Shown here: positions 1-64,000 of the stretch, one piece after another
Layout of the letters: the number at the start of each line of letters is the position of its first letter
Numbering within the stretch: the stretch's first letter is position 1
Assembly (NCBI GenBank): GCA_024709145.1
Contig: JANJXG010000055.1
Span: forward strand, 1-64,000
Direction: 5' to 3'
DNA length: 64,000 bases
DNA from: Bacteroidales bacterium
Lineage (GTDB): Bacteria; Bacteroidota; Bacteroidia; Bacteroidales; F082
Position numbers and translations under genes: made by a program
The notes under the pieces: model-generated
Database searches by the model: none
What the model saw: the letters and a program-made list of their open reading frames with translations, nothing else
What the model was told of the DNA's origin: nothing

Positions 1-265
1 GCAGCATTGCATTTTTAATGTTCGAGAGTTCACCTTTATAAATTTCACGCTCAAGCTCGAGGCCAATGAGCAGAAAAAAGATCGCCATCAAACCATCGTT
101 GATCCAATGCCCGAGGCTGAGGTTGCCCAGTTTGACGTGCCAGAAATGCTGATAGGATTCGCCAAAAGTGGTATTGGCCAAAATGAGTGATACTACAGTA
201 GCCAGGATGAGGATCATGCCACCGGCTTTTTCGCTGTCGAAAAACTCTTTAAACAATTTGGTCAT
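1..265 (-). CDS. nhaA: Na+/H+ antiporter NhaA, N-terminal part (cut by window edge)
   Basis: Reading the minus strand from the ATG at 263-265 gives about 88 residues with no stop before the window edge. The translation begins MTKLFKEFFDSEKAGG, followed by a hydrophobic segment and then DGLMAIFFLLIGLELERE. That last stretch is characteristic of NhaA, which exchanges external protons for cytoplasmic sodium across the inner membrane. Only the first two membrane segments are present. The gene follows the GNAT-YoaP gene on the same strand with about 67 bases between them, so the two could be co-transcribed. The family call is firm; the rest of the gene lies outside the window. Confidence 0.88.
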   Translation of the reverse strand, partial: MTKLFKEFFDSEKAGGMILILATVVSLILANTTFGESYQHFWHVKLGNLSLGHWINDGLMAIFFLLIGLELEREIYKGELSNIKNAML

Positions 266-332
266 CGTTTGTTTGATTGAGTGAATATGGACTGAACGCA
301 GGGAACCATGTTTTGTTCACCGCACTTTTGTT

Positions 333-1088
333 TTATTTTAGGTTAGGGAAAAATTTGTTAAAATAGTTGTCATTGAGGATGTGTTGGGTCACAAATTTCC
401 CATTGTAGAAAACACTGTAAATGGTATGTGGGACAAAATGATTCTGGGCCTGTTGTCGGGTCTCCATCGGGACGACATGCAGTTTCACAGTTTTATCCCG
501 CGCAATGCGTTCAAGTTCAGTCACATAAAATTTTGTGAAAGGGCAGGCTTTTGTGTAATAAACAGCAATGCCTTCGTTTATATCACAGCGGCCATATCGT
601 GCCACATCCTTAAAACGTGGTGGCGTTGCCCGGGTATCAAAAGGCAGGTACAGAAGTTCAAACCAAGGCTCAGCTTCATCGCATTTTTTGAAACCGTTTT
701 TAATGAAAAATTGCTTATCCGACAGGAAGGGTTGCTTTTTTGAACTTGTAACAACGGCAATTCCCTTCATTCCTTCTGCATCTTTCAAGCATTCCTGCAG
801 CAGTGCTTTGCCATATCCTTTGTCTTTGTATTGGCCTGATACCCAAAAACAATTGATCAACATATAGCCCGGTGCATCTATTGGCACCCAGGCTTTTTCT
901 GCCGGGACGTATTCAATGAAAACCTTACCCCTGATATCAAATTTTTTAAAAACATAGCCATCATCGAACTGCTGCTTAAGCCATTCCTTTTTAGCCTGAT
1001 AGCCGACAGCACATTTTTTGTCGGAAAATGCACAGCAAATGTGCTCAGCGGCAATATTGGAAGCTGTTAACTGAGTAATGGTTTCCAT
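333..1088 (-). CDS. GNAT N-acetyltransferase with C-terminal YoaP-like domain
   Basis: This is a 251-residue protein starting at ATG 1088. The N-terminal part (about residues 5-145) is a GNAT acetyltransferase fold with the acetyl-CoA loop QYKDKGYGKA at 86-95. The C-terminal part (about 170-250) resembles the YoaP-like domain and includes a thioredoxin-like CPFT stretch near 182-185. It presumably acetylates a small molecule or a protein amine in the cytoplasm; the substrate cannot be told from sequence. No signal peptide is present. The gene is followed by nhaA on the same strand, and the space upstream (1089-1214) holds the terminator of the next gene. GNAT assignment is secure and the YoaP assignment is probable. 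Confidence 0.85.
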   Translation of the reverse strand: METITQLTASNIAAEHICCAFSDKKCAVGYQAKKEWLKQQFDDGYVFKKFDIRGKVFIEYVPAEKAWVPIDAPGYMLINCFWVSGQYKDKGYGKALLQECLKDAEGMKGIAVVTSSKKQPFLSDKQFFIKNGFKKCDEAEPWFELLYLPFDTRATPPRFKDVARYGRCDINEGIAVYYTKACPFTKFYVTELERIARDKTVKLHVVPMETRQQAQNHFVPHTIYSVFYNGKFVTQHILNDNYFNKFFPNLK

Positions 1089-1131
1089 GCAAAGGTTGTT
1101 TTCTGTTTAATTCAATCAAGGCAAAAATACA

Positions 1132-1170
1132 CAAAAGAAAACGCCAGTGAATGTTCTATTCATTGGCGTT
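1132..1170 (-). terminator. Rho-independent terminator of the barrel-protein gene at 1215-2738
   Basis: A 13-base-pair stem with one G-T pair (AACGCCAGTGAAT at 1140-1152 against 1158-1170) and a five-base loop is followed on the minus strand by a T-rich run (complement of 1132-1141). Confidence 0.75.
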
Positions 1171-1214
1171 TCAAATGATTATCGAAACTAATTCCCGTTG
1201 GTCCGTGATTTCTT

Positions 1215-2738
1215 TTAAAAGAGTTTATAGGTAAAGCCAATGCTTATTTCACCTGAGAAATTCTTGTCGTACGATGTAAGCTCAGCTGAAGTTTGAATGG
1301 CACGGATCATAGAATTATTGCTGTTGTAGTAACCAGCCAACACAGCATTGAAAGTCAACTGGGGCGAAAGGTAGTATTGTCCTTGAAACCTGAGAATTGC
1401 AGAAATATTATTTCTCGACTCTTCCTCTTCAAGCGGATCGACTTTACGCTTTGCTTTGTAAAAATAGCGATAACCGGCTTTACCAAGAAGCGAAACGGAT
1501 GTCCGGCTGTTTGGATAATATCCTATCTCATGGCTGACAGTGGCGCCAAAAGAGGGCTCTTTGTAGAATGATTCAACTTCAGAGGTCATGATATCATCCT
1601 CAAAGCTTTTGGTGACAGAATAGGTATTCAATGGTGAAAATACAGCTTCGGCATAGGTATCGTGTTGCCATTCAGCACTTGTCGGCACAGAACGAAGGTA
1701 GCTTACCAGAATATCTGCACCAATTGCACGGTTCTGACCTTTGTTCTCTAAAACTGATTCCTGATCGGTTGCATCAAGATACTTTTCTCTCCCAAAGTTT
1801 AAGTCAATCATCATCCTGGGAGCGACACCAAACGAAAACCTGCTACCCGATTCACGCTGTGGCCCGGCTGCAAAATTCCAGTTGTCGTTGAGAAGCGTGA
1901 ACCACGATGCCTCCGATCCGGTTTTCAGCCCCATCGTTTTCAGCATGGAATCCACCGATGTGATCTCACTGATTTTTCGTAACCTGCTGTCAAAATGCCT
2001 TTTGTTTTTTAACTGTGTAATAAATGAGGCAAAGGTTTCAATTTCTTCCTTATTTGGTTCGTGTTTGAGATTTCCTGATTTTTTCAGGTCATCAAAAATA
2101 TAAAGTGCCAGCCTTGCATCCTGCACACTCTCGATCCTTCCCATCCCAATAAGCAATGGTACATAAAGATTGATTTCCTGATTTCTACCAATGGCGCTTT
2201 GAGCTGACTGATAATCAACCGGATTTTTGTCCCAACTGTTTTTTTGGCCGTTGTAGCGGTATTGAAGTTTTGTGTTTACCTCAAAAAACTGTAACTTATT
2301 GTTATAGAACCTGTTGTTTGTTTCTGCATACAAGTCGCCGATGAAACTTCGGTGTTTATATTCTTCTGATTGTGTGCTGTTTTGATTGATTAATTCATTG
2401 TTTCCCGAGATATATCCCGGGTGGAGCCCCAGTTGCAGTCTTTGGCTGCCCTGATAATGACGCCTGTTTTTGTAGGCATAGTAATCAGGCGTAAGAAGTC
2501 CGCTGATTTCAAAACGGTCGTTTTTCGACTCGGGCCAGCTATGGCTCCCGGCGTAGCTTTGTCTGTTTCCACTCGTGCTACTGCCAAATGAGAATCCGGT
2601 TTCAAGCATTTTAAACTGATAATCTGGGTTTTTGTAATCGCGCAACTCAAAATTCTCTTGTGCCTGAAGGTTGTGTGTGACGAGAATCAACGAGGTGCAT
2701 GCGATGAGCCACCTCTTCAAAAGCATTCTTGATTTCAT
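1215..2738 (-). CDS. Outer-membrane beta-barrel protein of unknown function
   Basis: The 507-residue protein has a clear signal peptide (positively charged start, hydrophobic core near residues 9-22, cleavage after LQA at about 25). The rest is rich in alternating polar and aromatic residues, as in transmembrane strands, and the chain ends in GFTYKLF, a typical C-terminal outer-membrane strand ending in phenylalanine. I do not recognise a named family. A middle stretch (about 205-285) is more helical and could form a periplasmic or extracellular domain. The gene stands alone, with a terminator downstream and about 140 bases upstream before the nuclease gene. Surface localisation is inferred; function is unknown. 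Confidence 0.75.
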   Translation of the reverse strand: MKSRMLLKRWLIACTSLILVTHNLQAQENFELRDYKNPDYQFKMLETGFSFGSSTSGNRQSYAGSHSWPESKNDRFEISGLLTPDYYAYKNRRHYQGSQRLQLGLHPGYISGNNELINQNSTQSEEYKHRSFIGDLYAETNNRFYNNKLQFFEVNTKLQYRYNGQKNSWDKNPVDYQSAQSAIGRNQEINLYVPLLIGMGRIESVQDARLALYIFDDLKKSGNLKHEPNKEEIETFASFITQLKNKRHFDSRLRKISEITSVDSMLKTMGLKTGSEASWFTLLNDNWNFAAGPQRESGSRFSFGVAPRMMIDLNFGREKYLDATDQESVLENKGQNRAIGADILVSYLRSVPTSAEWQHDTYAEAVFSPLNTYSVTKSFEDDIMTSEVESFYKEPSFGATVSHEIGYYPNSRTSVSLLGKAGYRYFYKAKRKVDPLEEEESRNNISAILRFQGQYYLSPQLTFNAVLAGYYNSNNSMIRAIQTSAELTSYDKNFSGEISIGFTYKLF

Positions 2739-2877
2739 GGTTTTGTGTTTGGTTTGAATGATAATTTTAGGTTTTTTAACAATAAATATGCCATAAAATC
2801 ATGGCTTCATTAAGATGTCGCCTGACCTAAAGCGTAATCAAATAACAAGGAAGTAGCAGCCTTCTGCTTTTTCAGGA

Positions 2878-4038
2878 TTACTTTTTCACAAGCAGGATTG
2901 AATATGGCTGGCTGAGGGCTTGGTTTGTATAGCTGACCAGGTAGCATCCCGGGGAAAGCCAATCTGTTTCGGTTGAGAGCTTCGTCTGATTTGCAGGGAT
3001 TTCCAATCTTTTCAAAAGTCTCCCTTGCAAATCTCTTATCTCAAGGAGGCCATCTAGCTGCGCTGCAGGTAGGTGGATGGTTGTGCTTCCGGTAAAAGGA
3101 TTGGGCTGCGCCTTCAGTATGATCCCTGTTTTGGTTTGATCTGTCACTGAAAGATTAGCCGGCAAAAGCAGGCGAATGGCCACAGGACGATGATCCGACA
3201 CGTTTTCGTCGTATTCGTCCCAGCCTCCGTCAAGCAAATCATCAATTCGCAGGGCTTGAACCACCGAGGCATCGTCGTCGAGGGAGGTGAAGAGTTCGTT
3301 GGTAATCAAAATGTGGTCAAGGTGTGAGGGCCAGCCTGGATAAGACCAGTTTTCGGGAGTTCCGGTAGCAATGCCAATATCGCTAAACAGGTAGTTTTCC
3401 TTGTCATCCAGCACATTACGAAACACATTGTGCTGGTAAGGATCTGTAATTTCATCGTTGAAGTCACCGACAATAAATACATTTTGATGTTCGAAGAAAA
3501 GCTCTGTATAACTTTTCAGCAGGTCGACTGCCTGTAACCGTCTGTATTCCTCATCCCAGCCGTCGCTTAGGTTGAGAAAACCATCACCACAGCACTTCAG
3601 GTGGTTGTTGATTATGATGAAGTGTTTGTTTTGGAAATTAAAATCCATCACAAGAGGTGGGCGCGGGAAAGGGCCTGAATTGCCGGAACGGTATATTTCA
3701 TAAAAATCGTTGATATCAATTCGGTGGTTTTGATATAAATAAGCCAGTCCTCCACCCGAAGGAGCATAATAACCTGAATAGGCTGGCAGCCGGCTGAGGA
3801 GGTTGTTGAAAGCGGCCTGGTCGCCAATTTCCTGACAGGCAATCACATCGGGATCTAATGCTTCGATGATGGCTGCCACATATTGAATGGTTGATTGCCC
3901 GTTTTTCGGAAACCATTCCAGGTTCCAGCTCACTACTTCGAGCGTAGGTTCTGACGAAAAATCAATCGGCCCTATTGTTTGTCCAAAGAAAACAAAAGGG
4001 CTGAAATAAAGTAGTATCAAGGCAGAAAATCTCTTCAC
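2878..4038 (-). CDS. Secreted endonuclease/exonuclease/phosphatase-family protein with T9SS sorting domain
   Basis: This 386-residue protein starts at a GTG codon (4036-4038), chosen because it directly precedes a good signal peptide (residues 1-20). The EEP catalytic signature is complete: N39 in SWNLEW, E70 in CQE, N145/H146 in NNHLK, D192/N194 in GDFND, H239/D241/H242 in SHLDH and D282/H283 in SDHRP. These are the metal-binding and catalytic residues of DNase I-like hydrolases. The C-terminal 75 residues, from PNPF at 312 to the terminal KK, form a type A T9SS sorting domain. The protein is therefore likely exported across the outer membrane and released or anchored at the surface. The substrate may be DNA or a phosphoester. 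Confidence 0.9.
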   Translation of the reverse strand: MKRFSALILLYFSPFVFFGQTIGPIDFSSEPTLEVVSWNLEWFPKNGQSTIQYVAAIIEALDPDVIACQEIGDQAAFNNLLSRLPAYSGYYAPSGGGLAYLYQNHRIDINDFYEIYRSGNSGPFPRPPLVMDFNFQNKHFIIINNHLKCCGDGFLNLSDGWDEEYRRLQAVDLLKSYTELFFEHQNVFIVGDFNDEITDPYQHNVFRNVLDDKENYLFSDIGIATGTPENWSYPGWPSHLDHILITNELFTSLDDDASVVQALRIDDLLDGGWDEYDENVSDHRPVAIRLLLPANLSVTDQTKTGIILKAQPNPFTGSTTIHLPAAQLDGLLEIRDLQGRLLKRLEIPANQTKLSTETDWLSPGCYLVSYTNQALSQPYSILLVKK

Positions 4039-4120
4039 TTGGATGAGTTAAATAGAAAAGGGCTGCAAAGGTATTCAAAAAATCCGGCTGTTTGTTTACA
4101 GATTTTCTGGCCCATTTCTT

Positions 4121-5158
4121 TCATTCAAGGTTGTTCAGCAATTTGATCATCAGCCGGAACGAGAGTCCGGGATTGGCTACCTGATTGATGGTGCCTGTTA
4201 TCCAGATGTTTTTTTCGGGAATATAAAAGGCTACAGCTCCTGATAAACCCGAATGACCGAGAAATTCCGGCATGGCTTTGAAAGGAGAAAAGATGCGGGG
4301 TAGTTTGAAACGCATTAAACCCATACCGTATTGAAGTGGAAACATAATGTTGTTCCAGTTTTTCATGGCATCGAAATCTTTTTGAGGAAAGAACTGTCCT
4401 CCGAAAAAAGCTTTCAGGAACCGCATGCTTTCTTCAGCAGTTGACACGATGCCACCGTCGGCGCCAAAAGAGGCCATGGCAAGGGGGCAGGTCATGGGTT
4501 TCTGTTTGTAATAGATCGGTGCCGGCCGGGTATCATTGGGATCAAGGTATAACCAGGTATTCATTAGGCCGAGGGGTTTTACAATCAGGTCGTCGAGTAC
4601 ATCCTGAAGCGTCTTTTCGCTTATGACCTCAATAATTTTACCCAGCAGTTGGTAATTGGTATCGGAATAATGGGCTTTATGAGGGCTTCCCGGCGCAAAC
4701 TTTGTTTTCATCTGTTTGGTCCGGCTGATGGTGTCGTCAAATGTCCAGGCTTGATCTTCACCTCTGCAGATTTTATTAAGCAGGCTATCGTTGCCGATTT
4801 TGTCCTCAAAATAATCCGGCAGCCCTGATGTTTGAGAGAGCAGGTGTCCGATTGTAATCTGTCTGCTGTAGTCCTTGTCCTTCAAAAGGTGAAGCTCATG
4901 CATCACAGTTTGGGGCAGATAGTCTGCAATGGAGTCGTTGATGCTGATGATTCCGCAATTTTTCCAGTGAAGGAAAATGGCGGTAATGTAGAGTTTGGTG
5001 ATGCTGGCAATGAAGTAGGGCTTGTCGGGCTGCATAGTGCCCGATGAGGCCAAAAACTCTTTGTTGTCATTGCATACATGCATCACTGCACCGAATATCA
5101 TTTTGTTGTCGGTGTGGTTTTTTAGAAATTGTCCCAGGTCATTATCACCGTTCATCAT
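4121..5158 (-). CDS. Serine hydrolase, class C beta-lactamase / penicillin-binding-protein-like fold
   Basis: The 345-residue protein contains the SxxK nucleophile motif as S52-I-T-K55, a second motif YSD at 164-166 where YxN is usual, and a third motif in GHSG at 301-304. These define the beta-lactamase-like serine hydrolase family (esterases, D-aminopeptidases, PBP-like enzymes). There is no signal peptide or lipobox, so the enzyme appears cytoplasmic. Two adjacent ATG codons (5158 and 5155) could serve as the start. It is transcribed away from the asparaginase gene across a 361-base spacer. The exact substrate is unknown, and resistance activity is not implied. Confidence 0.85.
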   Translation of the reverse strand: MMNGDNDLGQFLKNHTDNKMIFGAVMHVCNDNKEFLASSGTMQPDKPYFIASITKLYITAIFLHWKNCGIISINDSIADYLPQTVMHELHLLKDKDYSRQITIGHLLSQTSGLPDYFEDKIGNDSLLNKICRGEDQAWTFDDTISRTKQMKTKFAPGSPHKAHYSDTNYQLLGKIIEVISEKTLQDVLDDLIVKPLGLMNTWLYLDPNDTRPAPIYYKQKPMTCPLAMASFGADGGIVSTAEESMRFLKAFFGGQFFPQKDFDAMKNWNNIMFPLQYGMGLMRFKLPRIFSPFKAMPEFLGHSGLSGAVAFYIPEKNIWITGTINQVANPGLSFRLMIKLLNNLE

Positions 5159-5519
5159 TCATCAACTTTGGTTCATCCGGCGAATTTCGGTAAAAAACTG
5201 ATTCGGCATTATAGGTTTCTGTTAGCTTAAGTATAGTTCATCTAAGTAATTGTAAGCCAAAGAATATGCCATTTTATTAAACCTTCATTTCCCGTTGTTC
5301 CTTTGTTTCTGTATTTGCAAAGAATACTTAGCTGTAAAATAATGGTTATCCACACCTTGAGAATTTCTAAGAGGATTGGATGTTACATTCAGGTCTTAAC
5401 AATCCTGATAATTTTGACTTGCTGTAACCTGGCTTTGTAAAACAATTTGATTGATGACTTGCTGAATATTGGTCGGAGTTTGCTCAGGGAGATTGATTAA
5501 CTTTGTTTAAAAATTAAAG
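5159..5519. other. Intergenic region between divergent genes
   Basis: This AT-rich 361-base stretch separates the divergent serine hydrolase and asparaginase genes and should hold both promoters. The only element I can point to is a TAACTTTG box at 5498-5505. I see no coding sequence, repeat or RNA structure. Confidence 0.6.
5498..5505 (+). promoter_or_regulatory. Putative -7 promoter box for the asparaginase gene
   Basis: TAACTTTG matches the Bacteroidota -7 consensus TAnnTTTG and lies 14 bases before the ATG at 5520. A TTTG upstream sits only 15 bases away, shorter than usual, so the -33 element is uncertain. Confidence 0.4.
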
Positions 5520-6521
5520 ATGGCAAACCGTCGTTCGTTTATTATTCATTCCTTCATCGGGGCATTGGCTGCCGGTCTGGGGTGTCGTTATGGCTATGCA
5601 ACACATGTTTTGGCTCCAGGTATGTCGCTACCGGCTCTGCCTGCTGAACTACCGGTGATTATTTCAACCTGGAATCATGGTCTTGCAGCCAACGAAGCTG
5701 CCTGGCAATCGCTGCTACATGGTGGTAAGGCGCTGGATGCAGCTGAGCAAGGTGTAATGGTTTCGGAGGCCGATCCTGAGGTAAACAGTGTGGGTTATGG
5801 TGGTCTTCCCGATGCTTCGGGCAAGGTAACGCTCGACGCCTGTATCATGGATTCCAAAGGAAATGCCGGGTCTGTAGCCTGTCTTGAAAATATCCTGCAC
5901 CCTGTAAGTGTAGCCCGCAAAGTAATGGAAAATACTCCCCATGTGATGCTTACCGGAGCAGGCGCTCTTCAATTTGCACTCGATCAGGGTTTTGAACAAA
6001 CAGACTTACTCACCGATGCTGCGCGAAAGGCCTGGGAAAACTGGAAAGCTTCAGGAGCACGCTATGCACCACAGGCCAACTGGGAAAACCACGATACCAT
6101 CGGATTGTTGGTTCTCGATACAGAGGCATCTTTGGCAGGGGCGTGCACCACAAGCGGGATGGCTTTTAAACATCCCGGAAGGGTGGGCGACAGCCCGGTG
6201 ATCGGGGCTGGCTTGTTTGTCGACAATGCCGTGGGTGCTGCAACAGCCACAGGCGAAGGAGAGGTGGTGCTCAAAACCTTGGGCAGTTTTTTGGTTGTTG
6301 AACTGATGCGACAGGGACACTCACCTGCCAAAGCCTGTGAGGAAGCAGTTCGACGGCTTGCCACCGCCACCTCCGTTCACAAACAGATGCAAGTTGGCTA
6401 CATCGCCCTCAGCAAAACCGGTGAGACTGGCGCTTTTGCACTCCGACCCGGATTTCAATGTGCGGTGCGGTCAGCAAAGGGCAGTGTTTTGCTCGATGTT
6501 CCTTCCTTGTTTCAAGATTGA
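5520..6521 (+). CDS. Glycosylasparaginase (N4-(beta-N-acetylglucosaminyl)-L-asparaginase) family, exported
   Basis: The 333-residue protein is an N-terminal-nucleophile hydrolase. The autoprocessing and catalytic motif HDTIG is at 191-195, so cleavage before T193 would create alpha and beta subunits. The family removes asparagine from the GlcNAc-Asn linkage of glycoproteins. The N-terminus carries NRRSFI followed by a hydrophobic stretch to about residue 20, consistent with a twin-arginine export signal, so the enzyme probably acts in the periplasm. Its 3' end overlaps the convergent gene 6512-7045 by ten bases. A related isoaspartyl peptidase/asparaginase activity is possible, but the HDTIG context favours glycosylasparaginase. 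Confidence 0.88.
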   Translation: MANRRSFIIHSFIGALAAGLGCRYGYATHVLAPGMSLPALPAELPVIISTWNHGLAANEAAWQSLLHGGKALDAAEQGVMVSEADPEVNSVGYGGLPDASGKVTLDACIMDSKGNAGSVACLENILHPVSVARKVMENTPHVMLTGAGALQFALDQGFEQTDLLTDAARKAWENWKASGARYAPQANWENHDTIGLLVLDTEASLAGACTTSGMAFKHPGRVGDSPVIGAGLFVDNAVGAATATGEGEVVLKTLGSFLVVELMRQGHSPAKACEEAVRRLATATSVHKQMQVGYIALSKTGETGAFALRPGFQCAVRSAKGSVLLDVPSLFQD

Positions 6522-7045
6522 GCTCCTTCAGGTGGTTCGTGCAGCTTCCGCAAGAAATCACCAAGCAGGACTGGCTGACTGGTGCCAATAAGCAGGTGAC
6601 GTCCATTATAAAACCATAACTTCAGACCGTGATCGCCCCGCACATTGTAGGCCTTGCCGCCTTTTCCAAAACGAAGACCCCAGCCGCCATAATCTCTCAC
6701 GGGATTGTATTTCACTACTTCGAACCGCTCTACCTCGTTCCAGCTGATGATTCGTTTTTTTCGTAAAAGTGGGAAAAACCTCAGTTCAATGGAGTTTTTA
6801 TCCACACGCGTCTGGAGCCGGGTCAGCGCAAAGAGGAGCAACAGACCCAAACACAGCAAAAGTGTGAGGATAAAGGCAAGGATAAGTCCCTGGTCGCTCA
6901 TCGGATTATTGCCAAAGCTTTGACCTTTGACTAGCTGAACATAGAGCCCTGCTCCAAAGATGACAACCGGAAGCAATCCTGATGGAATAAGCAGAAGCCA
7001 CAGCCAAAGCTGATCAAATTTTTGTGTTTCTGTAAAGACTTTCAT
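6512..7045 (-). CDS. Small membrane protein with bacterial PH-like domain
   Basis: The start is placed at ATG 7045, giving 177 residues. A longer frame reaches into the upstream zinc-ribbon gene and is unlikely. Two membrane segments (about residues 13-37 and 52-76) precede a soluble C-terminal domain. That domain contains the stretch YGGWGLRFGKGGKAYN, followed by a strand-rich region and an aliphatic helix. The layout resembles membrane-anchored bacterial pleckstrin-homology domain proteins and a DUF family often seen beside such genes. It is the last gene of a minus-strand set with the SPFH protein, the ribbon-helix-helix protein and the zinc ribbon. Function is unknown; a membrane-organising role with the SPFH protein is only inferred. 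Confidence 0.7.
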   Translation of the reverse strand: MKVFTETQKFDQLWLWLLLIPSGLLPVVIFGAGLYVQLVKGQSFGNNPMSDQGLILAFILTLLLCLGLLLLFALTRLQTRVDKNSIELRFFPLLRKKRIISWNEVERFEVVKYNPVRDYGGWGLRFGKGGKAYNVRGDHGLKLWFYNGRHLLIGTSQPVLLGDFLRKLHEPPEGAQS

Positions 7046-7076
7046 GACAGCTATTTTTTTTGCGATCTTCGTCCAC

Positions 7077-7286
7077 TTAGCCAACAAAGAAATCAAACAC
7101 ATTGCCCAGCATATTGGCATCGGTTTTGTAAAACTCTGTATAAGTACACCGACTGCAGGTTACAGTAGTGTATTTGTTGTTCTGAATGTCGAGGATTTTG
7201 GTAATGAAGCTTCCGGTAACATACATTTTACCGATTTCATATTGGTGTCCATTACATTTGGGACAGGTATATTTTAAAGGTTTCAT
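7077..7286 (-). CDS. Zinc-ribbon nucleic-acid-binding-like protein
   Basis: This 69-residue protein starts at ATG 7286, which overlaps the stop of the preceding gene by four bases (ATGA), a sign of translational coupling. It has two metal-binding pairs, CPKC at 8-11 and CSRC at 44-47, forming one zinc ribbon. The chain ends with a hydrophobic FDFFVG. The pattern fits the small Zn-ribbon family annotated as nucleic-acid binding. An alternative upstream start would add 26 residues overlapping the ribbon-helix-helix gene and is less likely. Role unknown. Confidence 0.75.
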   Translation of the reverse strand: MKPLKYTCPKCNGHQYEIGKMYVTGSFITKILDIQNNKYTTVTCSRCTYTEFYKTDANMLGNVFDFFVG

Positions 7287-7468
7287 GGGTTTGAATCGTT
7301 TGATTTGGTTTTCTTTTCTTCTTTCAGGCGCCCAGCGCTGCGCAAGGCTTTGTCGATAATCCACTCGATCTGCCCGTTGGTGCTGCGAAATTCATCAGCA
7401 GCCCACTTCTCAAGCGCGGCAAGTTTATCGGCGTCGATGCGCAGGGCGAAGGCTTTTTTCTGCGACAT
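7283..7468 (-). CDS. Arc/MetJ-type ribbon-helix-helix DNA-binding protein
   Basis: The 61-residue protein begins MSQKKAFALRIDADKLAALEKWAADE. It has one beta strand (FALRID) followed by two helices, the layout of an Arc-like ribbon-helix-helix repressor that binds DNA as a dimer through the paired strand. It follows the SPFH gene by three bases and overlaps the zinc-ribbon start by four, so these genes form one transcript. Small Arc-like proteins next to SPFH proteins are a recurring neighbourhood in bacteria. It may regulate its own operon, which is an inference from family and position. Confidence 0.8.
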   Translation of the reverse strand: MSQKKAFALRIDADKLAALEKWAADEFRSTNGQIEWIIDKALRSAGRLKEEKKTKSNDSNP

Positions 7469-7471
7469 GGC

Positions 7472-8320
7472 TTATTGGTGCAAGGTGCCGGTATTAACAA
7501 CTGGACTGGCTTCTTTGTCACCGCAAAGCACCACCATCAGATTGCTTACCATGGTGGCTTTTTTGTCTTCGTCGAGTTCAACAATATGCTTGGCGCTCAG
7601 TTGCTCGAGGGCCATATCGACCATGCCCACTGCGCCTTCAACAATTTTGAAGCGGGCCGAAACAATGGCTGAGGCCTGTTGCCGCTTAAGCATTGCCTGT
7701 GCAATTTCCTGGGCATAAGCGATGTAGTTGATCCGGGCTTCTATCACTTCGATACCTGCCATCTGCAGACGTTCGGCTATTTCCTTTTCAAGTTGATCGT
7801 TTACCTCTTCGCCTCCGGCTCTGAGCGTGATTTCGGCTTGTTCATCATCGAAATTGTCGTAAGGATACATACCAGCCAGCTTGCGAAGGGCAGCTTCACT
7901 CTGTACGACTACAAAGTTTTCGAACTCATCCACCGCGAAGGCAGCCTTAAAAGTGTCGGCAACGCGCCAAACGAGAACCAAACCGATCATGATCGGATTT
8001 CCGATTTTGTCGTTTACCTTTATAGGGTCACCATCAAAATTTCTGGCTCTGAGAGAGATTTTTTTGCGCACAAAAAATGGGTTGATCCAAAAGAAACCAT
8101 TTTGTTTGATGGTGCCGGCATATTTTCCAAACAGCACAAGTACTGTTGACTGGTTTGGATTGACCACAGCAAAACCCGCTGATAGAAAGGAGCCGATCAC
8201 CACAGGAATGACATACCATGGGTTTGTTGTGAGGATGATGGCAGCAATGCCTCCGGCGATAAGCAACAGGGCTATGACTAACATTAGATAACCCGAAGCA
8301 GGACGATGAGATTTTTCCAT
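7472..8320 (-). CDS. SPFH/Band 7 domain membrane protein (stomatin/prohibitin family)
   Basis: The 282-residue protein starts at ATG 8320. Two closely spaced hydrophobic segments (about residues 11-30 and 33-48) anchor it in the inner membrane. The SPFH domain follows, with PNQSTVLVLFGKY marking its start near 52, and then a helical tail with QAEITLRAGGEEV and long charged helices. SPFH proteins oligomerise in the membrane and organise lipid domains or proteases. It is the first gene of the set with the ribbon-helix-helix, zinc-ribbon and PH-like proteins. The partner protease genes (NfeD, FtsH) usually tied to SPFH proteins are not nearby. Confidence 0.88.
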   Translation of the reverse strand: MEKSHRPASGYLMLVIALLLIAGGIAAIILTTNPWYVIPVVIGSFLSAGFAVVNPNQSTVLVLFGKYAGTIKQNGFFWINPFFVRKKISLRARNFDGDPIKVNDKIGNPIMIGLVLVWRVADTFKAAFAVDEFENFVVVQSEAALRKLAGMYPYDNFDDEQAEITLRAGGEEVNDQLEKEIAERLQMAGIEVIEARINYIAYAQEIAQAMLKRQQASAIVSARFKIVEGAVGMVDMALEQLSAKHIVELDEDKKATMVSNLMVVLCGDKEASPVVNTGTLHQ

Positions 8321-8933
8321 GTTGAAATGATATTAAAATGATATCACAAAGGTAAGGTGTTCAGAAGGGTTTGTCAAGTTTTTTTTCAGATAAATTAATC
8401 TGGCTTTACTCAGTTCTATGGCAATAGGTTAAAATGCTTGTTTGGAAATGTTTTTATTGAACAACAGGTTGATTATAAAGATGAAGCTTCCGAGCTATCT
8501 GGTCAGAAAAGAACTTATACCCGGCGAATCACGGCAATGTGGAATGTTTTCAAAGTGAACTTCAACGTTAATCAACATATTAACTCGAGTAAGCCGCCAA
8601 ACTAAAGTTCAATGATTGATTCAGTTATTTTGATGCCTATCTTCATAAAACACGATCAGATTAAGAAGAACAGCTGCAGGATCCGCTATGAAAGGGCTGC
8701 CTGAAAACTTAACATTATTCCATCGCTTTCCCCAAATGCCAAACTTAGATATGGAGGAACTTCAGACCCGAAATTACGCAATACAAGAAATAAACTCAGA
8801 TATTTGTCCCTTTGGTGAGTATAATCCAAAGTCTCCTGATAATTTTGTCATTAAATTCATTGTGTCAGGTAAAAATACATTGGCCTGCAACACCTCTAAA
8901 AATGGCTGAGCTTCTCAATAAATCAATACAACT
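8321..8933. other. Gene-poor region upstream of the GNAT gene
   Basis: This 613-base stretch contains the promoter side of the SPFH operon and no convincing gene. A 73-codon frame at 8688-8909 (plus) has no recognisable motif. A short frame starting at ATG 8632 reads MPIFIKHDQIKKN and stops after about 20 codons, faintly like the start of a transposase. Another frame (about 8399-8603, plus) also lacks a start and any known motif. The region could be the remains of decayed genes, but nothing in it is firm. Confidence 0.4.
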
Positions 8934-9383
8934 ATGATCAGAATCGAAAAAATCATGCACAACAAGAAAAAGTTTCTCGACCTGTTATTATTAGCAGACG
9001 AGCAGGAGGATATGATTGACAAGTACCTGGAAAGTGGTGACTTATTTGCTTTGTACGATGTAGATTTGAAAAGTGTTTGTGTTGTTCTGGCAATTGACAG
9101 CGAATCCTGTGAGTTGAAAAACATTGCTACCTACCCTCATTATCAAGGCAAAGGATATGGAAGGGCTTTGATTGAATTCGTAGTTGATTTCTATAAACAC
9201 AACTTCAAAACCATGTTAGTGGGGACCGGTGAAACCCCTTCAATCTTAAGTTTTTACGAAAGTTGCGGGTTCGGGATATCACATCGGGTAAAGAATTTTT
9301 TTACAGATAATTACGACCATGCAATGTTTGACGGAGATATCCAATTGATTGATATGATCTATCTTAAAAAAGACTTAGTTTAA
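8934..9383 (+). CDS. GNAT family N-acetyltransferase
   Basis: The 149-residue protein shows the GNAT core. Strand [20 protein letters not shown] leads into the acetyl-CoA pyrophosphate-binding loop QGKGYGRAL (about 70-78), followed by the late FYESCGFG motif near 107-114. It transfers an acetyl group from acetyl-CoA to an amine; the substrate is not evident. It lacks a signal peptide and is presumably cytoplasmic. It lies alone between two gene-poor stretches (613 and 446 bases), an arrangement typical of an accessory insertion, though its base composition is not clearly different from its neighbours. Confidence 0.85.
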
Positions 9384-9829
9384 AACCAACATCTTTTTAT
9401 TGAAAATGAAAGCTAAGAAAAAGGAAGTGTTTTCGGGTAAAAATAGTGTCTGTCCATAATGTCAGGTGCTTGAGCTTTAAAGTCGAGGGCTAGGCATGTG
9501 CGGAATGAATGTCAGGAGTTTACTAGTGTAAATGACTGACATGAATGACGAACAAAACGAAGCCATCGGACTTTAAAGACAAGCACTAAATAGCCAGTGC
9601 ATAGTCCCAGCTGCCAAGATGTTGTGATTGGGATGAGATGAAATCCAGTTTGAGCGAATGTGTAAACTGTAGATTTTAGTCCTGTGTTTTTTATTTTGTT
9701 AAGCTTTACTTTCCTGCCAATTTCCGTTGCCCAACACATCCGGTTGATTCGGTTGGTTTGTGAGTTTCGGCAGAAAACGGACAAATCAGTTTATTTTAAC
9801 GCAATTTATTGACAAACATCTACCACAGC
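9384..9829. other. Gene-free region between convergent genes, with structured repeat
   Basis: These 446 bases lie downstream of both the GNAT gene and the CvfB-like gene. No frame gives a recognisable protein; a 90-codon minus-strand frame (9512-9784) has no motif and unusual composition. The notable content is the large imperfect inverted repeat at 9466-9586, listed separately. A weaker pair of related words, TTTCCTGCC near 9708-9716 and its near-complement around 9764-9774, suggests a second fold. Confidence 0.5.
9466..9586. repeat. Imperfect 26-bp inverted repeat enclosing an internal hairpin
   Basis: The arms 9466-9491 and 9561-9586 are complementary over about 26 bases apart from two small indels and one mismatch; the shared core is CTTTAAAGT. 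Between them, 9511-9540 folds into its own 13-pair hairpin with two mismatches and the loop TAGT. The word AATGTCAGG occurs twice as a direct repeat (9458-9466 and 9509-9517). The element lies in non-coding DNA between convergent genes. It could be a folded RNA, a small non-autonomous mobile element, or a recombination site. I cannot assign it to a known family. Confidence 0.65.
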
Positions 9830-10678
9830 CTATCTGCCCCTCACAAGTCTTATTCCATTTTCTTCGATAAAAATAAGCTGTTGTTTAAAGAGAAGGCCGA
9901 TGGCTTTTTTGAAATTTTTTTTACTCATTTCGAGGCTGTCATAAATGCTTTCAGCATCGCTTTTGTCAGATAAAGGTAAATAACCCTGATTTGTTTTAAG
10001 GCTATTCAGTATCTTTTCAGCCATACTTTCAATTTTATCATAGCCGGGCGGGAGCAGCCTGAGGTCGATCTTGCCATCTTCACGCAGCTTGGAAATAAAG
10101 GCTTTTCGCTTCAGGCCGCGGCTCATCTTCTCAAACACTTCATTTTCATAAAGCAAACCCTGATGGGTGTGATTGATAATGGCCTTGTAACCCAAATCGG
10201 TTTTTTCCCAAAGGATGATGTCAACCTCCTGTCCGGTAGTAAAAGCGGGTGGCGTTTTGTCGATAAACTGTTCAATTTTCGCTGAAGCAGCAATGCGTCC
10301 CGACTGTGGGTCGGCAAACACATAGACAAGGTATTTTTTGCCCTCCATCATTTTGGCTTTTTGCTCACGATAGGGAACGAGGAGCTGTTTGTCGAGTCCC
10401 CAGTTGAGGAATGCTCCTGTATTGTTCACGTCGGCTACCTCAAGGAATGCAATTTCATTGACTTGTGCCAGTGGTTTTTGTGTGGTTGCAATGGGTCTGT
10501 CTTCCGAATCGAAATAAACAAATACTTCCAGCAGATCACCGGTTTTAGATCTCTCAGGAAGCCATTTCAGCGGAAGCAGTATTTGGTTACCTTCTCCGTC
10601 AGTGAGGTAAGCGCCATGGGCTTCGAGATGGTCAATCATCAACTGATTGGTTTGACCTGCGATATATTTGGTGATCAT
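9830..10678 (-). CDS. S1-domain RNA-binding protein, CvfB-like
   Basis: The 282-residue protein matches the CvfB/YitL family in length and layout. Two S1-like OB-fold repeats occupy the first 130 residues (for example GAFLNWGLDKQLLVPYREQ, the typical end of an S1 repeat). A third S1-like domain follows with GYKAIINHTHQGLLYENE near 165-180. The C-terminus is a winged-helix-like region (SDAESIYDSLEMSKKNFKKA). Family members bind RNA and affect virulence gene expression in Staphylococcus; the role in Bacteroidota is not established. It is cytoplasmic and monocistronic, convergent with the GNAT gene across the structured region. Confidence 0.85.
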   Translation of the reverse strand: MITKYIAGQTNQLMIDHLEAHGAYLTDGEGNQILLPLKWLPERSKTGDLLEVFVYFDSEDRPIATTQKPLAQVNEIAFLEVADVNNTGAFLNWGLDKQLLVPYREQKAKMMEGKKYLVYVFADPQSGRIAASAKIEQFIDKTPPAFTTGQEVDIILWEKTDLGYKAIINHTHQGLLYENEVFEKMSRGLKRKAFISKLREDGKIDLRLLPPGYDKIESMAEKILNSLKTNQGYLPLSDKSDAESIYDSLEMSKKNFKKAIGLLFKQQLIFIEENGIRLVRGR

Positions 10679-10708
10679 GTGTGATTATTTTTTGCCGGCA
10701 AAGGTAGT

Positions 10709-12568
10709 TTATTTTGATTGCAAAGCCAGGATTGCAGCACTAAGTGGTTGTATTTGAACCGAATCGCTGTGTGTTGATCCATCAAGCAGATCCTTGTAGC
10801 TGGCATTTTCTCTCAATTTCAACCGGAAGCTTTCGTTTCCAAGATTAAAAGCCACAATAATTTCGGTGTCTTGATTGCCTCTTTTGTAGGCAAGTTTTTT
10901 TTCTTCTGCAACCAGGAAGTCAATGTCAGCCTGAAACAAAACCGGGTTTTCTTTTCTGATTTTGATCAGTTGTTTGTAATAATCAAAAGTGCGCTGATCG
11001 AAACCAACGGATTCGGTTATTTTTTCTCCGGCTTGAATATTGCTGCGAGTTTCGGGTTCAAAGTTCATTTCCGGCCACCAAAGTGGTTTGCGGCAATCGG
11101 GGTCATCAGCGCCCCACATGCCCATTTCTTCGCCATTCCAGATGTGTGGTGCACCGGGAATGGTGAACTGAAACAGCTGATAGAGTCTTAGTCTTGCGTA
11201 AGTTTCGGCATCAGGTTTGCCTGTGCGGTAGTTGGGGTCGTCGTTGGGTTTTGCTCTGAATTTGTATTTGCCCCTGTTGTAGAATGAAGTCAGCAGACGC
11301 GGGCTGTCGTGTGTTGAAGCTGTATTCATCATTGCCTGCAGGCTGGCCTTGTCGAGACGGTTCCATTGATAATGGAGGCTATCGACCAATTGGTCGGCGG
11401 TTATTTCGAAATCGGTTTGAGCAAAAAAGTAACGTGCGGGACGGTAAACCTGGTAAAACATGATAGCATCAAACACATCACCGCCAACATAGGGAACAGG
11501 GTTCATCAGTTTGTCGGGCCATTCCTGCCACCAGATTTCGCCTGTAAGGTAGGCGTCTGGTTTCACTGATTTGATGTATTGACGATAATCGCGCCAGAAT
11601 CCCATCGGCACATGGTCAGCCACATCAAGCCTGAAACCGTCGATACCGTTTTCAGGCCTTCCGTCTGGAGCGAGCCATCGTTTCGACACTTCAAAGATGT
11701 GTTTTTTCACTCCTTCCGGCAAATTGCCTTCATACGGAAAACCGGGTTTATGTCCTTCGGTAGCATTCACCTTTTTTAGTTCGGGCAGGCTGCTGATGTT
11801 GAGCCAGCCTTTGTAGCTGAATTCATTGTTTTCGCTTTGTGGATCGTCGAAACGGATGATTTCATACCAATCTTTGTAAGCCGATCTTTCCTGATTGGCT
11901 ACCAGATCTTTCCAAGCCCAGAATTCAACTCCGGTGTGATTCCACGAATAATCCAGGATAATGCGTATGTTTCGTGACTTGCATTGTTCAACAAGTGAGA
12001 GAAAAAGCTTGTCGGCTGAAGTCCATTGCCAGGTCTCAGGGTCAGCAGGATTTTCTGCTGCGATGATTGCCAGGTCGCCTTCGGGATCAGGACCGAAATT
12101 CACATCAATATGATGGTAGTTGCGCGCATCATACTTGTGCAGAGAGGGCGCATCATTGAGCGGATTGAAATAAATTGCATTGATACCAAGGTCTTGAAGA
12201 TAATCAAGCTTATTGATAACACCCTGAAGATCACCTCCGTATCTGCGAAGCTGCAAATGACTGTAAAAGTCACCTGGCAGCGCTTTGGCCCAGTCGTCAG
12301 CTGCATACCAATCTTTGGTCCAGGGCGTAATTTGCCAGTCCGTTGGCGGACTCACAAAATCGGATCCTGTAGTAATGGTCTTGATGCTGGGGTCATTGGT
12401 GGGGTCGCCATTGGCAAATCGCTCAACGAAAATCTGATACCACACAGCTTCTTTTGCCCAGGCGGGAACAGAAAGGGCATTTTTGGTTTCGGATGCCGGC
12501 CGGCTGCTGCAGGCACTTAGCATCAGGATGAGACTGATACCTGCACCTTGAACAAAGTTTGATTTCAT
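10709..12568 (-). CDS. GH13 alpha-amylase-family lipoprotein (neopullulanase/cyclomaltodextrinase-like)
   Basis: The 619-residue protein has a lipoprotein signal with LSAC, lipidated at C20. The GH13 barrel shows all conserved regions: I DYSWNH (206-211), II GFRLDVADH with nucleophile D315, III LTGEIWW with acid/base E344, and IV STHDS with D421. A C-terminal beta domain ends near residue 619. It cleaves alpha-1,4 (possibly alpha-1,6) glucosidic bonds at the cell surface or in the periplasm. It is divergent from susCDE across 286 bases, so it is the hydrolase of this locus and plays the SusG- or SusA-like part. No starch-binding module is attached to it; those are on the Sus binding proteins. 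Confidence 0.93.
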   Translation of the reverse strand: MKSNFVQGAGISLILMLSACSSRPASETKNALSVPAWAKEAVWYQIFVERFANGDPTNDPSIKTITTGSDFVSPPTDWQITPWTKDWYAADDWAKALPGDFYSHLQLRRYGGDLQGVINKLDYLQDLGINAIYFNPLNDAPSLHKYDARNYHHIDVNFGPDPEGDLAIIAAENPADPETWQWTSADKLFLSLVEQCKSRNIRIILDYSWNHTGVEFWAWKDLVANQERSAYKDWYEIIRFDDPQSENNEFSYKGWLNISSLPELKKVNATEGHKPGFPYEGNLPEGVKKHIFEVSKRWLAPDGRPENGIDGFRLDVADHVPMGFWRDYRQYIKSVKPDAYLTGEIWWQEWPDKLMNPVPYVGGDVFDAIMFYQVYRPARYFFAQTDFEITADQLVDSLHYQWNRLDKASLQAMMNTASTHDSPRLLTSFYNRGKYKFRAKPNDDPNYRTGKPDAETYARLRLYQLFQFTIPGAPHIWNGEEMGMWGADDPDCRKPLWWPEMNFEPETRSNIQAGEKITESVGFDQRTFDYYKQLIKIRKENPVLFQADIDFLVAEEKKLAYKRGNQDTEIIVAFNLGNESFRLKLRENASYKDLLDGSTHSDSVQIQPLSAAILALQSK

Positions 12569-12660
12569 ACTAGGATATGTTGGGGTTTATTTGCATGGGC
12601 TAAATTACATTAAGAGCGGATTGTTTTGGCCCTGCCTTTGAAAATTATTCAGAAACATTC

Positions 12661-12668
12661 AAAATTAC
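12661..12668 (-). promoter_or_regulatory. Possible -7 box for the GH13 gene
   Basis: On the minus strand the sequence reads TAATTTTG, matching TAnnTTTG, about 90 bases before the GH13 start. No clear -33 TTG lies at the expected spacing, so this is tentative. Confidence 0.3.
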
Positions 12669-12742
12669 AGCGTTTGCGGTTGAAAAATATTGAAAAAGTG
12701 GTCATTAAAAAAGGTGAAATTTTATTTGTGTCAATAAAATGT

Positions 12743-12750
12743 TAAATTTG
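12743..12750 (+). promoter_or_regulatory. Putative -7 box for the susCDE operon
   Basis: TAAATTTG matches the Bacteroidota -7 consensus. A TTTG lies upstream at 12725-12728, but the spacing of 14 bases is short. It would leave a leader of about 100 bases before the susC start at 12855. Confidence 0.38.
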
Positions 12751-12854
12751 TGTGGCTTATTGATTGTTGGCATTCACCGCCCAAAATTACAGTCGGAAAA
12801 AGATTTAAATACACTTAATCATTCACCAATGTTTAACCTTTACAAATTACATCT

Positions 12855-15848
12855 ATGAAGAAAAGCAAGTCTTTGATGAGGATGTTGTTTTTGTCGTTGA
12901 TTCTACCTTTTGCCCTGCAGTTACAGGCGCAGAATGTGGCTGTGACGGGAAGAGTGACAGATGCCTCAGATGGTTTTTCGATGCCCGGTGTTACCATCGC
13001 GGTAAAGAATACAACCACGGGAACAACCACCGACTTCGACGGAAACTACAGTCTGAACGTCGCCAAAGGATCGGTTTTGTTGTTTTCGTTCGTGGGTTAT
13101 GAAACACAGGAATTCCTGATCGAGAACCAGCAAATGCTCAACGTGGTCATGCAGGCTGCTGCAACCCACCTGAACGAGATCGTTGTTATTGGTTACGGAC
13201 AGGTGCGCAAGGGAGATGCCACCGGCTCCGTTACCTCAGTAAGCGTAAAAGACTTCAATCAGGGCGTGGTTACCAACCCGATGGATCTCATCGCCGGAAA
13301 GAGTGCAGGTGTACAGATCACCAGCAACAGCGGTGCCCCCGGCAGCGGAGCTACCATCCGTATCCGCGGTGGTTCTTCGATGACTGCCAGCAACGATCCA
13401 TTGTATGTGATTGACGGGGTACCTGTTGACAACGATGGAATATCGGGAACCAGAAATGCGCTCAGTACGTTGAACCCAAACGACATTGAGACCTTCACTG
13501 TTCTTAAAGACGCCTCTGCAACCGCCATCTACGGTGCCCGCGCTTCCAACGGGGTAATCATCATCACCACCAAAAAGGGATCTGCAAAGGAAGGACGCCC
13601 TTTCATGCTCGACTATTCCGGTGCCTTTTCGCTTTTTACTATTCCTGCTAAGCGGGAAGTGCTTGATGGCGATGCTTTCAGGGCCATGGTGAACGAAAAA
13701 TTTGCCGACAAGCCCAATGTGACCGGATTGCTCGGTACCGCTAACACCAATTGGCAGGAAGAAATTTTCAGACAGGCCTTTGGCATGGATCACAACCTCA
13801 GCGTGAGCGGACAGTACAAAAAGCTTCCCTACAGGGTTTCTGTTGGCTATGCTGATTTTGACGGTATCCTTAAAACCGACAATATGAAGCGTACCACTGC
13901 AGGTGTTGTCTTAAATCCATCGTTCCTCGACGACCACCTCAAGGTTAACCTTTCTGCAAAAGGAATGTTTATCAAGCAACGATTTGGTAATGAAGGCGCC
14001 ATTGGTTCTGCTATTCAGATGGATCCAACAAAGCCGGTGTATGATGAAACCAACGATCTGGGAGGCTATTGGGCCTGGCAGCAGGCTTCAGGTGACCCCG
14101 TTTCTCAGGCAACAAAAAACCCCCTCGCACTTATTGAGCAAAGAGAAGATATGGCAAATGTGAACCGCTTTTTAGGCAGTGCACAGTTCGATTACAAATT
14201 CCATTTCCTGCCCGAACTCAAAGCAAACCTCAATTTGGGTCTCGACCGCACTGCCACGGATGGTGATATCTTTGTGCCCGGATTGGCATCATTTGAATAT
14301 GATGCTCTGAACGGTGGTGGTACTAACGGAATTTATGATCAGCAGAAAAGTAACGAACTTCTCGACTTCACGCTGACCTACAACAAGGAATTATCGCAGA
14401 TTAAAAGCCGATTCGATATCATGGGCGGCTATTCGTGGCAGCATTTTCGCCGCGAAGGCACCAGCTATTCAACCAACGACCTGAGCAGTCCGCTCTTTGT
14501 TCAGAAAAAGGTGAAAGACAGCAGCGATTATGCAACTGAATCTTACCTTGTTTCTTTCTTTGGCCGGTTCAACTATTATTTTAAAGACAGGTATATTCTA
14601 ACTTTCACTTTACGTAACGACGGTTCTTCACGTTTCTCGCCGGATAACCGCTGGGGTCTTTTCCCATCTGCTGCTTTTGCATGGCGCGTGATGGACGAAA
14701 GCTGGATGAAGCAATTTGATAACCTCTCCGAACTCAAGCTACGTTTGGGATGGGGTATTACTGGTCAGCAGAATATTTCTGACAACGACTATCCCTACAT
14801 GCCGCGCTACGTGCTTGGACAAGTGAACGCTGCTTATCCATTTGGTGGTATCTTTTTCCAGACGTTGAAACCCCGGGCCTATGATGCCCTCATAAAATGG
14901 GAGGAAACATCTACCATCAACCTTGCCATTGATTATGGCTTCTACCGTGACCGTATCTTTGGATCGATAGAACTCTATCAGCGCGAAACGAAAGACATGA
15001 TCAATTTTATCCCCATTCCTGCAGGTACCAATCTGTCGAACTACCTCCTTACAAACGTTGGAAACCTCACCAATACTGGTATTGAGTTTTCGATCAATGG
15101 CAAACCTGTCCTTAAAAAAGATATGCAATGGGAAATCGGGTTCAATGCTACCTTCAATAAGAATGAGATCACAAAACTTACGGCCACCGATGATCCCGGA
15201 TATCTGGGTGTATTTACCGGAGGTATTTCGGGCGGTGTAGGAAGCACCATTCAGATTCACAGTGTCGGCTATCCTACTTTCTCTTTCTTTGTGTTCGAAC
15301 AGGTGTATGATGCCGATGGAAAACCTATCGAAGGCCTTTTCGTTGACAGAAACGATGACGGTAAGATCACTGACGATGACCGGTATCAATACAAAAAACC
15401 GGCACCTGATTTTTACCTCGGTCTATATTCCAAATTCAATTACAAGAACTGGTCATTCGCTTTCTCAGGAAGGGCTCAGCTGGGCAATTATGTTTACGAC
15501 AATTTTAGCTCCAACAACGCAACCTACGAACGCCTTTACCGTCCCGAAGGTCCTTACTTGTCGAATGTGGCAGCCAATGTGGACGAGGCTGGATTCAGTG
15601 ATCCTCACTACCTGAGCGATTATTACATTAAAGACGCCTCTTTCTTTAAGCTTGACAACCTCACCCTTGGCTATTCGTTCAACGATATTCTGGCAAAAAG
15701 GACCAATCTATCTGTGTCGGCAACGGTGAACAATGTCTTCGTTATCAGCAAGTATGATGGTATCGATCCGGAAATCTTCAGCGGTATCGACAACCTGATG
15801 TATCCCAGAACAAGGGCATTTGTTCTTGGTGTCAATTTTACCTTCTAA
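12855..15848 (+). CDS. susC: SusC/RagA-family TonB-linked outer-membrane transporter
   Basis: The 997-residue protein has a signal peptide (to about residue 26, LQAQ). A carboxypeptidase-regulatory-like domain follows (VTGRVTDASDGFSMPGVT at 30-47, with DFDGNYSL and FVGYETQ), then the NEIVVIGYG segment, a plug domain (about 115-235, with IRIRGGSS and DPLYVIDGVPV) and a long beta barrel ending in VLGVNFTF. SusC proteins import oligosaccharides using energy from TonB, with SusD as the extracellular lid. The downstream SusE/F protein and the divergent GH13 enzyme point to alpha-glucan as substrate. It is the first gene of a three-gene operon, with 19 bases before susD. Confidence 0.95.
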   Translation: MKKSKSLMRMLFLSLILPFALQLQAQNVAVTGRVTDASDGFSMPGVTIAVKNTTTGTTTDFDGNYSLNVAKGSVLLFSFVGYETQEFLIENQQMLNVVMQAAATHLNEIVVIGYGQVRKGDATGSVTSVSVKDFNQGVVTNPMDLIAGKSAGVQITSNSGAPGSGATIRIRGGSSMTASNDPLYVIDGVPVDNDGISGTRNALSTLNPNDIETFTVLKDASATAIYGARASNGVIIITTKKGSAKEGRPFMLDYSGAFSLFTIPAKREVLDGDAFRAMVNEKFADKPNVTGLLGTANTNWQEEIFRQAFGMDHNLSVSGQYKKLPYRVSVGYADFDGILKTDNMKRTTAGVVLNPSFLDDHLKVNLSAKGMFIKQRFGNEGAIGSAIQMDPTKPVYDETNDLGGYWAWQQASGDPVSQATKNPLALIEQREDMANVNRFLGSAQFDYKFHFLPELKANLNLGLDRTATDGDIFVPGLASFEYDALNGGGTNGIYDQQKSNELLDFTLTYNKELSQIKSRFDIMGGYSWQHFRREGTSYSTNDLSSPLFVQKKVKDSSDYATESYLVSFFGRFNYYFKDRYILTFTLRNDGSSRFSPDNRWGLFPSAAFAWRVMDESWMKQFDNLSELKLRLGWGITGQQNISDNDYPYMPRYVLGQVNAAYPFGGIFFQTLKPRAYDALIKWEETSTINLAIDYGFYRDRIFGSIELYQRETKDMINFIPIPAGTNLSNYLLTNVGNLTNTGIEFSINGKPVLKKDMQWEIGFNATFNKNEITKLTATDDPGYLGVFTGGISGGVGSTIQIHSVGYPTFSFFVFEQVYDADGKPIEGLFVDRNDDGKITDDDRYQYKKPAPDFYLGLYSKFNYKNWSFAFSGRAQLGNYVYDNFSSNNATYERLYRPEGPYLSNVAANVDEAGFSDPHYLSDYYIKDASFFKLDNLTLGYSFNDILAKRTNLSVSATVNNVFVISKYDGIDPEIFSGIDNLMYPRTRAFVLGVNFTF

Positions 15849-15867
15849 CCCAAAAAACTGAACATCT

Positions 15868-18060
15868 ATGAAAAAAATCATATCATTGATTGCGCTGGCA
15901 GCCACCTTGATCCTTTTGGTTCCTTCCTGCGTAAAGGACCTTGATACAGTGCCGCTCGATAAAGATGAGCTCACACCTAATCAGGTGTTCTCAGATCCTG
16001 CATCCTACAAAATTTTCCTGGCAAAACTCTATGCCGGATTGGCCGTTTCGGGGCAGACCGGACCCTCGGGCGATCCTGATATCAGCGGAATCGACGAAGG
16101 CTTTGGCCAGTACCTGCGTGCTTATTTCTATCACCAGCAACTTCCCACCGACGAAACAGTGATCGGCTGGAACGACCAAACCATCAAAGATTTTCATGGG
16201 CAATCATGGGGATCGGGTGACGTATTTATTGCTGCAATGTATTACAGGATTTTTTATCAGATTTCGCTTGCCAATGAATACATCCGTGAAACAACGGATG
16301 AAAAACTCGACAGCAGGGGTGTTTCAGGTGACCTGAAAACTCAGGTGGAGCAATACCGGGCCGAAGCACGGTTCCTCAGAGCGCTGAGTTATTATCATGC
16401 CCTCGACCTTTTTGGTAATGTGCCTTTTGTGACTGAAAATGATGTGGTTGGCGCTTTCTTCCCAACCCAGATCAAACGCACCGCATTGTTTGAGTATGTT
16501 GAAGACGAATTGCTTGCCATTGAATCAGCCATGGCTGCTGCCGGCAGCAATGAGTATGGCAGAGCCGATAAGGCTGCCGTGTGGACATTGCTCGCGAAGC
16601 TTTACCTCAACGCTGAAGTCTACACAGGAAATGCCCGTTATGCCGATGCAGTGGAGTATTCAAGCAGGGTGATCAATGCAGGCTATGCTCTCGAACCCGA
16701 CTATGCCAACCTCTTCCTTGCCGATAACCATTTGTGCGATGAGGTGATATTTCCTGTAGCCTTTGACGGTATCAGAACAAAAACATGGGGTGGTACAACT
16801 TTTATCATCCACGCTGCTGTGGGTGGAAGTATGGATCCCGCTGCTTTTGGCGTTGATGGCGGATGGGGCGGCATCCGGACAACCAAAAATCTTGTGCAGA
16901 AATTTTATCCTGATGCCGAAAAAGGACTTAAAGTGTCACCAACACCAAAATCAATCAACGATTATCCGGTAATCTATCTTCCGGGTTCCTACCAGGGTTG
17001 GGATCCTACCAATCCAAACACTGTGTTGGCATCGGTGCTGTCCGACGGTAAATATGAAGGATATTATTATTTTGAAGCCGGGACAAAGTTTAAATTCACC
17101 GATGGCCCTTCCTGGGATGTCAATTATGGTGATGATGGTGCTGACGGTGTGCTCGAACAAAATGGTGCCGACATCGAAGTTACAGAGACAGGGATGTATA
17201 AAATCAACCTTGATCTGCCTGCATTGACTTATACCTTGGTTAAAACTGACTGGGGATTGATAGGAAATGCAACGGCAGGCGGCTGGGACAACGATCAAAA
17301 TATGAGCTGGGATGCTAATGCCGGTATGCTTACACTGATGGCTCCGCTTACCGAAGGCTTTATTAAATTCCGTGCCAACGATGGCTGGGATATTAATCTG
17401 GGTGACGGCAATCAGGATGGTATCCTTGAGTATGGAGGTGGCGACATCCCTGTGGCTGAAGCCGGAACATATACCATTTCCCTGAAACTTGGCGCGCCTG
17501 ATTACACTTATACACTCGTTCGCAGCAGCTTTGATAAAAGGGCTATGTTTTACACTGATGGCCAAAACCTCGAGATTAACGACATTGGTACTTTTACCGA
17601 AGGCTGGGCAGTTACCAAATTCAAGAACGTGACCCGAGATGGTGTGACAGGTTCCGACCTTACCCACACTGATACTGACTTCCCGCTTTTCCGTCTGGCT
17701 GACGTTTACTTAATGTATGCCGAAGCCGTTTTGCGTGGTGGAGGTGGCAGTACTGCTGAAGCTCTTACTTTGGTAAATGCTTTGAGAACAAGGGCTTATG
17801 GTGATGATGGAGGAAATATTTCTGCCTCCGAGCTTACCCTCGATTTTATTCTCGATGAACGTGCCCGTGAATTGTACTGGGAAGCACACCGCCGTACCGA
17901 CCTCATCCGTTTTGGAAGATTCAGCACAGGAGATTACCACTGGCCCTGGAAAGGAAATGTTCCGGACGGTACTGCAACCTCAAATCACCTGAATATCTAC
18001 CCGATCCCTTCATCCGATATCGGCGCCAACCCTAACCTCACTCAAAATGATAATTATTAA
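15868..18060 (+). CDS. susD: SusD/RagB lipoprotein with two nested SusE/F-like starch-binding modules
   Basis: The 730-residue lipoprotein (lipobox ending at C21) is about 190 residues longer than a canonical SusD. Residues 22-360 carry the SusD N-terminal helical part (EQYRAEARFLRALSYYHALD at 161-180), and 556-730 the C-terminal part (DERARELYWEAHRRTDLIRF at 663-682). Between them, about 366-458 and 461-551 form two tandem beta modules. They resemble the modules of the downstream SusE/F protein: GNATAGGWDN at 466-475 here against GDATDAGWDN there, each ending in a strand like LTYTL. Exposed aromatics include W378, W416, W473, W481 and W507. Removing the insert restores the usual SusD length. 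It should bind glycan and cap SusC. Confidence 0.93.
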   Translation: MKKIISLIALAATLILLVPSCVKDLDTVPLDKDELTPNQVFSDPASYKIFLAKLYAGLAVSGQTGPSGDPDISGIDEGFGQYLRAYFYHQQLPTDETVIGWNDQTIKDFHGQSWGSGDVFIAAMYYRIFYQISLANEYIRETTDEKLDSRGVSGDLKTQVEQYRAEARFLRALSYYHALDLFGNVPFVTENDVVGAFFPTQIKRTALFEYVEDELLAIESAMAAAGSNEYGRADKAAVWTLLAKLYLNAEVYTGNARYADAVEYSSRVINAGYALEPDYANLFLADNHLCDEVIFPVAFDGIRTKTWGGTTFIIHAAVGGSMDPAAFGVDGGWGGIRTTKNLVQKFYPDAEKGLKVSPTPKSINDYPVIYLPGSYQGWDPTNPNTVLASVLSDGKYEGYYYFEAGTKFKFTDGPSWDVNYGDDGADGVLEQNGADIEVTETGMYKINLDLPALTYTLVKTDWGLIGNATAGGWDNDQNMSWDANAGMLTLMAPLTEGFIKFRANDGWDINLGDGNQDGILEYGGGDIPVAEAGTYTISLKLGAPDYTYTLVRSSFDKRAMFYTDGQNLEINDIGTFTEGWAVTKFKNVTRDGVTGSDLTHTDTDFPLFRLADVYLMYAEAVLRGGGGSTAEALTLVNALRTRAYGDDGGNISASELTLDFILDERARELYWEAHRRTDLIRFGRFSTGDYHWPWKGNVPDGTATSNHLNIYPIPSSDIGANPNLTQNDNY

Positions 18061-18081
18061 TATCCTTAACCGTAGAATACC

Positions 18082-19209
18082 ATGAAAAGGATTTTCGTAT
18101 TTCTAGTCATCATCACCGGTCTCAGCCTTGCCTTTTCTTGTGCCAAGGATGAGAAAGATCCGGTACTCGATATCAGTCAGGCAGTTAAACCTGCCATCAC
18201 CTTCCCGGCTAACAACGCAGCTTTTGTGCTGGCTGAAGCCGATCAGACCAACGAAATGGCCAACTTCCAATGGTCAGCAACCGATTACAAGCTTGATCAG
18301 CTCGCCAATGTGAAGTATATCCTGCAAATGGATCTTGTTGACAATACCTTTGCCAATCCCCTGACTTTACTCAGCTCTGAGGCAACTTCATTCTCGATTT
18401 CTGTTGGCACCATGAATCAAAAAATGCTTGGTGCAAGTCTGGAAGCAGGTGTTGCTCATCCTGTTTATCTCAGGGTAGTTTCGTTTATCACTGAGCAGGG
18501 TGGCTATGAAACGCTATACTCTGATGTCATCATGCTGACTGTGACACCCTTTACCACAGAGGTTGTTGTGAAACCAATTTATATGTTGGGTGATGCCACC
18601 GATGCAGGCTGGGACAACAATGTAGCTTTACCACTTACCTACGAAGGTGGAAGTGTATTTTCTATTGTTACCAATTTGCAAGCCAGCAAAGGGATCAAGA
18701 TCATCTCTCGTTTGGGCGCATGGGCACCTCAATGGGGAACTGATGCTACCGGCACACCAGAGGGCGGACCATTAATTTATCGTCCGGACGAAACTGTGCC
18801 TGATCCTGCGCAAATTCCTTCGCCAGCTGTGGCTGGAACTTACAAAGTGACCGTCGACACTGCCCTGTTGACTTATACCATTGGTCAGCCTACGCCAGAG
18901 CTATATCTTCTTGGCGATGGCAGTCCGGCAGGCTGGAGCAACACCGACGCCATTCCAATGAACGGCAGTGGCGGCAATTACAGCCTGACCATCGATTTGC
19001 CTGGTGGTGGCTACCTGAAGTTCATCACCACACTGGGCCAATGGGCACCTCAATATGGAACCGATGCAAGTGGAACTTCAGCTGAAGGGCCACTCGTTTA
19101 CCGTCCGGATGAAGCCACTCCCGACCCCCCTGCAATTCCGGCACCTGCCGCTGCGGGAAGCTATACCATTACGGTCAATACCACCAATCTTACCTACAAA
19201 ATCGAATGA
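18082..19209 (+). CDS. SusE/SusF-family outer-membrane starch-binding lipoprotein
   Basis: The 375-residue lipoprotein (C20 in AFSC) has an N-terminal immunoglobulin-like SusE domain (about 25-160, with FPANNAAFVL and FQWSATDY) and two C-terminal starch-binding modules (about 165-267 and 274-375). The two modules are close copies, sharing WAPQ(W/Y)GTDA and GPL(I/V)YRPDE. Tryptophans in GWDN (177), WAPQW (214, 218) and GWSN (284), plus W321, are candidate sugar stackers. SusE and SusF hold starch at the cell surface and have no catalytic activity. It is the last gene of the operon, 21 bases after susD, and is followed by a terminator. Confidence 0.92.
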   Translation: MKRIFVFLVIITGLSLAFSCAKDEKDPVLDISQAVKPAITFPANNAAFVLAEADQTNEMANFQWSATDYKLDQLANVKYILQMDLVDNTFANPLTLLSSEATSFSISVGTMNQKMLGASLEAGVAHPVYLRVVSFITEQGGYETLYSDVIMLTVTPFTTEVVVKPIYMLGDATDAGWDNNVALPLTYEGGSVFSIVTNLQASKGIKIISRLGAWAPQWGTDATGTPEGGPLIYRPDETVPDPAQIPSPAVAGTYKVTVDTALLTYTIGQPTPELYLLGDGSPAGWSNTDAIPMNGSGGNYSLTIDLPGGGYLKFITTLGQWAPQYGTDASGTSAEGPLVYRPDEATPDPPAIPAPAAAGSYTITVNTTNLTYKIE

Positions 19210-19228
19210 TTTGAACAGAGGTGAAATC

Positions 19229-19260
19229 AAAAAAGCCGGTCAGTGATGACCGGCTTTTTT
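19229..19260. terminator. Terminator after susCDE
   Basis: A 14-pair A/T-capped stem with core GCCGGTCA/TGACCGGC and loop GTGA ends in six T residues. The A run on the left arm also makes it usable by the convergent gene at 19317-20330. Confidence 0.85.
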
Positions 19261-19316
19261 GATTTTGATAATTTCAATAACCAAGAACCAGAGGTTATTG
19301 GTTACACTTTGTTAAG

Positions 19317-20330
19317 TTAAAGCATTGGATAGGTTTTGAATATCTCTTCCGATTTCATTAATATGTCAACATATTGTGCCCTGCGATAGGTAAATGGATC
19401 AGTTGTCATTTTATTCGATAATTTACCTCGGAAATCATCCAGCGAGCTATATTGTTTCGTAAGCATCCAGGCTTCGATTTCATCAAGCATACGGCTGATT
19501 TGTTTGGGCCCGTTTTTGTAAATGGTGCTCACTACCTGAACGGCAGTAGCTCCTGCAAGGATCATTTTGATCACATCTGCACCGCTGAATACTCCGTTAC
19601 TGGCGCAAATATCAGCGTCGACTTGTTTGTAGAGCAAACCGGCGAAACGAAGACTTAGTCTGTTATCCTGTTCATGACTCAGGTTGTATGGAAACTGATG
19701 TTTTTCAGTGTCAATGTTGATGTCAGGCTGGAAAAGTCTGTTGAACAGCACAAAACCATCAGCACCTCTTTTGTCCATCTCGCTGATCGTATAGAGCTGA
19801 TTCGTGTAATATGGACTCAGTTTTACACTAACAGGAATTGAAACAGCCTTTTTAATTCCTTCAATTACATCGAGTTCCTCGTTGAGAATGCCTCTTCCAT
19901 CGACATCAAAATCGAGTGGAACGGCATAAAAGTTAATTTCCAGCGCATCGGCACCGGCTTCTTCAAGTTTTTTTGCGTAGGTGTACCAGGTTTCATCATA
20001 CACAGCATTGAGACTTGCAATCAGCGGAATGCTCAGGGCTTTGCGTGCTTCTGTAAATTTCATCAGAAACTCTTCAGGACCAACTTCATAGGCGCTTTCG
20101 GGAAACAAACTCACCATCTCGGCATTCCGCTCGTTGTATTCCGTGAGATTTTGATGCATCTCAAGGTTTTCGAGCTGAATCTGCTCTTCAAACAGCGATT
20201 TGTAAACGATTGCGGAGGCGCCTGCTGCTTCTAGTTTTTTTAACATATCAAGGTCGGTGACAAGGTTGCTGGCTCCGACTATGATGGGGTTTTTAAGTGT
20301 TAGTCCTAAGTACTTTGTGCTGAGATTCAT
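19317..20330 (-). CDS. Dihydroorotate-dehydrogenase-like FMN protein
   Basis: The 337-residue protein is a TIM-barrel flavoprotein of the dihydroorotate dehydrogenase superfamily. It starts LSTKYLGLTLKNPIIVGAS and carries the FMN phosphate-binding end ASNGVFSGADVIKMILAGATAVQVVS at about 243-268. At the place where class 1 enzymes have NLSCPN with the catalytic cysteine, it reads NFYAVP (133-138), so the usual base is missing. It is therefore probably not the pyrimidine biosynthetic enzyme. It is divergent from the pyruvate:ferredoxin oxidoreductase gene, hinting at a role linked to ferredoxin or anaerobic redox metabolism, which is inference. No export signal is seen. Confidence 0.87.
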   Translation of the reverse strand: MNLSTKYLGLTLKNPIIVGASNLVTDLDMLKKLEAAGASAIVYKSLFEEQIQLENLEMHQNLTEYNERNAEMVSLFPESAYEVGPEEFLMKFTEARKALSIPLIASLNAVYDETWYTYAKKLEEAGADALEINFYAVPLDFDVDGRGILNEELDVIEGIKKAVSIPVSVKLSPYYTNQLYTISEMDKRGADGFVLFNRLFQPDINIDTEKHQFPYNLSHEQDNRLSLRFAGLLYKQVDADICASNGVFSGADVIKMILAGATAVQVVSTIYKNGPKQISRMLDEIEAWMLTKQYSSLDDFRGKLSNKMTTDPFTYRRAQYVDILMKSEEIFKTYPML

Positions 20331-20498
20331 ATCGTTAGATGTTTAAAAGTGATTTGACGAAAGATGATTTTTTTAACGGCGTAAAAATAGATAATTTTCA
20401 CTGAAGCTTTGGAAGGACCTGTAATCTATAATCATTATAAATTAGGGTGTTAAGGCCACAACGACCTGGTAAAAGCAATTTCCTTTTTTATTAATGGT

Positions 20499-20506
20499 TA
20501 ATTTTG
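20499..20506 (+). promoter_or_regulatory. Putative -7 box for the pyruvate:ferredoxin oxidoreductase gene
   Basis: TAATTTTG matches TAnnTTTG and lies 54 bases before the ATG at 20561. No good TTG is found at the -33 position. Confidence 0.38.
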
Positions 20507-20560
20507 CAGCAGATTTGAAATTTCTATCAGAATTGTCAAAAGCTTAATAATAAATATGAT

Positions 20561-23500
20561 ATGACACAGAAAAAGAACTTTATCACCTGCGATGGCAATT
20601 ATGCTGCCGCGCATGTTGCTTACATGTTCAGCGAAGTAGCCGCTATCTATCCCATCACACCTTCTTCTACGATGGCTGAGTATGTGGATGAATGGGCATC
20701 TTACGGAAGAAAAAATATTTTTGGTGAAACGGTGCATGTAGCCGAGATGCAATCCGAAGGCGGTGCTGCCGGTGCGGTGCATGGCTCATTACAGGCAGGC
20801 GCACTCACTTCCACCTTTACAGCTTCACAGGGTCTCCTGCTGATGATTCCCAATATGTATAAAATTGCAGGCGAACTATTGCCGGGAGTATTTCACGTCA
20901 GTGCCAGAAGTCTTGCCGCACAGGCATTGTCGATTTTTGGTGATCACAGCGACGTGATGAGTGCACGTCAAACTGGCTTTGCTATGTTGGTAACCGGAAG
21001 TGTTCAAGAAATTATGGACCTGGGCGCCATTGCACACCTTGCTGCCATCAAATCAAGAATTCCTTTCCTGCATTTTTTTGATGGTTTCCGTACCTCGCAT
21101 GAAATTCAAAAAGTTGAATATTTCAAAGATACCGATCTTAAGCATCTCGTTGACTGGGAAGCGCTTCAGCGTTTTCGCGATGGCGCACTTAACCCTGAGC
21201 ATCCGGTAACACGCGGTACAGCGCAAAATCCTGATATTTATTTTCAGTCGCGTGAAGCTGCCAACCGCTTCTATGAACCAATACCTGATTTGGTAGAGTA
21301 TTATATGCAGGAAATTGCCAAGGTAACCGGACGCACTTATCACCCCTTTGTTTATTATGGTGCCCCAGATGCTGAAAATATCATCATTGCAATGGGTTCT
21401 GTTACTGAAACAATCCGCGAAACCATCGATCATCTTGTTGCCAAAGGCGAAAAAGTGGGATTGGTTGCCGTTCACCTTTACCGTCCTTTCTCAGCCAAGT
21501 ACTTTCTCAAAGTCATTCCGGAAACAGTTAAGAGAATTGCAGTTCTCGATCGCACCAAGGAACCCGGTGCCAACGGTGAGCCATTATTGCTCGATGTGAA
21601 AGAAATCTTTTATGGCCGCGAAAATGCTCCGCTCATCGTGGGTGGACGATATGGTCTCAGCTCGAAGGATACCACACCTGCCATGATCGTTTCGGTATAC
21701 AACAACTTGAAAATGAATGAGCCAAAGACAGGTTTCACTGTGGGTATCGTTGATGATGTTACCTTCCTTTCATTGCCTTTGCTACCTGAAATCAGCATCA
21801 CACCCAAAGGAACTTATGAAGCTAAGTTTTATGGAATTGGCGCTGATGGCACTGTGGGAGCCAACAAAAACTCAATTAAGATCATTGGTGAGACAACTGA
21901 TAAATATGCTCAGGCATACTTTGCTTACGACTCCAAAAAATCGGGTGGCGTAACAACTTCGCACCTTAGGTTTGGCGACAGCCCTATTCGGTCTACTTAC
22001 CTTGTTGGTACACCTGATTTCGTAGCCTGTCATGTGCCTGCGTACCTTGGTAAGTATGAAATGCTCCGTGGTATCAAAAAAGGCGGAACTTTTCTGCTCA
22101 ACAGTATATGGGATGAGGAAGAAACCAAAAGTAAGTTGCCAAACAGCATTAAAATTATCCTTGCTCAGAAAGAAATCAATTTCTATATCATCAACGCCAC
22201 CAAGATTGCGGAGGAAATCGGATTAGGTGGTCGAACCAACACCATTATGCAATCGGCTTTCTTTAAAGTCGCCGAAATCATTCCTTACGAGCAATCGGTT
22301 GAAAAAATGAAGGCCTTTATCCTGAAGAGCTATGGCAACAAGGGTGAAATGATTGTAAAGATGAATTATGCAGCTGTTGACCGTGGTGGGGAAGTGGTAA
22401 AAGTAGAAGTCCCCTCCGAATGGGCCAAACTGGTCTCTGAACATACCCCCGAGATTGAAAACATGCCCGAATTTGTAAAGAACGCCGTGCTTCCTATCAA
22501 TGGGATGAAAGGTGATGATTTGCCGGTTAGTGCTTTTCTTAATCGTGAAGATGGAACCTTCCCAGCCGGAACCACACAGTTTGAGAAACGTGGTATTGCA
22601 GTAAATGTCCCTGAATGGCAGTCTGATAATTGTATCCAGTGTAATCAATGTTCATATGTATGCCCCCACGCTGCCATTCGTCCGTTCCTGGTCAATGAAA
22701 CCGAAGAGGCCAATGCTCCTCAAGGTACCGAATATCAGGAAACCAAAGGTAAATTTGCTCCGCTTAAGTTCCGGATTCAGCTAAGTCCGCTCGACTGTAC
22801 AGGTTGCGGTAACTGTGCCGATGTGTGCCCGTCAAAAGAAAAAGCCCTGATCATGAAACCACTCGAAAGTCAGGAGGCTGAAATCGGTCGTTGGGACTAC
22901 TTTGCCAATAAGGTTACTTACAAAGATAAAGTGGTTGATAAATTCCAGTCAGTTAAGAACAGTCAGTTTGCTCAACCACTTTTTGAATTCTCAGGCGCCT
23001 GTGCCGGCTGTGGTGAAACACCTTATATCAAAACAATCACACAATTATATGGCGACCGTATGATGGTTGCCAATGCAACTGGTTGCTCCTCAATCTATGG
23101 TGGGTCAGCCCCAAGCACACCTTATTGCACCAATGAAGAGGGTAAGGGACCAGCCTGGGCAAACTCATTGTTTGAGGACAATGCTGAGTATGGATATGGT
23201 ATGGCCATTGCAACCAACAAGCTGCGCGATCGTATCCGCTTGCGTCTGGAAGGAGCACTCCAAACAGAAACTGACGAACAAACAATTTCTGCTTTCAAAG
23301 GATGGATTGCCTCCATGGCCAAGGCTGATGCTTCGGTGGCTGCTTCAGCAGCATTGATCGAAGCCCTGGAAAAAAGAAATGATGCCCTTTCAGCCGAATT
23401 GTTGGCACTGAAACAATATTTCGTGAAGAAATCTCAATGGATCTTTGGTGGTGACGGCTGGGCCTACGACATCGGCTTTGGTGGCCTCGATCATGTGCTC

Positions 23501-24091
23501 GCTTCGGGTGAAGATGTAAACGTTCTTGTAATGGACACCGAGGTATATTCCAATACCGGTGGTCAGGCAAGTAAATCAACCCCGGTTGGCGCCGTCGCTA
23601 AGTTTGCCACATCCGGAAAACGCGTCAAGAAAAAAGACCTTGGTGCCATGCTCATGTCATATGGCTATATTTATGTGGCTCAGGTGGCGATGGGTGCGAA
23701 CCAGAACCAGTTCTTCAAAGCATTGAAAGAAGCTGAAGCTTTCCCCGGACCATCCATCATCATTGCTTATGCTCCTTGTATCAACCATGGTCTGAAGATC
23801 GGAATGGGAAAAACTCAGTTTGAAGAAAAACTTGCTGTTGAATCAGGCTACTGGCAGCTTTACAGGTATAATCCAGAACTCGAAAATGAAGGTAAAAACC
23901 CATTCCAGCTTGATAGCAAGGAACCCGATTGGTCGAAGTTTCAAACATATATCAACAGTGAGGTTCGTTTCTCTTCACTCAAGAAGACCTTCCCGGCCCA
24001 TGCTGCCGAGTTAGGCAAAATTGCAGAGGAAAATGCTAAATGGCGTTATCATCAGTATAAACGACTCGAAGCAATGGACTTTACACTCTAG
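20561..24091 (+). CDS. nifJ: Pyruvate:ferredoxin (flavodoxin) oxidoreductase
   Basis: The 1176-residue protein is the full-length single-chain enzyme that turns pyruvate and CoA into acetyl-CoA, CO2 and reduced ferredoxin. Visible parts in order are the pyrimidine-binding domain (YPITPSSTMAEYVDEW, about 30-45), the gamma domain (about 420-620), two ferredoxin-type clusters (CIQCNQC from residue 691 and CTGCGNC from 746), the proximal-cluster CAGCGE stretch, and the thiamine-diphosphate motif GDGWAYDIGFGG with NTGGQASKSTP. Length and motifs match the family. It is divergent from the dihydroorotate-dehydrogenase-like gene and ends at its own terminator. It is a key enzyme of anaerobic pyruvate oxidation. 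Confidence 0.97.
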   Translation: MTQKKNFITCDGNYAAAHVAYMFSEVAAIYPITPSSTMAEYVDEWASYGRKNIFGETVHVAEMQSEGGAAGAVHGSLQAGALTSTFTASQGLLLMIPNMYKIAGELLPGVFHVSARSLAAQALSIFGDHSDVMSARQTGFAMLVTGSVQEIMDLGAIAHLAAIKSRIPFLHFFDGFRTSHEIQKVEYFKDTDLKHLVDWEALQRFRDGALNPEHPVTRGTAQNPDIYFQSREAANRFYEPIPDLVEYYMQEIAKVTGRTYHPFVYYGAPDAENIIIAMGSVTETIRETIDHLVAKGEKVGLVAVHLYRPFSAKYFLKVIPETVKRIAVLDRTKEPGANGEPLLLDVKEIFYGRENAPLIVGGRYGLSSKDTTPAMIVSVYNNLKMNEPKTGFTVGIVDDVTFLSLPLLPEISITPKGTYEAKFYGIGADGTVGANKNSIKIIGETTDKYAQAYFAYDSKKSGGVTTSHLRFGDSPIRSTYLVGTPDFVACHVPAYLGKYEMLRGIKKGGTFLLNSIWDEEETKSKLPNSIKIILAQKEINFYIINATKIAEEIGLGGRTNTIMQSAFFKVAEIIPYEQSVEKMKAFILKSYGNKGEMIVKMNYAAVDRGGEVVKVEVPSEWAKLVSEHTPEIENMPEFVKNAVLPINGMKGDDLPVSAFLNREDGTFPAGTTQFEKRGIAVNVPEWQSDNCIQCNQCSYVCPHAAIRPFLVNETEEANAPQGTEYQETKGKFAPLKFRIQLSPLDCTGCGNCADVCPSKEKALIMKPLESQEAEIGRWDYFANKVTYKDKVVDKFQSVKNSQFAQPLFEFSGACAGCGETPYIKTITQLYGDRMMVANATGCSSIYGGSAPSTPYCTNEEGKGPAWANSLFEDNAEYGYGMAIATNKLRDRIRLRLEGALQTETDEQTISAFKGWIASMAKADASVAASAALIEALEKRNDALSAELLALKQYFVKKSQWIFGGDGWAYDIGFGGLDHVLASGEDVNVLVMDTEVYSNTGGQASKSTPVGAVAKFATSGKRVKKKDLGAMLMSYGYIYVAQVAMGANQNQFFKALKEAEAFPGPSIIIAYAPCINHGLKIGMGKTQFEEKLAVESGYWQLYRYNPELENEGKNPFQLDSKEPDWSKFQTYINSEVRFSSLKKTFPAHAAELGKIAEENAKWRYHQYKRLEAMDFTL

Positions 24092-24111
24092 AATTAACTT
24101 ATTTGCATCGC

Positions 24112-24139
24112 AAAGCCGGACAAATCGTCCGGCTTTTTT
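24112..24139 (+). terminator. Terminator of nifJ
   Basis: The stem AAAGCCGGAC/GTCCGGCTTT with a five-base loop is followed by a T run. Confidence 0.85.
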
Positions 24140-24166
24140 AATTTAGCAGCATCAAATAATAATGTC

Positions 24167-24970
24167 ATGAAATTTAAATATCTAATTCTTGTAATGAGTC
24201 TGTCCATCGGACTATTGAGTTGCAGCGTTTCTCGTGAGTCAGCACGGCAGCAACCCCTTCAAATGGTTAGTCCTGATTTGTACGCGACACTTTATCAACA
24301 GTATGCTGCTGAATACAAAGCATTGTGCTTCCAGGCCTATAACCTGGCTAGTCTTCGGCTCGAGCAGGCTCTTACTGAAAATTACAGCAAACCGACGGCC
24401 ATTGTGCTGGATATAGACGAAACAGTATTGGACAATATACCTTACCAGGCAGCAGCCATCAAAGGTGGCTTTGGATATCCCGTTCAATGGGCTGAATGGA
24501 TGGAAAGCGCAAACGCGGAACCTTTGGCAGGGGTGACTGAATTTTTACAATTGGCTGCCAATACCGGGGTAAACATTTTTTATGTGAGCAACCGGAAAGA
24601 GGTTTTCAAAGAGGCTACCATCCGAAACCTTCAGGCCAAAGGCCTGCCTTTTGCCGATGAAGCTCATGTGCTTCTAAGAGTGAGTGGGAATGAAAAGGAA
24701 AGCCGACGAAAGAGTATAAGTGCTGAATACGAAATTATTATGTTGGTTGGAGATAATCTGGGCGATTTTGATAGAATGTTTGAGACCGATGCTGATGTCA
24801 GAATGACTGCGACACTTGAATACGCAGGGCAATTTGGAAAAAAATGGATCGTATTGCCAAATGCGGTTTATGGCAGCTGGCTGGAAACAATGCCCGGTTA
24901 TGATACAAAACTAACAAAAGAGGCACTGACCGATTCACTCAGGATGCAGCTCAAAGGGTTTAATGAATAA
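24167..24970 (+). CDS. Acid phosphatase / 5'-nucleotidase, lipoprotein e(P4) family
   Basis: The 267-residue lipoprotein has its lipobox at LLSC (C19). The haloacid-dehalogenase motif DxDxT is at D82-I-D84-E-T, and the late acidic motif GDNLGDF supplies D196 and D200. This DDDD pattern defines the class C acid phosphatase/e(P4) family. The family removes phosphate from nucleoside monophosphates and NMN outside the cytoplasm, allowing nucleoside or NAD-precursor uptake. It is anchored in a membrane facing the periplasm. The gene is monocistronic, starting 28 bases after the nifJ terminator and sharing its own terminator with the convergent sppA gene. Confidence 0.92.
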   Translation: MKFKYLILVMSLSIGLLSCSVSRESARQQPLQMVSPDLYATLYQQYAAEYKALCFQAYNLASLRLEQALTENYSKPTAIVLDIDETVLDNIPYQAAAIKGGFGYPVQWAEWMESANAEPLAGVTEFLQLAANTGVNIFYVSNRKEVFKEATIRNLQAKGLPFADEAHVLLRVSGNEKESRRKSISAEYEIIMLVGDNLGDFDRMFETDADVRMTATLEYAGQFGKKWIVLPNAVYGSWLETMPGYDTKLTKEALTDSLRMQLKGFNE

Positions 24971-25003
24971 AAAAAGAGGCGGTCACCAACCGCCTCTTTT
25001 TTA
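24968..25003. terminator. Bidirectional terminator between the phosphatase gene and sppA
   Basis: The stem AGAGGCGGT/ACCGCCTCT with a five-base loop is flanked by A and T runs on both sides, serving two convergent genes. Confidence 0.87.
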
Positions 25004-25010
25004 GCACATT

Positions 25011-26789
25011 TTACTGAAACTGAATGTAGAATGGCATTCTGGCCTGAACACCTTTCATTTCACTCACTTTGTGCATAAATTCCACATATTCATAATAACT
25101 GCCAAGTTGTTCTTTAAGCAAGGCTTTGGTTCTCGACTGCCCACTCATCTCTTCAATCAATTGTTTGAAAGGATCCTTTTGTTCGGGCATTTCAGTCAAT
25201 TTGTAATCAGCTGCTACCTGTGCTTTTTCAGCAGCATAAGCCACTGCTTTTTCAAGGCCACCCAGCTCGTCAACAAGCCCGATCTGAAGGGCATCAACGC
25301 CAGTCCATACCCGACCCTGACCAATGCTGTCAACATAAGTCTGTCGAAGGTTTCTTGTCCGGGCAACGAGTGAGGTGAAGTTGTCATAAATTTCAACCAC
25401 TTCTTCCTGAATCTTGGCCTGCTGGAAAGGTGACAAGGGTTCCATCACATCGATAAAATCACCGTTTTTGTTGGTCATTGCTTTGTCGAAGGTGATGCCT
25501 AGCTTATTATTGAAGAGTTTTTTCATATTTGGAATAACCCCAAAAACCCCGATCGATCCTGTTATGGTGGTGGGGTCGGCAAAGATATAATCAGCATTGG
25601 TTGAAATCCAATAGCCTCCGGAAGCAGCAACATTGCCCATCGAAACGATGAAGGGTTTTGTGTTTTTGGCCAGCTCAACTTCCCTTCGGATAATTTCGGA
25701 AGCAAGGGCACTGCCTCCTGGTGAATTTACGCGCATAACAATGGCTTTCACGTTGTCATCTTCACGGGCCTTACGGATTGTTTTTGAAAGGTCTTCTGAA
25801 CCAATGGACGATTCCGAACCTTCGCCGCCTGCAATTTCTCCAACGGCGTAAATCACAGCAATTTTATTGCGACTTCTTGTTGATTCTCCAACAACAGCGT
25901 GGGTATATTTCGAAAGTGTAACCTGCTCAATTTTCTCTTTCTCTGCAGTTTGGGTTTTTTCACGGAGCTTGGCCAAAAGTTCATCCTTGTAGATAAGTCC
26001 ATCAACAAACTTCACCTCCAGGGCTTTTTTTGCATTGGAAACAGTCAAATCATCAGCAATTTGATTCAGTTCTGCCTTAGAAATACCACGCGATTCACTA
26101 ACGGCCTCAAGCATTTCGTTCCAGGCTGAGTTTAGCAGTTTTTCTGTTTGAATACGGTTGGCTTCGCTCATTTTGTCATACATCAGTGGTTCAACAGCGC
26201 TTTTAAACTGGTTGTTTGGACCTCTGATAATCTGTGGTTCTACCTCGATTTTTTCCAGCATGTTCTTCAAAAAAACCATTTGGGTATAGAGACCTTTGAA
26301 AAGAATCATGCCTTGCGGGTTGAGGTAAATCTCATCCGAAACCGAAGCGAGATAATATGCTCCCTGACTGTAGTTTTCTGCGTAGCTGACGATCCACTTA
26401 CCGCTCGATTTAAAACTAACAAGTTTCTCTCTTACTTCCTGCATATTAGCCATGCCACTGCTGATCTCCGATAAATCGAGATAAATCCCGACGATATTTG
26501 GATCTTTGGCAGCTTTTTCGATGTTGTTCAAAACATCGTTCAATCCTATGGGATTGTTGGATTTGAAACTTCCAAAATCAAAATTTTCAAAGGGATTTTT
26601 TGGGCTTCTGTCAGTCACCGGTGTAGCAAAATCAGCCACAAGCACCGTATTGGGCTTCAGTTTCACCTGATCGCTCTCCGACATAGAAACCAATGCAGAT
26701 ATCATTCCAATGAAAATAAAAAGTAACAATAGCAAGGTTAAAAGCGTTCCTGCTACTGAGGCAAACATAAATTTAAAAAACTGTTTCAT
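25011..26789 (-). CDS. sppA: Signal peptide peptidase SppA, long (67 kDa) type
   Basis: The 592-residue protein has an N-terminal membrane anchor (about 10-34) and two tandem peptidase S49 domains. The general base lysine is K196 in QFKSAVEP in the first domain and the nucleophile is S390 in NVAASGGYW in the second, as in the E. coli long form. RVNSPGGSALAS at 353-364 is the conserved oxyanion region. The enzyme degrades leftover signal peptides in the inner membrane. Full length is present. It is convergent with the phosphatase gene and divergent from the glucosaminidase gene. Confidence 0.95.
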   Translation of the reverse strand: MKQFFKFMFASVAGTLLTLLLLLFIFIGMISALVSMSESDQVKLKPNTVLVADFATPVTDRSPKNPFENFDFGSFKSNNPIGLNDVLNNIEKAAKDPNIVGIYLDLSEISSGMANMQEVREKLVSFKSSGKWIVSYAENYSQGAYYLASVSDEIYLNPQGMILFKGLYTQMVFLKNMLEKIEVEPQIIRGPNNQFKSAVEPLMYDKMSEANRIQTEKLLNSAWNEMLEAVSESRGISKAELNQIADDLTVSNAKKALEVKFVDGLIYKDELLAKLREKTQTAEKEKIEQVTLSKYTHAVVGESTRSRNKIAVIYAVGEIAGGEGSESSIGSEDLSKTIRKAREDDNVKAIVMRVNSPGGSALASEIIRREVELAKNTKPFIVSMGNVAASGGYWISTNADYIFADPTTITGSIGVFGVIPNMKKLFNNKLGITFDKAMTNKNGDFIDVMEPLSPFQQAKIQEEVVEIYDNFTSLVARTRNLRQTYVDSIGQGRVWTGVDALQIGLVDELGGLEKAVAYAAEKAQVAADYKLTEMPEQKDPFKQLIEEMSGQSRTKALLKEQLGSYYEYVEFMHKVSEMKGVQARMPFYIQFQ

Positions 26790-27062
26790 GATGTGTAAGT
26801 ATTGATTTGATGTGTTAAAACCTTATGAGGAAAAGTTGAAACATAAATCATGCAAAAGATTGTAAGATATTGAATAAATGAAAGATAAGAATAATTTTAT
26901 GTTCATCAAAAGTGCCCAATTTGACCGAATTAGATCAGTTGTGTTCAGATTCGGACAATTAAGGATGATTGTTATTAACAGTGAATTGTCAACATTTCTT
27001 TTGAGATCGTTTTGCGCAAAAAGTTTTAACACCGATCTTTGGCGAAACAAATCTTCCTTTTC

Positions 27063-27815
27063 ATGTCTTTGAAAGTCCGGTATGGCTTGCTGATAACCCT
27101 GATGTTTTTAATACCTGCTGCCTGGCTGGGAGCTGGGAGCAGTTTATTGTCGGATGGCGACAAGCTGCGGACGGTTTCTCATGGCTTGAATCTACCTCCC
27201 GGTTTTGAGTTGCCGACAGCATCGCCTGGTATCCTGCCCATATCAACTGATTATGGATCAAGGTATGTTAGTCCTGCAAAGTTTGAGCTTCCCTCAAAAA
27301 TCATGACCAAAGGAATCTTGCCCAAGGAGCGGATGATCAGCTTTCTATGGTTAAATAACAGTAGATTGGATGTGACGGAGGTTGAGTTAATTGCAGATCT
27401 TTACATCAAGGAATCGGCTCATGAAGGAGTAAACCATGACATTGCCTTTGCTCAAATGCTACTCGAGACCGGATACCTGAAATTTGGTGGCGATGTTCGC
27501 AAAATCCAGAACAACTTTTGTGGATTGGGTGCAACTGGTGAAGGGGTTCCCGGTTTAAGCTTCAACTCGGTCGAGGATGGGGTCAGGGCTCATATACAAC
27601 ACCTCAAGGCTTATGCTTCTACAGATACTTTACGTAATAAAAAAGTTGATGACCGATTTGGCCGGATTCCAAGGGGTAGTGCAACGGAAATTCAACACCT
27701 TACAGGCAAATGGGCTACTGACCCTCTCTACGACCAAAAACTTGAACACATCATTGCCTTGATTTTCCAGGGTTATGTGCCACCAAAAAAATCCACCTCT
27801 ATCCTTTTTGATTAA
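27063..27815 (+). CDS. Exported glucosaminidase-domain protein (GH73-like peptidoglycan hydrolase)
   Basis: ATG 27063 is preferred over a TTG eight codons upstream because it begins a compact signal sequence (MSLKVRYGLLITLMFLIPAAWLG in two parts, charged then hydrophobic). The resulting protein has 250 residues. The catalytic domain at about 120-240 includes FAQMLLETGYLKFGGDV, with the conserved glutamate in LLETG, and NNFCGLGATG. Enzymes of this family cut the N-acetylglucosaminyl bond in peptidoglycan, acting in the periplasm. It may help cell separation or remodelling. It is followed by folK but has its own spacing of 84 bases. Confidence 0.87.
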   Translation: MSLKVRYGLLITLMFLIPAAWLGAGSSLLSDGDKLRTVSHGLNLPPGFELPTASPGILPISTDYGSRYVSPAKFELPSKIMTKGILPKERMISFLWLNNSRLDVTEVELIADLYIKESAHEGVNHDIAFAQMLLETGYLKFGGDVRKIQNNFCGLGATGEGVPGLSFNSVEDGVRAHIQHLKAYASTDTLRNKKVDDRFGRIPRGSATEIQHLTGKWATDPLYDQKLEHIIALIFQGYVPPKKSTSILFD

Positions 27816-27886
27816 AAGGGGATTGTTATCAATCGTTTTTGTTGATTATTTCAGCTGGGAATGATTTTTCATCTCCATTGTTCTGT

Positions 27887-27894
27887 TAACTTTG
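27887..27894 (+). promoter_or_regulatory. Putative -7 box for folK and the deoxynucleoside kinase gene
   Basis: TAACTTTG lies five bases before the folK ATG, suggesting a very short or nearly leaderless message. The -33 element is not obvious. Confidence 0.38.
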
Positions 27895-27899
27895 CAAGG

Positions 27900-28409
27900 A
27901 TGGAACAACAGGGTGTTTTTATTTCGTTGGGATCAAATATGGGCAACAGGCTCAGGCAGTTAAATCTTGCAGTGAAAGCCATTGGTCAGCACTGTGGCCC
28001 TGTTGTTAAAGCTTCTTCGGTGTATGAAACGGAACCCTGGGGATTCGATGCGGCTTTATCTTTTTTTAACCAGGTTATAAGTATTGAACCAATTCTGGAT
28101 GCAACTGCTCTCATGGAATGCCTGTTGGAGATTGAGCAGCGGCTAGGCCGGAAACGTGTACCCGGTGATGCATATACATCCCGGCTCATCGATCTTGACT
28201 TGTTGTATTTTCAGAAACAGGTGATTGAAACGGAGAAACTCATAATACCTCATCCACGCTTACACCTCCGCCGCTTTATTTTGGTACCGCTAACCGAAAT
28301 TTCTCCGGATTTTAATCATCCTATTCTCTTAAAGAGTCACAAGGAATTACTTTCAAGCCTTTCAGACAAAGGCCTGGTTTCTATGTTACCACCAAGTATT
28401 TCGATATGA
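27900..28409 (+). CDS. folK: 2-amino-4-hydroxy-6-hydroxymethyldihydropteridine diphosphokinase
   Basis: The start is set at ATG 27900, which gives 169 residues beginning MEQQGVFISLGSNMGNR; the frame runs farther upstream but without conserved sequence. The motif SLGSNMGNRL, the YETEPWG substrate-binding segment and the closing RLIDLDLLYF with PHPRLHLRRF are diagnostic of FolK. It transfers pyrophosphate from ATP to the pterin in folate synthesis. Its stop codon overlaps the start of the deoxynucleoside kinase gene (ATGA), indicating coupled translation. Cytoplasmic. Confidence 0.95.
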   Translation: MEQQGVFISLGSNMGNRLRQLNLAVKAIGQHCGPVVKASSVYETEPWGFDAALSFFNQVISIEPILDATALMECLLEIEQRLGRKRVPGDAYTSRLIDLDLLYFQKQVIETEKLIIPHPRLHLRRFILVPLTEISPDFNHPILLKSHKELLSSLSDKGLVSMLPPSISI

Positions 28410-29053
28410 CAGTTCATACTTCACCTTATCAGTTTATTGCTATCGAAGGCACAATTGGTGCAGGCAAAACCTCTTTATCCAGCCGCATCGCACATGATTT
28501 CAATGCCCGCCTCATACTCGAACAGTTTGAAGACAATGCCTTTTTACCACGTTTTTATGAAGATCAGGAAAAATATGCCTTTCCACTTGAGATGTCATTT
28601 ATGGCGTCCAGGTTTCAGCAGCTCAAAGATCAGCTTGGAACACACGACCTCTTTAAATCATTTACAATTGCAGATTATTATGTGGCAAAATCTTTGATAT
28701 TTGCGCGGAAAACCCTACAATCTGATGAGTTTAATCTCTTTCAGCGGTTTTTCCATCTCATTGACGTTTCATTGCCAAAACCTGATTTGCTGGTTTATCT
28801 TTATCTTGATGTTGATAAACTGCAACTCAATATCAAGCGACGTGGCAGAACTTATGAACAACAGATTAAGGATGAATACCTGAGCCAAATCCAATCGGGT
28901 TATTTTGATTTTATTCGTCAGCAGCAGGATATGCGTATTCTTTTACTTGATACGAACCAACTTGATTTTGTTGCCAACGACGCACATTATCAATTGATGC
29001 TCGACGTAATCTTCAAAACATATCCTCCAGGGGTTCACCGAATTACCTTTTAA
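28406..29053 (+). CDS. Deoxynucleoside kinase (deoxyadenosine/deoxyguanosine kinase type)
   Basis: The 215-residue protein has the P-loop GTIGAGKTS near residues 15-23, a LEQFEDNAFLPRFYED stretch typical of the dNK/dGK family, and the RGRTYEQQI lid region with arginines that contact ATP phosphates. It phosphorylates deoxynucleosides for salvage. It overlaps folK by four bases; the folK-dNK pairing is common in Bacteroidota. A terminator follows directly. Confidence 0.92.
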   Translation: MTVHTSPYQFIAIEGTIGAGKTSLSSRIAHDFNARLILEQFEDNAFLPRFYEDQEKYAFPLEMSFMASRFQQLKDQLGTHDLFKSFTIADYYVAKSLIFARKTLQSDEFNLFQRFFHLIDVSLPKPDLLVYLYLDVDKLQLNIKRRGRTYEQQIKDEYLSQIQSGYFDFIRQQQDMRILLLDTNQLDFVANDAHYQLMLDVIFKTYPPGVHRITF

Positions 29054-29084
29054 AAAAAAAGCTGACCATCAGGCCAGCTTTTTT
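29053..29084. terminator. Terminator between the kinase gene and the OmpA/TPR gene
   Basis: The stem GCTGACC/GGCCAGC has one mismatch and loop ATCA, flanked by A and T runs, so it can serve both convergent genes. Confidence 0.75.
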
Positions 29085-29104
29085 ATTTCATTTAGTGAAT
29101 GAAT

Positions 29105-31609
29105 TTATTTTACGATTGCCTGGAAGTCGGCTTCGCCAAACAACTTCATGAACTCTCGATCGTTTTTAGCAGTTGCTTTATAACTGCTGTCCTTCTGAAT
29201 TGCTTTCATCAGACTGCTGTATACTTCAGCATTGTTTCCGGTGCGTGCACCAAGAATTGCTTTCAGATAGGAAGTTTTGGCATCGTCAGCACCGCAATTA
29301 AGAGTGGTTTTAGCGGCATCATACTCTTTGTTGAGTAATTGTGCCAAAGCAAGGTTATAGTCGCATTTTTCACCTGCCATCTGGCTGACAGCCTTACTGT
29401 AATCACCTTTAAAGATGTTGACAACACCATTGTTGTAGTCAACATTGGCGCCAAGTTGTTTGGCTTTATTAAGATTTGCTTCAGCTGATTTGAAATCGCG
29501 CTGCATGATATTTACAACAGCGAGGTTGTTGTAAACAGCAGCTGATTTATCTGACATGGTCAAGGCTTTTTCAAGCAAAGTTTTGGCTTCAGCTGTATTG
29601 CCAAGGTTGATCTCAACTTCGGATGCATTCAAGACAGCCCGCATGCATTTGGGGTGCAAATTCATGGTGCTGGCATAAATCATTTGCTTGGTTTTGAGAT
29701 CGTTAGTTAAGGTAGCAGCGTATAGTAACTCATTGAGGGTCAATTTCGAAGGATCGGTAGTTGAGAGATTTGCAATTTCATCATCTGTTTTCTTCGGTTC
29801 AAAAGTGTTCACAGTGATGATGGCACGACGAAGTGGAGGAAGGATTTCTTTTTCCAATTCAGGATAAATTAGAATCATATTTCTGATTTCTTGTTCGCGC
29901 TGTGCAGGGCTTGCCGAACGTACAACGTTCAGAATAGCATTTTTGTCTTTTATGGAAGAAGCTTCAACAGCAGCCATAAATCCGTTCCAGTCAGGTCCGT
30001 TACCGGTCTTGTTGTATGACAATTCCTTCACATCTTTAATTGGCAGGGTATTGTCTTTCTTTTTCAGCATTTTTTTGAACTCATCATTCAGGTAACCAAT
30101 AGCGGTACCTGCGCGTCTTTCTGACAAACCACTGTTAAAGGTTTCTTCTCCTTCAGGTGATGCCCAACCAGCGATGGTGATGTCCTTTAAGGCATAACCC
30201 ATTTCAAGATGTTTGGTAACACCTTTTAATGCTGCAGCATTGTTTTCATCTTTGTTGAGTGGCAGATTCCAGTTAAGGTTGTGCATATTTACAGGGAAGT
30301 AAATGTTGGCATTCTGAGTAAGGATTGTAACTTTTTCATATCCATGAGCAGCACTGGAAGTTTTGGCTTTGTCGGCAATCCTTTTGGAAGTGTATATTAC
30401 ACCATCATCGAGTTTACGCTGTGGAGCAGTGAAATATTTTTCGTTGGCAACAACAGCATCACGGGTTGTGCTTGTTACTGATTCAGATGCATAGATCAAT
30501 GGGGCAACCACAAGTTCACTTACATTCAGATTTGGCTGATAAGGAACTTTGCAAACATATGTAAATGAACCACCATTGGCATAATTAACCGGTGTTCCGT
30601 CTCCGCTAACCTTTTCGCCTTTGAAAGTCATAGGTTTTAACGGTGTTGAACCACCATCATAGGTGAGTACAGGTGTGAAGTTCATGACGGCATTTTTCTT
30701 GAAATATTTAGGCGGGAAAGTGCCTTTAATCGTAACAAGCACTGAGTCACCTTTTTCTTCCAATGGTTGTGGCATTGCTTCGAGGGTAACGAGATCAAAT
30801 TTTTCAGCCATGCTTTTAACACTGCTGCTGATAAATTTGTAACGCAAACCAAAGTTCAGATGTGCAAAAAGGTCTCCTTCGTATGTGCCTTCAGGCCAGT
30901 GCCTGTTATCTGAACCATCATCAACGAATGCATCAAGACGGTCGGTATCAGCAAAATTGAAGGTGTAATCGGCATAGATATCAACTTTCTCTCCAGCATG
31001 ATAGGTTAATTCAGCACCAACAGGTACGATCCATGCATTTGCTCTGTCGCCTGCCCATCCTTGTTCGGTTGTATTGGTACCATAACCGATTTCAGGATCA
31101 AAAGCCAAACCGGTTGTTTTGTCAACGGCCCTTGCTTTCCAGTTAATCTGGCCAAAACCTATGTGGGTTTTTAAGCCAAATTTCCTGTCAGGATTGTAAC
31201 CGGCGAAAAGATTGATCATGTCGAAGGAGGCGTTGAGCGACAAATCAAAGAATTTTGATTCATCAATCATGGCATTTCTTACCTGGCCGTTGTTGATAGC
31301 ATCTTTCTCGCCACCAAAAGCACCCAATCTGAACTTACCAAACGCTCCAACAACAGGTGTAAACTGATAACCTACGCCCAAACCCCCATTAAATTTCAGG
31401 TTGGCAGGATCTGCCAGGAATCCGTATTTGTTCAAATCACCGTGGAAGAGGCTTAGACCTGCTTCTCCAAAAACGCTGAAATAGGGATCGAAAACGCTGG
31501 TTTTCTTTTCTTTAGTCTCTGAAGCTTTCTCCTGACCATAGAAATTTAATGGCGTGAAAGCCAAAACCATGATCAGTGCTAATGCAGAAAGTAAAAGGTT
31601 TTTTTTCAT
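29105..31609 (-). CDS. Outer-membrane protein with OmpA-like domain and TPR repeats
   Basis: The 834-residue protein has a signal peptide (to about 26). A small outer-membrane barrel (about 38-262) is followed by beta-rich domains (about 270-400), an OmpA-like segment (about 425-605, with ITIAGWASPEGEETFNSGLSERRA at 478-501), and a C-terminal helical part (about 625-805) with TPR-like units such as AAVYNNLAVVNIMQRDFKSAE. The OmpA segment could bind peptidoglycan, linking the outer membrane to the wall, while TPRs bind partners. The order barrel, OmpA, TPR differs from PorE-type T9SS proteins. A strong promoter lies upstream, suggesting an abundant structural protein. Confidence 0.85.
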   Translation of the reverse strand: MKKNLLLSALALIMVLAFTPLNFYGQEKASETKEKKTSVFDPYFSVFGEAGLSLFHGDLNKYGFLADPANLKFNGGLGVGYQFTPVVGAFGKFRLGAFGGEKDAINNGQVRNAMIDESKFFDLSLNASFDMINLFAGYNPDRKFGLKTHIGFGQINWKARAVDKTTGLAFDPEIGYGTNTTEQGWAGDRANAWIVPVGAELTYHAGEKVDIYADYTFNFADTDRLDAFVDDGSDNRHWPEGTYEGDLFAHLNFGLRYKFISSSVKSMAEKFDLVTLEAMPQPLEEKGDSVLVTIKGTFPPKYFKKNAVMNFTPVLTYDGGSTPLKPMTFKGEKVSGDGTPVNYANGGSFTYVCKVPYQPNLNVSELVVAPLIYASESVTSTTRDAVVANEKYFTAPQRKLDDGVIYTSKRIADKAKTSSAAHGYEKVTILTQNANIYFPVNMHNLNWNLPLNKDENNAAALKGVTKHLEMGYALKDITIAGWASPEGEETFNSGLSERRAGTAIGYLNDEFKKMLKKKDNTLPIKDVKELSYNKTGNGPDWNGFMAAVEASSIKDKNAILNVVRSASPAQREQEIRNMILIYPELEKEILPPLRRAIITVNTFEPKKTDDEIANLSTTDPSKLTLNELLYAATLTNDLKTKQMIYASTMNLHPKCMRAVLNASEVEINLGNTAEAKTLLEKALTMSDKSAAVYNNLAVVNIMQRDFKSAEANLNKAKQLGANVDYNNGVVNIFKGDYSKAVSQMAGEKCDYNLALAQLLNKEYDAAKTTLNCGADDAKTSYLKAILGARTGNNAEVYSSLMKAIQKDSSYKATAKNDREFMKLFGEADFQAIVK

Positions 31610-31694
31610 AACAGTTTGATTAGGTGTCTAATATTTAATTTATTGATCAATAATTTACTTAGTCAGTTGCAAACTTTTTTTAACATAACTCATG

Positions 31695-31724
31695 CAAAAA
31701 TAGAGAATAAAATTCTAAATGCAA
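31695..31724 (-). promoter_or_regulatory. Promoter of the OmpA/TPR gene
   Basis: On the minus strand, TTG (31722-31724), 19 bases of spacer and TATTTTTG (31695-31702) match the Bacteroidota -33/-7 pattern closely. The leader to ATG 31609 is about 80 bases and AT-rich. Confidence 0.6.
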
Positions 31725-31866
31725 GTAAAAAAGTGTAACATTTCTATTTGATATCCCGCGTTTACGTATTTTTTTTTCTAAAGTTTCAGACGTGTCTTAT
31801 TCGAATATTACTTTTAGTAAAGCTTTTTAACAAATAAGTAATTGATTTGTTTGAATGAGAATATTT

Positions 31867-32415
31867 TTAATCACCCTGGTGTTCTGACAGAATGCTTTTA
31901 AAATTCAAAAAGCATTGCCAAAGGACAATTCCTCCACAAACAGCCACATTCAATGAATGCTTTGTGCCGAACTGCGGGATTTCAATGACTTTGTCGCTTA
32001 ATTGAATTATTTCATCACTTACTCCATCAACTTCGTTACCAAATATGAATGCCATTGGAATCTTAAGCTCCGCATTATTAAGCTGAATGCTTTCTGTTGT
32101 TTGTTCGATACTGGCAATGAAATATTTCATTTCTCTGAGTTTTTTTAAAGCTTCCGTCGTTGTTGCGAAATATTCCCATGCAACGTTTTCTGTTGCGCCA
32201 AGTGCCGTTTTCTGAATCTCACGATGAGGAGGGCAGGCTGTGATTCCGCAAAGGTAGATAGCTTCAATCCGGAATGCATCCGCCGTTCGGAAAAATGAGC
32301 CGATGTTTAGCAACGACCGGATGTTGTCGAGCACAACAACAACAGGCATTTTGGCGGCCTGTTGATATTCTCCTGAACTTAACCTGTTCAATTCTGACAT
32401 ACTAAGTTTCCGCAT
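31867..32415 (-). CDS. TrmH/SpoU-family RNA 2'-O-methyltransferase
   Basis: With the start at ATG 32415 the protein has 182 residues; extending upstream would run into the mutS promoter. The SPOUT motifs are present: NIRSLLNIGSFFRTADAF (motif 1), FGNEVDGVSDEII (motif 2) and IPQFGTKHSLNVAVCGGI (motif 3), which form the knotted SAM site. The enzyme methylates a ribose 2'-hydroxyl in tRNA or rRNA; the target is not evident. It is divergent from mutS with fewer than 100 bases between the starts. Confidence 0.9.
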   Translation of the reverse strand: MRKLSMSELNRLSSGEYQQAAKMPVVVVLDNIRSLLNIGSFFRTADAFRIEAIYLCGITACPPHREIQKTALGATENVAWEYFATTTEALKKLREMKYFIASIEQTTESIQLNNAELKIPMAFIFGNEVDGVSDEIIQLSDKVIEIPQFGTKHSLNVAVCGGIVLWQCFLNFKSILSEHQGD

Positions 32416-32456
32416 CCTTTTTTCTGCAAATGTATGAAAACGTTTTTCGGAGTCTC

Positions 32457-32484
32457 TTGTCTTTTCGCTTAAAGTGTATCTTTG
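32457..32484 (+). promoter_or_regulatory. Promoter of mutS
   Basis: TTG at 32457-32459, 17 bases of spacer and TATCTTTG at 32477-32484 fit the Bacteroidota promoter pattern, 25 bases before the mutS ATG. Confidence 0.5.
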
Positions 32485-32509
32485 CTTCGCTGACCCAATA
32501 ATTAATTCT

Positions 32510-35128
32510 ATGCAAGAAGGCGGAAACGTCGAGACACCTTTGATGAAGCAGTATAACAGTATCAAGGCAAAATATCCTGATGCTTTGCTGCTATTCCGTG
32601 TAGGGGATTTTTATGAGACATTCGGAGCCGATGCCATTCGTACGGCGGAAGTGCTGGGAATTGTGCTCACGCGGCGTGCTAACGGAGCTGCCTCTTTCGT
32701 GGAATTAGCCGGTTTTCCGCATCATTCGCTTGATACATATCTTCCGAAGCTTGTAAAAGCTGGTCACAGAGTTGCCATTTGCGATCAGCTGGAGGATCCA
32801 AAACTAACTAAATCAATTGTAAAACGTGGTGTGACTGAGTTGGTTACACCCGGAGTTTCCTACAATGACAACGTTCTGAACCAGAAGGAGAATAATTTTC
32901 TCGCAGCCATACACCTGACGGATCAGCTTTCGGGTATCGCATTTCTCGATATAAGCACAGGTGAATTCATGGTTGCTGAAGGCATGCCCGAATACCTGGA
33001 TAAACTCATTCAAAGCTTCAGGCCGAGTGAAGTGGTTATTCAACGAAACAAGCGAAAAACATTTCTTGAAAACTATGGTGACCGGTTTTATCTGAATGTT
33101 TTTGATGACTGGGTGTTTACTCATGAGTTTGCATACGAGAACCTTTGTCGTCATTTTAAAACGAAGTCCCTGAAAGGCTTCGGACTCGAAGATTTCAGGC
33201 ATGGAATCATCGCTGCCGGGGCTGCTTTGCACTACCTCTCAGAAACTCATCACGACAAGCTGGAGCATATTCGTTCGCTGTCGCGCATTGATGAAGGACA
33301 GCATGTTTGGCTGGATAAGTTTACAATCCGAAATCTGGAATTACTTTATTCGCCTCATAATGAGGCTAAAACACTTGCTGATATTCTTGACTTTACTGTC
33401 TCACCCATGGGTAGCAGGTTGCTTAAACGCTGGATTGCCTTGCCTTTGAAAGTCAGGAAACTGATTGAAGAGCGACACGACATCGTGGAAGTTCTCATTA
33501 CACGAACTGATTTGCTGGCTGTCTTGCAAGAATCAATGCGCCTAACAGGTGACCTTGAAAGACTGATTTCAAAGGTGGCTCTTGGCAGAATCAATCCGCG
33601 TGAATTACTACAGGTGAGTGCTGCGCTCAGCCAGGTTGAGCGCATCAGGGAGATTTGTCTTGTCTCAGCGCACAAAGGACTGCTATCTATTGCCGAACAG
33701 CTTAACCCATGTCAGCTCATCCGTGAGAAAATTGCCCGTACTCTGATGTCTGACCCTCCTGCTGTTGCCGCCAAGGGTGGCCTGATAGCCGATGGTGTTT
33801 CTTCCGAATTGGATGAACTCCGTTCGCTTTCAAGACATGGAAAGGAGTATCTGCAGTCGCTACAGAAAAGGGAACTTGAACGAACAGGAATCAGCAGTCT
33901 CAAAGTGGGCTTTAACAATGTTTTTGGTTACTATCTTGAAGTAACGAATGCGCATAAAAATAAAGTTCCTGATGATTGGATAAGAAAACAAACACTCACC
34001 GGATCAGAACGTTATATTACAGAGGAGTTAAAGGTCTATGAGCAAAAGATCTTAGGTGCCGAGGAGAAAATGCTTCAGATTGAGTTGGCAGCTTTTTCTG
34101 AGTTGGTTTTGGAAGTCGGGTCGTATGTAGGGCCGGTTCAACTGAATGCTGCATTGATAGCCAGAGTCGACTGTTTGGCATCCTTTGCGTCGGTGGCACT
34201 GAAGAATAATTATGTCAGACCCAGGTTAAACGAAGGTTTTTCCATTGATATCAAAGACGGAAGGCATCCGGTTATTGAGCGTCAGCTTCCGGCAGGGGAA
34301 TCTTATGTTGCCAATGATGTTTATCTGGATGGCGACAACCAACAAATTATCATTATTACAGGGCCGAATATGTCTGGTAAATCGGCCTTGCTCAGGCAAA
34401 CTGCCTTAATCGTGCTGATGGCTCAGATGGGGAGTTTTGTACCGGCTTCAGCAGCAGTTATCGGGCTCGTTGATAAAGTATTTACTCGCGTGGGGGCAAG
34501 CGACAATCTGTCGTCGGGCGAGTCAACCTTCATGGTAGAAATGAATGAAACAGCCAGCATTTTAAACAACATTTCAAGCAGGAGCCTTGTTCTGTTGGAT
34601 GAAATCGGGCGCGGCACAAGTACCTACGATGGCATTAGCATCGCCTGGGCGATTACAGAATACCTGCATGACCATCCATCCTTCAGGGCCAAAGTGATGT
34701 TTGCAACGCACTACCACGAGCTCATTGAGATGTCAGCCTCCTTTTCCAGGATTGTTAATTTTCATGTAGCCGTTAAGGAGGCAGGCAACAAAGTTATTTT
34801 TCTCCGGAAACTAAAAAAGGGAGGCAGCGCCCACAGTTTTGGTATTCATGTCGCAACGATGGCCGGCATGCCGCCAAAAGTCATCGACAGGGCCAATCAG
34901 TTGTTGGAGATGTTGGAAAAAAGTCACTCCGATGCTAATCTCAGACAGGTTTCAGGAAAGAAGAAAAGTGCCTCCAACAGTGATGGTTATCAGCTCAGTT
35001 TTATTCAACTGGATGATCCCTTGCTTCTACAGATTAAAGACGACATTCTCAACACCAATATCGATACCCTTACACCTGTCGAAGCCTTGATAAAGCTGCA
35101 TGAGATTAGAAAGCTACTGGGTAAGTAG
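32510..35128 (+). CDS. mutS: DNA mismatch repair protein MutS
   Basis: The start is set at ATG 32510 rather than an upstream GTG, since MQEGG leads straight into the conserved PLMKQYNSIKAKYPDALL region. The 872-residue protein has the mismatch-reading Phe-x-Glu motif at F34-Y35-E36 (GDFYETF), the Walker A GPNMSGKSALLRQ near 618, the ST-rich SSGESTFMVEMNE stretch, Walker B LLDEIGRGTSTYDG, and the ATHYHEL signature. It is the true mismatch-recognition MutS1, not MutS2, because it has the N-terminal domain and no Smr domain. It finds base mismatches after replication. Confidence 0.97.
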   Translation: MQEGGNVETPLMKQYNSIKAKYPDALLLFRVGDFYETFGADAIRTAEVLGIVLTRRANGAASFVELAGFPHHSLDTYLPKLVKAGHRVAICDQLEDPKLTKSIVKRGVTELVTPGVSYNDNVLNQKENNFLAAIHLTDQLSGIAFLDISTGEFMVAEGMPEYLDKLIQSFRPSEVVIQRNKRKTFLENYGDRFYLNVFDDWVFTHEFAYENLCRHFKTKSLKGFGLEDFRHGIIAAGAALHYLSETHHDKLEHIRSLSRIDEGQHVWLDKFTIRNLELLYSPHNEAKTLADILDFTVSPMGSRLLKRWIALPLKVRKLIEERHDIVEVLITRTDLLAVLQESMRLTGDLERLISKVALGRINPRELLQVSAALSQVERIREICLVSAHKGLLSIAEQLNPCQLIREKIARTLMSDPPAVAAKGGLIADGVSSELDELRSLSRHGKEYLQSLQKRELERTGISSLKVGFNNVFGYYLEVTNAHKNKVPDDWIRKQTLTGSERYITEELKVYEQKILGAEEKMLQIELAAFSELVLEVGSYVGPVQLNAALIARVDCLASFASVALKNNYVRPRLNEGFSIDIKDGRHPVIERQLPAGESYVANDVYLDGDNQQIIIITGPNMSGKSALLRQTALIVLMAQMGSFVPASAAVIGLVDKVFTRVGASDNLSSGESTFMVEMNETASILNNISSRSLVLLDEIGRGTSTYDGISIAWAITEYLHDHPSFRAKVMFATHYHELIEMSASFSRIVNFHVAVKEAGNKVIFLRKLKKGGSAHSFGIHVATMAGMPPKVIDRANQLLEMLEKSHSDANLRQVSGKKKSASNSDGYQLSFIQLDDPLLLQIKDDILNTNIDTLTPVEALIKLHEIRKLLGK

Positions 35129-35177
35129 ACTGATATTCAATAAGCTATTTTAAAGGGAATTTTTTTTTGAAAAAAAC

Positions 35178-35209
35178 TTGTTTTGTAATTAAAATCTTGT
35201 GTACATTTG
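35178..35209 (+). promoter_or_regulatory. Promoter of the tRNA genes
   Basis: TTG at 35178-35180, 21 bases of spacer and TACATTTG at 35202-35209 match the Bacteroidota consensus about 35 bases before tRNA-Gly. Confidence 0.55.
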
Positions 35210-35244
35210 CAGCCTCAAAACTGAAAACAGTGCGTTGACATCCT

Positions 35245-35317
<73 letters not shown>

Positions 35318-35318
35318 C

Positions 35319-35349
35319 AAAAAAAATCCCGATTTTTTCGGGATTTTTT
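35319..35349. terminator. Terminator between the two tRNA genes
   Basis: The stem AAAAATCCCGA/TCGGGATTTTT with a T-rich loop and a T run lies between the tRNA genes, so tRNA-Leu may depend on read-through or its own weak promoter. Confidence 0.7.
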
Positions 35350-35361
35350 GTACCTACCTAA

Positions 35362-35446
35362 GCCCGAGTGGTGGAATTGGTAGACACGAAGGACTTAAAA
35401 TCCTTTGGCCATTGCGGTCGTGCCGGTTCGAGTCCGGCCTCGGGTA
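35362..35446 (+). tRNA. tRNA-Leu (anticodon TAA)
   Basis: An 85-base class II tRNA. The acceptor GCCCGAG pairs with CTCGGGT (G-T at the end), and the discriminator is A. The anticodon stem AAGGA/TCCTT encloses CTTAAAA, anticodon TAA. A long variable arm (TTGGCCATTGCGGTCGT region) follows. CCA is not encoded. Confidence 0.97.
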
Positions 35447-35460
35447 CACGGTAAAAAGAA

Positions 35461-35495
35461 AGTCTCTGAAGCTATATGCTCCGGAGACTTTTTTT
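35461..35495 (+). terminator. Terminator after tRNA-Leu
   Basis: AGTCTC pairs with GGAGACT around an inner AGC/GCT stem, followed by a run of seven T residues. Confidence 0.72.
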
Positions 35496-35533
35496 CGTTT
35501 ACCAATTAAATATTTGATTATCAATACATCTGA

Positions 35534-36085
35534 TTAGGATTCATTCATATCTTTTGTTTGTGGAATGATGTCAGGATTATGCCAGCTGGCATAGAGCGTA
35601 TAGGCATTGGCAATCCGAAGCACCTCGCCTTCCAGCAGTTCTTTATCAATCTCTTTGATTTTTTTGGCCGGAACACCGGCATAAACGCTACCCGACTCAA
35701 CTTTCATATCCTTAGAAACAAGCGCGCCAGCTGCGACAATACTGTTTTTTTCAACCACAGCACCATCCATGATGATAGCTCCCATGCCAACGAGTACGTT
35801 GTCTTCGATGGTACAGCCGTGGATAATGGCGCGGTGCGCGATAGAAACGTTGTTGCCGATTTTTACAGAAGCTTTTTTATAGGTGCAATGTACGATTGAT
35901 CCATCCTGAATATTCACATTGTTTCCGATGCGGATGCTGTGCACATCTCCACGCACAACTGCATTAAACCATATACTGCAATGATCACCCATCTCCACAT
36001 CACCAACAATGGTTGCATTGTCGGCAATGAAACAGTTTTTACCGATTACAGGATAATGTCCGCCGATTTCTTTGATGTATGGCAT
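35534..36085 (-). CDS. Gamma-carbonic-anhydrase-family protein
   Basis: The 183-residue protein is a left-handed beta helix made of hexapeptide repeats (IVGDVEMGDHCSIWFNAVVRGD). The three zinc-ligand histidines of the Cam/CaiE family are visible in IVHCTYK, IAHRAII and IHGCTIE. Family members hydrate CO2 or act as CoA-dependent acyl enzymes (CaiE, PaaY); the exact activity cannot be told. It is the last gene after nadB on the minus strand, 38 bases downstream. Cytoplasmic trimer expected. Confidence 0.9.
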   Translation of the reverse strand: MPYIKEIGGHYPVIGKNCFIADNATIVGDVEMGDHCSIWFNAVVRGDVHSIRIGNNVNIQDGSIVHCTYKKASVKIGNNVSIAHRAIIHGCTIEDNVLVGMGAIIMDGAVVEKNSIVAAGALVSKDMKVESGSVYAGVPAKKIKEIDKELLEGEVLRIANAYTLYASWHNPDIIPQTKDMNES

Positions 36086-36123
36086 ACAAGTTTGAGTTTA
36101 TTACTGAGATACAGGGCTCTGGT

Positions 36124-37710
36124 TTATTCTTTGGGGTGGTTTTGATTTTCTCTTGAAGGATAATCAATCGAATAGTGCAGGCCAATACTTTCTTTGCGCT
36201 GGCTGGCAAATTTAATAATCAGGTAGGCCACGTTGATCATATTGCGCAATTCGCACAATTCCACTGAGATCACAGATTTGTCATACAAGGCTTCTGTTTC
36301 CTGATAGAGTATTTCGAGTCTTTGAGCCGCTCTTTCGAGCCTGAGGTTGCTTCGTACGATACCCACGTAATTGCTCATGATGGATTGTAGCTCTTTTCTC
36401 GATTGGGTGATGAGTATCATCTCTTCGTTCAGGACGGTGCCTTCGGCATTCCAGTCAGGTATATTTTCCATGAAACTTATTTCCGAATGGCGCGCTATTG
36501 TATCGGCACTTGCCCTGTGTGAAAACACCAATGCTTCAAGCAATGAGTTGGATGCCAGTCTATTGGCTCCGTGAAGCCCGGTTGAAGCAACTTCTCCTGA
36601 AGCATAAAGATGATGAATGGATGTGCGTCCGTTTGCGTCTGTTTTGATTCCGCCACAAATGTAGTGGGCTGCCGGAACAACGGGAATCATTTCTTTCATG
36701 ATGTTCAGCCCGATACTCAGACATTTGGCATGTATGCCGGGAAAGTGATCCAGGATTTCACGTTCATGAATATGTCTTGCGTCCAGATAAACATGCTCCA
36801 TGCCTGAAAGCTTCATTTCGTTGTCGATGGCACGTGCAACGATGTCACGTGGAGCAAGTGAACCTCTCTTATCGTATTTCTGCATGAATTCCTTTCCTTT
36901 GTGGTCTTTCAGAATGGCTCCGGCTCCACGAAGGGCTTCTGTAATCAGAAAACTTGGTTTTTCCCGCTGGTTATATAGCGAGGTTGGATGAAACTGGATG
37001 AATTCCATATTGTCGACAATGCCTTTGGCCCTGTAAAACATGGCAATCCCATCTCCGGTAGCAATGGTGGGGTTTGTAGTTGTTTGATAAACATTGCCGG
37101 CGCCACCGGTAGCTATCATAGTGGTTTTCGCTAAAACGGTTTCAATAGCGCCATTTTCAGGATTCAACACATAGGCGCCGAAACATTGAATGTCACCATG
37201 CGTGCGACGGACAATTTTTCCCAGATGGTGCTGGGTTATCAGGTCGATGGTAAAATGGTTTTCAAGGATCTCGATGTTTGGATGTCTAATCACTTTTTCT
37301 GTCAGGGCCCGTTGAATTTCTGACCCTGTCCGATCCTGATGGTGAAGCACACGGAATTCGGAATGACCTCCTTCACGGGCGAGGGCATAACGGCCCGACG
37401 ACTCCTTATCGAAATGGGCACCCCATTCGATCAGCTCTTTAACTCTTTCGGTTGACTCGGTGATGGTTATTCGAACAATTTCTTCATTATTCAGAAAACT
37501 ACCAGCCACAAGGGTGTCGTGTATATGCTTATTGTAGGTGTCGGGGTTATACATCACAGCCGCGATGCCTCCCTGAGCATACCAGGTGGCTGTTTCGTTA
37601 ACACTTGTTTTACTTACAATCAACACCCGTCCATGGTCGGCAACTTTGAGTGCATAACTCAATCCGGCGATGCCTGTACCGATAACCAGAAAGTCAACCT
37701 GCCTTTTCAT
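36124..37710 (-). CDS. nadB: L-aspartate oxidase
   Basis: The 528-residue flavoprotein starts with the FAD-binding motif GTGIAGLSYALKV (about 12-24). It has the substrate-site segments TWYAQGGIAAVM and HREGGHS-like REGGHSEFRV, the catalytic-arginine region RGAGAILKDHKG, and the C-terminal helical domain. It oxidises aspartate to iminoaspartate, the first step of de novo NAD synthesis, using oxygen or fumarate as electron acceptor. No nadA or nadC is nearby. It lies 15 bases after sucB, so it appears to be co-transcribed with the 2-oxoglutarate dehydrogenase genes. Confidence 0.96.
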   Translation of the reverse strand: MKRQVDFLVIGTGIAGLSYALKVADHGRVLIVSKTSVNETATWYAQGGIAAVMYNPDTYNKHIHDTLVAGSFLNNEEIVRITITESTERVKELIEWGAHFDKESSGRYALAREGGHSEFRVLHHQDRTGSEIQRALTEKVIRHPNIEILENHFTIDLITQHHLGKIVRRTHGDIQCFGAYVLNPENGAIETVLAKTTMIATGGAGNVYQTTTNPTIATGDGIAMFYRAKGIVDNMEFIQFHPTSLYNQREKPSFLITEALRGAGAILKDHKGKEFMQKYDKRGSLAPRDIVARAIDNEMKLSGMEHVYLDARHIHEREILDHFPGIHAKCLSIGLNIMKEMIPVVPAAHYICGGIKTDANGRTSIHHLYASGEVASTGLHGANRLASNSLLEALVFSHRASADTIARHSEISFMENIPDWNAEGTVLNEEMILITQSRKELQSIMSNYVGIVRSNLRLERAAQRLEILYQETEALYDKSVISVELCELRNMINVAYLIIKFASQRKESIGLHYSIDYPSRENQNHPKE

Positions 37711-37725
37711 AAAGTGGCTTTCAGC

Positions 37726-39003
37726 TTACAAACCGAGAAGGATTTCTTCAGGATTGCGTGCCCCATAAAGCATGCGAAGCGGATTTTCGAGCATCTCTTT
37801 CACCTTAACAAGGAATCCTACCGACTCACGACCGTCGATGATCCGGTGGTCATAGCTCAGAGCAACATACATGATCGGATGAATTTCAACTTTGCCCTGA
37901 ATGGCAACAGGCCTTTCAACGATGTTGTGCATTCCCAAAATAGCCGATTGGGGTGGGTTGATAATGGGTGTTGATAACATCGATCCGAAAACGCCACCGT
38001 TCGTAATGGTGAAGGTGCCACCACTCATCTCATCAAGACTTAGTTTGTTATCTCTGGCCTTTAGGGCTAACTCCTTGATCTTTAATTCTATTTCTGCCAA
38101 AGAAAGTGATCCGGCGTTGCGTACAACCGGAACCACAAGTCCTTTGGGCCCTGAAACAGCAATGCTGATATCGGCATAATTATAGGTCACGATTTCATCG
38201 CCATCAATTTGAGCATTTACCTGTGGATACAGTTTCAAAGCTTCAGTAACGGCTTTGGTAAAAAATGACATAAAACCAAGGCTGACATTGTGCTTGGTCT
38301 TAAACTGGTCTTTAAATTGATTGCGTAATTGCATGACGGGTGTCATATTCACCTCGTTGAAGGTGGTCAGCATGGCTGTTTCGTTCTTTACCGAAACCAA
38401 ACGCTCCGAAAGCTTTTTGCGAAGCATGCTCATTTTTTTTCGCTCTTCTGTTCGTTCGGTCTCAGAATCAAGGCTTTGGATCGAAGCAGATTTGACAGGT
38501 ACAGCTGTTGTGCCGGATTTCTGATCAAGCACAAAGGAGATGTCTTTTTTGCCGAATTTGTAATGTAGCAGAAAGTCAAGCATCTCTGATTCACTCATTC
38601 CCGAGTCATGAAGCATCTTTCGCGCGAGTGGTGTAAGGTTCAGAGGAGCTGATGCCTGAGGTGTGCTGGCAGCTTTTTCATCCCGGACTGATGGTGCCAC
38701 TTCAGGATCTTTTGGCCTGGATTCGGAATGTATTTCAGAGGCTGGGGCTGATGGGGCACCGTTCGTGGCGGCAGTTTCGATGGTTGCGACAATGCTGCCA
38801 ACTTCGATTGTTTTGCCTTGTGAAACTTTTAGCCTGATAACACCAGCTGCTTCAGCTGCGATGCTCAGTGTGGCTTTGTCCGAATCAATTTCGGCGATGT
38901 CCTGATCTTTTTCAACATAAGCGCCATCTTCAACAAGCCAGTTGCTGAGCTGCACTTCGGTGATCGATTCACCCGGGCTGGGTACTTTGACTTCTAGGAT
39001 CAT
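37726..39003 (-). CDS. sucB: Dihydrolipoyllysine succinyltransferase, E2 of 2-oxoglutarate dehydrogenase
   Basis: The 425-residue protein has an N-terminal lipoyl domain with the lipoylated K43 in IDSDKATL, an Ala/Pro-rich linker (about 78-120), a peripheral subunit-binding domain ([13 protein letters not shown]), and the catalytic acyltransferase domain with [10 protein letters not shown] near the end. It passes succinyl groups to CoA. It is 11 bases downstream of sucA. The E3 (dihydrolipoamide dehydrogenase) gene is not in the window. Confidence 0.95.
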
Positions 39004-39014
39004 GATGATTTGAA

Positions 39015-41867
39015 TTATTCGAGTTTCTTAAGGGCTGAGTGAAATTTGCTGTCGATCATATCCACCTTCATGGTTTTTAACTCCTGATCGAATGACCGCC
39101 ATTTGTTACCGATGCAAACCATTCCACATTGGTCTTCAACAAAGGGACATTCACATGATTCAAACGCTTTGTCAATAATTTTTTGCTGCCTGATGACATG
39201 GAATTTGGACGAACCGGTGGCAGGACTTCCACTTTCAGGACGGGCAATCAACCTGAGCTTCAAGTAATTCAATTCATGATGAATGAAGCGCCATGCACCC
39301 ATGTTGAGTGGTTCTTCCTGCACCCAGATGTAGGTTCGGGCCTGATTGTATTTCGCAACAATCGCTTTGATCTGATGGTGTGGCAATGGATAAAGTTGTT
39401 CGATTCTGACAATGGCAACACTTCGATCATTTTTCTTTTGTTTTTCATCGATCAGATCGTAATAAACTTTACCGGTGCAGAAGAGTATTTTTGTAACCGT
39501 TTCATTTTCAGCTTCATGATCATCAATCAGTTCGCTGAATTTGCCATTGACGAGGTCGTCGGCTGACGAAATGCATGCTGGGTGACGAAGCAGGCTTTTG
39601 GGTGTGAAAATGATCAGTGGTTTTCGGAAAGATCTTTTTAGCTGACGGCGCAGGATGTGATAAAAATTTGCCGGAGTGGTGCAGTTGGCGACCTGGATAT
39701 TGTTTTCGGCACAGAGTGTCATGAATCGTTCGATGCGGGCGCTTGAATGTTCAGGTCCCTGGCCTTCGTAACCATGAGGGAGCAAGACAACGAGGTCATT
39801 CATCACGTTCCATTTTTCTTCGGCACTGGATATAAACTGATCAAAAATGATTTGGGCTCCATTGTTGAAATCACCGAACTGAGCTTCCCAAATCGTTAAG
39901 GTGTCGGGTGAAGCTAGTGCATAACCATACTCAAAACCAAGTACACCATACTCTGAGAGTAGCGAGTTGTAAATATCGAATGGTGCCTGACCGGGCGCGA
40001 TATGGTTAAGTGGTGTGAATTCCTGTTCGGAGTCTTCAACCCTTAAAACTGCATGCCGGTGTGAAAAAGTGCCTCGCCCGACATCTTGTCCACTCAATCT
40101 AACCCGATGACCTTCAAGCAGAAGTGTTCCGTATGCTAGCAGTTCGGCGAGAGCCCAATCGACTTTCTTTTGACCGAAAAACATTTCTTTACGCTGTTCC
40201 TGCAGTTTTGCCGTTTTTTTGAAAAATTGCAAAGACTCAGGCAGGGAGGTTATTTTTTCTGCAATAAGATTTAATTTTTCCCTTTCAAAGCCGGTTTCGG
40301 GCGAAAGATCAAAATCATTACGCCCCGCTTTACGAATCGATTGCCAGGTTTCCTGAAGGAAGTTTGTTATGGATGCTTTGAGCTTTGCCTTGGCGCCTGT
40401 GAGGCTGTTTTCAAGTATCTCGAAATGATGCTTTTCCAGGTTGTCAATTTCTTCCTGGCTCATAATGCCTTCGCTGAGCAATCGGGTGGCATATATTTCT
40501 CTTGGATTGGGGTGTTTTTCAATAACTTTGTATAGGATAGGCTGTGTGAATCGTGGTTCATCTCCCTCATTGTGGCCATATTTCCGGTAACAAAGCAGGT
40601 CGACATAAACATCTTTATGAAAGCGGTCTCTGAATTCCAGGGCAGTTTGTACCGCGTAAACAACGGCTTCCGGATCATCGCCATTTACGTGAAAGACGGG
40701 TGATTGCGTTACTTTGGCCACATCGGTGCAATATGTACTTGATCGTGCATCGAGATAATCGGTGGTAAAGCCAATTTGGTTGTTGACCACGAGGTGGACG
40801 GTTCCACCGGTTTTATACCCTTTGAGTTCCGACATCTGGGCAATTTCATAAACAATACCCTGCCCGGCAATACTGGCGTCGCCGTGAATGAGAATAGGTG
40901 TTACCTTGCTGTAGTCACCATTATAAATAAGATCGGTTTTAGCTCTGGCAATGCCTTGCACCACAGGATCAACAGCTTCAAGATGAGACGGGTTAGGAGA
41001 GAGGGTCAGCTTTATGGTTTTGCCATTGGTAGCTTTTCGCACAGAGGTATAGCCCAAATGGTATTTAACATCTCCCAACAGGGTTTCATCTTCGTATTCT
41101 TTGCCTTCGAATTCGCTGAAAATATCCATATAAGGTTTGCGTAGAACGTTGGCTAAAACGTTTAGCCTGCCACGATGGGGCATGCCTATTACGAACTCAA
41201 CCGTTCCAAGTTCCGCGCCTTTTTCCATGATAGCTTCCAATGCAGGAATCAGTGATTCGGCTCCTTCGAGAGAAAATCGCTTTTGTCCGGGGAACTTTTT
41301 ATGAATAAAACGCTCAAAATTTACGGCCCTGTCCAGCTTGGTGAGAATGAACTTTTTGTCGGAAACTGAATGGTTTGGTGTGTTTCGGCTCGATTCCATT
41401 TTTTGCAGCATCCATTTATTGATCTCAACATTTCGGATGTACATAAATTCAGCACCAAAGGAGCGACAATAAGTTTGATGCAGGGTATCAATGATTTTTT
41501 GCAAAGGAGCCGGGCCTATACCAATTTCATTTCCTGCTTCAAAAATGACGTCAAGATCCTTGACGGTTAGTCCGTAGTTCGTGATCTCGAGTGTCGGAAA
41601 ATAATTTCTGCGCTTGCGAACAGGGTTGGTAGCCGTGAACAAATGACCACGTTTGCGGTAGTCATCAATCAGATTCATGACCTTAAATTCATTAGAGGTC
41701 TTTGGGTTCTGAACGGGTTTTGTTTGGTAATTGCGTGCAGCAAAATCAAAACCTTCAAAAAAACGTCTCCAACCTTCATCCAGCTTATCAGGGTCATTTC
41801 TGAAAAGCAGGTAAAGCTCTTCAATGGCAGCTGGGTCGTTACTATTGAGGAAATGATATGTATCCAT
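39015..41867 (-). CDS. sucA: 2-oxoglutarate dehydrogenase E1 component
   Basis: The 950-residue protein matches full-length SucA. The N-terminus [23 protein letters not shown] is the E2-binding region, [18 protein letters not shown] holds active-site residues, [13 protein letters not shown] belongs to the thiamine diphosphate site, and the C-terminal part includes [19 protein letters not shown]. It decarboxylates 2-oxoglutarate and transfers the succinyl group to lipoyl-SucB for NAD-linked TCA flux. It leads the operon sucA-sucB-nadB-carbonic anhydrase. It lies just downstream of the ferredoxin gene but is separated from it by a terminator. Confidence 0.96.
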
Positions 41868-41954
41868 GGACAGGGTTGTGAATGATTTTGATGCAAAATT
41901 AACACAAAATTCAGGAATGCTGATACCTGAATAGCGTTTTGGCCTGCCATAAAC

Positions 41955-41989
41955 AAAAAAAAGGCCTTCTGATGCAGAAAGCCTTTTTT
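41955..41989 (-). terminator. Terminator of the ferredoxin gene
   Basis: The stem AAAAAGGCCTTCT/AGAAAGCCTTTTT with one mismatch, followed on the minus strand by a long T run, separates the ferredoxin message from sucA. Confidence 0.8.
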
Positions 41990-42005
41990 AAGGTGGTGTC
42001 TGAAA

Positions 42006-42173
42006 CTATTCAGGCATGATTGCTTCAACAGGGCACACATCGGCACATGAGCCGCAATCGGTGCACAAATCAGCATCAATCACATAGATATCTCCTTCTG
42101 AAATGGCATCAACAGGACATTCGTCAATGCAGGTACCGCAAGCTGTGCAGTCATCAGTAATTTTATAAGCCAT
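42006..42173 (-). CDS. Short 2[4Fe-4S] ferredoxin
   Basis: The minus strand from ATG 42173 encodes 55 residues, starting MAYKITDDCTACGTCIDECP and ending in IMPE. Two full CxxCxxCxxxCP motifs (C9, C12, C15, C19 and C37, C40, C43, C47) bind two [4Fe-4S] clusters, as in clostridial-type ferredoxins. It carries low-potential electrons in the cytoplasm. It lies between sucA and the divergent korAB pair, so it is a likely acceptor for KorAB and for pyruvate:ferredoxin oxidoreductase. It has its own promoter and terminator. Confidence 0.96.
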   Translation of the reverse strand: MAYKITDDCTACGTCIDECPVDAISEGDIYVIDADLCTDCGSCADVCPVEAIMPE

Positions 42174-42210
42174 AACATGCGTTATTTAAGGTTGTACAAT
42201 AATTTCGCTG

Positions 42211-42242
42211 CAAATATATACAAGTTGAATTCATTCTTTCAA
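42211..42242 (-). promoter_or_regulatory. Promoter of the ferredoxin gene
   Basis: On the minus strand, TTG (42240-42242), 21 bases of spacer and TATATTTG (42211-42218) fit the Bacteroidota pattern, 37 bases before the ATG. Confidence 0.5.
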
Positions 42243-42452
42243 TCTGTTGGATTAATTTATAGGCAATCTAAATTATTTGACCCAAAACCTGCCATGTTGC
42301 GAATGAAAGACACATCGTTAAAACTGCATATTTAGACTGATTATAATTTAGCTGTTATGTACTTTTACCTTTTGTAGTATAATCACGATTTAAGGTAATG
42401 ATATACAAATAGATATGATTTGTTGACATCCAAAGCGCAATCGATTTCTGAA

Positions 42453-42470
42453 AATGCCTGAGAAGGCATT
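42453..42470. promoter_or_regulatory. Palindrome upstream of korA, possible operator
   Basis: AATGCCT, loop GAGA, AGGCATT form a perfect seven-base stem. It lies 24 bases before the korA -7 box and overlaps the -33 region, so it is placed like a repressor or activator site. There is no T run, which argues against a terminator. Confidence 0.45.
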
Positions 42471-42494
42471 GTGATAATGGACGTTGAAAACTTT

Positions 42495-42502
42495 TACCTT
42501 TG
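42495..42502 (+). promoter_or_regulatory. Putative -7 box for korAB
   Basis: TACCTTTG matches TAnnTTTG and lies 22 bases before the korA ATG. A TTG at 42469-42471 is 23 bases upstream, slightly long. Confidence 0.45.
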
Positions 42503-42524
42503 CACAAAAATTAACATTCATCAT

Positions 42525-44372
42525 ATGACAATCAAAAATAGCAGGGTTGTGGAGCTCGAACAGGTAGTAATCCGCTTTGCGGGTGACTCTGGTGACGGCA
42601 TGCAGCTGACAGGTTCGCTCTTCTCTGATTCTACGGCATTTGCGGGAAATGATTTTGCCACTTTTCCTGATTATCCTTCCGAAATCAGAGCACCACAGGG
42701 AACTGTTTCCGGAGTTTCAGGTTTTCAGATTCATTTTGGCCAGAAAACGGTCTATACCTCGGGTGACCTGGCTGATGTGCTTGTTGCAATGAACCCGGCT
42801 TCACTCAAAGCGAATATGCGTTGGGTGAAGGAAGGTGCCATCATTATCGTTGATGGTGATGCTTTTGTTGACAAAGGCATTGAGAAAGCTGGCTATAAAT
42901 CCGACCCTACCATGGATGGCAGCCTGAGTGGCTTTAAGTTGATTAAAAGTCCGATTTCTACTCTGACAAAGGAGGCGGTAAAGCACCTCGATATCGATTT
43001 GAAATCGACCATGAAAACAAAGAATATGTTTGCCCTGGGTATTGTCATGTATTTGTTTAATCGCGATCCGGAGGTGATTCATAAATATTACGAAAAGAAG
43101 TTTAAGGCAAATCCCATTGTTGTTGAAGCCAACAAGGCAGTGTTGTCAGCTGGTTACAACTATGCAGATACACTCGAGCTTTTCGGCACTACCTTCAAAG
43201 TGGAACCTGCTCCTCTTGCCAAAGGTCGCTACAGGAATATTACGGGTAATATTGCAACAGCATGGGGATTTATGGCTGCATCCGAGCGATCAGGCCGTCC
43301 TTTGTTTCTCGGTTCTTATCCCATCACCCCAGCTACTGAAATTTTGCAGGAGCTAACGTATCACAAAAACCTCGGCGTCAAGGCATTTCAGGCAGAAGAT
43401 GAAATTGCCGGCATTGTTTCGGCGATTGGTGCAAGTTACACCGGGGCGATGGCAATTACAACAACAAGTGGTCCGGGTTTGTCGCTCAAGTCTGAAGCCA
43501 TCGGTTTGGCTGTAATGACAGAGCTACCCCTGGTTATTGTCGATGTTCAACGCGGTGGCCCTTCAACCGGACTACCCACCAAATCAGAACAAAGCGACCT
43601 GATGCAGGCCTTGTTCGGACGCAACGGCGAAGCACCTGTGATTGTGATTGCCGCAAAAAGTTCATCTGATTGCTTTTACAGTGCCTATGAGGCTTCAAAA
43701 CTCAGTCTGGAACACATGACCCCTGTTATACTGCTCACGGATGGCTCTCTGGCCAATGGTTCAGAGGTGTTTAAAATCCCTGAAATGGCAAGTTTGCCTC
43801 CTATTAACCCACCCCTCGTCGCACCAAATGATCCGGATTATAAACCATACCGCCGTGATCCTGAACGACTCAATCGTTTTTGGGCTATTCCCGGAACGGA
43901 GGGACTCAGGCACCGTGTTGGTGGCCTCGAGAAAGAAGACGGCAGTGGAAATGTATCGCATGATCCGCTTAATCATCAAAAAATGACCATGTTGCGCGAA
44001 GCCAAAGTGCAGAAGGTGGCTGAGTTTATACCACAACAAGAGGTGTATGGTGACGATGAGGCAGATTTGCTTGTTGTAAGTTGGGGTGGTACTTTTGGCG
44101 TAATGCTAACCGTGGTTGAAAAAATGCAGGAGCAAGGTAAATCAGTTGCACTGGCGCATTTTAAACACATTATGCCTCTACCTTCTAATACAGAAGATTT
44201 GCTCGGACGCTATAAGAAAATCATTGTGTGTGAAATTAACAACGGACAGTTTGTTAAGTATCTGAAGATGAATTTCCCACAGTTTAAATACCTTCAATAT
44301 AATAAAATTCAAGGTCTTCCATTTATGGTTGCAGAACTTGAATCAAGGTTTAACGAACTTTTAAATGACTAA
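42525..44372 (+). CDS. korA: 2-oxoglutarate:ferredoxin oxidoreductase alpha subunit (gamma-alpha fusion)
   Basis: ATG 42525 is chosen over an upstream alternative start because MTIKNSRVVELEQ leads into the conserved FAGDSGDGMQLTG. The 615-residue chain fuses the gamma domain (about 1-195) with the alpha pyrimidine-binding domain (from about 215, FLGSYPITPATEILQELTYHK). TTTSGPGLSLKSEAIGLAVM and RGGPSTGLPTKSEQSDL are typical of the alpha subunit. With KorB it converts 2-oxoglutarate and CoA to succinyl-CoA, reducing ferredoxin. Family members with other 2-oxoacid substrates exist, so substrate choice is likely but not proved. It overlaps korB. Confidence 0.92.
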   Translation: MTIKNSRVVELEQVVIRFAGDSGDGMQLTGSLFSDSTAFAGNDFATFPDYPSEIRAPQGTVSGVSGFQIHFGQKTVYTSGDLADVLVAMNPASLKANMRWVKEGAIIIVDGDAFVDKGIEKAGYKSDPTMDGSLSGFKLIKSPISTLTKEAVKHLDIDLKSTMKTKNMFALGIVMYLFNRDPEVIHKYYEKKFKANPIVVEANKAVLSAGYNYADTLELFGTTFKVEPAPLAKGRYRNITGNIATAWGFMAASERSGRPLFLGSYPITPATEILQELTYHKNLGVKAFQAEDEIAGIVSAIGASYTGAMAITTTSGPGLSLKSEAIGLAVMTELPLVIVDVQRGGPSTGLPTKSEQSDLMQALFGRNGEAPVIVIAAKSSSDCFYSAYEASKLSLEHMTPVILLTDGSLANGSEVFKIPEMASLPPINPPLVAPNDPDYKPYRRDPERLNRFWAIPGTEGLRHRVGGLEKEDGSGNVSHDPLNHQKMTMLREAKVQKVAEFIPQQEVYGDDEADLLVVSWGGTFGVMLTVVEKMQEQGKSVALAHFKHIMPLPSNTEDLLGRYKKIIVCEINNGQFVKYLKMNFPQFKYLQYNKIQGLPFMVAELESRFNELLND

Positions 44373-45411
44373 TCAGATGGACCAACAGATAATAGAAACA
44401 GGCGTTGTGCAGTTGACCAAAGAAGATTTCAGCAGTGATCAAATGGTGAAATGGTGCCCCGGTTGTGGTGACCATGCTATTTTGCATGCAGTTGAAAATG
44501 TATTTCCTGAATTGGGGGTGCCAAAGGAGGATTTTGTGGTTGTTTCGGGTATTGGATGTTCATCCCGTTTTCCTTACTACATGAACACCTATGGCATACA
44601 CAGCATTCATGGCAGAGCAGCTGCTATTGCTACCGGAGTTAAGCTTGCCAATCCAAAGCTGAGTGTTTGGATGATCACCGGTGATGGCGATTCAATGGCT
44701 ATTGGTGGCAATCACTTCATTCACACAATTCGTCGCAACATCGATATTAACCTGTTGTTGTTTAACAACAAGATTTATGGACTTACAAAGGGTCAATACT
44801 CCCCGACAACGCCAAAGGGTTCAAAAACAAAAACCAGTCCGCAGGGAACTTATGAGCGGCCTTTTAATCCGGGAGTTCTCGTGATTGGTGCTCAAGGCTC
44901 TTTTTTTGCACGAACACTTGATACCAATCCCAAAGCTATGACAGCCGTTTTTCTCGAAGCAGCAAAGCATCATGGTACTTCGGTGGTTGAAATTTTGCAG
45001 AACTGTGTCATCTTTGCCAATAAAACCCATGACTTAATCACCAGCCGCGAAACCCGTGACGACAATCAGCTTTTTGTTGAACACGGAAAGCCATTGCTGT
45101 TTGGCAAGAATAAGCAGAAGGGTATTGTGTTGAAAGGTACACGTCTTGAGGTTGTTACGATTGGAGAGGACGGTGTGACTGAGCAGGATATTCTTGTTCA
45201 CGACCAATTTGAGAATGATCCCGGTGTTCATTCCATGCTGGCAGCAATGATGCCTCCCGAATATCCCGTGGCTCTGGGTGTAATTCGTTCGGTAGCGACT
45301 GAAACATTCGATCAGGCAATGATGGCTTCCATTGAAGAAGAAAAAGCCAGTGCCTCTATCAGGACAATGGATCAGTTGCTTAACAGCGGGCCAACCTGGG
45401 AAATTTCCTAA
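44365..45411 (+). CDS. korB: 2-oxoglutarate:ferredoxin oxidoreductase beta subunit
   Basis: The 348-residue protein starts within the end of korA (8-base overlap), so the two are translated together. It has WCPGCGDHAIL near 31-40, a cluster or thiamine-site cysteine motif, GIGCSSRFPYY, and the thiamine diphosphate motif GDGDSMAIGGNH with NNKIYGLTKGQYSPT. It carries no ferredoxin domain, so electrons should pass to a separate ferredoxin such as the one encoded at 42006-42173. A terminator follows. Confidence 0.93.
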   Translation: MTNQMDQQIIETGVVQLTKEDFSSDQMVKWCPGCGDHAILHAVENVFPELGVPKEDFVVVSGIGCSSRFPYYMNTYGIHSIHGRAAAIATGVKLANPKLSVWMITGDGDSMAIGGNHFIHTIRRNIDINLLLFNNKIYGLTKGQYSPTTPKGSKTKTSPQGTYERPFNPGVLVIGAQGSFFARTLDTNPKAMTAVFLEAAKHHGTSVVEILQNCVIFANKTHDLITSRETRDDNQLFVEHGKPLLFGKNKQKGIVLKGTRLEVVTIGEDGVTEQDILVHDQFENDPGVHSMLAAMMPPEYPVALGVIRSVATETFDQAMMASIEEEKASASIRTMDQLLNSGPTWEIS

Positions 45412-45428
45412 TCGGAACCTATTGAATT

Positions 45429-45463
45429 AAAAAGGCTGTAATTTATGAAATGACAGCCTTTTT
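45429..45463. terminator. Terminator between korB and ppk1
   Basis: AAAAAGGCTGT pairs with ACAGCCTTTTT around an inner ATTT/AAAT stem; A and T runs let both convergent genes use it. Confidence 0.82.
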
Positions 45464-45467
45464 AGTT

Positions 45468-47531
45468 TTACTGCCGGTTTTTGAGGAAGTCGTAAATAGC
45501 AGTTTGCGACCGGATGATTTCTTCGTCTGGCTGCCGTGTTCTATAACTGTTGACTTCATCTGAGTCTGCTTTGTTAACCCAACGCGCTTTGCAATTGTCA
45601 GCGAGTTGAATCTGTAGCATTTGATGAAGTTCGTTTTGAATTACTGGATCTTCTATAGGACAGACAAGTTCGAAGCGATGGTCGAGATTTCGAACCATCC
45701 AATCAGCAGAAGAAATGTAATAAAGTGGCTGGCCATCATTGGCAAAAACAAACACACGGCTGTGCTCGAGGAATCTGTCAATGATGCTGATGACTTCAAT
45801 GTTTTCACTTAGGCCTTCAATACCAGGAGTTAAGACGCAAATTCCTCTTACAATGATTTTTATATTCACACCAGCCTGACTGGCTTGGTAGAGTTTTTGA
45901 ATGAGTACATCATCCACCAGACTGTTCATTTTGAGGATGCACCAGGCCTCTGTGCCGGCTTTGGCATGACGGATTTCGGTGTTGATCAGCCTGAGAAAAT
46001 GTTTACGGGTGCTGTAAGGTGATATTACCAATTTTTTCAGGTTTGGCGGGCTGTATGGTGTTTCAAAAAGCCTGAACATCTGTCCTACTTCCAGTCCAAT
46101 CTGCTCATTACTGGTCAATAGGCTGTCGTCAGCGTACACCCTTGCTGTTGATTCGTTGAAGTTTCCCGTGCTGATATTGGTATAATAAACATCCCCTTCA
46201 GTTTCTTTGCGACGGATGAGCAGCAACTTGGCATGAACTTTCAGACCTGGAATGGTTTTAATGACTTTCACCCCTTCTTCATGAAGTTTTTCCGACCATT
46301 GAATATTGGCTTTTTCATCGAAACGGGCCTGTAGCTCAAGAAATACTGTTACCGATTTGCCGTTTCGGGCAGCATTCACAAGGGCATTGATCACATTGGA
46401 ATCACGTGCGGCACGATATAAAGTCATTTTTATGCTGCGAACTCTGGGATCAATGGAGGCTTCGCGCAGCAAATCGATGATGTGCATGAAAGTGTGATAA
46501 GGATAATGCAACATGATATCTTTTGATTTTATCACGCTGAAGATGCTTTGAAATGGTGGCAAGTCGGGATGGCGCATGGGGGGTAGTGGTTTTGCCCAAA
46601 GCGTTTCATGCCCCACATGAGGAAAATCCATGAAGTCGCGAAAATTATGGTATTTCCAGCCGGGGATTAGGATATCTTTCTTATTAATCTTAAATTTTTT
46701 TAATAGGAGGTCCAAAATTTCTGCCGGCATATCACGGTCGTAGATAAACCTTACCGGAGCACCTCGTTTGCGCTGCTTTAAGCTTTCTGCCATGATTTCA
46801 AGGAAGCTTTTTGACAGGTCATTCTCAAGGTCAAGTTCGGCATCACGGGTAAACTTTATCGAATAAGCATCAAAAATATCGAATCCGAAAGGGAGAAAAA
46901 TTTCTTCAAAATTATATCTGATCACATCATCGAGCAAAACAACAACAGATTCAATGCCGTCATCAGGTAGAAGGAAAAAGCGTGATACCCTGCTTGTTGG
47001 TACCTTCACAAGGGCATAGTCATCCTTGATTTCGGTACGCGAACTTCGCAATCTTACAACCAGGTAAATAGAGTTGTCGCGCAGACCTTGCACATCCTTG
47101 ATGCCACTGAGCATGATAGGAAAAAGATAAGGCCTGACATGCTGGGTGAAGTATTTTTTTACCTGACGTAACTGTTGAGGATTCAGGTCTCCATAACCAA
47201 CAATGTTGAAACCATGGTCGCGCAATTCATCCCGCACACTCATATAGGCTTCCATATATGCCTGTTCCTGTTGATCAATGATTGTACGGATTTGCTTGAG
47301 TGTTTTAGATGGATCGTAATTCAGGATTTCATGCTTTTCCTTCTGAAGTTCCTTCAAACGCCGCATTGTTGCCACCCGGACACGGAAAAATTCGTCACGG
47401 TTGTTGGAATAAATACCTACAAAACGAAGGCGTTCAAACAACGGATTTGCATGGTCCATCGCCTCTTGAAGTACCCTTGCATTGAAATGCAACCAGCTGA
47501 TCTCCCGGTTGATGAGATTGTTATTTGTCAT
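45468..47531 (-). CDS. ppk1: Polyphosphate kinase 1
   Basis: ATG 47531 gives 687 residues; a TTG three codons earlier is less likely. The N-terminal domain starts NREISWLHFNARVLQEAMD, typical of Ppk1. The catalytic domain contains the autophosphorylated histidine in LKVHAKLLLI and a second conserved histidine in FLEHSRVFVF, plus TGNFNESTARVYAD. The enzyme makes inorganic polyphosphate from ATP, helping stress survival and phosphate storage. It is followed in the opposite direction by korB with a shared terminator, and preceded by the SixA-type gene on the same strand with 33 bases between them. Confidence 0.95.
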   Translation of the reverse strand: MTNNNLINREISWLHFNARVLQEAMDHANPLFERLRFVGIYSNNRDEFFRVRVATMRRLKELQKEKHEILNYDPSKTLKQIRTIIDQQEQAYMEAYMSVRDELRDHGFNIVGYGDLNPQQLRQVKKYFTQHVRPYLFPIMLSGIKDVQGLRDNSIYLVVRLRSSRTEIKDDYALVKVPTSRVSRFFLLPDDGIESVVVLLDDVIRYNFEEIFLPFGFDIFDAYSIKFTRDAELDLENDLSKSFLEIMAESLKQRKRGAPVRFIYDRDMPAEILDLLLKKFKINKKDILIPGWKYHNFRDFMDFPHVGHETLWAKPLPPMRHPDLPPFQSIFSVIKSKDIMLHYPYHTFMHIIDLLREASIDPRVRSIKMTLYRAARDSNVINALVNAARNGKSVTVFLELQARFDEKANIQWSEKLHEEGVKVIKTIPGLKVHAKLLLIRRKETEGDVYYTNISTGNFNESTARVYADDSLLTSNEQIGLEVGQMFRLFETPYSPPNLKKLVISPYSTRKHFLRLINTEIRHAKAGTEAWCILKMNSLVDDVLIQKLYQASQAGVNIKIIVRGICVLTPGIEGLSENIEVISIIDRFLEHSRVFVFANDGQPLYYISSADWMVRNLDHRFELVCPIEDPVIQNELHQMLQIQLADNCKARWVNKADSDEVNSYRTRQPDEEIIRSQTAIYDFLKNRQ

Positions 47532-47564
47532 GTTAGCCAAATTTCATCAATGCTTATTGGTTTA

Positions 47565-48062
47565 TTATTCAACCATTAATTTTGGAAAGGCAACAAACTT
47601 AACCTCAAATGGAGCCTTTCTTATTTCATCCCAATGATTGGTTTGAAAGCTCAAGGCAACCACAGCTGAAGTCGGGAGCCAGTCAATAGGTGGTGAAAGG
47701 TACAAATTTACGAAATTGGTTAATGCGGGATTATGACCGACGAGCATCACAGCGTTATTTTGATCAGAAAGATCGATGAACACATCAAAGATGCGCGCAG
47801 CATCTGCGGCATAAAGCCCGGGTTCAATTTGTATATCTTCTTTCGTAAGCCCAAGACCAACAGCCAGGTAACCGGCAGTTTCACGAGCCCTTAGCGCTGA
47901 ACTTGTGAGAACAAGATCAGGTTTCACTCCTTTTGATTGAAGAAACGCGATCATTTTTCGGGTTCTTTTCTTTCCCTTTTCCAGCAAAGGGCGCTCATGA
48001 TCCGACAAGTCAGGGTAATCCCATGATGACTTGGCATGGCGTACGATAAACAATTCTTTCAT
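47565..48062 (-). CDS. SixA-type histidine phosphatase
   Basis: The 165-residue protein has the RHA form of the phosphohistidine motif, IVRHAKSSW with H8, and the second histidine in MLVGHNPALTNF. Short single-domain members of this family include SixA, which removes phosphate from histidine-containing phosphotransfer domains. It lies directly upstream of ppk1 on the same strand, so the two may be co-expressed; a link to phosphate metabolism is inferred. Cytoplasmic. Confidence 0.88.
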   Translation of the reverse strand: MKELFIVRHAKSSWDYPDLSDHERPLLEKGKKRTRKMIAFLQSKGVKPDLVLTSSALRARETAGYLAVGLGLTKEDIQIEPGLYAADAARIFDVFIDLSDQNNAVMLVGHNPALTNFVNLYLSPPIDWLPTSAVVALSFQTNHWDEIRKAPFEVKFVAFPKLMVE

Positions 48063-48275
48063 TTGAAATGCATTGGACCGTAAAATTAATGAAGCCGGTT
48101 GATAAACAATATTTTAGCAAGTTAAATTTTTGTAAACCGTTTTTAGCGTTTGTTTAATGTATTTAAAATGAATTGATTAACAGGATCTCTTGTCGTTTTG
48201 GTTCTGAATCCTGTTTAAGGTAACCAGGTGATTGTAACAGGGAATTTGCTAATTTCGCTGCTTATAACATCAGAT

Positions 48276-49220
48276 ATGAGCCAGGCAGAGTCAATGCTAA
48301 AAGTAGTTTCGGTGAACATTTCCTTGCATAAGGGAACTGTAAAGCAAGCCGTGGAAGAGATTCGTTTGTTTGGGAAAGGTGTAGAAGGTGATGCTCATTC
48401 GGGCAGCTGGCACAGAATGGTTAGTTTACTTGGAACCGAAAGCTTTGAAAAGTTTGAGGCGGAGGCTGGTCGCAGGCTCGCCTACGGTGAATTTGCCGAG
48501 AACATTACAACGCAGGGGATGAAGCTTTATGAAATGGCTCCTTTTGATGAACTGCATATTGGCGATATCATCCTCGAAATAACGCAGATTGGCAAAAAGT
48601 GTCATGGCACCGGTTGTGCCATCTACAACGAAGTGGGCAATTGTGTGATGCCAAAAGAAGGTATTTTTGCCCGTGTGATCAGGGGAGGTATCGTGAAGGC
48701 CGGTGATGGGATGTTGTATAAGCCAAAAGTTTTCAAAGTTATGTTGATCACCCTCTCCGACAGGGCTTCAGCCGGTGAATACGAAGATCGCAGCGGCCCG
48801 GAAATCCGTCAACATCTGGAAGCTTTTTTTTCAATCAACCGATGGCAAGTGAATTTTGACTGCCGGCTGATTGCCGATGATCCTGAGCTTCTGGATAGGT
48901 TGCTGCTTGAAGCTGAAGAAAATGGCTGTGATATGGTATTTACAACCGGAGGCACCGGTATAGGTCCGCGCGATTTTACACCTGAGGTGGTCAAAAAACG
49001 ACTCAGCATAGAAATTCCAGGAATTATGGAAGCCATCCGAATGAAGTTTGGTGCCGAAAAACCAAATGCCTTGCTTAGCAGAGGTGTGGCTGGCTTGATG
49101 GGGAGCACCTTTATATATGCTATGCCTGGTAGTGTAAAGGCTGTGAAAGAATATATGTCGGAGATTACCAAAACTCTCAGACACTTGCTTTTTATGCGAG
49201 CCGGCATTGACACTCACTAA
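48276..49220 (+). CDS. MOSC domain - molybdopterin adenylyltransferase (MogA/MoaB) fusion
   Basis: With the start at ATG 48276 the protein has 314 residues. Residues 10-148 form a MOSC domain with the conserved cysteine motif KCHGTGCAI (108-116). Residues 153-305 form a MogA/MoaB domain with TTGGTGIGPRDFTPE (223-237) for molybdopterin binding and AMPGSVKAV near 282-290. MogA adenylates molybdopterin before metal insertion, and MOSC domains handle sulfur or bind the finished cofactor. No other molybdenum cofactor gene is in the window. The fusion suggests hand-over between two steps; that is an inference. Confidence 0.92.
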   Translation: MSQAESMLKVVSVNISLHKGTVKQAVEEIRLFGKGVEGDAHSGSWHRMVSLLGTESFEKFEAEAGRRLAYGEFAENITTQGMKLYEMAPFDELHIGDIILEITQIGKKCHGTGCAIYNEVGNCVMPKEGIFARVIRGGIVKAGDGMLYKPKVFKVMLITLSDRASAGEYEDRSGPEIRQHLEAFFSINRWQVNFDCRLIADDPELLDRLLLEAEENGCDMVFTTGGTGIGPRDFTPEVVKKRLSIEIPGIMEAIRMKFGAEKPNALLSRGVAGLMGSTFIYAMPGSVKAVKEYMSEITKTLRHLLFMRAGIDTH

Positions 49221-49289
49221 ACAAAGACTTTTTGAAAGGATGCATCACGAACTCTTTTTCAAATGACTACATTTGCGCATTGAATTATC

Positions 49290-49583
49290 ATGAAGAAGGT
49301 TTTTCATCATCTGTCCAGATTTAAATATGTCTATTTCCTGATCGCTTTTGGGATTTGGATGGTTTTTTTTGACCAGAATAATTTTTTTAATCAGATGAAG
49401 CTCAAAACAAATTTGCGAAACATTGAGCATCAAAAGCGCTTCTATGAACAGGAAATCAAACGAAACCAGCAGCTTTTGGAAAAATTTCAATATGATACAG
49501 CTTTCATGGAACAATTTGGACGAGAGAAATACCTCTTGAAAAAAGACAATGAAGTGATTTATCTCATCGTTCCTGAGGAATGA
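49290..49583 (+). CDS. DivIC/FtsB-type cell division protein
   Basis: The 97-residue protein has a short cytoplasmic start, one membrane helix (about 14-31, YVYFLIAFGIWMVFF), a coiled coil (about 35-75), and a conserved end with FGREKYLLKKDNEVIYLIVPEE. This is the septum-formation-initiator family (FtsB/DivIC), which works with FtsL and FtsQ in the divisome. The downstream terminator shows it is transcribed singly. A TACATTTG box at 49268-49275 may be its promoter. Confidence 0.9.
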   Translation: MKKVFHHLSRFKYVYFLIAFGIWMVFFDQNNFFNQMKLKTNLRNIEHQKRFYEQEIKRNQQLLEKFQYDTAFMEQFGREKYLLKKDNEVIYLIVPEE

Positions 49584-49590
49584 TTTTCAT

Positions 49591-49627
49591 AAAAAAGAAA
49601 GACGCGGCCAATACCGCGTCTTTTTTT
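49591..49627 (+). terminator. Terminator of the DivIC/FtsB gene
   Basis: AAAGACGCGG/CCGCGTCTTT stem with loop CCAATA and a long T run. Confidence 0.87.
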
Positions 49628-49723
49628 ATGAATTCACATCACATACCTCACTTAAAAGGCACTTGAATAATTTTCCGGATGCTTCTTCTTAATCTTTGAC
49701 GGTTTTTACATTGATCTTATCAA

Positions 49724-50248
49724 TCATTTGGGTTGATAGAAGTATATAACAAACAGTTGTGCTGACTCTTCTTTGATATAGTGAGCAAATCCAAGACTAC
49801 TAGCTTTGTCGATCAGCGGAGCAGGTAGGAAAGGAGCTGTAAGTTTATAAACACCATCGGATAAGATTTTCTTTAAGTCAGCTACAACCTGGTTCACAGG
49901 GTGTTCGCCACGTTCAAGTAAATCCCTGGCATCAAGTTCAGCAGTGATCGTAGCAGCATCCAGCCAGTCGGGTTTAAGGCGGTTATAACCTGATGAAGCT
50001 GTAATGACAGCGGTATCCTGTCCGACCTGCTCCCGCAAATGATTGATCAGATCTTCTAGTTTTACATTACCAATAGCGGCAGCCTGTTGCAAGGTTGTTA
50101 TCCTTGCAACTGTATTGCGAAGTATGGGATTGCGAAGTTTTGCGAAGGCCGGTACATAGGCAATAAGCACTTCTTCCAGTTGAGGATAGGTTTCGATCAG
50201 TTGAAGTACCCTGGTTTTTGGATTGATAATCAATACGTTATTTTCCAT
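49724..50248 (-). CDS. DUF1858 + DUF2249 domain protein
   Basis: ATG 50248 begins one base after the stop of the upstream hemerythrin/PAS gene, so the two are coupled; a longer frame reaches into that gene and is rejected. The 174-residue protein has an N-terminal DUF1858 domain (about 4-77, NPKTRVLQLIETYPQLEEVL, the same family as the N-terminus of the ScdA/RIC iron-sulfur repair protein) and a C-terminal DUF2249 domain (about 100-174, ITAELDARDLLERGEHPVNQVV). DUF2249 is related to SirA-like sulfur-carrier folds. Together with its partner it may sense or repair oxidative or nitrosative damage; that is inference. Confidence 0.85.
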   Translation of the reverse strand: MENNVLIINPKTRVLQLIETYPQLEEVLIAYVPAFAKLRNPILRNTVARITTLQQAAAIGNVKLEDLINHLREQVGQDTAVITASSGYNRLKPDWLDAATITAELDARDLLERGEHPVNQVVADLKKILSDGVYKLTAPFLPAPLIDKASSLGFAHYIKEESAQLFVIYFYQPK

Positions 50249-50249
50249 T

Positions 50250-51482
50250 TTATTTTGAATAGGATAAAATTCTTTGTTCCCCTTCCAGTGCTCTGTAAAC
50301 ACTGATATCGTGCGACATTTCGAGTGTACCCAGGTATTCGCCTGCCTCGTTGCGCAAGGCAAAGTATTCGATATGAATCATTTTACCTTTCATATTGATC
50401 CAGAATGGCGCACGGGAGGCTTTGCCTGTTTTAAAATCATCAATAATTTTATCTACGATGTGTGCACTTGCGGGCGGGTGACAATGCCTAACGTCGCGGT
50501 TAAGTATCGCTCTGTTGCGCTGGAAGATTCGTTCATTACCCTGTGAGAAGTATTTCACCTTATCGTCTTTGTCGACAAAAGTCATGTCTACGGGCAATGT
50601 GTTTAAGATCGCCAGCAACTCCTCCACGGAAAAGCTTCCCGAAGGCAGCTGAACATGGTCGCTGGTTTTGTTCATTTCTTTCAGGATGTTGTTTCCAACC
50701 CAGGCAGGTTTCCACCATGTTTTGGGATCGATAAGGCAAAACCCGATCTCAATAGATTGTTTCTGAATCTCATACCAGTCGGGCTCAGTAAGTGCATCGA
50801 GCGACATTGGCAGAAGAATCTCTTCTTCTTTCACTGTCATGTCAATCACGCCGCTGACCGCAGGCAGAAGCACCATTTCGGCTGAAAAGAGAAGGTCGTC
50901 TTTGCCGATGTTGCCAGTTTGAAGCAATTCGATGCTGCCTTTGATTTGTTCTCTTATTTCGTCGTGTTTTCCCCACATTACTTTGGGTGGTCCGGTTATA
51001 TCGAGCTTTTCGAGAAAAGGAAACAACAGGTATTCTTTTCGCTGATAATGTTTGTCCACATCCATCAGGTTGTTGAAAAAACCACGTAACTGTAGAATCA
51101 CGGATTCTATTTCGGATTCTGTATTAGCAGGAATACCGGCAATCAGTTCTTTTATCAGTTTTCCAAGGTTGCGCAAAGCCTCATTTTCCTTGATCAGAGT
51201 ATCAACCGGATGCCCGTCGGGAATTTCTTTGTTGGCAGAAAGGTCGACATTGCCATGCAAAACTGCCGAATGTGCGTCGCACAAACGCAAGACTTCTTCT
51301 TCAGGAAGACCTTCGTTGATCAGTTCCTGCTCCACTTCAACCACTTCACCATAGGGTATCTGACTGAGACTCTGCAGTAATTCGTCTCTTACTTCCTGTT
51401 CTGAAGCGCCTTCGTGCAGCTTCAGGATTAAGGCTTTTAGCTTGCTCTTTCGCTCTTTTGAATTGTTGATGATTTCGCTCAT
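50250..51482 (-). CDS. DUF438 - hemerythrin - PAS protein
   Basis: The 410-residue protein has an N-terminal DUF438 domain (about 12-80), a hemerythrin-like four-helix bundle (about 88-230), and a C-terminal PAS domain (about 285-400). Candidate iron ligands include H91, H145, E150, H173 and the EEE run 219-221. The PAS part has the distinctive VRHCHPPASAHIVDKII near 331-347. Hemerythrin domains bind oxygen or nitric oxide at a di-iron site, and PAS domains bind cofactors. There is no kinase or DNA-binding domain, so its output probably goes through its coupled partner. No export signal. Confidence 0.9.
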   Translation of the reverse strand: MSEIINNSKERKSKLKALILKLHEGASEQEVRDELLQSLSQIPYGEVVEVEQELINEGLPEEEVLRLCDAHSAVLHGNVDLSANKEIPDGHPVDTLIKENEALRNLGKLIKELIAGIPANTESEIESVILQLRGFFNNLMDVDKHYQRKEYLLFPFLEKLDITGPPKVMWGKHDEIREQIKGSIELLQTGNIGKDDLLFSAEMVLLPAVSGVIDMTVKEEEILLPMSLDALTEPDWYEIQKQSIEIGFCLIDPKTWWKPAWVGNNILKEMNKTSDHVQLPSGSFSVEELLAILNTLPVDMTFVDKDDKVKYFSQGNERIFQRNRAILNRDVRHCHPPASAHIVDKIIDDFKTGKASRAPFWINMKGKMIHIEYFALRNEAGEYLGTLEMSHDISVYRALEGEQRILSYSK

Positions 51483-51572
51483 GCTTTTTTTTGCAAAATT
51501 AAAACCTGATAATAAGTAATGAAATACCTAAATATGATGATTTGTTGATTTCATATATACCGAAACAAGCAA

Positions 51573-51603
51573 AAAAAAGGGGATCAACCGACCCCCTTTT
51601 TTT
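51573..51603. terminator. Terminator of the metallopeptidase gene
   Basis: AAAAGGGG pairs with CCCCTTTT around a nine-base loop, with A and T runs on both sides. Confidence 0.72.
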
Positions 51604-51619
51604 ATCGTTGAAGAAACAC

Positions 51620-53662
51620 TCATTTCAATGCTTTCAATGCATTTTGCGCTGCATCGATGGCAGGTTTTGCCGAAATTTCTTTGCCAACTGCCCCTTTCAT
51701 CCATAGTTGTGGGATAATGCGACCCTGGGTGAAGCTGCGATAAATTTCACCGGCGAAATCTTTGTTTTTAATGTGTTCGCCAAACTGAAATTCGATAAGC
51801 TGCCCAATCGGATAAGCCGAAAGATAGAGCGGATTATCGATCATATGACTATAGATACCCAGTATCGGGCTGTCGTGTACCCCGAAAACCGGAGCAAAAA
51901 ATTGATTCCAAATCTCTGTGGCAATTTGATTAACTGCCCTTTTCAAGTCGGAGGGAGTGGCATCAGGATTGGCATACAACCAGCGCCAAACGCGGATATC
52001 AACCAGGGAGACGCCCATGATTTCATAGTTTGACCAAAGGTTATCGAGGGCAGCAAGGTGTTTGCTTTGCTCATTTTGCTGCTCCATGCCAAGCAACTCG
52101 AGGTCGCGTGCCTGAAAAACGAAGGCCAGTGCCTCGGTGAATGAGGTGTTGGGGACGCCATTGAGCATGTAGTAATCGACGTTCTGGAGCGTTATAGTTT
52201 GTTCCACATTATGGCCAAATTCATGGATAGCAATGTTATAGCCCTTGTAGTCCATGCCGTCAGCACCAATGCGTGTGCGCAACCTTGCTTTGTCTGATTT
52301 CATGGCAGCACCCCAGGCATGTCCTGCACCACGTGAAGGGTCAACGATGATTTTAGATGCTATGCTGGCTGCTGAATCGGGATTGAACCCGAATTTTACC
52401 AGAATATTTGGTAAATCGTTTTCGAAGGCGGTTTTGTTCGGGTATTTTGCCTTTAGAAGGGCGTCAACTTTACTGATGTCGATGGTTGAGCGTGTTTTAA
52501 ATCCATCATACCATATGTCCCAGGGTTGGAGTTTTCGTCCCAGCCGCTTTTCAATGTATTTACCCATTTCGAGCAGTACCGGGTTGGAAACAAGATCAGT
52601 AAAGATGGCTTCCACATCTTCAACAGGGATTTCCATTTCATCATCAAACTTGCGCTGGATGTAATCCGGAAAATGAGGTGAATAAGCATCGATGCCTTGA
52701 GTAGCCTTGAAAAGGTTGAGCAATTGAAGATAGCGGGTATCAGGTTCCGGTTTAAAAACTACCTCTGTTCCGTTTTGATAAAGTTTGTTTGCAACCGGAT
52801 TCCATTCATAGGCAGAATTATTGATAATTTCCTGAGGAATCTCTTGCCGGATAATTCGTTGCATAACTTCATAAATGATAGCCTGCCTGGCAAATCCATC
52901 CTTGTTGGCATATTGCGACTTGATTTCATCACGCAAACCCCAGTGCGAGATGAGCTTCATTTCAGCGGGAAATAAACTTTTGCCCTTTTTATCGATCAGC
53001 TTACCGGTGAAAATGTTGTATTCTGAAATGTAGGCATCGGCATCGCTGCTGGCTTGTGAATAGGCTTGCAGATTATTGGCCGGAACGCGAGACTTAAACA
53101 CATCGCCCATTCTGGCATAGGCCCACTCGAGCCTTGTCCAGGTGTCACCGAGAACCGTTTTTTCTTTCAGGGTGAAGAATGGAAAATTGAGGATGGTGAT
53201 AAAGGCAATTTTATTATCGAAGAAATCATCGCTTAAATGGGCGCCCGGATTGTATCCGCCAAAGATCCTATCAACTTCAAGTATCTCACCTTCATCCACA
53301 TGAAGTGGTATTTTTAAACCGACACTCATTTTATTAAAGCTCCCTGAAAGCAACTCAAGGTTGTTTTCGAGCCTGTGAAAGATTGCTTCGCGCTCTTCAG
53401 CATTTTTTGCAGAGTAGGTGCGGCATAAAGCTTCGAACTCTTCTGCACTACCATCAGTATTTTGCCAAAAAGAAGCAGCTTGCTGCACACCTTTTTCGAT
53501 GCGCTGGTGTTGGTCGGCTGTTGAATTTTCTTTTAGCTTTTCAATGAGACCGTTTATTGCCTCCTGATTATTCAAAATCATTGCTTTTTCCATTTGTTGT
53601 GGAAATACGGTGCCTGCAATCAGCAAAAACAAAATCGCCAGGCTAAATAATCTCTTTTTCAT
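51620..53662 (-). CDS. Exported zinc metallopeptidase, HEXXH type, family not recognised
   Basis: ATG 53662 is chosen because it starts a classic signal peptide (MKKRLFSLAILFLLIAG, cleaved near residue 22). The mature part is about 657 residues. Zinc ligands H480 and H484 with catalytic E481 lie in IAIHEFGHNVEQ; E510 in FTEALAFVF, 26 residues after the second histidine, is the likely third ligand, as in gluzincins. The N-terminal region is helical. I do not recognise a closer family; M49 and M3 share only the general layout. It probably acts in the periplasm or outer membrane. Monocistronic with its own terminator. Confidence 0.82.
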   Translation of the reverse strand: MKKRLFSLAILFLLIAGTVFPQQMEKAMILNNQEAINGLIEKLKENSTADQHQRIEKGVQQAASFWQNTDGSAEEFEALCRTYSAKNAEEREAIFHRLENNLELLSGSFNKMSVGLKIPLHVDEGEILEVDRIFGGYNPGAHLSDDFFDNKIAFITILNFPFFTLKEKTVLGDTWTRLEWAYARMGDVFKSRVPANNLQAYSQASSDADAYISEYNIFTGKLIDKKGKSLFPAEMKLISHWGLRDEIKSQYANKDGFARQAIIYEVMQRIIRQEIPQEIINNSAYEWNPVANKLYQNGTEVVFKPEPDTRYLQLLNLFKATQGIDAYSPHFPDYIQRKFDDEMEIPVEDVEAIFTDLVSNPVLLEMGKYIEKRLGRKLQPWDIWYDGFKTRSTIDISKVDALLKAKYPNKTAFENDLPNILVKFGFNPDSAASIASKIIVDPSRGAGHAWGAAMKSDKARLRTRIGADGMDYKGYNIAIHEFGHNVEQTITLQNVDYYMLNGVPNTSFTEALAFVFQARDLELLGMEQQNEQSKHLAALDNLWSNYEIMGVSLVDIRVWRWLYANPDATPSDLKRAVNQIATEIWNQFFAPVFGVHDSPILGIYSHMIDNPLYLSAYPIGQLIEFQFGEHIKNKDFAGEIYRSFTQGRIIPQLWMKGAVGKEISAKPAIDAAQNALKALK

Positions 53663-53762
53663 AGGTGATTTACATTTACATTCAGCCTGCAAAGTTATAA
53701 ATTACACGTATGGAAAGCGATCAATCTTTGATTAAACTAAATGCTTTAAATGGGCTGATCAA

Positions 53763-53789
53763 TAAAAAAAGGCCTGAAAAACAGGCCTT
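53763..53789 (-). terminator. Terminator of fabI
   Basis: AAGGCCTG/CAGGCCTT stem with an A-rich loop; on the minus strand a T run follows. Confidence 0.8.
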
Positions 53790-53814
53790 CATAGGTCTTT
53801 ATAACCGAATGTTT

Positions 53815-54672
53815 CTAGTCCAATTCTTCTTCCTCTGTAGGAGGGCAATCGCAGTTGATGCTCTTGTTGTACATGGTCATCGCCTTCAAACTCATACCCA
53901 TGCTCGAAAATCCTCCGTCGTGAAAGAGATTTTGCATTGTTACTTTTCGCGTTAAGTCAGAAAACAAGGTGATTGCATAATCAGCACATTCATCAGCTGT
54001 GGCATTGCCCAGTGGTGACATTCTTTCTGTGAAATCAATCAGACCATCAAACCCTTTCACACCGCTGCCTGCTGTCGTTTTGGTAGGTGACTGCGAAATG
54101 GTGTTCACCCTAATCTTTCGCTCGCGGCCATAAATGTACCCAAAGCTACGGGCAATACTTTCGAGCAAAGCCTTGGCATCAGCCATGTCGTTGTAGCCAT
54201 ACAAAGTGCGTTGGGCTGCCACATAAGAAAGCGCAACCACAGAACCCCATTCGTTGATGGCATCTTTCTTAAAAGCGATCTGGAGCATTTTGTGAAAAGA
54301 CACTGCAGAAATGTCCAGTGTTTTATTAAGATATTCGTAATTGAGGTCATTATAAACACGTTTTTTCCTTACGTTTAATGACATCCCGATTGAATGAAGC
54401 ACAAAGTCGACCTTGCCACCCAACACCTCCATGCTTTTATCAAAAACATTTGACAGGTCGGCAACAGATGTTGCATCGGCAGGAATTACTGTTGATCCGC
54501 ATTTTGCAGCCAGCTCGTCGAGCTCTCCGAAACGAAGCGCAGTTGGTGTGTTGCTTAGTGTGAAAACAGCGCCTTCTTCATGTGCTTTTTCAGCCACTTT
54601 CCAGGCGATTGACTTGTTATCGAGTGCTCCAAAAATGATTCCTCTTTTTCCTTTTAGCAATTGATATGCCAT
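53815..54672 (-). CDS. fabI: Enoyl-[acyl-carrier-protein] reductase, FabI type
   Basis: The 285-residue protein has the NAD-binding start GKRGIIFGALDNKSIAW typical of FabI. The catalytic pair is Y150 and Y160 with K167 in the YX6K motif (YNDMADAK), spaced as in E. coli FabI. Further conserved parts are LHSIGMS near 92-98 and RVNTISQSPTKT. It reduces the enoyl bond in each fatty acid elongation cycle. The protein ends with an acidic EEEELD tail preceded by a CDC motif, common in Bacteroidota members. It follows recN at a distance of 147 bases. Confidence 0.94.
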   Translation of the reverse strand: MAYQLLKGKRGIIFGALDNKSIAWKVAEKAHEEGAVFTLSNTPTALRFGELDELAAKCGSTVIPADATSVADLSNVFDKSMEVLGGKVDFVLHSIGMSLNVRKKRVYNDLNYEYLNKTLDISAVSFHKMLQIAFKKDAINEWGSVVALSYVAAQRTLYGYNDMADAKALLESIARSFGYIYGRERKIRVNTISQSPTKTTAGSGVKGFDGLIDFTERMSPLGNATADECADYAITLFSDLTRKVTMQNLFHDGGFSSMGMSLKAMTMYNKSINCDCPPTEEEELD

Positions 54673-54819
54673 GATTCTTTTAATTTGTTAGCATTTGTTG
54701 TCTGTGGTGGCAAAGATACAAAAACTGCAATAGATGCATATATTCTTTAATGAATTGCTAATCAATGATATATAAATTTGTATAATGATGTTTCTTTGGG
54801 TTGGATTGCACTTATAACA

Positions 54820-56478
54820 TCAAAATCCACCCATAAGTTCCCGGGCTGCTGTTCGGGCAGCCGGTGTGATCACATCATCGCTAAGCATGCGGGCAATTTC
54901 TTCGATGCGCTGCTGTTCCGACAGCTGTATGATCAAACTGCGGGTTCGTTTTTCATCATCACGTTTGTAAACAAGCAGGTGATTGGCAGCTTTCCCGGCG
55001 ATTTGAGGAAGGTGCGTGATGGCAATCAATTGCCGCTGATGAGCCATTGAGGCCATGATTCGTCCTACCTTGGCTGCGATATCGCCGGAAACACCGGTGT
55101 CGATTTCATCAAAAATGATGGTTGGTGTGTGTTTGTTGCCAGATGTAAGGCTTTTGATGGCCAACATTAAACGGGATAATTCGCCCCCTGATGCTACCCT
55201 TGAAATGTCTTCGGGTCTGCCTCCTTTGTTGGCAGTAAAAAGAAAACTAAGTTGATCGGCTCCGCTGACTCCATAGGTTCTGCTTGTTTCAAGCACTGCT
55301 TCAAAGCGGCCATTGGGCATGCCAAGTTGGGTGAGCAGCAGTCTCACTGATCGTTCCATTTCAGGAATTAGCTTTTTACGTGACTGACTCAATAGTTGGG
55401 CTTTTTCTTCGAGTTTCTTCTCTAAGTTAATCAGGTTTTGTGAGAGCTGACCGATGTTGACTTCTTTTTTCTCGATGAATTCAAGTCTCTGAATCAGATT
55501 GCTTTGCAACTGCAACAACATATCTGCTTCGAGCACCCTGTGCTTCAACATCAGTTGTTTGATGGTGGATAATCTTAGTTGGATTTTTTCGATTTCAAGC
55601 GGATCAAACAGAATGTTGGCTTCGCGGGCTATCGTATCTGATGCGATGTCTTTTACTTCAACAATCGTACTTTCAAGTCGCTCGGCCAGGGTTGACAGCT
55701 CTGGCATGAATCTGGAGGCTTTCAGCAATTGATGCTGTGCTTCACGCATCAGGCTCACCACATTGGTTTCGGCTCTGTTGAGTTTTTCCGAAGCCAAAAA
55801 CATTGCACTACCAATTTCTTCAGCATGACCGAGTGTTTCAGCTTTTTGATTAAGCTCATTGAATTCTCCGGGTTTAAGTTTAAGTTTTTGGAATTCATCC
55901 AACTGAAATCGTATCAGTTCAATTTCGGCTTGTGAGTCGCTTGCGATAGTTTTAAGCTGGTTGAGCTCAGCCTTACATTGCAACCATTTGCTATAGGCTT
56001 GTTCGTATTCTTTGAGTTGGGTATCATTGTTGGCCAAACCATCGATTATTTGCAATTGAAAGGCCGAATCAGTAAGATGTAGAGAATCGTGTTGCGAATG
56101 AATGTCGACAAGTTGCTCACCCAATGATTTTAAAATGAGGAGGTTGACCGGTGAGTCATTAATAAATGCCCTCGATTTACCTGCAGCACTGATTTCACGC
56201 GTAAGGATGCATTCAGTGTCATATTCAAGATCGTTTTCTCTGAAAAAAGCCTGAAGTTGAAGATGTTGAAGATCGAAGACAGCCTCTACAAGGCATTTGC
56301 TAGTTTTATCATGTAGCACAGCAGTGTCGGCACGACTCCCTAAAACAAGACCCAGAGCACCCAAAAGTATGGATTTACCTGCTCCCGTTTCACCGGTAAT
56401 GACGGTAAAGCCTGGCTTGAATTCAATTTCCAGGTGTTCGATCAGTGCATAATTGCTGATTCGCAAGCGACGAAGCAT
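54820..56478 (-). CDS. recN: DNA repair protein RecN
   Basis: ATG 56478 (MLRRLRISNYALIEHLEIEF) gives a 552-residue protein; a longer version would start in a region without conservation. The Walker A GETGAGKSILLGAL is near 30-43, a long coiled coil occupies the middle (about 160-370), and the C-terminal half has the ABC signature VASGGELSRLMLAIK followed by Walker B PTIIFDEIDTGVSG. RecN is an SMC-like ATPase for double-strand break repair. It lies 45 bases after porD on the same strand, as the last member of the bamD-rpoZ-coaBC-porD-recN cluster. Confidence 0.95.
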   Translation of the reverse strand: MLRRLRISNYALIEHLEIEFKPGFTVITGETGAGKSILLGALGLVLGSRADTAVLHDKTSKCLVEAVFDLQHLQLQAFFRENDLEYDTECILTREISAAGKSRAFINDSPVNLLILKSLGEQLVDIHSQHDSLHLTDSAFQLQIIDGLANNDTQLKEYEQAYSKWLQCKAELNQLKTIASDSQAEIELIRFQLDEFQKLKLKPGEFNELNQKAETLGHAEEIGSAMFLASEKLNRAETNVVSLMREAQHQLLKASRFMPELSTLAERLESTIVEVKDIASDTIAREANILFDPLEIEKIQLRLSTIKQLMLKHRVLEADMLLQLQSNLIQRLEFIEKKEVNIGQLSQNLINLEKKLEEKAQLLSQSRKKLIPEMERSVRLLLTQLGMPNGRFEAVLETSRTYGVSGADQLSFLFTANKGGRPEDISRVASGGELSRLMLAIKSLTSGNKHTPTIIFDEIDTGVSGDIAAKVGRIMASMAHQRQLIAITHLPQIAGKAANHLLVYKRDDEKRTRSLIIQLSEQQRIEEIARMLSDDVITPAARTAARELMGGF

Positions 56479-56523
56479 ACGCGTTGAGCTTTTGCACAAA
56501 AGTAATGAAACTTATGCCTTTAA

Positions 56524-57423
56524 TTAATTCGTGAGAATTTTTTCATACTTCGAAGCATTGGCAGGGTCCACTTCGCGCATGATGTTGGCCACTTTTGTCT
56601 TTTCCTGTGGACTACCCTTGCTAAAGATGTTGATGATTTCATCGCGTTTGGCATCAGTCAGAAGCTGCAGGTAAAACAAATCAGATCTGGTTTTTTTTAC
56701 TTGTTCGAGATATGACAATGCACTGGCAATGTTGGCTCTGCCTTCGTCAACATTATCCGACATCAGATCCAGTCCCTGACGATGGTATTCGTAACTAAAT
56801 TGACGCAGAACTCGATAGGAGGGATTTCGCAAGTTTTCGATCAGCCAGTAACGGTTACGGTTTCCGTCAAAAGCCTTCCAACCGCGTTCATTGGCATTTT
56901 GAGCACTGTTTACGATGTTTTCTGCTGCTGTAAAAAATGCGTCACCTCCGTTGAGCGAAAAACTATCGAAATCAAGCCCAAGCATGATGTAGGCATAATA
57001 GGCAAAGATAGCTGTGAGGTTGGAGGAAAATGAATTCTCAGAAAACTCGAGTGGCTGGGATTCGAGATACCTGAATTGAACATTCTCATCAATAAAATTC
57101 AACTGAACTGAGTTGTAGGATGTTTTATAAATCGGACGCTGCAGTACAACATTCAGTGTGCCTTTGTATTCGTCAGACGAGAGTCTTTCTCGAACGGTAA
57201 GCATCATCGTACATTCGATGCGTTCGAGGTTTTTGATGTTGGCATTTGTCCATTTTCTGTTATTCATAAACTCATAAAGGGCCGACTGAAGTGATTCAAA
57301 AACACGCCTGTCGGTACCTTCAATGGTGGGAGCATTGACACTGATGTTTACGAGAAACTCCTGACTGTTTGCTTTAAACAGGCTTAGCCATACAAGAAAA
57401 ATCAAAAGAATTCCTTTTTTCAT
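56524..57423 (-). CDS. porD: DUF4835 family protein, type IX secretion protein PorD
   Basis: The 299-residue protein has a signal peptide (to about 21, ANSQ). The sequence is typical of DUF4835: LVNISVNAPTIEGTDRRVFESLQSALYEFMNNRKW near the start and YYAYIMLGLDFDSFSLNGGD near the middle. The family is annotated as PorD, needed for T9SS in Porphyromonas. It is 48 bases downstream of coaBC. Since two T9SS cargo genes occur in this window, the system is expected elsewhere in the genome. Confidence 0.88.
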   Translation of the reverse strand: MKKGILLIFLVWLSLFKANSQEFLVNISVNAPTIEGTDRRVFESLQSALYEFMNNRKWTNANIKNLERIECTMMLTVRERLSSDEYKGTLNVVLQRPIYKTSYNSVQLNFIDENVQFRYLESQPLEFSENSFSSNLTAIFAYYAYIMLGLDFDSFSLNGGDAFFTAAENIVNSAQNANERGWKAFDGNRNRYWLIENLRNPSYRVLRQFSYEYHRQGLDLMSDNVDEGRANIASALSYLEQVKKTRSDLFYLQLLTDAKRDEIINIFSKGSPQEKTKVANIMREVDPANASKYEKILTN

Positions 57424-57471
57424 ATACCATCGAAGGGATTAGTCCGCCTTATAAACTGTGTTTAAACCTGC

Positions 57472-58683
57472 TTATTGTTTTGATGTTTCAAAAAGCTGCC
57501 ACAATGCATCTGCAATGTCATTCGCCAGCTCGTCCTTTGATTTGAGTGGTAAAACGGTAATTTGCCCTGATTTGTCAATCAAATTGGCTTTGTTGGTGTC
57601 ATGCCTGAAGCCGGCTCCGGGGTCGCTCAGCTGATTTAAAACGATCAAATCCAGGTTCTTGGATTTGATTTTTTCTATTGCATTGTTAACACCATTTTCT
57701 GTTTCCAGCGCAAAACCGATGAGTTTCTGCTGGTCTGTTTTGCTTTGACCCAGAGTTTTCAGGATGTCAGGCGTCCGGATGAGATCAATTGACCAGGCAT
57801 CTTCATTCTTCTTGATTTTTTGACCGGAAACAGTTTTCGGAGTATAATCAGCAACAGCTGCACTCATGATGGCAGCATCACAGACGCTGAAAAGTGCCAT
57901 ACAAGTGTTGTACATCTCGTTAGCCGTGGTAACCGGGTAAATGCTGACTAAATTGTGCTTAATTGTAAGTTCTGTAGGACCCAGCACCAGTTCCACCTCA
58001 GCACCCTGCTGAGCCAGCGCACGGGCTATGGCAAGCCCCATTTTACCTGAGCTGTGATTGCCGATAAAACGAACGGGATCGATTGCTTCGAAAGTAGGCC
58101 CTGCGCTTACCAGTATCTTTTTGCCTGAAAAACGCTGCTGCATTTCAAAAAACCGTTTGATGGTTTCAAACATCACTTCTGGCTCCTCCATCCGGCCTTC
58201 ACCGCAAAGTCCGCTGGCGAGCTCTCCTTTTGTGGCTGCAATGAGCCGATGACCACGCTGCTGAAGCTTGTTGATATTATCTTTTGTTGCCGGATGCTGA
58301 TACATATCAAGATCCATTGCAGGGGCAAACATCACAGGGCAACGTGCTGACAGGTAAACAGTGAGCAAAAAATTATCAGCAATCCCACACGCCATTTTTG
58401 CCATGGTATTTGCTGTAAGTGGTGCCACCAGCATGAGGTCGGCCCAAAGCCCGAGTTCAACATGACTGTTCCATACACCGGTTTCATTATCAAAGAAGCC
58501 TGATTCAACAGGGCTGCCGGATAATGTGGCCAGCGTAAGAGGTGTAACAAATTCTTTGGCAGCAGGGGTAATAATTACCTTCACTTCTGCTCCTGCTTTT
58601 TTTAAAAGCCTGATGAGCAGTGGAATCTTATAGGCAGCAATGCCACCGGTGATCCCAAGAAGGATTTTCTTTCCCTGTAACAT
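57472..58683 (-). CDS. coaBC: Phosphopantothenoylcysteine decarboxylase / phosphopantothenate-cysteine ligase
   Basis: The 403-residue bifunctional enzyme has the CoaC half first: FMN-binding GITGGIAAYKIP, the catalytic histidine in NSHVELGLWAD and the PAMDLDMY motif (about 1-185). The CoaB half follows, with VSAGPTFEAIDPVRFIGNHSSGKMG (about 192-217) and AVADYTPK. It makes 4'-phosphopantetheine for CoA synthesis. Both parts look complete. It lies 15 bases after rpoZ in the conserved Bacteroidota order bamD-rpoZ-coaBC-porD-recN. Confidence 0.95.
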   Translation of the reverse strand: MLQGKKILLGITGGIAAYKIPLLIRLLKKAGAEVKVIITPAAKEFVTPLTLATLSGSPVESGFFDNETGVWNSHVELGLWADLMLVAPLTANTMAKMACGIADNFLLTVYLSARCPVMFAPAMDLDMYQHPATKDNINKLQQRGHRLIAATKGELASGLCGEGRMEEPEVMFETIKRFFEMQQRFSGKKILVSAGPTFEAIDPVRFIGNHSSGKMGLAIARALAQQGAEVELVLGPTELTIKHNLVSIYPVTTANEMYNTCMALFSVCDAAIMSAAVADYTPKTVSGQKIKKNEDAWSIDLIRTPDILKTLGQSKTDQQKLIGFALETENGVNNAIEKIKSKNLDLIVLNQLSDPGAGFRHDTNKANLIDKSGQITVLPLKSKDELANDIADALWQLFETSKQ

Positions 58684-58698
58684 AGGCAGGCTACGGGA

Positions 58699-59031
58699 TT
58701 AAAACTCGCCGTTTTCCTTGTGTGGGTTGCGATAATAAATCTGTTCGTTGAGAAACTCATGAACGGCAATCAAGGTTGGCTTTGGCAGTTTCTCATAGAA
58801 TTTTGCCAACTCAATCTGTTCACGGTTTTCGAAGATTTCTTCCAGATTATCCGAAGATGAACTGAATTCAGAGATTTTCTTTCCAAGCTCTTCCTTTAAC
58901 TCAGTTGAAATCTGGTTAGCCCTTTTTGAAAGAATAGCAACAGTTTCATAAATATTGCCTGTTCCTTTGTAAAACTGATCTTTCTGACGGGTAACAGCAG
59001 TGTTCTCCGTTTTGATTTTTTTAAAGTCCAT
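58699..59031 (-). CDS. rpoZ: RNA polymerase omega subunit, Bacteroidota type
   Basis: The 110-residue protein contains GNIYETVAILSKRANQIS (about 24-42), the Rpb6/omega signature that clamps the beta-prime chain. The C-terminal extension (LPKPTLIAVHEFLNEQIYYRNP) is characteristic of Bacteroidota. Its position between bamD (11 bases upstream) and coaBC (15 bases downstream) is the usual one in the phylum. It helps assemble RNA polymerase. Confidence 0.92.
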   Translation of the reverse strand: MDFKKIKTENTAVTRQKDQFYKGTGNIYETVAILSKRANQISTELKEELGKKISEFSSSSDNLEEIFENREQIELAKFYEKLPKPTLIAVHEFLNEQIYYRNPHKENGEF

Positions 59032-59042
59032 GGATGATAAGC

Positions 59043-59837
59043 TTATTTAACGATTTTTTTTCTGGCTTTCTCATGTATCGGTTCCAGAAGTCCGATGTAA
59101 GTGCTTTCGGGGTATTGAAAGCGAAGGTTATTGTATGATTCAATGGCGGCTTCATACCTCTCACGCTGTTTTTCAGGGATGCTTTTTTCAGCATACTCGT
59201 AATTGGCACGAACCATATTCTGAAGCACTTCCTCGCCACGGTCAGTGTCGGGGTATCTTTTTAGCAAATTTTGAAACGAGGTGATGGCTGCCTGGTAATC
59301 TTCCATTTTGAAATAAAGCAGCGCAATGTTAAAGTCCTTCAATTCCAGTTTCTCACGCAAATCATCGATCAGTTTGTTGCTTTCGGCAACACGACTGCTT
59401 TTGGGGTACTGATCAGCAAATGCCTGCAACTCTTTGATAGCTAAAATTGTATTCGACTGATCAAGGCTCGGGCGAGGCGAATCCATATAATAACAATAGG
59501 CATTCATGAAACTACATTCTTCTGCCCTTGCTGAGGTAGGATAGGTTTGCGCATGCTTTTTAAAATAAAAACTGGCTACCGAATAATCTTTCAAATGGTA
59601 ATAACAGTAAGCCATCCTGTAACTGATTTCTTCGCCCTTGCCTGTGCCACGATAGGCTGCCTGTAAAAGGTCGAAAAGTTCCAGAGAACGGGTATAGTCC
59701 TTTTTTTCAAAATAATCCAGCGCAGTTTCATATTTCACGTCATTGTCGGTGCTTTTCAGCAATTTTTGATACTTGCTGCATGAACTGAAACTGAAAATCA
59801 GCAGGAAACCCAGAGGAATGAGCAGTCTTTTAATCAT
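59043..59837 (-). CDS. bamD: Outer-membrane protein assembly factor BamD
   Basis: The 264-residue lipoprotein (lipobox FSFSSC, C20) is built from TPR helices. Typical parts are YETALDYFEKKDYTRSLELFDLL, SYRMAYCYYHLKDYSVASFYFKKH and YPTSARAEECSFMNAYCYY. BamD is part of the complex that folds beta-barrel proteins into the outer membrane. It is the first gene of the cluster and faces away from the PLP synthase gene, so a shared divergent promoter region lies at 59838-60018. Confidence 0.94.
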   Translation of the reverse strand: MIKRLLIPLGFLLIFSFSSCSKYQKLLKSTDNDVKYETALDYFEKKDYTRSLELFDLLQAAYRGTGKGEEISYRMAYCYYHLKDYSVASFYFKKHAQTYPTSARAEECSFMNAYCYYMDSPRPSLDQSNTILAIKELQAFADQYPKSSRVAESNKLIDDLREKLELKDFNIALLYFKMEDYQAAITSFQNLLKRYPDTDRGEEVLQNMVRANYEYAEKSIPEKQRERYEAAIESYNNLRFQYPESTYIGLLEPIHEKARKKIVK

Positions 59838-59962
59838 GGCGCAAAATTACATTTTTTTTGTGTTGTGGCAAACGCAGCCGCACCTATTTTATTATAAGGT
59901 GTTAAAAGGCTCTTTATTTTTGATGATGTTTGAAGTAGCGGCTGATTCTTTCGAGCCTGTTT

Positions 59963-59992
59963 ATTGCCCTAATGATGTATTTATTACTTTTG
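59963..59992 (+). promoter_or_regulatory. Promoter of the PLP synthase gene
   Basis: TTG (59963-59965), 19 bases of spacer and TACTTTTG (59985-59992) match the Bacteroidota pattern, 26 bases before the ATG. Confidence 0.55.
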
Positions 59993-60018
59993 CAAACTAA
60001 ATTTTTACACTATCAATC

Positions 60019-61257
60019 ATGGATGTTTTTGATAAATGTACCATCAATATGGGCCCGCTTGGTCAGTATGCTGATCAGACCGAGGGTTATTTTATGTTTC
60101 CAAAACTGGAAGGGGACATCAGTAATAAAATGATCTTCAGGGGTAAAGAACGGCTGGTCTGGAGTTTGAATAACTATCTTGGCTTGGCCAATCATCCTGA
60201 AGTTAGAAAAGCTGATGCCGATGCTGCTGCCCGGTTCGGCATGGCCTATCCTATGGGTGCCAGAATGATGTCGGGTCAAAGCAATTACCACGAACAGCTC
60301 GAACAGGAGTTGGCTGCTTTCGTTGGGCGTGAAGCGGCCTATTTACTTAATTACGGATATCAGGGAATGGTTTCTGTTATCAATTCGATGGTCGACCGTA
60401 AAGATGTGATCGTGTATGATTCTGAGGCTCACGCCTGTATCATTGACGGGATGCGTCTACATTTCGGAAAGCGCTTTGTTTATCCACACAATAACATTGA
60501 GAATCTGGAAATTCAACTACGCAGGGCAAAGAAAATGACGGATGAAACCGGTGGAGGAATTCTTGTCATTACCGAGGGTGTTTATGGCATGTCGGGCGAT
60601 TTGGGTAAGTTGAAAGAGATCGTTGCCTTGAAAGAAAAATATCCTTTCCGGCTTTTGGTCGACGACGCTCATGGATTTGGGACAATGGGACCTACCGGTG
60701 CCGGTACTGATGAATATTTTGGTGTACAGAAAGACGTTGACCTCTATTTTGGCACTTTTGCAAAATCGATGGCTGGAATTGGTGGCTTTATTGCCGGCGA
60801 GAAAAAAGTGATAAAGTATCTTATGTACAATATGCGCTCGCAAATTTTTGCGAAATCTCTCCCAATGCCTATGGTTTTGGGGGCTTTGAAACGCCTGGAT
60901 ATGATTCGCACTCAGCCGGAGCATCGGATAAAACTATGGAACATTGTGAATGCACTTCAGTCCGGGCTGAAGGAAGCTGGGCTTGATATTGGGAATACGG
61001 AATCGCCTGTTACACCAGTTATGCTCAACGGAACAGTTGGTGAGGCTACTCAAATTACCTATGATTTGCGTGAGAACTACAATATTTTCTGCTCAATTGT
61101 TTCCTACCCTGTTGTGCCAAAGGGTATTATCTTGCTGCGTCTGATTCCTACGGCCGTGCACACGCTTGAGGATGTGAATTATACAATCAAAGCGTTTAAA
61201 GAAGTCAAGGAGAAGCTCGATAATAAGATTTATTCTGAGCAAATGGCCGAAATTTAA
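60019..61257 (+). CDS. Alpha-oxoamine synthase (serine palmitoyltransferase-like PLP enzyme)
   Basis: The 412-residue protein is a fold-type I PLP enzyme of the alpha-oxoamine synthase family. D215-D216-A-H218-G binds the PLP ring, and the Schiff-base lysine is K249 in GTFAKSMAGIGGF. Family members join an amino acid to an acyl-CoA with loss of CO2. In Bacteroidota close relatives are serine palmitoyltransferase (sphingolipids) and cysteate acyltransferase (sulfonolipids). YPMGARMMSGQSNYHEQLE near 78-96 fits this lipid branch better than glycine C-acetyltransferase. The next gene encodes a membrane protein 50 bases downstream. The amino acid used cannot be told. Confidence 0.85.
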   Translation: MDVFDKCTINMGPLGQYADQTEGYFMFPKLEGDISNKMIFRGKERLVWSLNNYLGLANHPEVRKADADAAARFGMAYPMGARMMSGQSNYHEQLEQELAAFVGREAAYLLNYGYQGMVSVINSMVDRKDVIVYDSEAHACIIDGMRLHFGKRFVYPHNNIENLEIQLRRAKKMTDETGGGILVITEGVYGMSGDLGKLKEIVALKEKYPFRLLVDDAHGFGTMGPTGAGTDEYFGVQKDVDLYFGTFAKSMAGIGGFIAGEKKVIKYLMYNMRSQIFAKSLPMPMVLGALKRLDMIRTQPEHRIKLWNIVNALQSGLKEAGLDIGNTESPVTPVMLNGTVGEATQITYDLRENYNIFCSIVSYPVVPKGIILLRLIPTAVHTLEDVNYTIKAFKEVKEKLDNKIYSEQMAEI

Positions 61258-61307
61258 TACACATTAAAGCTGTCCGGTTTCATTCAGACAGGTTTTATAA
61301 TTTTTCT

Positions 61308-62132
61308 ATGTCATCACTCACCCGCGGTAATTTTTGGATTATAGCCATCAATTCACTGGCTTCGTTTGTGTTGGCTTATTTGTTCATTTTTTACCTCAAT
61401 CATTTGTCGTTTGTTCTAACAGCCGGCATGTTTGATTATCCGGTGACAATTGATTTTGCGTCATACTTTTTTCATATCGAACCATATCAATGGACTCATG
61501 ATGCTGTTTTCGTAATCTTTTCATCTGGTTATATACTGACCTTTATACTGGGTTTGCTGTCTTTACTCGCTTTTATGAGCCTTTCGGGAGAAGCTGTACC
61601 GGTGAAAATTTTTTTCTTCTGGGTGGTAATGCATAGTAGTAATTTCGTCTTCGGGGGATTGCTGCTGGGTAATTTACTCACCGAAGGCATCGGTCATGTT
61701 TTTAACTGGATGTATTTACTTGATACGCCCCGCATGATCATTTCAATCACCGGATTTTTCGGGCTGCTCATGACTGCTTTGTATGCTGCCCGCCTGATAT
61801 CAATTTCGGCAGATGCCTATTTTGTGAAGTACAACGAAAAAATGTCACCCTTCTTTATCACTGCTCAGGTTCTTGTTCCTTATTTGATTGGTTCGGTTTT
61901 GATTTATCTGTATTATTATCCAAAAAATATGTTTCATGAAAAATATGGATGGATCATACTGGGTATCATGTTGTTAATCTTTGTACTTAGGTCTCGGTTT
62001 ACTGACGATCTCCTCTTTGAAGAGGATGAAAACCGGAGGATCAGGTTGATGAGGGGGCTGGTGTTTTTTACAGTTATTGTATTCATTTCAAGTAGGTTAA
62101 TCTTAAGTGATGGTGTTACACTGAATTGGTAA
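61308..62132 (+). CDS. Polytopic membrane protein of unknown function
   Basis: The 274-residue protein has about seven hydrophobic segments (near 9-34, 66-90, 99-122, 140-163, 182-203, 213-228 and 246-263). I recognise no domain. Conserved-looking polar features are HDAVF near 65, HSSN near 109 and several acidic residues before the last segment (DDLLFEEDENRR). It follows the PLP synthase gene by 50 bases on the same strand, so a lipid-related role is possible but not shown. The N-terminal cytoplasmic stretch is short and there is no signal peptide. Confidence 0.72.
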   Translation: MSSLTRGNFWIIAINSLASFVLAYLFIFYLNHLSFVLTAGMFDYPVTIDFASYFFHIEPYQWTHDAVFVIFSSGYILTFILGLLSLLAFMSLSGEAVPVKIFFFWVVMHSSNFVFGGLLLGNLLTEGIGHVFNWMYLLDTPRMIISITGFFGLLMTALYAARLISISADAYFVKYNEKMSPFFITAQVLVPYLIGSVLIYLYYYPKNMFHEKYGWIILGIMLLIFVLRSRFTDDLLFEEDENRRIRLMRGLVFFTVIVFISSRLILSDGVTLNW

Positions 62133-62314
62133 TTGACTGCATTTATTAACCATTATCAGTTTCTGAACGAAAACGATCCATCCTGAGTGCGGCCAGAACC
62201 GTTGTCTTCAGTTTTGATTATAAGAGCCTGAAGCCGTGACCGTATATCTTTCCTTTTTTTTAAATGAATTTTATCCTTCAAACATAAGCGTTGGTGTAAT
62301 GCTGAACTCTTCCG

Positions 62315-63862
62315 TTATTTTTTGATGATTTTAATGCTTTGAGCATTTTCTCCGGAATCCATTTTTACCACATAAACGCCTGGTTTAAGACTTGTTAAGT
62401 CGAAATGATTTTCAACTTGCGTTAGAATAAATTCGGTAATAAAACGGCCGTGCAGGTCAAAGAGTGATGCAATAATTGGAAGTTTTGCCTCTTCAGTTTG
62501 AATAAAAATGTGGTCAGATAATGGGTTAGGCCAGATTTGCATACCAGTGCTTGATGGATTAGAAACAATGGAGGTCGGTAAAGAGGGCTTAAAATGGTAA
62601 GCAGTCATATTTGCCGAACTGATGGCAAAAAGACTGTTGTCCGATGCCAATTTGCAAGCTATACCCCAGCCTCCGTAAATATTAGGTGTACTTGTCCAAC
62701 TTGCTTCACCGCCCTGGCTGTATTGAACGATAACCATCTGCAGATAAGACAGATTATTGGGATCGGGTGAAGGTCCGCCTTTTCCGGTAACCACAATACC
62801 ACCATCAGCAAGGGCTTCGATAAAGTAGGGCAGCTCGTCATTGAAGAGTGTTTCATCGTAAGATTGTGCCCACAGCAGATTGCCTGACAGATCGGTTTGA
62901 ATTGTTTTCCAATCCAGATAAAGCGATCCATTGGACGTGCCATAACCAGCGATGCTTAGTCTGCCTGCATGAAGCACACACCTCGACGAAAAGTCAATGC
63001 CACCAAGGTCGTAGACATTTTTCCATAATAAGTTACCTGATTCATCATATTTCGAAACAACGATGTCTTCACCACTGCCTGAAGAAACCTGATTTGGATA
63101 ATTGCTAATCACATAAACATTTCCCAACTCATCGACTTCCAGATCTTTGGCACTTCTGCCTGTTGCTGCAACCGACCAAAGAATCGAACCGGCTGTATCC
63201 CAAACAATCACAGGTGCCGTGGTGTTGTGCTGTCCAGCCATCAGGATGCGGTCGTGGTGCAACCTCATAGAACTGAAACCAATGGGAGCTAACAAGGTGC
63301 TGTTTTGAACATAGCGAATATTGCCATCAGGATTGATTTTGATAAGGATAAAACCGGACGGTTCGGCAGCAACGCATCCGATATAGATATTCCCTGATTG
63401 ATCAGTCTCGCTTCTCAGATTGAAAACAGGATGCTGAGTTCCAACCAGTACACTTACCGGAATTTCTTGCTTCCACAAAAGTAATCCCTGAGGGTTATAC
63501 TTCAAAACAACCACAGCATCAGGATATTCAAACACTGAGGTGATTGAATACCTTTTCCCTACGACGATGATATTATCCTCTGAATCAACATTCACCCAAA
63601 CGGATTTTTGATATTTTCCGGCAATTGATGTTGAATTGGCTTGTTCCCAAATCAGGTTACCTGCCAGATCAATTTTTCGGAGGTATATGTTTTCATTTTG
63701 CAGATAGCCTGCGATGATCAGATTGTCTTCACTGTCAATGGTACTCATGACAGCTGTTTGGTTGAAGTTGCCTGAAGGAATCGCCCAATCAGGAATAAAT
63801 TGTGCCCCTGCATTGAATTGAATGAGGATCATCAGGAAAAATGCGAAGAGTTTTCTTATCAT
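62315..63862 (-). CDS. T9SS-exported repeat protein (beta-propeller-like)
   Basis: The 515-residue protein has a signal peptide (to about 20, NAGAQ). It has repeated blades of the type DSEDNLIIAGY, DSEDNIIVVGK, DQSGNIYIG and DELGNVYVIS, often followed by tryptophan-containing LLW segments, as in SBBP/propeller repeats. The C-terminus, from WPNPLSDHIF to the final KIIKK, is a type A T9SS sorting domain. It is thus likely a surface-attached or secreted protein. No catalytic residues are evident. The role is unknown; structural or binding function is most likely. Confidence 0.87.
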   Translation of the reverse strand: MIRKLFAFFLMILIQFNAGAQFIPDWAIPSGNFNQTAVMSTIDSEDNLIIAGYLQNENIYLRKIDLAGNLIWEQANSTSIAGKYQKSVWVNVDSEDNIIVVGKRYSITSVFEYPDAVVVLKYNPQGLLLWKQEIPVSVLVGTQHPVFNLRSETDQSGNIYIGCVAAEPSGFILIKINPDGNIRYVQNSTLLAPIGFSSMRLHHDRILMAGQHNTTAPVIVWDTAGSILWSVAATGRSAKDLEVDELGNVYVISNYPNQVSSGSGEDIVVSKYDESGNLLWKNVYDLGGIDFSSRCVLHAGRLSIAGYGTSNGSLYLDWKTIQTDLSGNLLWAQSYDETLFNDELPYFIEALADGGIVVTGKGGPSPDPNNLSYLQMVIVQYSQGGEASWTSTPNIYGGWGIACKLASDNSLFAISSANMTAYHFKPSLPTSIVSNPSSTGMQIWPNPLSDHIFIQTEEAKLPIIASLFDLHGRFITEFILTQVENHFDLTSLKPGVYVVKMDSGENAQSIKIIKK

Positions 63863-64000
63863 GGGTTCTGACTGTATAAAGTTGTATATAAAATGGAGGA
63901 TTGCGACAGTTTTATCTGGTAACGGAGCTTTGTATTAATTTTTTAGAAATTGTCTTATCCTCGGTTTGCAGATTGAGTAAAAGAAATCGGGAATTGTTGG

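Follow-up and report, generated by a model that had tools for sequence, protein, structure and literature searches.

For these pumps, the way in which glycan reaches SusC-SusD from separate surface binding proteins is an open question; in the locus described here, modules of the kind that sit on such proteins are part of the lid itself. Two reports liken SusC-SusD to a bin whose lid moves, and place surface binding proteins and enzymes on the SusC rim (PMC7618045, PMC7782687). The latter, a 2021 study of the levan system, finds that SusD need not bind sugar as long as the other components are there, and suggests that delivery can be taken over by a surface binding protein (PMC7782687). The locus lies in a stretch of 64,000 nucleotides from a Bacteroidales bacterium, the whole of which is called the window below. 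It is a small alpha-glucan locus, in which susC (12855..15848, plus strand; TIGR04056, 789 bits against a cut-off of 368), encoding the partner transporter, susD (15868..18060, plus strand) and a susE-like gene (18082..19209, plus strand) are co-directional with gaps of about 20 bases, while a GH13 alpha-amylase-family protein of 619 aa (10709..12568; PF00128, 168.8 bits) is encoded on the minus strand. The susE-like product, of 375 aa, consists of a SusE N-terminal domain and two modules, with PF14292 and PF16411 both over their cut-offs.

The susD product, defined by its open reading frame, Pfam matches, alignment and a structural model, has 730 aa. A lipoprotein-type signal with a lipobox-like cysteine, C21, is visible in its sequence, this cysteine is invariant among 25 long SusDs, and susC ends 20 bases upstream, so that both the signal and the place of the gene are those of the SusD/RagB family. 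Pfam places SusD-like_3 at residues 112-247 and SusD_RagB at 549-730, the latter with 123.1 bits against a cut-off of 23.1, which assigns the protein to that family; with 439.4 bits against a curated cut-off of 725, it falls outside starch SusD sensu stricto (NCBIfam NF033071). The protein also matches SusF_SusE (PF16411; 47.6 bits against 27.5, best stretch 464-585). It had been claimed that two SusE/F-type modules are nested inside the SusD fold at about residues 366-551, and the excised stretch, when searched alone, indeed exceeds the PF16411 cut-off, with 49.2 bits. In the window SusD, X25_BaPul_like (PF22058) reaches 20.3 bits in module 1 at 373-438, under the Pfam cut-off of 27, and in a homologue from another locus, L106, it passes with 36.6 bits. 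The SusE N-terminal domain (PF14292) gave no match at E <= 1 in either the window SusD or the excised stretch; the insert thus consists of modules of SusE type, and is not a whole SusE.

The boundaries of the insert follow from alignments to solved SusDs. The alignment to 3jys covers residues 39-347 and 555-730 only, skipping 348-554, and that to Bacteroides thetaiotaomicron SusD skips 352-547 of the window protein. Module-less homologues mostly have a turn of seven residues at this site (one has ten, and one cut-off row three), so the whole inserted stretch spans about 347-555. The proposed range therefore fits the modules themselves (366-554), and the insertion as a whole is slightly longer. 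On the plus strand, the N-terminal part of the core (residues 1-346) occupies 15868..16905, as aligned to the solved SusDs, and the linker entering the insert (347-365) 16906..16962; module 1 (366-459, with W378, K409 and W416) occupies 16963..17244 by HMM boundaries and the model, and module 2 (460-554, with W473, K500 and W507) 17245..17529 by Pfam, HMM boundaries and the model; and the C-terminal part of the core (555-730 and the stop codon), placed by Pfam and alignment, occupies 17530..18060. A frame or assembly artefact was rejected as the source of this arrangement, since numerous independent assemblies show the same unbroken frame.

Structure prediction agrees with this division. The main model was built from an alignment of 62 rows (A2), from which one- and three-module proteins and most cut-off ones had been left out; its mean pLDDT is 88.1, falling below 50 only at residues 19-27 and at 353-361, where the linker is predicted to be flexible. 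The modelled core has the SusD fold, with Z 51.8 and rmsd 1.5 over 462 residues against 3jys, and Z 49.2 and rmsd 1.6 over 463 residues against SusD with maltoheptaose; other long SusDs in the PDB, 7nek, 5cjz and 7bll, match the core of the window SusD, to which that comparison refers. The excised module pair, predicted by itself, reached pLDDT 96.7, and a Foldseek search with it at E < 0.001 gave four matches, namely SusF, SusE (two entries) and X25-2 of Sca5. Both modules were matched in order by SusF 276-485 (Z 13.2) and by SusE 178-387 (Z 12.2); across the SusE/SusF entries 4fch, 4fem and 4fe9, Z was 12.2, 11.9 and 13.2, with rmsd 5.0-5.1 over 172-174 residues. PF16411 was matched in 46 of 48 nested pairs. 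In a phmmer search against the PDB, the insert alone had no match at E <= 10, and a profile of the insert matched at E <= 1 only BT3088 (9sje, 9sji; E 4.5e-6 and 1.1e-5). By family and by predicted fold, the insert is a tandem pair of SusE/F type; Pfam, the split alignment of the core, the models and the structural matches all bear out the architecture that had been claimed.

Comparison with known systems helps to place this architecture. B. thetaiotaomicron SusD (3ck7-3ckc) and Bacteroides vulgatus 3jys share the core fold, the cleft residues and the place after susC with the window SusD, but are without nested modules. The C-terminal pairs of B. thetaiotaomicron SusE and SusF resemble the insert in fold, module order and Pfam family; there, however, the modules are found on separate lipoproteins behind an Ig-like domain, whereas the window pair stands inside SusD and without that domain. 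BT3088, the SGBPdex of the dextran system, is likewise a separate lipoprotein on the SusC rim (PMC7618045), and not a lid-borne pair. A starch-binding module nested in another Sus protein is described for SusG, with its inserted CBM58 (PMC11267923); the host there is an enzyme and not a lid. While a nested starch module is thus already known in SusG, its presence in SusD is apparently undescribed: no description of SusE-type modules nested in SusD was found in the literature searched, which comprised titles and abstracts with most subscription papers outside its scope. The ladder from zero to three modules and the repeated transfer discussed below add to the interest of the case.

What might such a lid do? 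Residues R84, W101, W307 and W333 of the window SusD align with the cleft residues R81, W98, Y296 and W320 of B. thetaiotaomicron SusD, and R84, W101 and W333 are invariant among the 25 long SusDs. In the same 25 proteins, all six residues of the two W-K-W sets (378/409/416 and 473/500/507) are invariant. Each set is presumed, from its sequence, to form the sugar site of its module; its spacing presumably resembles that of the glycogen-binding module of AMPK, and the AMPK1_CBM profile was matched by three of the 48 nested pairs. We put a probability of roughly 60% on the reading that this is an alpha-glucan SusD lid in which the C-terminal module pair of a SusE-type protein is nested, offering extra glucan sites beside SusE, and the presence of susC, susE and GH13 in the locus supports it. 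According to this reading, a starch- or glycogen-type lid would have taken such a pair into its fold; the core would retain its own starch cleft, and the flexible linker would lead out to the two beta modules before the chain re-enters the core. Two modules of about 95 residues each would hardly fit into the closed cavity, and should therefore project outward. They most likely bind alpha-glucan chains, each through its W-K-W set, which is of the kind seen in starch modules; as the lid moves between open and closed, they may keep these chains at the SusC mouth, from where the chains could be handed over to SusC. Part of the job of SusE would then be carried by the lid, alongside a separate SusE.

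The position of the insert suggests another role. Since the insertion starts only 14 residues after W333, the last aromatic residue of the starch cleft, the modules might be a gate or spacer at the lid edge, setting the chain lengths or branch patterns that reach the cleft; the length of a near-cleft loop is reported to split two groups of marine alpha-glucan SusDs (PMC11093988). These looped and open SusDs of marine Flavobacteriia do vary near the binding site, but by a loop of about 17 residues and not by a domain (PMC11093988). A linker with pLDDT below 50 at 353-361 would, moreover, make a poor gate, and we regard this role as very unlikely.

Other long SusDs with SusF_SusE modules inside, for which the original prediction had proposed a search, were indeed found. 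Matches across the whole insert occur in at least 6 of 61 near genomes, at least 9 of 173 genomes of the family, at least 17 of 393 in a sample of the order and at least 3 of 395 in a sample of the phylum, the own genome being counted each time; these are lower bounds, because few candidates were scored per genome (up to 18, 6, 2 and 2, respectively, with differing E cut-offs). In two further genomes of the order sample, G343 and G135, the match was partial or split. Among the best 80 loci of a scan of species genomes, 14 SusDs are without a module, seven have one, two have three, and 57 either have two modules or are cut off by a contig end. These 80 loci include ones from Bacteroidales, Prolixibacteraceae, Lentimicrobiaceae, Saprospiraceae, Lewinellaceae and Chitinophagales, and the one-module SusDs among them are mostly from Flavobacteriaceae, Lutibacter and Polaribacter. 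The three-module SusDs (L123:4968-7526 and L125:770-3325) have 852-853 aa, and the third module clusters with the second in three-module SusDs (5 rows, 99/96).

From the phylum survey, 16 loci of interest were taken. Half of them (L157-L164), from one family in another class of the phylum, have SusDs with open frames of about 640-670 aa and one nested module each, always of the first type. In three others the sole module is of the second type, with a weak score of 33.6 bits in one case; two have two modules, and in three long SusDs no module was found. L155, L156 and L168 have SusD open frames of 609-624 aa in which no module was found. Altogether, the range of SusDs with zero, one, two or three modules at this site extends over Bacteroidales, Saprospiraceae, Chitinophagales, Flavobacteriaceae and a further class of the same phylum.

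The source of the modules is not the gene next door. The original prediction had noted their likeness to the modules of the neighbouring SusE/F protein, which proved marginal: BLASTP aligns 63 residues with 30% identity (E 1e-4, calculated for one comparison), the identity over the aligned pair is 33%, and the module profile gives 11.7 bits. The modules of the window SusE are of another type than those nested in the adjoining SusD and stand apart from them on the tree, and an origin of the insert by copying from this SusE was therefore rejected. SusE proteins of many other loci, on the other hand, match the inserted pair with about 100-145 bits per module, and judged by sequence these proteins, and not the window SusE, are the closest kin of the insert outside SusD. 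The distance between the window SusE and the insert counts against lid-borne glucan sites. In L006, L062 and L007, SusE modules likewise differ in type from those nested in the adjoining SusD. The own genome also encodes, on the minus strand of contig C77 (L002:1174-3036), a lipoprotein-like protein of 620 aa with SusF_SusE at 70.7 bits in two stretches, the last modules of which resemble those of the window SusE.

The nested state has changed repeatedly among related SusDs. On a FastTree backbone tree of 134 SusDs, with the module residues removed and without L040, L042, partial proteins and eight duplicates, the two-module state changes 13 times, of which at least eight changes are forced by starred branches, gain and loss being indistinguishable on this tree. 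Two pairs of sisters illustrate these changes. The cores of L008 and L016 share 89% identity on the N-terminal side of the site and 86% on the C-terminal side, one protein having the pair and the other a short turn, and those of L063 and L068, 83% and 86% identical, differ likewise by the pair. The original prediction had considered that the insert might belong regularly to some long SusD subfamily already known, which would speak against it; this applies by half, in that the architecture recurs but comes and goes on the SusD tree, and no paper on it was found in the literature searched. Lids with zero to three modules, some on nearly the same core, are natural variants with which lid-borne sites could be tested, and would bear on capture, lid closure and uptake.

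Changes of this frequency would also be expected if the loop were merely tolerant, its modules being near-neutral passengers swapped by recombination between adjoining genes. One locus looks like such a swap: in L100 (SusD 5001-7202, SusE 7206-8279), the nested pair is 67% identical to its own SusE and 60% to the best other SusD pair, a sign of recent exchange between adjoining genes. It is the single exception among 37 loci, as in the other 36 the closest relative of the SusD pair is a second SusD pair and not the SusE of its own locus (median 74% vs 52%). Alignment A3 comprised 31 of the 46 SusD pairs and 17 SusE pairs, the SusD pieces of L126 and the first of L129 being left out. On the tree of pairs, SusD-borne and SusE pairs fall into mostly separate groups, with four changes. 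Fold residues and W-K-W sets are, furthermore, conserved across large distances, which argues against passengers, and we consider a merely tolerant loop quite improbable.

The trees of the single modules suggest that lids acquired them more than once. On the module 2 tree, the single flavobacterial modules form a clade with modules of three-module SusEs (29 rows, 98/96). A single clade of all SusD-borne modules was rejected by AU tests for module 1 (p 0.008) and for module 2 (p 0.020), p-values that are only indicative, because the tests, on 94 and 102 columns and random subsets of rows, were set up after a quick tree had hinted at the split. With the same proviso, one single insertion at the root of all SusD-borne modules was rejected, and SusE-type modules would have entered SusD more than once. 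We read this as more than one transfer from SusE-type genes into one loop, after which modules were lost, whole alleles were exchanged, or both; the direction from SusE to SusD is one that we infer, as the trees are unrooted. In a wider form, to which we give about even odds, this SusD loop would be a repeated acceptor that modules entered independently in at least two lineages, yielding lids with zero to three modules that carry glucan chains to the transporter. The pair would have entered in Bacteroidales and Saprospiraceae, one module of a different type in Flavobacteriaceae, and perhaps a third type, also as a single module, in another class.

In 54 loci with a nested SusD, 1.2 kb or more of downstream sequence is available, and in 42 of these a SusE-like gene adjoins susD (37 recognised by the module profile and five more by the SusE N-terminal domain). 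In SusE modules, each W-K-W position is conserved throughout the 40 module 1 rows, which comprise 39 SusEs and one SusD fragment (L124, absent from the AU-tested module 1 tree), and in 38 of 39 rows for module 2. The sets are also kept, with few exceptions, in one- and three-module SusDs. In 13 two-module loci, no SusE-like lipoprotein was found in the locus DNA (L118 having only 146 bases past SusD), and there the module 1 set is intact in none of the 13 SusDs; the module 2 set is intact in five, lost in four and not scored in four proteins in which module 2 lies under 50 bits. The other two-module SusDs, for some but not all of which a SusE is in view, retain the module 1 set in 42 of 46 cases and that of module 2 in 43. 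The four without the module 1 set include L169 and L170, in which no SusE is seen either in about 2 kb downstream. Since the 13 SusDs form one clade on the backbone tree, the loss counts as one event and not as 13. It would thus seem that the nested sites are retained chiefly in loci with a SusE, and this suggests a joint action of lid and SusE on the same chains. In the SusE-less clade, the modules may have changed use or decayed, as far as sequence can tell. That nested modules substitute for a missing SusE was considered and is not supported, as the W-K-W sets decay precisely there.

The same loss counts against lid-borne glucan sites, and the decay of the sets in one clade agrees with a tolerant loop as well. 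It also leaves room for a third possibility, namely that the nested modules mainly dock the GH13 enzyme or SusE to the lid, sugar binding being secondary or absent. Nested modules can persist without the W-K-W residues, as they do in all 13 members of the clade after the loss in module 1, and in some loci the neighbouring proteins contain numerous copies of related beta modules. A docking role leaves the W-K-W sets kept in most other two-module SusDs, in most one- and three-module SusDs and in SusE modules to be accounted for, and we hold it to be unlikely. The original interpretation is, overall, partly supported: the nesting of two SusE/F-type modules in a SusD fold is borne out, and the direct feeding of glycan into SusC would be a further, putative step.

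In 12 of the 13 SusE-less loci, a protein of about 540-625 aa with five SusE-type modules is present instead, the exception being L140, in which 2.5 kb upstream were examined. These proteins are encoded in Saprospiraceae and related loci, at L107:7257-9053 and L119:7221-8999 and, near the start of the locus on the minus strand, in L105, L110, L113-L118, L122 and L142. Both of those scanned end in a T9SS sorting domain. Similar proteins adjoin a SusE in L103 and L134, and a cut-off one does so in L102.
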